The position numbers and the translations under genes were made by a program. Positions 1 to 32,007 of a DNA stretch of 32,007 bases are shown here, piece by piece; the stretch's first letter is position 1; every line of letters begins with the position of its first letter. The DNA is from a bacterium. Its GTDB lineage: Bacteria > UBP6 > JAFGXH01. The DNA is taken from positions 1-32,007 of the forward strand of contig JAMOQH010000151.1 in assembly GCA_027064085.1 (NCBI GenBank), given 5' to 3'. The notes beneath the pieces were generated by a model. It was not told the origin of the DNA and searched no databases. It saw only the letters and a program-made list of their open reading frames with translations.

Positions 1-30
1 AATGGATATACTCCTCAGAATGTTGAATAA
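1..30 (+). CDS. C-terminal tail of an upstream gene (partial)
   Basis: Frame 1 is open from the window edge to a TAA at 28-30 and reads NGYTPQNVE. The GYTP motif resembles the end of an EGF-like module (compare VGYTPDD in the next gene), so this may be the tail of another Cys-rich lipoprotein. Ten codons are too few to be sure. Confidence 0.3.
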   Translation, partial: NGYTPQNVE

Positions 31-146
31 TTTTTATTTGTTAATTATGTTTAATAATATTTTAAATAGGTATTTTCTCCGATGGAATTTTATCTGTAAA
101 AAATATACTTATTTATGTGATATTATACCTTAGAATAAGGAGATAT

Positions 147-1826
147 ATGAAAAAACTGTATTTTTTAATCCTTTTTATCATTTTTATTCTTTCCTGTGGA
201 GGAAAAGATTCAGATAAAGTGAATTTATGCAAAGATGTAGATTGTTCAAACAAAGCAAATTCACATTGCAATGAAGGCATTTGTGTATGCGATTTGGGAT
301 ATCATGAAGATGGTGAACAATGTACAATTAATGAAAATAACCCATGTTTAAATATTGACTGCTCAAACAAAGCAAATTCACATTGCAGTGAAGGCATTTG
401 TGTATGCGATTTGGGATATCATGAAGACGGAAATAATTGTATTACAAATGAACTTCCTCTCTTTAAAACATTCCCCCTAAATGGCTTAATTCTTGATAAA
501 AATGAAAGTGTAGATTTAAAAAACACTCTTTTCATAATGCAGGGAGATGGCAATTTGGTTTTATATCAGAAAGAAGATTCACAACCTTTATGGAACACCA
601 CAACAAATGGAGCAACTTGTGGACTTGATTGTAGTTATAAATTTGTTTTTGAAACAAATGGCAACCTAGTTGTATTCGATGAAAATAATAATGTAAAATG
701 GCATTCCAATACAGCAAATATTGGAGTTAATCACTTAACTATTGATGAAACTAAACTGGGTTTATATGATGCTCAAAACCATTTAATATGGAGCTCAACA
801 TGTGATAGTGGTGATTTAGTTAATGCTCCGTGCAATCTATATAATCCATGTGACGATACAAACTGTCCCCAAAATTCTATATGTCACCTAAATAATAGTA
901 ATCAAGCAGAATGCCTATGTAATGAAGGTTATGAATCAGATGGCAACAACTGTATTGAAATTGATAAATGTGAAAATGTGGATTGTTCAGAACACTCAAC
1001 ATGTAATTCAAATAATGGTAGATGCTACTGTGACAACAACTATCATTCAAGTGCTGATGGTAGAAGTTGTATCGCTGATAACATATGTGAAACTTTAAAT
1101 TGTTCTGATAATTCTAGCTGTAATTACAATATGGGAATCTGTACCTGTGATAATGGCTATCATGAAGACAATGGTATATGTGTTGAAAATGACCAGAATG
1201 CTTGTAATGGTTGCAACGGTCACGGAACATGCTATATTAAAGAAAATAACGACCCTGTTTGTGCATGTGATGTTGGTTATACCCCCGATGATACAGATGG
1301 TTTACATTGTGTTTTAACAACAACAGTATGTATAGGAGGGGTAATTAATTTTGATTATAATCTTGACGGAACAAATGAAACATGGTTTACCCCCAATCAA
1401 TCTGAATGTGATATGTTCGAGTTAATTAATTTTGTAAGAGCAGTACATGATAAAGAAGGCTCTCCTGAATCACATAAACCTTTGGGATATAATGTTCTTT
1501 TTTCAGCTTATGGAAGACAACACTCACAGAGAATGACTATGTCCCCTATTTCCAATGATAACCCTGAAAGATATGGAGAATTTGAACATGGAGATTTTCC
1601 TCCCGGATGGGGTGGCCAAAATATAGCATACAGTGGTGACTCTCATAGTCATATGGGAATGTATATGGGGTGCCGTGACCCACGAGAACCAATTTGCGTA
1701 TCTAGTGGAGAAGGACATTGTAATGCAATGTCACATCACTGTAATATAATGAGACCTCGTTTTAGTTCTGTTGGAGTTGGAATTTATGATGTTGGCTATG
1801 AATATAGCACTCAAAATTTTCAATAA
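147..1826 (+). CDS. Modular surface lipoprotein: EGF-like repeats, bulb-lectin-like domain, CAP domain
   Basis: The ATG at 147 follows AAGGAG (137-142) by 4 nt and opens directly on a lipoprotein signal peptide. An in-frame GTG at 117 has no such support. The mature N-terminus is Cys17 (lipobox ILSC, then GG). The 559 residues divide into two EGF-like modules (about 27-98), a bulb-type-lectin-like domain (about 102-220, with QGDGNLVLY and ETNGNLVVF repeats of the mannose-binding QxDxNxVxY type), four more EGF-like modules (about 233-388) and a CAP/SCP/PR-1-like domain (about 418-559, with RQHSQRM, GGQNIAYSG and MRPRFSSVGVG). The likely role is a surface or periplasmic adhesin or carbohydrate-binding protein; the function of the CAP domain is unknown. 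The stop lies 2 nt from the stop of the opposing gene. The first two EGF modules are a recent duplication. The domain calls are by motif. Confidence 0.85.
   Translation: MKKLYFLILFIIFILSCGGKDSDKVNLCKDVDCSNKANSHCNEGICVCDLGYHEDGEQCTINENNPCLNIDCSNKANSHCSEGICVCDLGYHEDGNNCITNELPLFKTFPLNGLILDKNESVDLKNTLFIMQGDGNLVLYQKEDSQPLWNTTTNGATCGLDCSYKFVFETNGNLVVFDENNNVKWHSNTANIGVNHLTIDETKLGLYDAQNHLIWSSTCDSGDLVNAPCNLYNPCDDTNCPQNSICHLNNSNQAECLCNEGYESDGNNCIEIDKCENVDCSEHSTCNSNNGRCYCDNNYHSSADGRSCIADNICETLNCSDNSSCNYNMGICTCDNGYHEDNGICVENDQNACNGCNGHGTCYIKENNDPVCACDVGYTPDDTDGLHCVLTTTVCIGGVINFDYNLDGTNETWFTPNQSECDMFELINFVRAVHDKEGSPESHKPLGYNVLFSAYGRQHSQRMTMSPISNDNPERYGEFEHGDFPPGWGGQNIAYSGDSHSHMGMYMGCRDPREPICVSSGEGHCNAMSHHCNIMRPRFSSVGVGIYDVGYEYSTQNFQ
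246..430 (+). repeat. Recent tandem duplication of an EGF-like module
   Basis: Bases 246-313 and 363-430 match over 68 nt with only two differences (A/G and T/C), 117 nt apart. That equals 39 codons, one EGF-like module plus linker. The remaining EGF modules of the same gene are much more divergent, so this copy is young. Confidence 0.8.
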
Positions 1827-1828
1827 AA

Positions 1829-2839
1829 TCAAAAACGACTCTTTAAGTATTCATTACCTTTTTCTGTTCTTACATATTTTTGTTTGGGACTTCTTGGTTT
1901 TTCCGGGATAGTATACTTAATATATCCTTCTTTTATTGCAGGTTTTAAATAGGTATTATAAAATGATTCTCTGTCTTTAAGCTCCAAAGCACTCATTATT
2001 TCTTTTGAAGTAACCGGAGACTTAGTTATTTCAAGCATTATTTTAAATTTTAAAGTTTTTGATGAATAAGCAATGCCGTTTTCCTTAGACTCCATAAAAC
2101 TTATTGATTCTTTCTTATGCTCTTTAAAAACAGTTTTTTTAGGAATATTATCATTATCAGCATTAAGAATTAATACTCTGATTTTATTTCCAAATAAATA
2201 CTCATCCTTTACATCTATGGCATCAACAAATCTTCTATCTTTTTTATTACCAAGAAAATATTTTATAATAATTTTATTACTATCAAAAATACTAAGTTCA
2301 ATAGGAAAATTATTTTCATAATTGTACTCGTATAATGCTTTATTTATTGCATTTTCAACAATTTCGGGTGAAATGTTCCATAATTTATCTTTTGAATATA
2401 ATAAATTTCTTTTTACAAACAGAATCAAATTATCTTTTATGTTAATTATTTTATTTTTTATTTCTCTATTATCAATAACTTCAGTATCTGAAATAAATGA
2501 ATTACACTTCACTAAAACTTCTTTTTCTGAAATAAGAATAGTTTCTCTCATTTCTTTTGTTGCAGGAATAATTTCATCTTCTTTTATTATAAATCTTATA
2601 AATTCATAACCAAATTCTGTATCAAGTTTTAAAAAAGTATCAATTTTATTAGATTTTATATTTAAAATATAATTATTTTCCTTATTTTTAAACCAATAGT
2701 CTGGGATATTTATTATTTTATCTTTAATAGCTATTTCTAAATCTTGGAGATCATAATTTTCTATAAAAATCTCTCCACCACTAACATTTGATAATGCAAC
2801 TATATACTTTAATATATCATCTAAATCTTTGAAAAACAT
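1829..2839 (-). CDS. Divergent Schlafen/AlbA_2-type (COG2865-like) putative regulator
   Basis: The protein has 336 residues. The N-terminus has IVALSNVSGGEIFI, matching the 'Ala-Asn-x-x-GG' core of AlbA_2/Schlafen DNA-binding domains. The middle (about 155-195) resembles the 'PEAIREALINALVHRDY' region of the RecG-like regulator family, but the usual HRDY is replaced by YEYNY. The C-terminus is a typical winged-helix end: SKEIMSALELKDRESFY, a YLKPAIKEGYI segment, then TIPEKPRSPKQKY. In characterised relatives these proteins are transcription regulators or toxin/defence-associated factors; the role here is not known. It is the last gene of the salvage operon, starting 2 nt after the hpt stop, with a GAGG ribosome site. 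Losses in the ATPase-like region suggest a degenerate or specialised member. Confidence 0.6.
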   Translation of the reverse strand: MFFKDLDDILKYIVALSNVSGGEIFIENYDLQDLEIAIKDKIINIPDYWFKNKENNYILNIKSNKIDTFLKLDTEFGYEFIRFIIKEDEIIPATKEMRETILISEKEVLVKCNSFISDTEVIDNREIKNKIINIKDNLILFVKRNLLYSKDKLWNISPEIVENAINKALYEYNYENNFPIELSIFDSNKIIIKYFLGNKKDRRFVDAIDVKDEYLFGNKIRVLILNADNDNIPKKTVFKEHKKESISFMESKENGIAYSSKTLKFKIMLEITKSPVTSKEIMSALELKDRESFYNTYLKPAIKEGYIKYTIPEKPRSPKQKYVRTEKGNEYLKSRF

Positions 2840-2841
2840 TT

Positions 2842-3375
2842 TTATTCCTCAATAAATTCCATAACGCCTATATAAGGAAGGTTTCTATATCTTTCATCAT
2901 AGTCTAAACCGTATCCTAATACAAATTTATCCGGAATAACAAAACATTTATAGTCTATTTTAACATATTTTTCTATATTTGAAGGTTTTTCTAGTAAAGT
3001 ACATATTGCAACAGAAGCAGGTTTTCTCTTTTCAAAGTTTTTCAATAAAAAACTTAAAGTAAGACCTGTATCTACAATATCTTCAAGAACGATAACATGC
3101 TTTCCTTCAATACTGTCTTTTAAATCTGCTGTAATTTCAACTTCACCAGTTGATTTAGTTCCACCTTTATAAGAACTTAAACCAATAAAATCAGTTGTAA
3201 CTCTTGTAGAATTTATTTCTTTAAGTAAATCAGACATAAACATAAAAACGCCCTTTAAAACGCCTACAAAAACTACATCTTTCCCTTTATAATCATTGTT
3301 TATTTGAGTAGCAACTTCCTTTACTTTTAGAGCTATCTCCTCTTTTGATATTAATTGATGAACCTTTTCTATCAT
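2842..3375 (-). CDS. hpt: Hypoxanthine phosphoribosyltransferase
   Basis: Salvages hypoxanthine (and usually guanine) to IMP/GMP with PRPP in the cytoplasm. At 177 residues it has the usual length. The PRPP-binding loop VIVLEDIVDTGLTL is complete, the N-terminal VFVGVLKGVFMF substrate region is present, and KFVLGYGLDY plus ERYRNLPYIGV near the end match the purine-binding part of type I HPRTs. The ATG is preceded by AGGAG. It lies 9 nt after the upp-like gene and 2 nt before the regulator-like gene, all on the minus strand, as one nucleotide-salvage transcription unit with tdk. Confidence 0.95.
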   Translation of the reverse strand: MIEKVHQLISKEEIALKVKEVATQINNDYKGKDVVFVGVLKGVFMFMSDLLKEINSTRVTTDFIGLSSYKGGTKSTGEVEITADLKDSIEGKHVIVLEDIVDTGLTLSFLLKNFEKRKPASVAICTLLEKPSNIEKYVKIDYKCFVIPDKFVLGYGLDYDERYRNLPYIGVMEFIEE

Positions 3376-3384
3376 TGCTTACTC

Positions 3385-4194
3385 CTATATATAATTATTA
3401 TTTATAATTTCACCTAAACCGCCAGCACCAGGAAGAATATATTTACTTTTAGTTAAACTCTTTTCTCCTTCTGGGTTTTCACCTATTTCAGAATCTAAAC
3501 TTTCTTTAGTTGATAAGCCCCTATCATATCTTACTGCCATAATAGTAACATCAGGATGCGAATTCGTTATAGTTTTTACATATTCTGGAGTTACAATTAA
3601 ATGCATTACTATAATTTTAACATCTTTATGCATAGATTTATATAAGTCTATAACTTTTTTAATTGAACTTCCACTTGCTCCCATAGGATCGGGTATTAAA
3701 ATATAACCATTTGAAAATTCAGGAATTATTTTCATTCCAGCTAAAACAGTATTTACACTATTTGCCTCTTCTGCAATATCTCGACTTGCCATAATATGGT
3801 CAAAAATGACATTATCAGGGTTCAAATATAAATTAAGATTATCAAAACAAATTTGCCCAGGAATCATACCGGCTCTTGCAACATCACAAACTAAGACTTT
3901 TGTATCAGGGTCTATTACTTTAGCCGTAAAAACTCCATTAGCATCATGTTCAAGCATTCTAGTTTTAAATTCCAACTCTTTTTTAGGGAAACAAGTAGAA
4001 ACAACATTATTTAAAAGTACTTTGTATAAATCTCTTAGATAAATATTAATCATAGGCTGTTTTACCTCTGGCGTAGATAATTTTGCCAGTATAGAAAAAG
4101 CATAAATATCATCTAAAATATAAATATTTTCTCCTAGATGATGTTTCAAATAAGTGTTTTCATTTGTAAACTGAAAATGGGCTTTATCCCTCAT
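3385..4194 (-). CDS. upp: Uracil phosphoribosyltransferase-like protein (long, divergent form)
   Basis: Expected to convert uracil and PRPP to UMP. The fold is recognised from the PRPP loop ILIPDPMGASGSS (residues about 166-177; classic Upp has DPMLATGGS), the upstream VCDVARAGMIPG segment (classic 'LRAGL') and a C-terminal YILPGAGGLGEII where Upp has a YIVPGLGDAGDR-type uracil-binding end. At 269 residues it is about 60 longer than E. coli Upp, the extra length being mostly N-terminal. Its start overlaps the end of tdk by 11 nt, with a GGAG ribosome site inside tdk, so the two are probably translationally coupled. The altered uracil pocket means that substrate specificity is inferred, though tdk and hpt as neighbours fit a salvage role. 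Confidence 0.8.
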   Translation of the reverse strand: MRDKAHFQFTNENTYLKHHLGENIYILDDIYAFSILAKLSTPEVKQPMINIYLRDLYKVLLNNVVSTCFPKKELEFKTRMLEHDANGVFTAKVIDPDTKVLVCDVARAGMIPGQICFDNLNLYLNPDNVIFDHIMASRDIAEEANSVNTVLAGMKIIPEFSNGYILIPDPMGASGSSIKKVIDLYKSMHKDVKIIVMHLIVTPEYVKTITNSHPDVTIMAVRYDRGLSTKESLDSEIGENPEGEKSLTKSKYILPGAGGLGEIINNNYI

Positions 4195-4765
4195 TGTTTT
4201 CTCCTTTATTATCTATTGAAAAATGTAATCTACACCTTGGTTCATACTGAGCCTTTGCCCCTAAAACGACCAACTCATCTGATGAAATCATCCTTAATGA
4301 CCTACTTGCAGGGTTACCACAAACAGTACAAATTGCTTGGACTTTAGTTACATATTCAGCCACTGCCATAAGTGAAGGGATAGAACCAAATGGCCTTCCC
4401 ATATAATCTAAATCTAAACCAGCAATAATAACCCTCTTTCCTTGATTTGCCAAATCATTAACTACATCAATAATATCATTACTAAAAAACTGAGCTTCAT
4501 CTATACCTATAACATCAATATCTTCAATATCATGATGGTAAATATCCTTGATATTGCTTAATGGCTGTGCTTTAAAATAAGCATTTGAGTGAGAAACAAT
4601 GTCATTATCATCATAACGAGTATCCATGGCAGGTTTAAACGCCATTATTTTTTGTTTGGCAATTTTAGCCCTTTTAACTCTTCTAATAAGCTCCTCTGTT
4701 TTACCAGAAAACATCCCACCAGCAATAACCTCAATAAAACCAGTTTTTTCTACATAAACATTCAT
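4184..4765 (-). CDS. tdk: Thymidine kinase (type II, zinc-containing)
   Basis: Phosphorylates thymidine to dTMP with ATP. The sequence shows the P-loop GGMFSGKTEELI, DIDVIGIDEAQFF (Walker-B/DEAQ), AGLDLDYMGRPFG (lasso/substrate region) and a zinc site CTVCG followed by RCRLHF, as in the TK1-like family. An in-frame TTG at 4786 would add seven residues. I chose the second of two adjacent ATGs (4763-4765) because GGAG lies 4 nt upstream, giving 193 residues, close to the usual 190-205. It is the first gene of the minus-strand operon tdk-upp-hpt-regulator. Confidence 0.93.
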   Translation of the reverse strand: MNVYVEKTGFIEVIAGGMFSGKTEELIRRVKRAKIAKQKIMAFKPAMDTRYDDNDIVSHSNAYFKAQPLSNIKDIYHHDIEDIDVIGIDEAQFFSNDIIDVVNDLANQGKRVIIAGLDLDYMGRPFGSIPSLMAVAEYVTKVQAICTVCGNPASRSLRMISSDELVVLGAKAQYEPRCRLHFSIDNKGENNEG

Positions 4766-4796
4766 CATTCTCCATTCCAAAAACAAACAATGAACT

Positions 4797-4825
4797 TTTA
4801 TAACATTATTCTTTTAAAATTTGAA
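4797..4825 (-). promoter_or_regulatory. Putative sigma-70 promoter of the tdk operon
   Basis: On the minus strand TTCAAA (4820-4825), a 17-nt spacer and TATAAA (4797-4802) lie about 35 nt upstream of the tdk start. It is a weak consensus match in very AT-rich DNA. Confidence 0.35.
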
Positions 4826-4959
4826 TTTTTTTATACTTTTTTTATTATTTTTTTATAATAAACTCCGTTAATATATTTATGAATTTAACTTATACAATTA
4901 AATAACAACGAGAAGATTATGTTGTGTGAGATTATATGATTCTAATAATATTGTTCTAG

Positions 4960-5421
4960 CTAACCCAAACCACTAAAGTCACTATCATTTAATTTATCTT
5001 TAATAACATTTAATTTCATCAGTATTGAATACATTTGACAACCTAAACAATAGCTAAAAAATGTTTCTAAAAAAACAGGAATAGAAAAGAAAATTGAAAA
5101 GTAAAAAGCCGTACTAGAGTAGCCTAATAATGAAACAGCAATCAAAATAACAGACATTATTAAACCGATTTTTGCTGCAAATAATTTTGGAGCAGCATCT
5201 ATAGGTTTAGGGGTAATATTAATATTATTTAATATTAATCTACTAAAGTTTGCAATAGGACTATATTTTATTATAAAACTTCTTAATGTAAAATCTATAG
5301 TTAATAAAATCCAAAAAATTTTGTTATATGTACCTAAAGCTATAAAAACCAATGAAATCAATCCATTTAATCTTGCTACATTTCCGTCTATTTGGGTTTT
5401 ACTTATAGGGCATGCACTCAT
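4960..5421 (-). CDS. DUF4395 family integral membrane protein
   Basis: The 153-residue protein has about four hydrophobic segments. Recognised from family hallmarks: an N-terminal CPISKTQIDGNVARLNG, a central TIDFTLRSF...KYSPIANFSRL segment, KPIDAAPKLFAAKIG, and a C-terminal SYCLGCQMY with a CLGC cysteine pair. The family's function is unknown. Relatives often sit beside thioredoxin, TlpA or sulfurtransferase genes, so thiol/sulfur chemistry at the membrane is a reasonable guess (inference; no such neighbour here). GGAGG (5426-5430) precedes the ATG. A consensus promoter and a perfect palindrome lie upstream. It is a single-gene unit. Confidence 0.85.
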   Translation of the reverse strand: MSACPISKTQIDGNVARLNGLISLVFIALGTYNKIFWILLTIDFTLRSFIIKYSPIANFSRLILNNINITPKPIDAAPKLFAAKIGLIMSVILIAVSLLGYSSTAFYFSIFFSIPVFLETFFSYCLGCQMYSILMKLNVIKDKLNDSDFSGLG

Positions 5422-5444
5422 AAATCCTCCATTGAAACAATACT

Positions 5445-5459
5445 CTACTAAATTAGTAG
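5445..5459. promoter_or_regulatory. Perfect 15-nt dyad (CTACTAA-A-TTAGTAG), probable operator
   Basis: A perfect inverted repeat with 7-nt arms around a central A. It begins about 10 nt downstream of the -10 box of the DUF4395 gene, so it would sit at about +3 to +17 of the transcript. A repressor bound here would block RNA polymerase. Rrf2-family regulators (IscR, NsrR, CymR type) use dyads of broadly similar AT-centred form, but the regulator is not identifiable from this window. Confidence 0.55.
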
Positions 5460-5468
5460 GGTTTACTC

Positions 5469-5497
5469 AATATAAACCAATAAGCAAATAATGTCAA
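5469..5497 (-). promoter_or_regulatory. Sigma-70 promoter of the DUF4395 gene
   Basis: On the minus strand TTGACA (5492-5497), a 17-nt spacer and TATATT (5469-5474), about 48 nt upstream of the start codon. It is one of the best consensus matches in the window. Confidence 0.65.
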
Positions 5498-5606
5498 TAT
5501 TTATTTCAGCTTTTATATATTTAATAACAAATTATAATATTTTATAGCAATGTTATAGCATTTGTGATAAAATTCATTGTATAGACTAACTAGAGGAGCT
5601 TGTGTC

Positions 5607-6785
5607 ATGTTCTCTCCACAAACAACTAATAATAAAACGACATCTCCTTATAAGTTCAATACACCAAAGAAAAGAAAAAAACATAAAAAAAGCCTTAGTA
5701 AAAAACAACTTTATAAAAAAGGAAAAAAATATTATTATCGTCACAATAAAACTAAAGCTATTTATTTCTATAAAAAATCATGTAAATTTAAGTATCCTCA
5801 AGCATGTTTTGAACTTGGAAACCTATACAAAAAGAAATCAATAAAAAATATTCCATTATCTTTAGATTATTTTAAAAAAGCATGTAAAATGAATTATGCA
5901 GATGCTTGCACATACCTATACAATTTTTTTAGAAGAGAAAAAAAAGAAGAGGAAAAAGAATTTTATCTCAAAAAAGCATGTAAACTAGGAAATAAATATT
6001 CTTGCAGGACAATTAAAAGGCAAGAAGAAAGAATTATAAGAATAGAAAAGCAGAAACAAGAAAAAGAAAAAGAATTTGAAAAACTTATTAAATCTTGTAA
6101 AGCAGGAAGAGTATCATCATGCAATAGATTAAAATTGAAAAATTTTCAAATAGCAATTAAATCATTCTATCATCAAGACTATGATAAATCTAAAAAACTA
6201 TTTGAAAACTCATGTAATGATGGATATAAAAAATCATGTCGTTATTTGGGTATAATTTACTTAAAAAATAATGATTTAAGTAATGCTGAAAAATATTTTG
6301 AGATATCATGTAAATCCAATGATCCTATTGCCTGTAACATGAAAAAAGCATTAAACTATAAAAAAGCTTGTAATAATGATAATGCTATTAATTGTCGTAA
6401 CCTTGCCAAAGCTTATGAAAGGGGAAATTATTTAAGAAGAAATTTTATTAAAGCTATTAAATATTATATAAAAGCTTGTTCACTAAATGATAATGTATCA
6501 TGTAAGAAAGCAGGAGAATATTATAGATATAATTATAAAGTAAAAGATCTAAAAAAAGCTTATACCTTCTATGAAAAAGCTTGTAAACTTAAAAATAACG
6601 AAAGCTGCAGTATACTTATAATATTAAAGCTTGATAAAGAATGTAAATCTAAAAACGCAATTTCATGTGATAAATTAGGAAATTTATATGATGAAGGAAA
6701 AGATATTAATAAAAATATAAGAAAGGCAAATGCATATTACAAAAAAGCATGCGAGTATGGACATAAAATTTCATGTGATAAGTAA
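5607..6785 (+). CDS. Sel1-like repeat protein with eleven CX7C cysteine pairs, no signal peptide
   Basis: The ATG at 5607 follows GAGGAG (5593-5598) by 8 nt; an in-frame TTG at 5577 has no ribosome site and follows an in-frame stop closely. The 392 residues start with a basic stretch (PKKRKKHKKSLSKK), then a series of about 35-residue helical Sel1/TPR-like units. Eleven carry a CX7C pair of the form KAC-x7-C, and most have A-x-x-Y/F-Y-x-K-A-C. The Cys pattern resembles the Helicobacter Hcp proteins, where each pair forms a disulfide in the periplasm. Here no Sec signal or lipobox can be seen, even from the longer start. A long charged helix (KRQEERIIRIEKQKQEKEKE) interrupts the repeats at about residues 140-165. 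The likely role is a protein-protein scaffold. The stop is 5 nt from the opposing thiI stop. Confidence 0.85.
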   Translation: MFSPQTTNNKTTSPYKFNTPKKRKKHKKSLSKKQLYKKGKKYYYRHNKTKAIYFYKKSCKFKYPQACFELGNLYKKKSIKNIPLSLDYFKKACKMNYADACTYLYNFFRREKKEEEKEFYLKKACKLGNKYSCRTIKRQEERIIRIEKQKQEKEKEFEKLIKSCKAGRVSSCNRLKLKNFQIAIKSFYHQDYDKSKKLFENSCNDGYKKSCRYLGIIYLKNNDLSNAEKYFEISCKSNDPIACNMKKALNYKKACNNDNAINCRNLAKAYERGNYLRRNFIKAIKYYIKACSLNDNVSCKKAGEYYRYNYKVKDLKKAYTFYEKACKLKNNESCSILIILKLDKECKSKNAISCDKLGNLYDEGKDINKNIRKANAYYKKACEYGHKISCDK

Positions 6786-6790
6786 ACTCG

Positions 6791-8008
6791 TTATCTTAAA
6801 CCTTCTAAATACTCACTATAAGTAATTTCGTCTATTTGATTTCTTCTTATTTTAATAACTTTTGTTTTTAGTAAGGCATCTTCAATTAATTTATCTTCAT
6901 TAAGTCTAGTTCCTTCTTTATCTAAATACTCAATTTTTACCTTGGTAACAGGTGCCTTAGGGGCAAATAATACACAACAATCATCAAATGGTTTAATTGA
7001 GGTTTCATAGGTTTCAATTTTCTGGGCAATGGCAGTGATTTCTAGTTTATTATTACCAATTAATGGCCTTAAAATAGGTAAACGAGATATTACATCTACT
7101 GAAGTTATATTTTCTATTGTTTGAGAAGCCACCTGACCTATTGATTCACCTGTTATAAGAGCCTGATGAAGCGTTTTCTCTGCAATGACATCCGCAATTT
7201 TAACCATATATCTTCTATCTAGAACTGTTCCATACGATGCCCTACACTCTTTTCTAACAGCTCTTTGAATTTCAGTAAAATGAACAATAAATAAATCTAA
7301 ATAATTATTTTGAAATTTAGACAAAATTGTTGCTAACTCTATTACCTTTAACTTTGCCCCCTCTGATGTATATGGAGTAGAGTGATAATAAACAGCATTT
7401 AACTTAACTCCCCTTGTTATTATTTTATAACCAGCAACAGGACTATCTATTCCACCAGAAAGTAAAAGAGTCATTTTGCCACTACTTCCAACCGGTAAAC
7501 CATCAACTCCCCTGTGTCTATTTATAAATACAAGAGCATCATTTTCATAAAGTTCAACACCTACTGTTATATTTGGCTTTCTTAAATTAACAATAAAATT
7601 TTCAAAATTAGGTAAAATAATGTCAGCTACTTCTTTTGATATTTCAGATGATTTTTTGGGATATCGTTTGTCAATTCTTTTAGTATCAACCTTAAAAAAG
7701 TCCTTAGTTGTGCTATCATAATCTTTAGATAATAATTCTATTGCTTTAGTTGCAATTTTATTTAAATCTCTATCTTCTATGATATGTGCAACAGAAAAAT
7801 TAGAAATACCTGGTACTTTCTTTAATCTTTCAGTAAAAAAATCTTCATTTTCAAAATTAGTTATAAAAAATCTTCCCCAAGTTCTTGTTAATTTAAAATC
7901 TTCACCTTTTAGTGTCCATTTTATATTTTCAGCCAATTTATTTTCAAACCTTTTTCTATTGCCTTTTTTTAAAGCAATTTCTGAGTATCTTATTATTATT
8001 TTTTTCAT
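6791..8008 (-). CDS. thiI: tRNA 4-thiouridine synthetase ThiI (no rhodanese domain)
   Basis: Adenylates U8 of tRNA and transfers sulfur to form s4U; also used in thiazole synthesis in some bacteria. Layout: N-terminal ferredoxin-like region (MKKIIIRYSEIALKKGNR), THUMP domain (about 60-165), and a PP-loop ATPase with SGGIDSPVAG at about 183-192. ASYGTVLDRRYM and TGESIGQVASQT follow. It ends at 405 residues, near the Bacillus length (about 400), so it lacks the C-terminal rhodanese domain with the persulfide Cys of E. coli ThiI (482 residues). Adjacent cysteines 344-345 (DDCCVLF) are retained. Sulfur must come directly from a cysteine desulfurase, which is not in this window. AGGG precedes the ATG. 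Confidence 0.95.
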   Translation of the reverse strand: MKKIIIRYSEIALKKGNRKRFENKLAENIKWTLKGEDFKLTRTWGRFFITNFENEDFFTERLKKVPGISNFSVAHIIEDRDLNKIATKAIELLSKDYDSTTKDFFKVDTKRIDKRYPKKSSEISKEVADIILPNFENFIVNLRKPNITVGVELYENDALVFINRHRGVDGLPVGSSGKMTLLLSGGIDSPVAGYKIITRGVKLNAVYYHSTPYTSEGAKLKVIELATILSKFQNNYLDLFIVHFTEIQRAVRKECRASYGTVLDRRYMVKIADVIAEKTLHQALITGESIGQVASQTIENITSVDVISRLPILRPLIGNNKLEITAIAQKIETYETSIKPFDDCCVLFAPKAPVTKVKIEYLDKEGTRLNEDKLIEDALLKTKVIKIRRNQIDEITYSEYLEGLR

Positions 8009-8040
8009 ATTTCCCTTATAAAAAAAGAAACAAATTGTAT

Positions 8041-8061
8041 GGCTAGAATTTATTTCTAGCC
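8041..8061 (-). terminator. Hairpin after the lipoprotein gene, likely terminator
   Basis: GGCTAGAA and TTCTAGCC form a perfect 8-bp stem with a 5-nt loop. On the minus strand it is followed, after about ten bases, by a run of T (TTTCTTTTTTT). A second, weaker stem (8084-8089 with 8099-8104, GCTTAG/CTAAGC) lies closer to the lipoprotein stop. Position fits the end of the aminotransferase-lipoprotein unit, just upstream of thiI. The T-tract is not immediately adjacent, so termination may be partial. Confidence 0.5.
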
Positions 8062-8117
8062 TAATTTGGTTACTTTTTTCAAAGCTTAGACAATGTGGCT
8101 AAGCGACAATCATTTAA

Positions 8118-9107
8118 TCATTCTATAACTTTAAAACTAGATTTCATATCCATTTTCATATTAACCTTATTTATTTTTACGCTTATACGGGTATGAGTAT
8201 ATGATTCTTTTACATTTCCTTTATCAATATCAAATAATACCCAACCACTCATTTCGTTCTTTTTTATATTGATTTTCTGATTACTTGAATCTAGCTTAAA
8301 ATCAATAATTGGCTTTAAAACAGCAAATTTTTTATCTTTAGAAATAGAATCAACAGTGTATTTCTTTTTAGACTTTATTTTAAGCATTGAATTATCTTGT
8401 ACACCTTCTCGGCCATCATAAGTATCACCAACTTTAAGATCATTTTGGGGGAGCAAAATAAGTGATATATTTACAAATTGTTCTGCTTTTTTTGAAATAT
8501 CATTTTTTAATTTTTCCTCAGAACCATTGCCCATAATATTTAAAATAGATTTCAAATCAAGCTCTGAAAGAGTTCCTGATGAATCAACGTTAGCTTTAAT
8601 ACTAGTATTAATAAGAGTTCTTAATAGTTCTGAATTAGGAAGTGTATTTTCTTTAGATTCGCTATCATATTTTAATACCTTATCTTGTCCTTTTCTATCT
8701 TTAAACTTTAATTCTGTTGTAATTCTTGAAATTACCCAATTTAATTCATAGTTTTCATTTTCTAGCTTTTTCTTTGTTTCATAATGGCCATAAAGATGAG
8801 TATTAATAAAAGTTAAATTATTATTATACCTTACACTCATCTTTAAAAAATGAACAATATTTATCTTTTTTCCAACTTTAAACTTGTATCTTAATTTAAT
8901 AGCCTCATTACTTGTTTCAAAACTAGGTTTTTTCTTAGAAAACTCTATGTTTTCTGATAATTTATTATCATTTTTATTAATTTTAGTTACTTTTTTACTA
9001 TTAGTTTTATTTTTTGTACTTGAATTATTTTCAGCAACTTTTTTACAAGATGAAAATCCCAATATAAATGCTAAAAATATTATTAATCCATATTTATAAA
9101 ATCTCAT
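8118..9107 (-). CDS. Lipoprotein of unknown function (DUF6263-like)
   Basis: The 329 residues begin with a signal peptide ending in GFSSC, so Cys21 would be lipidated. A Ser/Asn/Lys-rich linker follows (about 22-60), then a beta-rich body starting LRYKFKVGKKINIVHFLKM. The body has amphipathic strands and a closing segment on measured intermediates (GWVLFDIDKGNVKESYTH). This layout resembles DUF6263-type envelope proteins ('LRYKFKPGD' start), but similarity is by eye and weak. The ATG overlaps the aminotransferase stop in an ATGA, so the two are translationally coupled. There is no enzyme motif. Confidence 0.7.
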   Translation of the reverse strand: MRFYKYGLIIFLAFILGFSSCKKVAENNSSTKNKTNSKKVTKINKNDNKLSENIEFSKKKPSFETSNEAIKLRYKFKVGKKINIVHFLKMSVRYNNNLTFINTHLYGHYETKKKLENENYELNWVISRITTELKFKDRKGQDKVLKYDSESKENTLPNSELLRTLINTSIKANVDSSGTLSELDLKSILNIMGNGSEEKLKNDISKKAEQFVNISLILLPQNDLKVGDTYDGREGVQDNSMLKIKSKKKYTVDSISKDKKFAVLKPIIDFKLDSSNQKINIKKNEMSGWVLFDIDKGNVKESYTHTRISVKINKVNMKMDMKSSFKVIE

Positions 9108-10315
9108 TTACCTTCCTCTTTTAATTTTTTAACAAATTCTTCTATTTTATCATAAGCTCTATTTAGAATTTCTTCATTAGGTAAAAATACAACTCGAAAA
9201 TGCTTAGTATTGGGCTTTTGACCAAATCCACTACCAGGAACAGTAACAACCCCATACTCGTTTATTAATCTTTTACAAAATGTAAAATCATCAATATCTA
9301 AATCTATTTTAATAAAGGCATAAAAAGCTCCACTAGTTTTTACTAAAGATAAACCATCTATTGCATTTATCCTATTGTAAGTAATTTCACCACGCTTTTT
9401 TAACTTATTTAACATTTCCCTTATATGAGGTTGAGGAGTCAAAAGAGCATTTTTTATAGCAAATTGTTCTGGTTTATTTGCACTAAGCCTTGCTCTTACA
9501 AATTTTTGCATTCCTTCATTATAATCAGAAATTAATTCATCTTTACCTGTTACTATTCCCCAGCCAATTCTAAAGCCCGGAACAACATGAGACTTTGATA
9601 AACCATTAAATGTTATAATTGGTGCATTAGTATCTATAGTTGCCATAGAAATATGCTTATCATTTTCATCAAATAATAATTTATCATAGATTTCATCTGC
9701 AAATAACAATAATCCATATTTTTTAGCTAATTCAATAACTCCTTTTAAGGATTCTTTTGAATAATTAGTCCCTGTTGGATTATTAGGATTGATAATTAGT
9801 ACCCCCTTAGTATTTTCATCTATTTTTGATTCTAAATCTTTTAAATCAGGCTCCCAATTATTTTCTTCATCAAGAAAATAATGCCTTGGTTCTGCTCCTA
9901 ATTTATTAATAATGGCATCATAAAGAGGATAAGTAGGTGCAGGAAGTAAAAAATTGTCACCAGCATTTAATAATGCAGTTAAAGCTATATCAATTGCTTC
10001 ACTTGCACCAGTGGTTACAAATATCTCTTTTATATTTTTAAATCCCTTACTTTTAGCATCAAGTCTAATTGCATTTACCGCCTCATCAATACCATTAGAA
10101 GGAGCATAACCATTTTGATTATCTCTCATTGCTTTTACAGTATCATCTATTACTTGAGGCGGAGTAACAAAATCGTAAATATTAGGATCTCCAATATTTA
10201 ACCAAAGCATTTCTTTACCCGTTTTTTCTACTTCTTTTGCAAGCACAACTATATCTCTTATTGCATACTTAATATTTTCTGTCCTTTTTGCAGGAATAAT
10301 TTTTTTCCAAGCCAT
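9104..10315 (-). CDS. PLP-dependent class I aminotransferase, AlaA-like
   Basis: Probably the glutamate-pyruvate (alanine) aminotransferase group. The 403 residues match the length of E. coli AlaA (405). The same landmark blocks occur: KEMLWLNIGDPN, QNGYAPSNGIDEA, VTTGASEAIDIAL, LLPAPTYPLYDA, GVLIINPNNPTGT, LLFADEIYDKLLFD, and TFNGLSKSHVVPGFRIGW, with Lys241 as the Schiff-base lysine. The C-terminal Arg that binds the substrate carboxylate is in HFRVVFLP. GAGG lies 6 nt before the ATG. First gene of a two-gene unit with the downstream lipoprotein (4-nt ATGA overlap). Exact substrate cannot be read from sequence; aspartate or branched-chain use is possible. Confidence 0.9.
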   Translation of the reverse strand: MAWKKIIPAKRTENIKYAIRDIVVLAKEVEKTGKEMLWLNIGDPNIYDFVTPPQVIDDTVKAMRDNQNGYAPSNGIDEAVNAIRLDAKSKGFKNIKEIFVTTGASEAIDIALTALLNAGDNFLLPAPTYPLYDAIINKLGAEPRHYFLDEENNWEPDLKDLESKIDENTKGVLIINPNNPTGTNYSKESLKGVIELAKKYGLLLFADEIYDKLLFDENDKHISMATIDTNAPIITFNGLSKSHVVPGFRIGWGIVTGKDELISDYNEGMQKFVRARLSANKPEQFAIKNALLTPQPHIREMLNKLKKRGEITYNRINAIDGLSLVKTSGAFYAFIKIDLDIDDFTFCKRLINEYGVVTVPGSGFGQKPNTKHFRVVFLPNEEILNRAYDKIEEFVKKLKEEGK

Positions 10316-10339
10316 AACAACCTCTAAATAAACAAGGCT

Positions 10340-10368
10340 AATTTACCATAGTGATAATATTAATTCAA
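10340..10368 (-). promoter_or_regulatory. Putative promoter of the aminotransferase-lipoprotein unit
   Basis: On the minus strand TTGAAT (10363-10368), a 17-nt spacer and TAAATT (10340-10345), about 25 nt before the start codon. A moderate match. Confidence 0.35.
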
Positions 10369-10521
10369 TCATTTATTAATAAAAATCCACATATTTAGTA
10401 ATGAACCCACTTTTTTTACATTTAAAAAATGTTATTTTGCTAATTATTCTAAAATCAATTGAATTTTTATAAAAAATATATAATAATGCTCTTGCAGAGT
10501 TTTTTAAATATAAGTAATAAT

Positions 10522-10644
10522 ATGGATAATAAATTTAAAAGTAAGGAAATAAGTAAAAAAAGGTTATACTTTTCATTAACCAACAAGTGCAATGATAATG
10601 AAGATATTCTTTTACCATATTCAAAAAATATAGGAGAAATATGA
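10522..10644 (+). CDS. Possible small protein (40 residues), coupled to the next gene
   Basis: An open frame whose TGA overlaps the ATG of the following gene (ATGA, 10641-10644), which suggests it is or was translated. Starts are uncertain: ATG 10522, ATG 10486 or TTG 10459, none with a good ribosome site. The sequence contains YFSLTNKCN, which recalls the start of a radical-SAM motif (LTNxCN), but the remaining cysteines are missing. It could be a leader peptide, an unknown small gene or a remnant. Confidence 0.3.
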   Translation: MDNKFKSKEISKKRLYFSLTNKCNDNEDILLPYSKNIGEI

Positions 10645-11027
10645 TTCCAATGACATTTGAAGAAACCATTATGCTTGATTTAGAAAATAGTGTATCATGG
10701 CTTTTAAAAAATAAACTACTTGATAAAAACGGTAGAATTTATCACTCGGTATTTCTTAAAACAGAAAATGATGCAAAAAAAGTACTTAAGCATTTAATAA
10801 ATAAAGGCTATAAAGATACTTATGCAGATATATTAGAAGATGATGACTATCCTTTTTTACTAGAGTTTTCTAAAACAATAAAAATGAACAAAGAGCATAT
10901 CGATATTGATATAAAAAATATCCTTAGTTTATTAAAATCTTTCCATTACGACTATAATAATTTTACAATTTTAATTGATATTAATGGTGACGAAACTAAG
11001 TTTTTTAACCCTAGCGAAGTTATTTAA
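10641..11027 (+). CDS. Small acidic protein, possibly RraB-like (RNase E regulator fold)
   Basis: The 128-residue soluble protein has AGGAG (10632-10636) just before the ATG, so it is a real gene. The order of features resembles the RraB/DUF1260 fold: HSVFLKTENDAKKVLKHLINKGY (compare 'H-F-x-F-x-x-x-x-x-A-x-x-F-x-x-x-L-x-x-x-GY'), a strand with acidic residues (DILEDDDYPFLLEFSKTIKM), then a helix with I-D-x-D-I-x-x-I. The glycine-rich YDGW motif of classic RraB is absent. I give the family as a suggestion only. It stands alone upstream of the FIST kinase, 194 nt apart. Confidence 0.6.
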   Translation: MIPMTFEETIMLDLENSVSWLLKNKLLDKNGRIYHSVFLKTENDAKKVLKHLINKGYKDTYADILEDDDYPFLLEFSKTIKMNKEHIDIDIKNILSLLKSFHYDYNNFTILIDINGDETKFFNPSEVI

Positions 11028-11221
11028 TATTAATTTAATTTACTCCAATAAAGAATCAAATGGAGATAAAATAATAATTAGTTATTTAATATTTTAATTA
11101 AAAAATCAAGAAAATACTAAAAGATATTGTGAATTACTGAATTTCATTCATATAACTAGAAAAAATAAAAAAAATATCTTATAATAAAACAATGTGCTTT
11201 TAGTTCTTATAAAAGGAGTAA

Positions 11222-13195
11222 ATGAAAACAATAAACTATAATTACTTAAACAATAATGAATTAGAAAATTTTATTAATAAAAATGATAAGTTTAAAGCTA
11301 ATCAGTTACTATTACAAATTTTTACGGGAGTATGTAGTATACAATTTATTAGAGAAATCATAAATATAATAAAAAAAAAACTTCCACATATAAAAATAAT
11401 AGGAGCCACAACAAGTGGTGAAATCATTGGTGATTCTGTACAAAATAATTCCACAGTATTTTCATTTACAATATTTGAAGCCACCAAAATCATTACATAT
11501 TATACAGAAAATAAAGAACATAGTTATGAAACTGCTCAAAATTTAATCAAACAATTTGATAAAACAAATAAAGCAACGCTTGCAATTTCATTTACAGATG
11601 GCCTCAATACAAATGGTGAAACTTATCTAAATGCATTTCATAATTATGATAACAATCTTATAGTTGCAGGAGGACTTGCTGGTGATAACAGAACATTTAC
11701 TCAAACAATTGTTTTCACTGAAAATAAAATATTAACAAATGGTGCGGTAGTTGCTTTATTATACAATGATAACTTAAAAGTAACAACTGAAGTTAACTTT
11801 GGCTGGAAAAACTTAGGAAAAAAATTAAAAATAACCAAAGTTAAAGAAAACATAGTATATGAGATAGATAATATTCCTGCGGTTGATATATACAAAAAAT
11901 ACTTAGGAAAACATGTAGTAGAAGATATTCCTGCATCAATAGTTGAATTTCCTTTAATAATTCAAAGAGATGGAGTAAATATTGCAAGAGCTGTTGTTGG
12001 ACAACAAGAAGATAAATCTCTATTTTTTGCAGGGAATATCAATTTAAATGATGAAGTAACTTTTGGATATGCCAATATAAAATCCATGTTAAAAGATGGA
12101 AACAACTCATATACTAAATTTTCTAACTTAAATGTAGAGTCTATTTTTATATACTCTTGTATGGCAAGGAAAATATTTATCGGAGATGAAATTAGTTTAG
12201 AGTTAAAACCATTAAATAAAATAACCGAATTAAGTGGTTTCTTTACCTATGGAGAATTTTTTTCAGATACTAAAATCAATGAAAACAAATTATTAAATCA
12301 AACAATGACTATACTAGCTCTTAGTGAAAATACCGAAACAATCCCCCCCAAAAAAAATGATAATCAAATAATTACAAATAAATCTAGTCAATATAGAACT
12401 CTTGAGGCGTTAACTCATCTTCTTACCCAAACAACATCAGAACTAGAAGAAATCCATAATTCACTAGAAAAGAGAATCCAAGAAGAAGTTCAAAAGAATA
12501 GGGAAAAGGATAAAAAATTATTTCAACAAACTAGATTTGCTCAAATGGGTGAAATGATAGACTTAATAGCTCATCAATGGCTACAACCAATTCATTTAAT
12601 AAAATTAAAAACATCTTTTATAGATAATAAAAACCAAAATGGGCATTTAACAAAAGAAAAGATAGAAGAATTTACAAATAATTTAACTATTCAGACTAAC
12701 CATATAATCAAAACTTTGCATGAATTTAGAAGTTTTTTTAAAAATGAAAATAAAATTTCTAGAGTATCTTATAAAAAACTAATTGATGGAGTATTATTAC
12801 TATTAAAAGATAGAATTAAAAATGAAATAGAAATCATCTTAGATTTTAATCATAATATTAAGGTAAATGTAATAGAAAATGAATTCAAACATATACTGAT
12901 TAATATTATAAACAATGCTATTGATAGTTTTAATAAAAAAAGTATTAAAAATAAAAAATTTATTTTTAACATTACAGAATTAGATGGTTTTATCTCACTT
13001 AATATCATAGATAATGCTGGTGGAATTCCCAATAATATAATAGAGCATATTTTTGAACCATACTTTACAACTAAAGAAGAAGGATCAGGTGTTGGGCTTT
13101 ATTTTTCATCAATGATAATAGAAAAGATAGGTGGAAAGTTACTTGTAGAAAATCATAATAATGGAGTAAAGTTTAATATTTTAGTTAAAAAGTAA
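11222..13195 (+). CDS. FIST-domain sensor histidine kinase (soluble)
   Basis: The 657 residues have no membrane segment. FIST_N is about 25-215 (IIGATTSGEIIGD, ATLAISFTDG, IVAGGLAGDN) and FIST_C about 220-370 (FIYSCMARKIFIG, GFFTYGEF). A coiled coil (about 385-445) leads to a HisKA-type domain with His451 in LIAHQWLQPI; many relatives have HQWRQPL. The HATPase has an N-box around INNAIDSF (about 560), DNAGGIP, and FEPYFTTKEEGSGVGLY. FIST domains are proposed to sense small ligands such as amino acids. No response regulator is adjacent. AAAGGAG precedes the ATG. Two homopolymers lie inside: A10 at 11371-11380 and C7A8 at 12343-12357, the latter in the linker between sensor and kinase. Confidence 0.92.
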   Translation: MKTINYNYLNNNELENFINKNDKFKANQLLLQIFTGVCSIQFIREIINIIKKKLPHIKIIGATTSGEIIGDSVQNNSTVFSFTIFEATKIITYYTENKEHSYETAQNLIKQFDKTNKATLAISFTDGLNTNGETYLNAFHNYDNNLIVAGGLAGDNRTFTQTIVFTENKILTNGAVVALLYNDNLKVTTEVNFGWKNLGKKLKITKVKENIVYEIDNIPAVDIYKKYLGKHVVEDIPASIVEFPLIIQRDGVNIARAVVGQQEDKSLFFAGNINLNDEVTFGYANIKSMLKDGNNSYTKFSNLNVESIFIYSCMARKIFIGDEISLELKPLNKITELSGFFTYGEFFSDTKINENKLLNQTMTILALSENTETIPPKKNDNQIITNKSSQYRTLEALTHLLTQTTSELEEIHNSLEKRIQEEVQKNREKDKKLFQQTRFAQMGEMIDLIAHQWLQPIHLIKLKTSFIDNKNQNGHLTKEKIEEFTNNLTIQTNHIIKTLHEFRSFFKNENKISRVSYKKLIDGVLLLLKDRIKNEIEIILDFNHNIKVNVIENEFKHILINIINNAIDSFNKKSIKNKKFIFNITELDGFISLNIIDNAGGIPNNIIEHIFEPYFTTKEEGSGVGLYFSSMIIEKIGGKLLVENHNNGVKFNILVKK

Positions 13196-13269
13196 TTTAT
13201 TTTATTCATAAAACTTGTTAAATACCACTAATAATGATAGATAACTTATAGATATTTTGTAGGTATTTT

Positions 13270-15264
13270 ATGAACGATAATATTGTAAATCAAGAAATTC
13301 ATAATCTCAGAGAACTTGCAATTAGACATATGAAAAACTTATCAAAACAATACCCAAGTATTCAAGATGCTACTACTGAAATTATTAATTTAGAAGCTAT
13401 ATTGAACTTACCAAAAGGAACAGAGCATTTTCTTTCTGATATACATGGAGAACATGAAGCTTTTTTACATGTATTAAAAAATGCCTCGGGAGTTATTAGA
13501 AGAAAAATAAACGATGTTTTTCAAGAAGAGTTAAACGAAAAAGAAAAGAAGCTATTAGCAACAATTATTTATTATCCTAGAGAAAAACTAAAATTAATAA
13601 AAAAAGAAGGATATAAGAACTTTCAATTATTTCAAAAAGATATAATCTACCAATTAATCAAGGTTTGTAGAGCTGTTTCTGCCAAATATACTAGATTAAA
13701 AGTAAGAGAAGTACTTCCTAAAAATTATGCTTACATAATAGAAGAATTACTTAATAAGCAAGAAATAGGACATAAAGAATTATACTACCAAAAAATTATA
13801 GAAAGTATCATTTTGTTAAATAGAGGAGAAGACTTTATTACTAATATATCTAGAGTAATAAAAAGGCTAGCTGTTAAAAGATTACATATTATTGGAGATA
13901 TTTATGATAGAGGTCCTGGAGCTGAAATAATAATGGATAGACTCATGTTGCACCAATTTCTTGATATTCAATGGGGAAATCATGATATTTTATGGATGAG
14001 TGCAGCAAGCGGTCATAAAGCATCTATTGCCAATGTTTTAAGAATTTCTCTTAGATATGCAAATTTAAAAACTCTAGAAAATGGATATGGAATAAATTTA
14101 ATGCCTTTATCAACATTTGCAAATAAATATTATAAAAATGATGAGTGTAAAAACTTTTATCCAAAATCTAAACATGATTACGATGATGATGAATTACAAT
14201 TAATTGCTAGAATGCACAAAACAATAAGTATTATTCAATTTAAATTAGAGTCACAAATAATAAAAAAGAGGCCTTCATTTAATATGAATGCGAGAATACT
14301 TCTTGATAAAATCAACTACAGTAATTACTCTATTAAAATAAATAAGGAGAATTTTAAGCTCAACAGTACAAGTTTTCCAACCATAGATCAAAGTAATCCA
14401 ATAAAGCTATCAAAAGCAGAAACAATACTCATTAATAAACTAGCTTTATCATTTCAAACTAATGAAAAACTACAAAAACACATTAAATACTTGTATTCCA
14501 AAGGAAGTGTATATCTTACACATAACAATAATCTACTTTTTCATGGAGAAATACCTCTCAATAAAGATGGCTCTTTAAAAGAAGTTAATATTTCAAATGT
14601 TAAGCTAAAAGGAAAAGAATTATTAAATTATTTTGATAAAATGGCAAGAATAGGTTTTTTTGAAAGAGAAAATATTAAAAACAAAGAATTAGGAATGGAT
14701 TTAATGTGGTATTTATGGTGTGGAAAAGATAGTCCTTTATTTGGAAAAAATAAAATGGCTACTTTTGAAAGATATTTTATAGATGATAAAAAAATACATA
14801 AAGAAGGTAAGAACCCATATTTTAACTTAAGAGAAAACGAGCAAATAATCGATAAAATTTTAAAAGAGTTTGGATTGAATGATAAAAATTCAAGAATAAT
14901 CAATGGACATGTTCCTGTAAAGGTAAAAAAAGGGGAACATCCAGTAAAAGCAAATAACAGATTAGTTGTTATTGATGGAGGTTTCTCCAAGGCATATCAG
15001 GATGTTACTGGAATAGCAGGCTATACATTGATTTATAATTCGTGGGGATTACTTCTTGCATCTCACGAACCATTCACTTCTGTTAAAGATGCTATTAAAA
15101 ATGAAACGGATATTAGGTCATCAATGGTTTTACTCGATAAAGTAAAAGAAAGAACAAGGATAAAAGATACAGACCAAGGTAAAGAAATAATGACACAAAT
15201 ACATGATTTAAAAAAATTAGTTAAGTTTTATCAAAATGGGATTATAAGAGAATTTGGAGAATAG
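13270..15264 (+). CDS. fbp: Fructose-1,6-bisphosphatase, class III
   Basis: Hydrolyses fructose-1,6-bisphosphate to fructose-6-phosphate in gluconeogenesis. It is a metallophosphatase-type FBPase as in Firmicutes: SDIHGEHEAF at about 56, IIGDIYDRGPG at about 206, QWGNHDILWMSA at about 235, INGHVPVK and VIDGGFSKAYQ further on. At 664 residues it is close to B. subtilis Fbp (about 670). Alternative gluconeogenic FBPases are not visible in the window; gpmI at 30112 serves the same pathway. The ribosome site (TAGG) is weak. It starts 74 nt after the FIST kinase, with a possible weak promoter (TTGTTA at 13215, 17 nt, TAGATA) between. Confidence 0.95.
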   Translation: MNDNIVNQEIHNLRELAIRHMKNLSKQYPSIQDATTEIINLEAILNLPKGTEHFLSDIHGEHEAFLHVLKNASGVIRRKINDVFQEELNEKEKKLLATIIYYPREKLKLIKKEGYKNFQLFQKDIIYQLIKVCRAVSAKYTRLKVREVLPKNYAYIIEELLNKQEIGHKELYYQKIIESIILLNRGEDFITNISRVIKRLAVKRLHIIGDIYDRGPGAEIIMDRLMLHQFLDIQWGNHDILWMSAASGHKASIANVLRISLRYANLKTLENGYGINLMPLSTFANKYYKNDECKNFYPKSKHDYDDDELQLIARMHKTISIIQFKLESQIIKKRPSFNMNARILLDKINYSNYSIKINKENFKLNSTSFPTIDQSNPIKLSKAETILINKLALSFQTNEKLQKHIKYLYSKGSVYLTHNNNLLFHGEIPLNKDGSLKEVNISNVKLKGKELLNYFDKMARIGFFERENIKNKELGMDLMWYLWCGKDSPLFGKNKMATFERYFIDDKKIHKEGKNPYFNLRENEQIIDKILKEFGLNDKNSRIINGHVPVKVKKGEHPVKANNRLVVIDGGFSKAYQDVTGIAGYTLIYNSWGLLLASHEPFTSVKDAIKNETDIRSSMVLLDKVKERTRIKDTDQGKEIMTQIHDLKKLVKFYQNGIIREFGE

Positions 15265-15306
15265 TTAACTTTCAATAATATCAATTCTAAAAATAAACTC
15301 AAAAAT

Positions 15307-15334
15307 TTTACTAAAATTATTTTATTGATATAAT
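15307..15334 (+). promoter_or_regulatory. Putative promoter of the NlpC/P60-like gene
   Basis: TTTACT (15307-15312), 16-nt spacer, perfect TATAAT (15329-15334), 22 nt before the start codon. Confidence 0.45.
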
Positions 15335-15356
15335 ACAATTTTATTTAAGGAGAAAA

Positions 15357-16721
15357 TTGATAAAAAAGATACTAACGATATTATCCTTTAGCGTTTTAAT
15401 TACAGTTACTTTACTAGGAAATAAAAATTTTCATATAAATAAATCAACTTCACAGCAGGAGTATAGAAAAAATTACGAAAAACATAATAAAATAAATTAC
15501 TTATTACGACTTACTCAAGAAGAACTTGAACTTTTAATATCTCAGCTAAGTACTATAAAAAAGAAAACTGCCCCACAAAAAAAAATTCTTTTAATTTTAA
15601 AACTTCTCTATTATTCAAAAGGGGTTCAAGCTATAAATAAACACGATAAAACTATTATATCTTTATATATCAATAAACTAAAATTAAATAATGTAAATTT
15701 AATCACTCAAACCCAAAACTTATTTACAAGTAAAAACAACAAATTTCTAAAAAGAATGCTCTCAATTGAAAACTTTCTTAAAAAATATAACAATTCAAGA
15801 ATGATAAAATATCAAACTTACAATTACTTAGGCCCATTTATAGAAAGCTACAAAACAATTTGTAAATTTGATAAAAAATTAACAGACAAACAAATATTTT
15901 ACTCATTAAAGAATAAAAAAACATGCAAGCTACAAAAAGAACTATTTAAAAACTTATCAATTAAAGAACTATTAAAAAGAATTGAATTTGGAGATAAACA
16001 AATTGTAAAAGGATATAATAAGCTCACTCCTTTTGTTGCTAAAATTATACTCACTGAAATAATATTAAATAAGTTATCTAGAAAAGAAAAAAAGATATTT
16101 CTTTCTAAAGTTATAAATAAAACTGATTATTCCGAATTTACTTGTGGAAAATTTTGCAATCAAAAAGAAGCTCATATCAAAAGAAATATAGATTTTATTA
16201 TTCCTCATAATGGTTATCAATTACTAAATTCAATAAAAGGAGCTAATCTAATAGATAAATACTCTAAAATATTTCTAAAAAACAAAAATTTTACCCCAAT
16301 AAAATACAACTCTCCCCTACTCACTGCAGGAATTGAATGTTCATTATTTTTACAAAGAGCTATAGAAAAGTCTAAAATTGCTAAAATTAAAGGGCGAATG
16401 AAAACAGACTATATGGATACATCGCTTGTAAAAAGTAAAATTGCTAAAAAATATATATTAAATACAGAGCAACAATTAAAATTAGGTGATATTATAAAAT
16501 TACATGGACACACCTATCTCTTTGTTGGCTACAAGAAAATAAATAATCATTATTACGCTGTTACTATAGAAGCTGTTGGTGGTAATTTAAGGTCTGCTGG
16601 TATTTTTTACAGAGATTTTTACAAAAATGATATAGGAAATTTCAATAAAAAAAGAGATAAAAACGGTAAAACCACTAGTGTCCCCAAAAATGAAAGATAC
16701 ATTATTTACAGACTAAAATAA
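15357..16721 (+). CDS. Secreted protein with divergent NlpC/P60-like C-terminal domain
   Basis: It starts with TTG, supported by AAGGAG (15347-15352) 4 nt upstream and by the signal peptide that begins exactly there (IKKILTILSFSVLITVTLLG). The central 250 residues are Lys-rich and helical and not recognised. The C-terminal part has the layout of a papain-like NlpC/P60 or CHAP hydrolase: AGIECSLFLQRA with Cys328 (canonical D-C-S-G-F), then LGDIIKLHGHTYLFVGY with His385 (canonical GD-x-x-x-x-x-H-V-x-x-Y-x-G). Such enzymes cut peptidoglycan stem peptides or related amides. The flanking residues differ from the canon (ECS instead of DCS), so activity is inferred. 454 residues. Confidence 0.7.
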   Translation: MIKKILTILSFSVLITVTLLGNKNFHINKSTSQQEYRKNYEKHNKINYLLRLTQEELELLISQLSTIKKKTAPQKKILLILKLLYYSKGVQAINKHDKTIISLYINKLKLNNVNLITQTQNLFTSKNNKFLKRMLSIENFLKKYNNSRMIKYQTYNYLGPFIESYKTICKFDKKLTDKQIFYSLKNKKTCKLQKELFKNLSIKELLKRIEFGDKQIVKGYNKLTPFVAKIILTEIILNKLSRKEKKIFLSKVINKTDYSEFTCGKFCNQKEAHIKRNIDFIIPHNGYQLLNSIKGANLIDKYSKIFLKNKNFTPIKYNSPLLTAGIECSLFLQRAIEKSKIAKIKGRMKTDYMDTSLVKSKIAKKYILNTEQQLKLGDIIKLHGHTYLFVGYKKINNHYYAVTIEAVGGNLRSAGIFYRDFYKNDIGNFNKKRDKNGKTTSVPKNERYIIYRLK

Positions 16722-16738
16722 TCAATTATTAATTAAAA

Positions 16739-16822
16739 TTGGAACAAAGTAGAAAAGAAATTGTTGTAAGAGTCAAAAATCAAGAACAGATTATTGATAT
16801 TGAAGAATTTCATATAAAATAA
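16739..16822 (+). pseudogene. Remnant of a gene 3' end
   Basis: Twenty-seven open codons from a TTG with no ribosome site read LEQSRKEIVVRVKNQEQ and on to HIK, then TAA at 16820-16822. The composition looks protein-like, and the stop abuts the opposing gene's stop with no gap. Close tail-to-tail packing of real genes is seen elsewhere in this window (2 and 5 nt). The family is not recognised. Confidence 0.3.
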
Positions 16823-17761
16823 CTACTCAAAAAAACATCCATAAGTATCCTTAATAAAATCCCCACTTTTATACTTAAAATTTAAACATTTAAAATTTTC
16901 ACCAAAAAGTTCACTACAGCTTGTAATTAATTTTTTATTATTTCTACATAAAACCATATTACCATTTTCACAACTTGTTTTGTTATTTTCTTCACAGGAT
17001 TCTGTATTATCTTTTAAATAGCAATTTGGAGTATTATTATCTATTCTGCACTCCATTCCATAGTAAGGACAATAATATTCTTGAGTTATTCCGTTTTTAC
17101 AATAAACTAAACTTCCATTATCATTACAATAATTTTCAAATGTATTAGAATCACAAATAGTATCATTACTACAAATAGCCTTCTTGTTACCATATTCTAA
17201 ACATTTTTTATTAATTACAGTACAATTAGTTATTTCATATTTACCATTTTCACATACTTTTAAAGTTGTATCATCGGAGCAAGTTTGCTCTATATTATCA
17301 CAAACCTCATTACTGTAAGTAATGCCCATAAAATTATTAAAACAAAAATTATACTCATCACAAGTATCATGAGAATTGATACATAAAATGTAATCATTTA
17401 CCTTCTCTTTAATAGGCATATAATATGCATATATGCTCCCCTTTTCTGAATGATAAAATGAATTATATTTTGCCACACATAAATCAATATCTTCTTCCCC
17501 TCCTGTTTTACAAGGAGTAATTTTTTCACATGCAGAAATGATATCTTCCTTAGTTAAAATATTCCTTAAACAGTTAAGATTATCATTATGATAGCCCATA
17601 TTACACTCGCAATTAGCCTTACCATTTATTATTTTACAGTATCCCATTCCACAATCTACATTTTCACAACTAAGTTTTTTTTCTGTTTTATTTGTATTTT
17701 CTCCACATGAAATAACTACATTTAACATAAAAAATATTATTAATAATAAAAATAATTTCAT
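16823..17761 (-). CDS. Cys-rich lipoprotein with EGF-like module
   Basis: The 312 residues have a signal peptide ending in VVISC, so Cys19 is the likely lipid anchor. AGGAGGAG precedes the ATG. Residues about 31-67 form an EGF-like module (CENVDCGMGYCK, then CECNMGYHNDNLNC) like those of the lipoprotein at 147. The rest carries repeats of about 45 residues with the pattern C...L-x-x-C-x-N-G/N...C...C, as in the lipoprotein at 21060. Between them lies a Cys-pair-rich segment (about 80-155) with CEKITPCKTGGEEDIDLC. Probably outer-membrane or surface exposed; function unknown. Confidence 0.8.
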   Translation of the reverse strand: MKLFLLLIIFFMLNVVISCGENTNKTEKKLSCENVDCGMGYCKIINGKANCECNMGYHNDNLNCLRNILTKEDIISACEKITPCKTGGEEDIDLCVAKYNSFYHSEKGSIYAYYMPIKEKVNDYILCINSHDTCDEYNFCFNNFMGITYSNEVCDNIEQTCSDDTTLKVCENGKYEITNCTVINKKCLEYGNKKAICSNDTICDSNTFENYCNDNGSLVYCKNGITQEYYCPYYGMECRIDNNTPNCYLKDNTESCEENNKTSCENGNMVLCRNNKKLITSCSELFGENFKCLNFKYKSGDFIKDTYGCFFE

Positions 17762-17900
17762 ATATTACTCCTCCTGACAAACTCTGTATTAAATCATTTC
17801 AACTTATTTTTATCAAGATTTATTTAAACTTGACAAGAATTATTAAACATTTTCTTAATATTTACCTAACAAAAAAGCACAAATAGTAAATAACAATAGT

Positions 17901-17926
17901 GATGTTTATACACATTTATAAACATC
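17901..17926. promoter_or_regulatory. Perfect 10-bp-arm dyad upstream of the miaB promoter
   Basis: GATGTTTATA, six bases, then TATAAACATC: a perfect inverted repeat ending 12 nt before the miaB -35 box. The position suits an activator or repressor site. It lies in the 234-nt divergent region between the Cys-rich lipoprotein and miaB, and could control either or both. It is not followed by a T-tract, so it is not a terminator. Confidence 0.55.
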
Positions 17927-17938
17927 CTATAAAAATAC

Positions 17939-17967
17939 TTGACATTATCGGCATCTATAAATATAGT
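17939..17967 (+). promoter_or_regulatory. Sigma-70 promoter of miaB
   Basis: TTGACA (17939-17944), 17-nt spacer, TATAGT (17962-17967), 28 nt before the miaB start codon. Confidence 0.65.
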
Positions 17968-17995
17968 AAACCACTTTTATTATTAAAGGATTTAA

Positions 17996-19327
17996 ATGAA
18001 AGATAAAAAATTACATATAATAACATTTGGCTGTCAGATGAATGTTTATGATAGTGACAAAATAGCCATGATGCTCAAAGACTTAAACTATTCGGTCACG
18101 GACAATCCAGCTGACGCAGATATGATACTTTTAAATACATGCTCTGTAAGAGAAGGACCTGAAAACAAAGTTGTTTCACAGCTTGGTAGATTTAAAAAAT
18201 TAAAAGAAGAAAACCCTAATTTAATACTTGGAGTTGGAGGTTGTGTTGCTCAGCAAAAAGGAGAAGAACTTTTAAAACAGGTAAAATATCTTGATATTGT
18301 ATTTGGAACAGACAGTCTTCCTGCTTTACCAGATATGATAAATACATATACTCAAACAGGTAAAAGAATCTCTCAAACAGAAATACAATTAAGTGATATA
18401 TATAAATTTGTTGAAGTTACCCCCGATTATGAAACGAACAATGTATCTGATTTTGTTAAAATAATGAAGGGTTGCAATAAAAGATGCTCATATTGCATTG
18501 TTCCTTTTACACGCGGGACTGAAGTATCCAAACCATCAAAAAAGGTTATAGAAGAGTGTAAAATACTCGCAAAAAGTGGAGTAAAAGAAATTACTCTTTT
18601 AGGACAAACGGTTAATTCATACGGGAGAGATAAAAAAAACGAAATATCTTTTGCACAATTACTTGAAAAAATAAACGAAATTGAAGGAATTGAAAGAATA
18701 AGATTTACATCTCCTCACCCAAAATATTTTACAAAAGACTTAATGGACGCAATTTATAAACTCGATAAAGTCATGGAACATATCCATATGCCTATTCAGT
18801 CAGGTTCCAATAAAGTTTTAAAAGAAATGAGGCGTCAGTATAAATCAGAACAATTTCTTGAACAAATCAAATACATGCGTTCACTTATGCCTCAACTTGA
18901 AGTTACAACCGATATAATTGTAGGTTACCCAACAGAAACCGAAGAAGATTTCAATTTAACTCTTGATTTTCTAAAAACAATACAGTTTGACAATGCCTTT
19001 TCCTTTGCTTATTCTCCTCGCCCAATGACAGAATCATTTAATCTTGAAGAAACACTAACATTAGATGAAAAAAAAGCTCGATTAAACAAACTAATGGATT
19101 TACAAAAAGAAATATCTATTAAAAAATCCCAAAACTTAATAGGAACAATTCAAGAAGTATTACTTGACAATGATTCCGATGGAAGAGATAATAATCAGTA
19201 TTCTGGAAGAACAAGAGGAAACAGAAAAGTTTATATTGATGACATTAAAGATAAAAAAATCGGAGATATTTTTAATGTAAAGATTACCGAAGGATATATT
19301 TATACATTAAAAGGAATTATTATATAA
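17996..19327 (+). CDS. miaB: tRNA-2-methylthio-N6-dimethylallyladenosine synthase MiaB
   Basis: Radical-SAM methylthiotransferase that converts i6A37 to ms2i6A37 in tRNAs reading UNN codons. N-terminal UPF0004 domain with Cys13 (ITFGCQMN), Cys49 (LNTCSVR) and Cys83 (GVGGCVAQQ) for the auxiliary 4Fe-4S cluster. The radical-SAM CX3CX2C is Cys160/164/167 (GCNKRCSYC). The C-terminal TRAM domain covers about 375-443. The N-terminal motif FGCQMNVYDSD places it with MiaB rather than MtaB or RimO. 443 residues. It has its own strong promoter and leads a unit with the DUF151-like gene 19 nt downstream. Confidence 0.97.
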   Translation: MKDKKLHIITFGCQMNVYDSDKIAMMLKDLNYSVTDNPADADMILLNTCSVREGPENKVVSQLGRFKKLKEENPNLILGVGGCVAQQKGEELLKQVKYLDIVFGTDSLPALPDMINTYTQTGKRISQTEIQLSDIYKFVEVTPDYETNNVSDFVKIMKGCNKRCSYCIVPFTRGTEVSKPSKKVIEECKILAKSGVKEITLLGQTVNSYGRDKKNEISFAQLLEKINEIEGIERIRFTSPHPKYFTKDLMDAIYKLDKVMEHIHMPIQSGSNKVLKEMRRQYKSEQFLEQIKYMRSLMPQLEVTTDIIVGYPTETEEDFNLTLDFLKTIQFDNAFSFAYSPRPMTESFNLEETLTLDEKKARLNKLMDLQKEISIKKSQNLIGTIQEVLLDNDSDGRDNNQYSGRTRGNRKVYIDDIKDKKIGDIFNVKITEGYIYTLKGIII

Positions 19328-19346
19328 AAGATAAAAGGGGCTCTTT

Positions 19347-19826
19347 ATGAAAGAACTTAAAAATAATTATACAAAAGTTACTATTGAAAAACTTATAAAT
19401 AGTCATAATCAGTTTGGTACAGCAATTATACTACTCAGAGAAGAAAAAACTGGATTACTCTTTCCTGTTGGTCTTGAAAATTCTTTTTTTGAATATTTAA
19501 AGAATATTTCAGATGATAAAACCCATGAAGAAGATTTTTTATGCGATATTGTTTATAAATTAGACTCTCCAAAAGAAATTTTTATTAATTTAACTTCTAA
19601 CAAATTAAACTCTTTCTATACTAATAAAGATAACAAAAAAGTTTATTTGAATCTAATAGAGATGTTATCTTTTGCAATAAGATACTCCACAAGTATTTAC
19701 ATACAAAATAAATTAATTCACCCTGAAATAAGAGATGATTACTTTATAAATGCAGATCTAGTAAATCACAGAAAAGTTGATTTATATAGATTGGACAAAA
19801 TACACTTAGATAATTCAAAACACTAA
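19347..19826 (+). CDS. Divergent bifunctional-nuclease (BFN/DUF151)-like protein
   Basis: 159 residues. The order of elements fits DUF151: TAIILLREEKTGLLFPVGLE (canonical 'VVLLEEEGGRRLLPIWIG...EA'), a variable middle, KEIFINLTSNKLNSFYTNKD (canonical 'V-V-I-T-x-L-x-x-G-T-F-Y-A'), then YLNLIEMLSFAIRYSTSIYIQNKLI (canonical 'DARPSDAIALALRTGAPIYVAEEVL'). The Arg-Pro-Ser-Asp tetrad is lost, so nuclease activity is doubtful. A BFN gene directly after miaB is an arrangement I recall from deltaproteobacterial genomes, which supports the assignment. AGGGG precedes the ATG. Confidence 0.6.
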   Translation: MKELKNNYTKVTIEKLINSHNQFGTAIILLREEKTGLLFPVGLENSFFEYLKNISDDKTHEEDFLCDIVYKLDSPKEIFINLTSNKLNSFYTNKDNKKVYLNLIEMLSFAIRYSTSIYIQNKLIHPEIRDDYFINADLVNHRKVDLYRLDKIHLDNSKH

Positions 19827-19871
19827 AAGATAAAACAGAAGTAAAAAATATAATTTTTATTATTTGGATAT

Positions 19872-21008
19872 ATGGAAAATAAAAATCAAAAAAATAGATA
19901 CCTATTCTTATTAATCCTAACTATTGCAACAGCAATAGGGTTTCAAGGTTGGAGAACCTTACTAAATAATTTCGCAGTTAATGAAGCAAATATTTTAGGC
20001 AATCAAATGGGTATGATTCAATCAGTAAGAGAAATTCCTGGATTTTTAGCTTTACTAGTTGTTTTTATTTTACTTATTCTAAAAGAAGAAATTTTAGCAG
20101 TTATTTCACTATCTTTACTAGCAATAGGAGTTGGATTAACTGGATTTTTTCCTTCATATCATGGGCTATTATTTACAACCCTATTAATGTCTTTAGGTTT
20201 TCATTATTATGAAACAGTAAATCAATCTTTAACTTTACAATATTTTTCTAAAAAAGAAACTCCTCTTATTATGGCAAAGTTTAAAAGTATAGGAGCATTT
20301 ATAAATATTTTAGTTGGTTTAAGTATTTTTATATTTATGAAATATTTATCATATAAATGGATGTTTTTAATTTTAGGAGTTTTAGTTGCTTTTTTAATTA
20401 TATATTCCCTATTTTATTTTCCAAATAAAGATAACTTAGCTATCCAAAGAAAAACCATGGTTTTAAGAAAAAAATATTGGTTATTTTATACCTTGACTTT
20501 TTTAGCAGGAGCAAGAAGACAAATTTTTGTTGTATTTTCAGTATTTTTAATGGTTAAAAAGTTTCATTTCAGCATCTTCGAAATAACAATTTTATTTGTA
20601 GTAAATAATTTAATAAATATGATATTTATGCCTATCGTTGGTAAAGCCATTAACAAATTTAAAGAAAGGAAAGTACTAAGCTTAGAATATGGATTAATTA
20701 TACCCATATTTTTAGTATATGCTTTTGTCCAAAATAGATATATAATTATGGCCGTTTATATTTTAGATCATTTAGTTTTTAATTTTTCAATTGCAATAAA
20801 AACATTTTTTCAAAAAATAGCAGACGAATCCGACATTGCTCCTTCTATGGCAGTTGCTTTTACAATTAATCACATAGCCGCAGTTGTAATACCTGCATTA
20901 GGAGGAATATTATGGATATTAGACTATAAAATACCATTTATAATTGGAGTCGTCATAGCAATTACTTCATTAATCTTTGTTCAACTCATTCCTAAAAAAT
21001 ATCCTTGA
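19872..21008 (+). CDS. Major facilitator superfamily transporter
   Basis: 378 residues, nearly all hydrophobic, with about 11-12 membrane spans and a central charged loop (about 176-205: FPNKDNLAIQRKTMVLRKKY). The N-terminal half has WRTLLNNFAVNEANILGNQMGMIQSVREIPGF, a signature I associate with an uncharacterised MFS group in anaerobes. The usual D-R-x-G-R loop 2-3 motif is not preserved. The substrate cannot be inferred. It begins 45 nt after the DUF151-like gene with only a weak ribosome site (GGAT). Confidence 0.85.
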   Translation: MENKNQKNRYLFLLILTIATAIGFQGWRTLLNNFAVNEANILGNQMGMIQSVREIPGFLALLVVFILLILKEEILAVISLSLLAIGVGLTGFFPSYHGLLFTTLLMSLGFHYYETVNQSLTLQYFSKKETPLIMAKFKSIGAFINILVGLSIFIFMKYLSYKWMFLILGVLVAFLIIYSLFYFPNKDNLAIQRKTMVLRKKYWLFYTLTFLAGARRQIFVVFSVFLMVKKFHFSIFEITILFVVNNLINMIFMPIVGKAINKFKERKVLSLEYGLIIPIFLVYAFVQNRYIIMAVYILDHLVFNFSIAIKTFFQKIADESDIAPSMAVAFTINHIAAVVIPALGGILWILDYKIPFIIGVVIAITSLIFVQLIPKKYP

Positions 21009-21032
21009 CATAAAAACTACATACTGTATAAC
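21005..21032 (+). promoter_or_regulatory. Promoter overlapping the MFS stop codon
   Basis: TTGACA (21005-21010) contains the MFS TGA stop. After a 16-nt spacer comes TATAAC (21027-21032), 27 nt before the lipoprotein ATG at 21060. Confidence 0.55.
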
Positions 21033-21059
21033 ATTGATAGTTTATTTTTAGGAGCTATA

Positions 21060-22949
21060 ATGTTTAAAAAATTTTATTTATTTTTGATACTTATCAGTAC
21101 AATGCTATTTACTGTTTCTTGTGGAGGAACAACTCAGTCCTCTGATCCAACCTGTAACCCCAAATGCCAAAATTGGGAAAAATGTGAAAATAACAAATGT
21201 ATATTACAAGAAAATAAATGTAATCATAATAATGATTGTAAAGATGATTTTAAATGTCAACTTGATATACATGAATGTATTGAAGACAATAATCAAGAAT
21301 GTACAAATAATGCAACAAAATGCCAAAACAATACTCTTTTAACTTGTGAAAATAATGTTTGGAACTCTTTAGATTGTACTATTGATAATAAAATATGCAA
21401 AACTAATGAGAAAACATCTTCATGCATTGCAAATGAAACAGTTTGTAGTCAAGGAGAAACAAAATGTGACAATAATAATTTACTTACTTGTAACAATGAT
21501 TCTTGGGAAACAATAAACTGTGCAAGTAGTAATAAAATTTGTGAAACTAAAGAAAATATTTCTTTATGTGCAGAAGAAGAAATTCAAGAGTTAACTATTC
21601 CCGAAGTTAAAGCATTGAAGCAAAATAAAATGGTAATAACAAGTGGCATAGTAACATACATCAACATTTATGACAATAAAGTTGCTGGTTTTTATATACA
21701 AGAAGGGCAAAATGATAATCAAGCAATTTATGTATTTATTAAAGATGGTATCAATTCGAATCTAAAATTAGGAGATACTGTAAAAGTTACAGGGTTTGAA
21801 TGGAAAAGATTTGGCATTAATAGAATTGGAGATAATGATAACTCTCCATCTTTTGAAATTATTGATTCAACATCAACAATACCTAACCCAAAAGAAATAA
21901 GTTCAACAGAACTCTCAGTAGGAACTATTGATATGCTTGTAAGTATAACTAATGCTCCTTTTACAGTTAAAACACTAGGAGATGCACCATTGTATCATAC
22001 TATTTTAGTTGATAATAATAATAACGAACTAATTATTAACAGTAAGCTATATCGTTTTAATGAAAATGGTTTAACCGTTGGTAGCATAGTTACTAAAATT
22101 CAAGGAATAGCGGGCTCTTATCAAAATAATGATGAAAGTTTTACATTATTAGTTAGACCAAGAAATACTGAAGATATAAGTTTTTCAAACGAAGGAACAA
22201 AAGGTTATAGTTGTAGAACAATAGAACCAAAATGTAATACTGGTTTAAAATGTAATAATAGTAATATTTGTGAAATAAAACTTCCATGTGATAATGCATG
22301 TACAGAAACACAATACTGTGACACTGATACTGATGCTTGTATAGATTTAACAATTCAGCCTATTTCAGAAGTAAGAACCTTAACTGAAGATAAACTTGTT
22401 ATGGTTGAAGGAGTTGTTACTCAATATAAAAGGCACAATACAACAACAGCAAACTTTTATCTTCAAGATAATACTACAGCAAATTCAGGAATTCAAATTT
22501 ATTATAAAAATGAACAAGCTCCAAGCATTAGCAGAGGAGATAGAATAAGAGTTGTTGCATTAGCACATGTTTATCAAGGTATAGTAGAGTTAGGCACTCC
22601 AGAAGTCCAACCTAGAATTACTATTATAGAAAACGACATTGCAATCACTCCTAAAGACATAAATTCATCTGAAATAAATGAAGAAAATTTATATCTTTTT
22701 GTTAAATTAAATAATCCTCCTTTTACTGTAACAAGTGTAGAGTATGCACATCCTAAATATGTTACTTTTGAAGATAGCTTAGGAAATTCTTTCATACTTA
22801 ACAATGATTGGGTAAATGATTGGGAATATTTCTTTGAAGGAGATGTATTAACATCATTACAAGGTTTAGTTAATTACAGGTTATCAGGTCAAGTAACATT
22901 TACCATTAATCCAAGGCTAGAATCAGATTTTACATTTCAAGAAGAATAA
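21060..22949 (+). CDS. Lipoprotein with Cys-rich repeats and two OB-fold-like domains
   Basis: 629 residues. Signal peptide ends in FTVSCGG, Cys21 is the anchor; AGGAG precedes the ATG. Residues about 30-75 are a disulfide-rich segment, about 78-172 two repeats of a module (C..NN-LLTC-x-N-x-x-W-x-x-x-x-C...C...C) shared with the lipoprotein at 16823. Two OB-like domains follow at about 178-375 and 435-629. They start TIPEVKALKQNKMVITSGIVT and PISEVRTLTEDKLVMVEGVVT, then show FYIQEGQ and FYLQDNT and a GD-x-V-x-V turn. This is the OB type found beside extracellular nucleases of the YhcR/ExeM kind. No nuclease domain is present. A short Cys-rich bridge (about 380-425) separates the two. Probably a surface binding protein. 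Confidence 0.8.
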   Translation: MFKKFYLFLILISTMLFTVSCGGTTQSSDPTCNPKCQNWEKCENNKCILQENKCNHNNDCKDDFKCQLDIHECIEDNNQECTNNATKCQNNTLLTCENNVWNSLDCTIDNKICKTNEKTSSCIANETVCSQGETKCDNNNLLTCNNDSWETINCASSNKICETKENISLCAEEEIQELTIPEVKALKQNKMVITSGIVTYINIYDNKVAGFYIQEGQNDNQAIYVFIKDGINSNLKLGDTVKVTGFEWKRFGINRIGDNDNSPSFEIIDSTSTIPNPKEISSTELSVGTIDMLVSITNAPFTVKTLGDAPLYHTILVDNNNNELIINSKLYRFNENGLTVGSIVTKIQGIAGSYQNNDESFTLLVRPRNTEDISFSNEGTKGYSCRTIEPKCNTGLKCNNSNICEIKLPCDNACTETQYCDTDTDACIDLTIQPISEVRTLTEDKLVMVEGVVTQYKRHNTTTANFYLQDNTTANSGIQIYYKNEQAPSISRGDRIRVVALAHVYQGIVELGTPEVQPRITIIENDIAITPKDINSSEINEENLYLFVKLNNPPFTVTSVEYAHPKYVTFEDSLGNSFILNNDWVNDWEYFFEGDVLTSLQGLVNYRLSGQVTFTINPRLESDFTFQEE

Positions 22950-22960
22950 AATTTAATAGC

Positions 22961-22988
22961 TTTCAAATAAAAGATTGAAATGTATAAT
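22961..22988 (+). promoter_or_regulatory. Putative promoter of kamD
   Basis: TTTCAA (22961-22966), 16-nt spacer, TATAAT (22983-22988), 38 nt before the ATG. The leader is too short for a cobalamin riboswitch. Confidence 0.45.
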
Positions 22989-23026
22989 AAAAAAATATAA
23001 AATACCGTATATTTGAGTGAGGAATT

Positions 23027-24577
23027 ATGAAATCAGTTATTAAAGATTATAAAATTGTAGATGAATGCAGGCAAGATGCAATGAGCATTGCCCTTGAAGT
23101 CCAAAAATTAATAGATGCCCACACAACATCAAGCGTTGAAAGAACAACTCTTAGGTTTATGGATGTTGACGGAGTTGATGATAGTGGTGTTCCATTAGCT
23201 AATGTCCTTGTTGACAGAGCAATTAAATCTGGTTACGCAAACAAGGGAATTGTAAGATTAATTGCTGCATATTATCAAGATGAAGAATTAGATAATATCA
23301 GTGAAGCAATCAACGAATTACTCTTTGCTGAAAATGTTAATTTTGAAAAATTATATAACATGGAGCTTAATAAAAAAACATTATCAAGTTTTAATAAATT
23401 TTTCAAAGAAAAATACAATAAATTAAAAAAAATAAAAGAAGAAAAAATAAATAAAAAACAAAAACTAGGGATTGGAAATGAACCTTTAAAATATTTGATA
23501 GTTGCAACAGGGAATATCTATGAAGATGTTGAACAAGCAAAGGCAGCTGCTGAAACAGGTGCTGATATAATTGCAGTAATCAGAAGTACAGCTCAATCAC
23601 TTTTAGACTATGTTCCATACGGAGCAACAACAGAAGGATATGGTGGAACTTATGCAACTCAAGAAAACTTTAAAATAATGAGAAAAGCTCTCGATAAAGT
23701 TGGAGAAAAACTTGGAAGATATATACATTTAGTAAACTATTCCAGTGGACTTTGTATGGCTGAAATTGCATATATGGGAGCTAAAGAAGGTCTTGATTAT
23801 TTATTAAATGATGCTATGTATGGTATTTTATTTCGTGATATAAATATGAAAAGAACTTTCATAGACCAATATATTTCTAGATTATTTTGTTCAAAATTTG
23901 AAATCACTATCAATACAGGCGAAGATAATTATCTAACTACAGCGGATGCATTTGATTTTGGTTATACTGTTCTTACTTCACAGTTTATAAATGAGGCATT
24001 TGCATTACTTGCAGGCCTAAAAGAAGAACAAATGGGGCTTGGACATGCCTATGAAATTGACCCTAAAATGAAAGATTCATGGCTATACGAATTTGCACAG
24101 GCAAAACTAATAAGAGAAGTGTTTCCAAAGGCCAAGTTAAAATATATGCCACCTACAAAGCACATGAATGGAGATATTTTTTACTCCCATTTATTAGATG
24201 CGTTATTTAACATTACATCAAAAATTACCAACCAATCCATTCACCTACTTGGAATACCTACAGAAGCTCTGCATACTCCTCTACTCCACGACAGATTTAT
24301 AGCATTAAAAAATGTTGACTACATGTTTAACGCATTTGACGGCTTTATGGATAATTTTGAAATCAAAGAAGATAGTCTGATAGTAAAAAGAGCAAACTAC
24401 ATTCTTGATAAATCAGCAAATTTTTTAAAAGATATCAAAAACAGAGGCATTGATACCATCATATCAGAGGGAAAATTTGCAAATATCAAAAGAACAATGA
24501 CCAGTGGCAAAGGGCTCGACGGAGTTATAGAAAAACATAAAGACTATTATAATCCTATGATTGATTTACTAAAGTAA
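23027..24577 (+). CDS. kamD: D-lysine 5,6-aminomutase alpha subunit (orphan)
   Basis: The PLP/adenosylcobalamin enzyme KamDE moves the terminal amino group of D-lysine or L-beta-lysine from C6 to C5 in lysine fermentation. KamD is the TIM-barrel subunit. At 516 residues it has the usual length. The N-terminus is typical (IDAHTTSSVERTTLRFMDVDGVD, then GVPLANVLVD), and the barrel carries DYVPYGATTEGYGGTYATQ (about 194-213), VNYSSGLCMAEIAYMGAKEG and KYMPPTKHMNGDIF. The B12- and PLP-Lys-carrying beta subunit KamE, normally next door, is not found between 21060 and 32007. GAGG precedes the ATG. Either kamE lies elsewhere or this protein works differently. Confidence 0.9.
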   Translation: MKSVIKDYKIVDECRQDAMSIALEVQKLIDAHTTSSVERTTLRFMDVDGVDDSGVPLANVLVDRAIKSGYANKGIVRLIAAYYQDEELDNISEAINELLFAENVNFEKLYNMELNKKTLSSFNKFFKEKYNKLKKIKEEKINKKQKLGIGNEPLKYLIVATGNIYEDVEQAKAAAETGADIIAVIRSTAQSLLDYVPYGATTEGYGGTYATQENFKIMRKALDKVGEKLGRYIHLVNYSSGLCMAEIAYMGAKEGLDYLLNDAMYGILFRDINMKRTFIDQYISRLFCSKFEITINTGEDNYLTTADAFDFGYTVLTSQFINEAFALLAGLKEEQMGLGHAYEIDPKMKDSWLYEFAQAKLIREVFPKAKLKYMPPTKHMNGDIFYSHLLDALFNITSKITNQSIHLLGIPTEALHTPLLHDRFIALKNVDYMFNAFDGFMDNFEIKEDSLIVKRANYILDKSANFLKDIKNRGIDTIISEGKFANIKRTMTSGKGLDGVIEKHKDYYNPMIDLLK

Positions 24578-24593
24578 TAATTTCTTTTATTTA

Positions 24594-24794
24594 TCATTTA
24601 CATTTAGTTCTACACTCTTTAACTTCTACAGAACATTTTTCTATACACTTATCATTATTTTTACAGTTATTCACACATTTTCCATATTCTGTACTACATT
24701 TAGTGTTACATTTATTTTTAGAACTTTGCTCGAAAGCTGATAAATCTGTTAAAAACAAAAACATAAAAAACATTAATATTAAACTTATTCTCAT
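24594..24794 (-). CDS. Small secreted twin-CX3C cysteine-rich protein
   Basis: 66 residues. The first 20 are a clear Sec signal peptide (ISLILMFFMFLFLTDLSA), probably cut after LSA. The mature 46 residues are charged and contain eight cysteines in four CX3C motifs with spacing CX3C-X6-CX3C-X5-CX3C-X6-CX3C. Twin CX3C pairs normally make a disulfide-clamped alpha-hairpin (as in small Tims or alpha-hairpinins), so this would fold as two stacked hairpins. Cytoplasmic contact before export, metal binding or a toxin-like peptide are other readings. AGGAGGAG (24797-24804) and an upstream promoter-like element make it a real gene. It lies opposite the kamD end, 16 nt from its stop. Confidence 0.75.
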   Translation of the reverse strand: MRISLILMFFMFLFLTDLSAFEQSSKNKCNTKCSTEYGKCVNNCKNNDKCIEKCSVEVKECRTKCK

Positions 24795-24816
24795 AACTCC
24801 TCCTAAATATAAACCT

Positions 24817-24845
24817 ATTTTACTAGAATATATTTATTTTTACAA
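24817..24845 (-). promoter_or_regulatory. Putative promoter of the twin-CX3C gene
   Basis: On the minus strand TTGTAA (24840-24845), 17-nt spacer, TAAAAT (24817-24822), about 23 nt before the start codon. Confidence 0.4.
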
Positions 24846-24860
24846 GCTTTTTAACTAAAT

Positions 24861-24889
24861 TGTAGGACATTACTACTTTTGCTCCTACA
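24861..24889. repeat. Inverted repeat TGTAGGA-N15-TCCTACA
   Basis: Seven-base perfect arms (24861-24867 and 24883-24889) in the 307-nt stretch between the twin-CX3C gene and the phosphatase gene. It may be an operator or a weak RNA hairpin. No T-tract follows. The rest of that stretch holds the promoter just downstream on the minus strand and the gene remnant at 24949. Confidence 0.35.
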
Positions 24890-24948
24890 TTTGGGTAAGA
24901 TTTAATCTGTATCCATTTAGTATAATTCAGTTTTTGAGAAAATAGCCT

Positions 24949-25100
24949 ATGAAAAAAAAATTGCAATTGTAACAACTATGATATATACTTGAATACTTTC
25001 ATTTTTTGGATTTACATTCATTACCTCTATTATTGGTGAGAGTTTAAGAACCAGAAGCCATTCTTTTAGAGGTCGCTCTTATGGAGGGGAAGGAAAATAG
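24949..25100 (+). pseudogene. Decayed small membrane-protein gene
   Basis: From 24993 to the TAG at 25098 the frame is open and reads ILSFFGFTFITSIIGESLRT and on to a basic, Gly-rich tail (RGRSYGGEGK). Extending upstream, the same frame has a TGA at 24990-24992, then KKIAIVTTMIYT. The ATG at 24949 is followed by nine A and is out of frame by one; a tenth A would join ATG-AAA-AAA-AAA to that frame. One lost A and a TGA in place of TGG or another codon therefore explain it as a roughly 50-residue protein with one membrane helix. Its stop is 1 nt before the preferred phosphatase start. The open part could be chance. Confidence 0.4.
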
Positions 25101-25101
25101 T

Positions 25102-25599
25102 ATGATTCATAGACTATTTTTGATGAGACATTCAATTACTGAAAGTTTTGCAACTAGTGATTTTCAAAGAAATTTAACTAAACTTGGTAAAATAAAAGCT
25201 AAAAACCAAGCTATTAAATTAGAACTTTTTTTTAAAAATAAGGATATTAATTTAGGATATTGTTTTTATAGTTCGGCAAATAGAGCAGAGCAAACTTTTG
25301 ATATAGTACATAAAACAATGGAATTAAATATAGCCACTCATAAAACAAGAGCCTTATATTTAACGGGCATAAAGGAGTTAAAAAATATATTTAAAACATA
25401 TAAAAAAGATATAGAAAACACTGAAAACATATTGATTATTGCACATAATTTCGGTATTTCAGACACTGCATCTGTTTTATGTGGTAATGAAACTTATATG
25501 GATACAGCAGATATAGTTGCTTTAAGTATTGATATTGATGATAACTGGCACAGCTTATTAGATTATGAAGGTAGTTGGGATATTATTAGTAAATTATAA
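25102..25599 (+). CDS. SixA-like histidine phosphatase
   Basis: I prefer the ATG at 25102 over the one at 25081 because MIHRLFLMRHS matches the standard start of the family (M-x-R-L-x-L-x-R-H). AAGGA lies about 8 nt upstream. The 165-residue protein has the phosphohistidine-phosphatase layout: RHS (His10 nucleophile), NLTKLGKIKA, YSSANRAEQT (phosphate-binding Arg), and IIAHNFGISD with the second His. SixA removes phosphate from histidine of phosphotransfer proteins, but the substrate here is unknown. The last 15 residues (HSLLDYEGSWDIIS...) occur again, slightly changed, after the Rpn-like gene: see the repeat at 26276. The current C-terminus may have been replaced by an insertion. Confidence 0.85.
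   Translation: MIHRLFLMRHSITESFATSDFQRNLTKLGKIKAKNQAIKLELFFKNKDINLGYCFYSSANRAEQTFDIVHKTMELNIATHKTRALYLTGIKELKNIFKTYKKDIENTENILIIAHNFGISDTASVLCGNETYMDTADIVALSIDIDDNWHSLLDYEGSWDIISKL
25544..25599 (+). repeat. Copy 1 of a 56-nt direct repeat (present 3' end of the phosphatase gene)
   Basis: It aligns without gaps to 26276-26331 (offset 732). Bases 25559-25587 are identical to 26291-26319 (29 of 29); four mismatches lie upstream of that core and several in the last twelve bases. It encodes HSLLDYEGSWDII then SKL and TAA. Confidence 0.85.
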
Positions 25600-26275
25600 A
25601 TTTAAAAACTCCTCACTTTTTAATAAAAATCTTCTTGCAGAAATCAATATTACAAGTTATACTAAATTAGGAGGGCTAAATGGTAAAAAGGCAAGAAGAC
25701 AGAATAGGTAACCGTTATGATAAAACCTTAAAAGAACTTTTAGATAATAAAACTTTAATGAAAGAATTAATAATAGGTTTTATAGATAAAGATTGGGTAA
25801 GAGGCTTAGATTTTCAAACATTAAAAAAAGAAAAAACAGACTTTTTATCAGAAGATTTAAAACAAATAGATAATTTATTGAGTAATATTTTAGCAACAGA
25901 TAATAAAAAAATAAATCAAGAGTCTTTAAATGAAATAATTTTAAAAATAAAATTAATATTATCAGGTTATGATAAAGAAAAAGAATTAATAATGCTTGAT
26001 AAAATAAATAAATTTATTAAATTGATAAGCAGTGATAGAATAGATATAAAAGAAGCCTTAAAAACTTTAAATGAGGAGGATAACATGGGTGGAATGATGA
26101 GATTGATTAATGAATTAGAAAAGAAAGGTATGGAAAAAGGTATGGAAAAAGGTAAAATAGAAGCAAAACTTGAATTTATTAAAAGAATGAACAAAGCAAA
26201 TATTAACATTAAGCAAATATCAGAGATATCAGGATTTAGTGTTGAAGAAATTCAAAAAATACTTAATGAGAAATA
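25600..26275 (+). mobile_element. Rpn-like cassette bounded by the phosphatase 3'-end repeat
   Basis: The segment between the two repeat copies contains only an 80-nt leader and the Rpn/YhgA-like gene, whose TAA overlaps the first base of repeat copy 2. Rpn-family genes are dispersed, recombination-associated elements. No integrase, no terminal inverted repeats and no resolvase site are visible, so the element may move by homologous or Rpn-type recombination. That it is mobile is inferred. Confidence 0.4.
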
Positions 26276-26276
26276 A
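25680..26276 (+). CDS. Rpn/YhgA-family (PD-(D/E)XK transposase-like) protein lacking its nuclease core
   Basis: 198 residues with a strong AGGAGG ribosome site. The N-terminus (RYDKTLKELLDNKTLMKELIIGFI, then DFQTLKKEKTDFLSEDL) is that of Rpn/YhgA proteins. The C-terminus (KKGMEKGMEKGKIEAKLEFI, then NIKQISEISGFSVEEIQKIL) is the family's usual tail, with an EKG repeat and a final helix-turn-helix-like segment. Full-length members have about 300 residues and, right after the 'SEDL' point, the nuclease core (D-x-x-W/Y-K-x-K, L-L-E-x-Q-S). That core is missing here: residue about 57 runs into the central helical part. The reading frame is intact, so this is an in-frame internal deletion. Catalysis is not expected; the product might act as an inhibitor or partner of full-length copies. 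Confidence 0.7.
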   Translation: MVKRQEDRIGNRYDKTLKELLDNKTLMKELIIGFIDKDWVRGLDFQTLKKEKTDFLSEDLKQIDNLLSNILATDNKKINQESLNEIILKIKLILSGYDKEKELIMLDKINKFIKLISSDRIDIKEALKTLNEEDNMGGMMRLINELEKKGMEKGMEKGKIEAKLEFIKRMNKANINIKQISEISGFSVEEIQKILNEK

Positions 26277-26331
26277 CGGGCACAATTTACTAGATTATGA
26301 AGGTAGTTGGGATATTATTTATGGAAAATAA
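26276..26331 (+). pseudogene. Copy 2 of the repeat: displaced original 3' end of the phosphatase gene
   Basis: In the phosphatase frame this reads HNLLDYEGSWDIIYGK and TAA (26329-26331). The stop overlaps the recG ATG at 26321. That is the arrangement expected if the phosphatase gene once ran directly into recG with an 11-nt overlap, like tdk/upp in this window. The substitutions relative to copy 1 (HS to HN, and different last residues) show the two copies have diverged or came from different strains. Confidence 0.6.
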
Positions 26332-28804
26332 TTTAACAATTGAAGATTATAGATTAAATATTTTAAAAATGCTTGATTTTGCGATTAAAGATAACTACAA
26401 ATATTTTACTCAAGTGAAGAATTTAGAAATAACTCTTTATAAAATCATTGAAAATATTAGAAATACAATAAGAGACGAAAGTATAGGTAAAAAGCTAAAA
26501 AAGTTTGAATTTGATTTAAAGTCTTATAATTTTGCAACTACAAAAAATAAACAAAAAATATTAACAGAACTATATGATTTTTTTAAAAACAAAGATTTTT
26601 CTCCATATAGCCAAAGCTATATAAAACCTAACACATTTTCTTTAAATAACTCCACAAATAGAACGACAAATAAACAATCTATAAAAGAAAATAAATCTAG
26701 AAATTCAACATTAATAAATACAAATAAAGCTGATATGAAAATATTTTTCAAACAAGTTAATGATTTGCCTTTTGTTACAGAAGCAGAAGCTAAAAAATTG
26801 AATAAAAAAAATATTTTTACAGTTATGGATATACTCTACACTCTTCCTAAGAAGTACGAAGATTGGAGTAAACTAAACAGAATTGAATCTTCTTTGGTCG
26901 GAGAAGATACTCAATTTATGGGAGTTGTTAAATCTAAAAAATATATCACAGGAAGGCGAAAATATATGGAAATATTGTTTTCTACTCAATCTGGTAATTT
27001 AAAAATAATTTTATTTAATTATAAACAAGCTGGATTTTTGTTTCAAATAGACCAAGATTACTTAATAAGAGGAAAACTACAATATAATACATACTATAAA
27101 TACCATTTTATACACCCTCGAGTGATTAGGCTTAATGGTAAAGAAGAAATAACTACATTCCTTGATTCAACAATAAGGTATCCTGATACAGGAGTAAATG
27201 AAGAAAGATTTTCTGAAATAGTATTAAAACTACTTGATAATTACAAAGAAAAGTTTGCAGATTTCATACCATATTCCTTCTTAAAAGAAAATAAATACTT
27301 CCCCTTCTATGAAAATATGATAGCTCTACATAAACCAAATTTAAAAGAAATTAACTTATCAGAATTAAATACAAAAACCTCAATTTATAATGAAAGGCTT
27401 AAATTTGAAGAATTTTTCTTACTTCATATATCTAATTTACTTAAAAAAGAAAAAGTTAAAAAGAAAAAAGGAATAGAGATTAAAGTTGATTTTTCACTAC
27501 ATCAATTTTTTATAAAATCTCTCCCTTTTGAACTTACAAAAGGTCAATTAAAGTCAATTTCAGACCTTTTTGAAGACTTAAGGGGTAAATATCCTGCAAA
27601 TAGGTTAATTCAAGGAGATGTAGGAAGTGGTAAAACAGTAGTTGCCATTACTGCATTATTACAAACAGTAAAAGCAGGATATCAAGCAATTATTATGGTT
27701 CCTACAGAAATTTTAGCCTATCAACATCAAAAGACTTTAAGTAAAATATTAGAACCATTTGATATACAAGTACAATTATTTGTAAGTAAAATGAAAAAAC
27801 GAATAAAAGACACCGTTTTAATGCAAATGGAATATGGTGCCCCTCAAGTTTTTATTGGAACTCATGCTTTAATTCAAAAAAATGTAAGATTTAAAAATCC
27901 AGGAATTGTAATTGTAGACGAACAGCATAGGTTTGGGGTATTACAAAGAAAATCCCTCCAAGATGTTGCAAAAGGTGTAAATGTCGTATTAATGAGTGCA
28001 ACCCCTATACCAAGGACTCTATCTATGGGCGTATTCGGAGATTTGGATATTTCATATATTGAAGAGATGCCAAAATCAAGAAAGCCTGTTAAAACTATTG
28101 TTATTACAGATGAAGAGGATAAACTTTCGGATATGTTTCAATTTTTAAAAACAGAAATAAATGAAAATAAACAAGCTTATATAATATTTCCATTAATAGA
28201 AGAAAGTGACGCAATAGAGGCTAGATCATTATTAAAAAACTATGAGGAATTAACTAAAAAATATTTTAATGGAATAGAAACTGCATTTTTACATGGAAAA
28301 CTATCTTCTACTGAAAAAGAAGATGCCATGAACAGATTTAAAGATAATGAAGTTAAAATATTATTTTCTACAACTGTTATAGAAGTTGGTATTGATGTTC
28401 CAAATGCTACAATAATGATAATTATGAATAGCGAAAGGTTTGGTTTGAGTCAATTACACCAAATTAGAGGTAGAATTGGAAGAGGTGAAGCTAAATCATA
28501 TTGTTTTTTAGTTTCTCCAAAAGAGGATGTTAAAAGACTTAAAATAATGGAAAATAACCGTTCAGGATTTGAAATAAGTCGTGAAGACTTAAAACTAAGA
28601 GGCCCTGGAGACCTATATGGAGTTGACCAAAGTGGAATTCCTAAATTTAGATTTATTGATTTTGATAAAGATGAATCTATAATATTAGTTGCATCTCAAG
28701 CAGCAAATAGATATATAAAATACGACCCTCAATTTAAAAAAAATAAATTTCTAAGAGATTTTTTAGCACTATTAAAAGAGAATAGTTACTGGGAAATTAG
28801 TTAA
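26321..28804 (+). CDS. recG: ATP-dependent DNA helicase RecG
   Basis: Branch-migrates stalled forks and Holliday junctions. I chose the ATG at 26321 (827 residues) because the eight codons before it belong to the phosphatase-derived repeat. N-terminal extension of about 130 residues, with a poorly conserved linker (about 95-140), then the wedge/OB domain (about 150-280; YILTGRRKYME-type region), and the helicase domains: Walker A GDVGSGKTVVA (about 431), DEQHRFGVLQ (about 532; Walker B DEQH), MSATPIPRTLSMG (motif III), EVGIDVPNATIM (motif V) and QIRGRIGRGEAKSYC (motif VI). E. coli RecG has 693 residues; longer N-termini occur in other bacteria. The ribosome site is poor (GGGA, 9 nt away) because it lies in the repeat; translation may depend on coupling to the Rpn-like gene. 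Confidence 0.95.
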   Translation: MENNLTIEDYRLNILKMLDFAIKDNYKYFTQVKNLEITLYKIIENIRNTIRDESIGKKLKKFEFDLKSYNFATTKNKQKILTELYDFFKNKDFSPYSQSYIKPNTFSLNNSTNRTTNKQSIKENKSRNSTLINTNKADMKIFFKQVNDLPFVTEAEAKKLNKKNIFTVMDILYTLPKKYEDWSKLNRIESSLVGEDTQFMGVVKSKKYITGRRKYMEILFSTQSGNLKIILFNYKQAGFLFQIDQDYLIRGKLQYNTYYKYHFIHPRVIRLNGKEEITTFLDSTIRYPDTGVNEERFSEIVLKLLDNYKEKFADFIPYSFLKENKYFPFYENMIALHKPNLKEINLSELNTKTSIYNERLKFEEFFLLHISNLLKKEKVKKKKGIEIKVDFSLHQFFIKSLPFELTKGQLKSISDLFEDLRGKYPANRLIQGDVGSGKTVVAITALLQTVKAGYQAIIMVPTEILAYQHQKTLSKILEPFDIQVQLFVSKMKKRIKDTVLMQMEYGAPQVFIGTHALIQKNVRFKNPGIVIVDEQHRFGVLQRKSLQDVAKGVNVVLMSATPIPRTLSMGVFGDLDISYIEEMPKSRKPVKTIVITDEEDKLSDMFQFLKTEINENKQAYIIFPLIEESDAIEARSLLKNYEELTKKYFNGIETAFLHGKLSSTEKEDAMNRFKDNEVKILFSTTVIEVGIDVPNATIMIIMNSERFGLSQLHQIRGRIGRGEAKSYCFLVSPKEDVKRLKIMENNRSGFEISREDLKLRGPGDLYGVDQSGIPKFRFIDFDKDESIILVASQAANRYIKYDPQFKKNKFLRDFLALLKENSYWEIS

Positions 28805-28975
28805 TGACAGTAATTCTCAATATATGCAAATAAAATTATTAATGAAGAAACTAGTAACAAAGATAAAAATGAATATTTTATGATAAAAGAATACTCTAAT
28901 ACTGCAGCAGTTTTTAAAATAATACTAAGATAATAAACTTTAGAAAAGCAGAAGTATTAAATTAATTTTTTTAAT

Positions 28976-29004
28976 TTGACAGAACAAACTATTAATTATA
29001 TATT
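28976..29004 (+). promoter_or_regulatory. Sigma-70 promoter of panB
   Basis: TTGACA (28976-28981), 17-nt spacer, TATATT (28999-29004), 25 nt before the start codon. The remaining 170 nt upstream (28805-28975) show nothing I can name. Confidence 0.65.
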
Positions 29005-29028
29005 AAATCTAGTTTTTAGGAGCTTAAT

Positions 29029-29865
29029 GTGAGAGTTACAGTTAATCAATTATTAAAAAAGAAAAAAAAAGGCGAAAAAATCACAATGCTTACTTCCTAT
29101 GATTCACTTTTTACTAAATTAATAGACAAAAATGAAATAGATATGATTTTAGTTGGTGATAGTTTAGGAATGGTTGTTCAAGGAAATGAAAACACCCTTG
29201 GAGTAACTATAGACGAAATAATTTACCATACTAAAATAGTTGTAAGAAATAGTAGTTATCCCTTTATTGTTGCAGATATGCCATTTATGAGCTATCAAAC
29301 TAATAGCTATGATGCCGTAAAGAATGCAGGTAGAATAATAAAAGAATCAGGAGCAAATGCTGTAAAAATAGAAGGAGGTGTAGAGTTTTCCGAAACAATA
29401 AAAGCACTAGTAAGAGCATCTATTCCTGTTGTTGGGCATATTGGCCTACTCCCTCAATCAATTAATCAGCTAGGTAAATTCAAAGTTCAAGGTAAAACAG
29501 AAAAAAAGCATAATAAAATCATTGAAGATGCCAAAAAACTTGAAAGTGCCGGAGCATTTATGATTGTTCTTGAAGCAATACCCTATGAATTAGCAAAAGA
29601 AATTACCCAAACCGTATCAATTCCAACAATAGGTATAGGAGCAGGTAATGCAACGGACGGCCAAGTATTAGTTATTTATGATTTATTAGGTGGAGATAGT
29701 TCTTTTAATCCTAAATTTTTAAAGAAATACCTTAATTTAGAAAAACTGGTAAGTGATGCAATAAGCGAATACAAAAAAGATGTAGAAAACAGTTCTTTCC
29801 CTGCTATGGAAAATACATTTTTTAAAACTAAATCAAAAGAGGAAATTATTTCTCTTTATTCTTAA
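29029..29865 (+). CDS. panB: 3-methyl-2-oxobutanoate hydroxymethyltransferase (ketopantoate)
   Basis: Makes ketopantoate from alpha-ketoisovalerate and methylene-tetrahydrofolate, the first committed step to pantothenate and CoA. 278 residues start with GTG, 6 nt after AGGAG (29018-29022). Metal and substrate residues are in place: LVGDSLGMV (Asp44), VADMPFMSY (Asp83), AVKIEGG (Lys113, Glu115) and IVLEAIP (Glu182), and IPTIGIGAGNATDGQVLV. The N-terminal leader carries a run of lysines (KKKKKGEK). panC, panD and panE are not adjacent. A hairpin with T-rich tail follows, so it is a single-gene unit. Confidence 0.96.
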   Translation: MRVTVNQLLKKKKKGEKITMLTSYDSLFTKLIDKNEIDMILVGDSLGMVVQGNENTLGVTIDEIIYHTKIVVRNSSYPFIVADMPFMSYQTNSYDAVKNAGRIIKESGANAVKIEGGVEFSETIKALVRASIPVVGHIGLLPQSINQLGKFKVQGKTEKKHNKIIEDAKKLESAGAFMIVLEAIPYELAKEITQTVSIPTIGIGAGNATDGQVLVIYDLLGGDSSFNPKFLKKYLNLEKLVSDAISEYKKDVENSSFPAMENTFFKTKSKEEIISLYS

Positions 29866-29887
29866 TATGCCCTTTCAACCAGCTTAC

Positions 29888-29905
29888 AAGCCAAAATATT
29901 GGCTT
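29888..29905 (+). terminator. Weak hairpin after panB
   Basis: AAGCCAA and TTGGCTT pair over 7 bp with a 4-nt loop, 23 nt after the panB stop. No T-tract follows, so it may act only as a 3' RNA stabiliser with the stronger hairpin downstream. Confidence 0.35.
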
Positions 29906-29923
29906 TACAACTGTTTTACAGGG

Positions 29924-29960
29924 AATTTTGAGCTAAAATCTCAAAATTAATTTATTTTTC
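29924..29960 (+). terminator. Rho-independent terminator of panB
   Basis: AATTTTGAG (29924-29932) and CTCAAAATT (29940-29948) form a perfect 9-bp stem with a 7-nt loop, followed by an AT-rich tail with TTTATTTTT. It is the best terminator-like structure in the window. Confidence 0.6.
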
Positions 29961-30111
29961 AATAATTTTCTTGTTAAAGTTCTTTTTGTTGTTCAAGAGC
30001 TTCTTCAAATGAAATAAATTTTTATTCTATTGAACTCCTTTATAAAATAATATATATTGCTTATATATTAAACGAGGTTTTAAAGCCTACTTTATTACAA
30101 AAGGAGAAAAT

Positions 30112-31650
30112 ATGGAAAGAAAAGGATTAATGATAATACTAGATGGTTTTGGAGTTGGAACAAAAGATAAATTTAATGCAATACAAAATGCAAATACTCC
30201 GTTTATTGATTCACTTAAAAAAGATTACCCTAATGGAGTAATTAAAACTTCAGGAATGGCCGTAGGACTCCCCGAAGGACAAATGGGAAACAGTGAGGTT
30301 GGCCACACCAATATTGGAGCAGGAAGAGTTGTTTATCAGGATTATACAAGAATATCAAAAGATATTTCAGAAGGTAAATTTTCAGAGAATAAAGCAATCA
30401 AACATACAATGGAAACGGTAAAAAAAGAAAATTCAACACTTCATTTAATAGGTTTATTTTCAGATGGTGGAGTTCATAGTGATATAGGTCATTTAAAAGC
30501 CATAATTGAAGTTGCTAATAAATATGATATAAACGATGTTCAAATTGAGGCACTTTTAGATGGACGAGATACCCCCCCACAATCTGCACCAGAATATTTT
30601 GAAGATTTTTACAATTTTTTAAATAGATTTAAAAACAGAAACTACAGAATAGGAATGGTTAGTGGCCGTTTTTATGCAATGGATAGAGATAAAAGATGGG
30701 AAAGGGTTGAAAAAGCATATAATGTATTAGTTGGCAAAACAGAGAATGAATTTAATTCTTGGAAAGAAGGATTAGATAACTCATATAATAAAGATGAACA
30801 CGATGAATTTGTAACTCCTTTTACTCTTAAAAACTTCACACCAGTAAAAGATAATGATGCGATTTTCTTTTTTAATTTTAGAAGCGATAGAGCAAGAGAA
30901 TTAAGCCATGCTTTTTTAGATGATGATTTTACAGGTTTTAATAGAGGTGAAAAAATTGCGCTATCAGACTACTTAACAATGACAGAATATGAATCAAGTT
31001 TAATAAATAAAACATCAATTGCATATCCTCCTGCTGACTTAACGGATACTATGGGAGAAGTAATATCAAAAAATAATTATAAGCAGCTAAGAATAGCAGA
31101 AACAGAAAAATATGCACATGTAACTTTCTTTTTTAATGGTGGCGTTGAAGAAAAATTTAAAGGAGAAGACAGAATTTTAATTCCAAGCCCTAAAGAAGTA
31201 AGAACCTATGATGAAAAACCCGCAATGTCTATTTATGAAGTTACTGAAAATCTAATTAAAGCAATAGAGTTAGATAAATATAAATTAATTGTTTTAAATT
31301 ATGCCAATGGTGATATGGTTGGCCATACAGGAATTTACGAAGCTGCAATTCAAGCTATAGAAGCTATAGATGATTGTTTGAGTAAAGTTGTGCCTATAGC
31401 AATAAAACACAATTATATAATGACTATAGCAGCAGACCATGGAAATAGTGAAGAAATGTGGAATTATGAGGCAAATGCTCCTCATACGCAACACACAACA
31501 GGAGTTGTTCCTTTAATTATAGTTAATGCTCCTGAAGTAAAAGCCATAAAAGAGGGAGGTGCTTTAAAAGATTTATCTCCTACTATGCTTGATTTACTAA
31601 ACATAGAAAAACCAAAAGCCATGACAGGAATAAGTTTAATCATAAAATAA
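30112..31650 (+). CDS. gpmI: Phosphoglycerate mutase, 2,3-bisphosphoglycerate-independent
   Basis: Interconverts 3- and 2-phosphoglycerate in glycolysis and gluconeogenesis. 512 residues, as in E. coli GpmI (514). The Mn-binding start MIILDGFG, the catalytic Ser61 in MGNSEVGHTNIGAGR, ALLDGRDTPPQSA, FFFNFRSDRARE, YANGDMVGHTG and AADHGNSE with THTQHTTG-type His residues (PHTQHTTGVVPL) are complete. AAGGAG lies 5 nt before the ATG. Upstream is a near-palindrome, AGGTTTTAAAGCCT (30076-30089), of unknown meaning. A run of seven C (30572-30578) lies in the conserved GRDTPPQ codons. Confidence 0.97.
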   Translation: MERKGLMIILDGFGVGTKDKFNAIQNANTPFIDSLKKDYPNGVIKTSGMAVGLPEGQMGNSEVGHTNIGAGRVVYQDYTRISKDISEGKFSENKAIKHTMETVKKENSTLHLIGLFSDGGVHSDIGHLKAIIEVANKYDINDVQIEALLDGRDTPPQSAPEYFEDFYNFLNRFKNRNYRIGMVSGRFYAMDRDKRWERVEKAYNVLVGKTENEFNSWKEGLDNSYNKDEHDEFVTPFTLKNFTPVKDNDAIFFFNFRSDRARELSHAFLDDDFTGFNRGEKIALSDYLTMTEYESSLINKTSIAYPPADLTDTMGEVISKNNYKQLRIAETEKYAHVTFFFNGGVEEKFKGEDRILIPSPKEVRTYDEKPAMSIYEVTENLIKAIELDKYKLIVLNYANGDMVGHTGIYEAAIQAIEAIDDCLSKVVPIAIKHNYIMTIAADHGNSEEMWNYEANAPHTQHTTGVVPLIIVNAPEVKAIKEGGALKDLSPTMLDLLNIEKPKAMTGISLIIK

Positions 31651-31722
31651 ACTTACAGTAATACTTTAACTCTACCTATTTAACTATTTGTTTTTTAAGA
31701 AATCTTTAATAAAATCTAAAAA

Positions 31723-31752
31723 TTGACTTTAAACAGATAATTTTATTAAAAT
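31723..31752 (+). promoter_or_regulatory. Putative promoter of the ftsK-like gene
   Basis: TTGACT (31723-31728), 18-nt spacer, TAAAAT (31747-31752), 22 nt before the ATG. Confidence 0.5.
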
Positions 31753-31774
31753 GTTGTTACTTTTGGGGTACTTT

Positions 31775-32007
31775 ATGGCAAAGAAGAAAACAAATAATAA
31801 AGAAAGTAATAAAACAAAGAGTAGTAAAAAAGACAAATCCAAAAAATCTTTAATTCCCAATGAAATTTCATGGATAATAAAAATTTTTCTAATGATATTT
31901 ATCACTTTATCAATATTTTCACATAACTATTTAGACTCATCATTTAACAGAATTAGTGAAGAAGCAGTTAAAAATTATTTTGGAATAGTAGGAAGTTATT
32001 TTTCAGA
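31775..32007 (+). CDS. ftsK: DNA translocase FtsK, N-terminal membrane part (truncated by window edge)
   Basis: Starts at ATG 31775 after GGGG, 7 nt upstream, and stays open to the window end (77 codons). A Lys/Ser-rich, positively charged leader of about 30 residues is followed by EISWIIKIFLMIFITLSIFS, the first membrane span, then a short DSSF loop and KNYFGIVGSYFS. The order E-I-x-x-I-x-x-I...S-x-x-S...N-x-x-G-x-x-G-x-x-x-S is that of the FtsK/SpoIIIE four-helix N-terminal domain (canonical 'NWVGxxGAxxS'). The ATPase motor would lie outside the window, so the assignment rests on this domain alone. Confidence 0.65.
   Translation, partial: MAKKKTNNKESNKTKSSKKDKSKKSLIPNEISWIIKIFLMIFITLSIFSHNYLDSSFNRISEEAVKNYFGIVGSYFS

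What the first reader, a model, noticed from the sequence alone, without database searches (positions are those of the whole stretch)
25544..26331. Insertion that replaced the 3' end of a phosphatase gene and left its old end fused to recG
The last 56 nt of the SixA-like gene occur again 732 nt downstream, with 29 of 29 identical bases in the core. Copy 2 reads in the phosphatase frame to a TAA that overlaps the recG ATG, the arrangement expected before an insertion. Copy 1 carries different final codons, so the cassette seems to supply a substitute gene end, as some prophages do in icd. Here the cassette is only about 0.7 kb, holds one Rpn-like gene and no integrase. That would be a very small gene-end-restoring element. 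The divergence between copies argues against a simple recent target-site duplication.
Basis: partly seen in the sequence, partly recalled or inferred. Interest (0 to 1): 0.65.

Follow-up and report, generated by a model that had tools for sequence, protein, structure and literature searches.

The report
Toxin-family gene inserted with long duplication
A small toxin-family (Rpn) gene inserted between two bacterial genes and duplicated about 47 letters of the upstream gene's tail, so that both neighbours stayed usable; the same scar around other Rpn genes shows that these genes, reported in 2023 to carry no target-site duplications, can insert with long ones.

Summary
The repeat is real: 25541-25587 and 26273-26319, 43/47 identical, 732 nt apart, enclosing a 685-nt unit (promoter, ribosome site, rpn gene ending at its stop). 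Copy 2 holds the old sixA end overlapping recG; copy 1 ends in codons and a stop that appear to come from the insert. It is not a phage-type element: no integrase, and other rpn copies are flanked by repeats (41-86 nt) that all differ in sequence, so the repeat is duplicated target DNA. In this phylum 5 of 20 testable rpn genes have such repeats versus 2 of 417 control ORFs. In another phylum, two sister species show the empty site of an rpn insertion with the same layout (187-nt duplication). Uma2 and VapC-like genes occasionally show it too, so it is not rpn-only. It matches 'insertion with long target duplication', described for restriction-modification genes, and conflicts with the published statement that rpn genes lack target duplications. 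The window's rpn lost its nuclease core by an in-frame deletion but keeps the internal antitoxin start. The empty sixA-recG site was not found (no close relative held); the DNA mechanism (template switching or staggered-break repair) is inferred.

The parts
25081..25599 (+). SixA-like phosphohistidine phosphatase gene; last codons (SKL) and stop appear insert-derived
   Evidence: TIGR00249 E=4e-14, below cut-off; codons compared
25541..25587 (+). Copy 1 of the 47-nt target duplication (functional sixA end)
   Evidence: keeps the Trp conserved in SixA homologues
25588..26272 (+). Inserted rpn cassette, 685 nt
   Evidence: Lies between the two repeat copies; promoter block shared with other rpn copies
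25635..25663 (+). Promoter-like TTGCAG-17 nt-TATACT, conserved upstream of rpn copies
   Evidence: Alignment of eight rpn leaders
25669..25674 (+). AGGAGG ribosome-binding site of rpn
25680..26276 (+). rpn gene with the nuclease core deleted in frame (198 aa)
26085..26276 (+). Possible RpnS antitoxin (63 aa) from an internal start after GAGGAGG (26073-26079)
   Evidence: Sequence; RpnS as in PMC10327210; expression not tested
26273..26319 (+). Copy 2 of the duplication: old sixA end, now recG leader
26320..26331 (+). Old last codons and stop of sixA (YGK, TAA), overlapping the recG start
26321..28804 (+). recG
   Evidence: Pfam helicase and RecG domains; start supported by homologues

Best explanation
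An rpn cassette (own promoter, RBS and ORF, ending at its stop) inserted at the 3' end of sixA, and about 47 nt of the target were duplicated. SixA keeps its length because copy 1 carries its end and the insert provides the last codons and stop; recG keeps its start because copy 2 carries its leader. [quoted passage not shown] Shown: the repeat, the cassette between the copies, recurrence of the pattern, an empty site at another locus. Inferred: that sixA and recG were adjacent before; that the insert supplied copy 1's last codons; that the duplication arose in repair or replication (a polymerase returning upstream of its departure point after template switching, or filling of widely staggered nicks); that a nuclease such as Rpn may supply the breaks; that the nuclease core was lost afterwards by an in-frame deletion, leaving an antitoxin-only form.
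For: Window repeat scores 35 versus a shuffled maximum of 20. Same geometry around rpn copies C69 (49 nt), C20 (86 nt) and C32+C148 (41 nt; contig ends share an identical 77 nt) in this genome, and G024:C157 (41 nt) and G012:C235 (44 nt) in other families. Repeat sequences all differ. 5/20 rpn versus 2/417 control ORFs, Fisher p=2e-6. Native stop in copy 2 and altered stop or run-on in copy 1 at G024, G012 and G319. Empty sites in G328 and G324 for G319's rpn; its two copies are each other's closest relatives, 95.7% versus at most 93.6%. Conserved Trp lost only in copy 2.
Against: No relative holds sixA next to recG, so the empty site at this locus is unseen. 15 of 20 testable rpn genes here, 12 of 12 plasmid rpn genes and about 58 of 61 in the second phylum (tandem array excluded) have no such repeat. 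In two second-phylum cases the copies differ in ways that suggest homologous gene ends rather than a decayed duplication. No Ku was found, so one route of end joining is unlikely.
Confidence: 0.75

Rival explanations
1. Site-specific integrative element that carries a substitute gene end (prophage-in-icd type), now lacking its integrase.
For: Copy 1 has different final codons from copy 2; several repeats lie at gene 3' ends.
Against: Repeat sequences and lengths differ at every site; no integrase between the repeats; empty sites have one ordinary gene end.
Confidence: 0.05
2. One-sided homologous recombination (homology-facilitated illegitimate recombination): a donor sixA-rpn fragment recombined within sixA and was joined illegitimately inside the recipient sixA end, so that copy 1 is a donor allele and copy 2 the recipient remnant.
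For: Copies differ; two second-phylum cases (L223, L224) have copies whose differences look protein-constrained, 13 of 14 codon changes synonymous in L224.
Against: In the window copy 2 has lost a conserved Trp; five other repeats are 98-100% identical; in G319 the copies are sisters. It needs a donor that already had rpn after sixA.
Confidence: 0.13
3. Autonomous transposition driven by Rpn itself.
For: Enrichment of long repeats around rpn; RpnA cuts DNA and leaves 3'-OH ends, and primer-template switching was proposed for it (PMC5350276).
Against: Uma2 and PIN genes show the same scar; no constant ends; most rpn genes show no repeat; the window copy has no nuclease core (it may have lost it later).
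Confidence: 0.18
4. Tandem duplication of sixA-end plus rpn followed by deletion of the second rpn, or a chance or assembly artefact.
For: rpn arrays by tandem duplication exist (L190; PMC10327210).
Against: Copy 2 runs straight into the recG start, with no rpn remnant; similar scars in several genomes and an empty site; chance excluded by shuffles.
Confidence: 0.04

Closest known systems
Insertion with long target duplication (Nobusato et al. 2000, Gene 259:99; described in PMC3031569, PMC1643837, PMC3874152)
   Same: Toxin/defence-type genes without a transposase inserted with long, variable target duplications ('in the order of 100 bp'), seen by comparison with a related genome
   Different: Known examples are restriction-modification genes; here rpn (and Uma2, VapC-like), with repeats of 41-187 nt, several at gene 3' ends
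Rpn (YhgA-like, PF04754/TIGR01784) genes; RpnL/RpnS toxin-antitoxin (PMC5350276, PMC10327210)
   Same: Sequence family, four-residue repeat region, internal ribosome site and start for RpnS
   Different: PMC10327210 reports no target-site duplications and no evidence of autonomous mobility; the window copy lacks the nuclease core
Insertion sequences and transposons with short target-site duplications
   Same: Direct repeats of target DNA flank the insert
   Different: Repeats much longer and variable; no transposase; no constant ends
Prophages or islands that restore a gene end (icd, tRNA genes)
   Same: The target gene gets a new 3' end
   Different: No integrase, no common attachment core

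Membership tests
Insertion with long target duplication | Insert flanked by long direct repeats of target DNA that differ from site to site | tested here: met
   41-86 nt in this phylum, all different
[quoted passage not shown]
   Met for the G319 rpn; no relative with adjacent sixA and recG available for the window locus
Insertion with long target duplication | Insert is a restriction-modification gene set (as in the described cases) | tested here: not met
   Insert is rpn; same kind of event with other cargo
Rpn family | PF04754/TIGR01784 similarity | tested here: met
   Window copy: C-terminal half of TIGR01784, E=1e-11, 45 bits, below the 52.1 cut-off; 62-89% identical in matching parts to full-length paralogues that pass the PF04754 cut-off
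Rpn family | PD-(D/E)XK catalytic core | tested here: not met
   114 aa including the D...ExQ region deleted in frame in the window copy
RpnL/RpnS toxin-antitoxin | Internal start making the C-terminal antitoxin | tested here: inconclusive
   GAGGAGG and ATG at 26085 present; expression not testable here
Site-specific integrative element | Integrase and common attachment core | tested here: not met
   No integrase ORF between the repeats; repeats unrelated in sequence
Insertion sequence / transposon | Constant ends with short fixed-length target duplication | tested here: not met
   Copy 1 ends 31-155 nt before the rpn start and copy 2 begins from about 10 nt before to 28 nt after its stop; repeat length 41-86 nt

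The most novel reading that the evidence does not exclude
Rpn (and related PD-(D/E)XK single genes) actively drive insertion of their own cassette by a nuclease-primed template-switching reaction that duplicates 40-190 nt of target and tends to land at gene ends: a transposase-free mode of mobility, of which nuclease-less copies such as the window's are non-autonomous or antitoxin-only derivatives.
Probability: 0.18. Interest if true: 0.85.

Novelty: new member of a known kind. Interest (0 to 1): 0.5.

Why it matters
How rpn and similar small toxin or defence genes spread without a transposase is open, and the main recent paper found no target duplications around rpn. Repeats around several rpn genes plus an empty site give a concrete scar to look for, link rpn to the little-followed 'insertion with long target duplication', and make the question testable in related genomes or in a laboratory strain. 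The layout also explains how an insert can split an overlapping gene pair and leave both genes usable.

Tried and rejected
Empty sixA-recG site: the only relatives held (G001, G002 and one GTDB contig) have sixA and recG apart or lack the junction. Plasmid rpn loci from Leptospira, Photobacterium, Serratia, Citrobacter, Klebsiella, E. coli, Vibrio and Arsenophonus: no repeat close to the gene. Ku-dependent end joining: no Ku found. Site-specific attachment: repeats unrelated. Rpn specificity: weakened by Uma2 (two loci) and one PIN locus of 30. C104, C102 and C67 rpn copies: no repeat even with permissive alignment. C69 and C20 are counted as target duplications although their repeats lie at or past the gene stop rather than inside the gene. 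The key papers on restriction-modification genes (Nobusato 2000; Furuta 2010) were not readable here and are cited through papers that describe them.

Full report
Observation. The repeat is as described: 25541-25587 and 26273-26319, 732 nt apart, 43 of 47 identical, the last 29 nt identical; its score is far above 1000 shuffles (35 versus 20). Copy 1 is the end of a SixA-like gene (TIGR00249, E=4e-14, below cut-off). Copy 2 starts at the stop codon of the intervening rpn gene and runs in the sixA frame to a TAA inside the recG start.

What lies between. The 685-nt unit holds a promoter-like TTGCAG-17-TATACT, an AGGAGG and an Rpn ORF that ends at copy 2. The genome has 33 match segments to this protein, roughly 20-25 rpn copies, many at contig ends, sharing the promoter block. 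The window copy lacks 114 residues that include the PD-(D/E)XK core; the deletion is in frame, and two other copies (C102, C159) have different in-frame deletions. The internal GAGGAGG-ATG that could make the C-terminal antitoxin remains (26085), as in the RpnL/RpnS systems of PMC10327210.

Is it repeated elsewhere? Yes. In the same genome C69 (49 nt), C20 (86 nt) and, across a contig break with an identical 77-nt overlap, C32/C148 (41 nt) have repeats that flank the cassette. In other families of the phylum G024:C157 (41 nt, last codons of an aromatic amino acid lyase) and G012:C235 (44 nt, last codons of a transglycosylase) show the same; G012:C76 has a 40-nt repeat around an rpn plus a second gene. 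With one criterion, 5 of 20 rpn genes and 2 of 417 control ORFs are positive (p=2e-6); one control hit is a repeat between intergenic regions, the other lies in a repeat-rich protein region. In about 530 kb of this genome other repeats of this spacing were mainly repeat proteins and gene arrays, apart from a 70-nt repeat around an integrase/AbiE island.

What was duplicated. The repeats have unrelated sequences, so they are target DNA. At G024 the repeat ends inside the stop codon (copy 2 continues TA|A; at copy 1 the next base makes TAG); at G012 it ends just before TAG and the gene now runs on into the insert. The native end is therefore in copy 2 and the altered end in copy 1, as in the window. 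The relatives' SixA proteins share NW...LLD.G.W: copy 1 keeps the Trp, copy 2 has Gly. The unchanged 29 nt of copy 2 are recG's leader, which would explain why the mismatches sit only in its 5' part (inference). The sequence after copy 1 (ATTATAAATTTAAAA, then TCCTCACTT) resembles the region upstream of rpn copy C104 by eye, which suggests, but does not prove, that the new sixA stop came with the insert.

Empty site. For the sixA-recG locus none could be found. For a second-phylum rpn (G319, L161) it could: G328 and G324 carry the glycosyltransferase-9 gene running directly into the DNA found beyond the second repeat (89-90% over 1297 nt), with one copy of the 187-nt gene end. In G319 the copies are closest to each other (95.7%), the native last codons are in copy 2, and copy 1 has new codons and stop. 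In G333 the same gene end is followed by a Uma2 gene and a 68-91-nt duplicate of the gene end, with relatives G334 and G325 empty. A further Uma2 follows atpC with a 148-nt duplicated atpC end, and one of 30 PIN loci has a 106-nt repeat of a sulfatase-like gene start. The scar is thus not rpn-specific. In two second-phylum rpn cases (L223, L224) the copies differ in a way expected of homologous gene ends, and one-sided recombination fits those better.

Mechanism. The scar means that the insertion joined one end upstream and the other end downstream of a 40-190-nt overlap. Template switching with return upstream of the departure point, or filling of widely separated nicks, both give this; Ku was not detected. 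RpnA makes 3'-OH ends and primer-template switching was proposed for it (PMC5350276), but whether Rpn drives its own insertion is not shown here, and the scar around Uma2 and PIN genes argues that the process may be general. Insertions at gene ends survive because a long duplication leaves the upstream gene an end and the downstream gene its leader; no targeting need be assumed.

Prior knowledge. The kind of event is known: 'insertion with long target duplication' (Nobusato et al. [quoted passage not shown]). The original paper was not readable here. [quoted passage not shown] the present cases qualify the first statement and leave the second open.

Verdict. Observation confirmed, interpretation partly supported: an old insertion with target duplication by a now nuclease-less rpn cassette, not a gene-end-restoring site-specific element.

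Noticed in passing
L236 (G000:C159) 738-4228: Tyrosine integrase and AbiEii-type toxin gene lie within a 70-nt, 99% identical direct repeat 3.4 kb apart; probably a small integrative island.
   Followed up: partly
window 25680-26276; L034 (C102) about 2200-2560; L039 (C159) about 5970-6500: Three rpn copies have different internal deletions of the nuclease core, all in frame, and keep the leader and the internal antitoxin start.
   Followed up: partly
L030, L033, L036 upstream of rpn; L026, L031, L037 downstream of rpn: A repeated sequence with inverted ends (ATTCGTAAT ... ATTACGAAT) sits next to several rpn copies; possibly a miniature element.
   Followed up: no
L190 (G313:C1:550000-558000): Tandem array of four rpn genes with duplicated spacers.
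   Followed up: no
L161 and L251: The 3' end of the same glycosyltransferase-9 gene received rpn in one species and Uma2 in another species of the same genus.
   Followed up: partly
L297 (G328:C270): Uma2 gene directly after atpC with a 148-nt duplicated atpC end, about 95% identical.
   Followed up: partly
L317 (G324:C115): PIN (VapC-like) locus flanked by a 106-nt, 97% identical repeat of a sulfatase-like gene start.
   Followed up: partly
L024 5645-7634 (G000:C133): 119-nt, 94% direct repeat 1.9 kb apart around an ORF that reads like a pyridine nucleotide-disulphide oxidoreductase; origin unclear, possibly an interspersed repeat.
   Followed up: no
window 24594-24794 (-): Small cysteine-rich secreted-looking ORF (66 aa) between the upstream gene and sixA; no Pfam match.
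   Followed up: no
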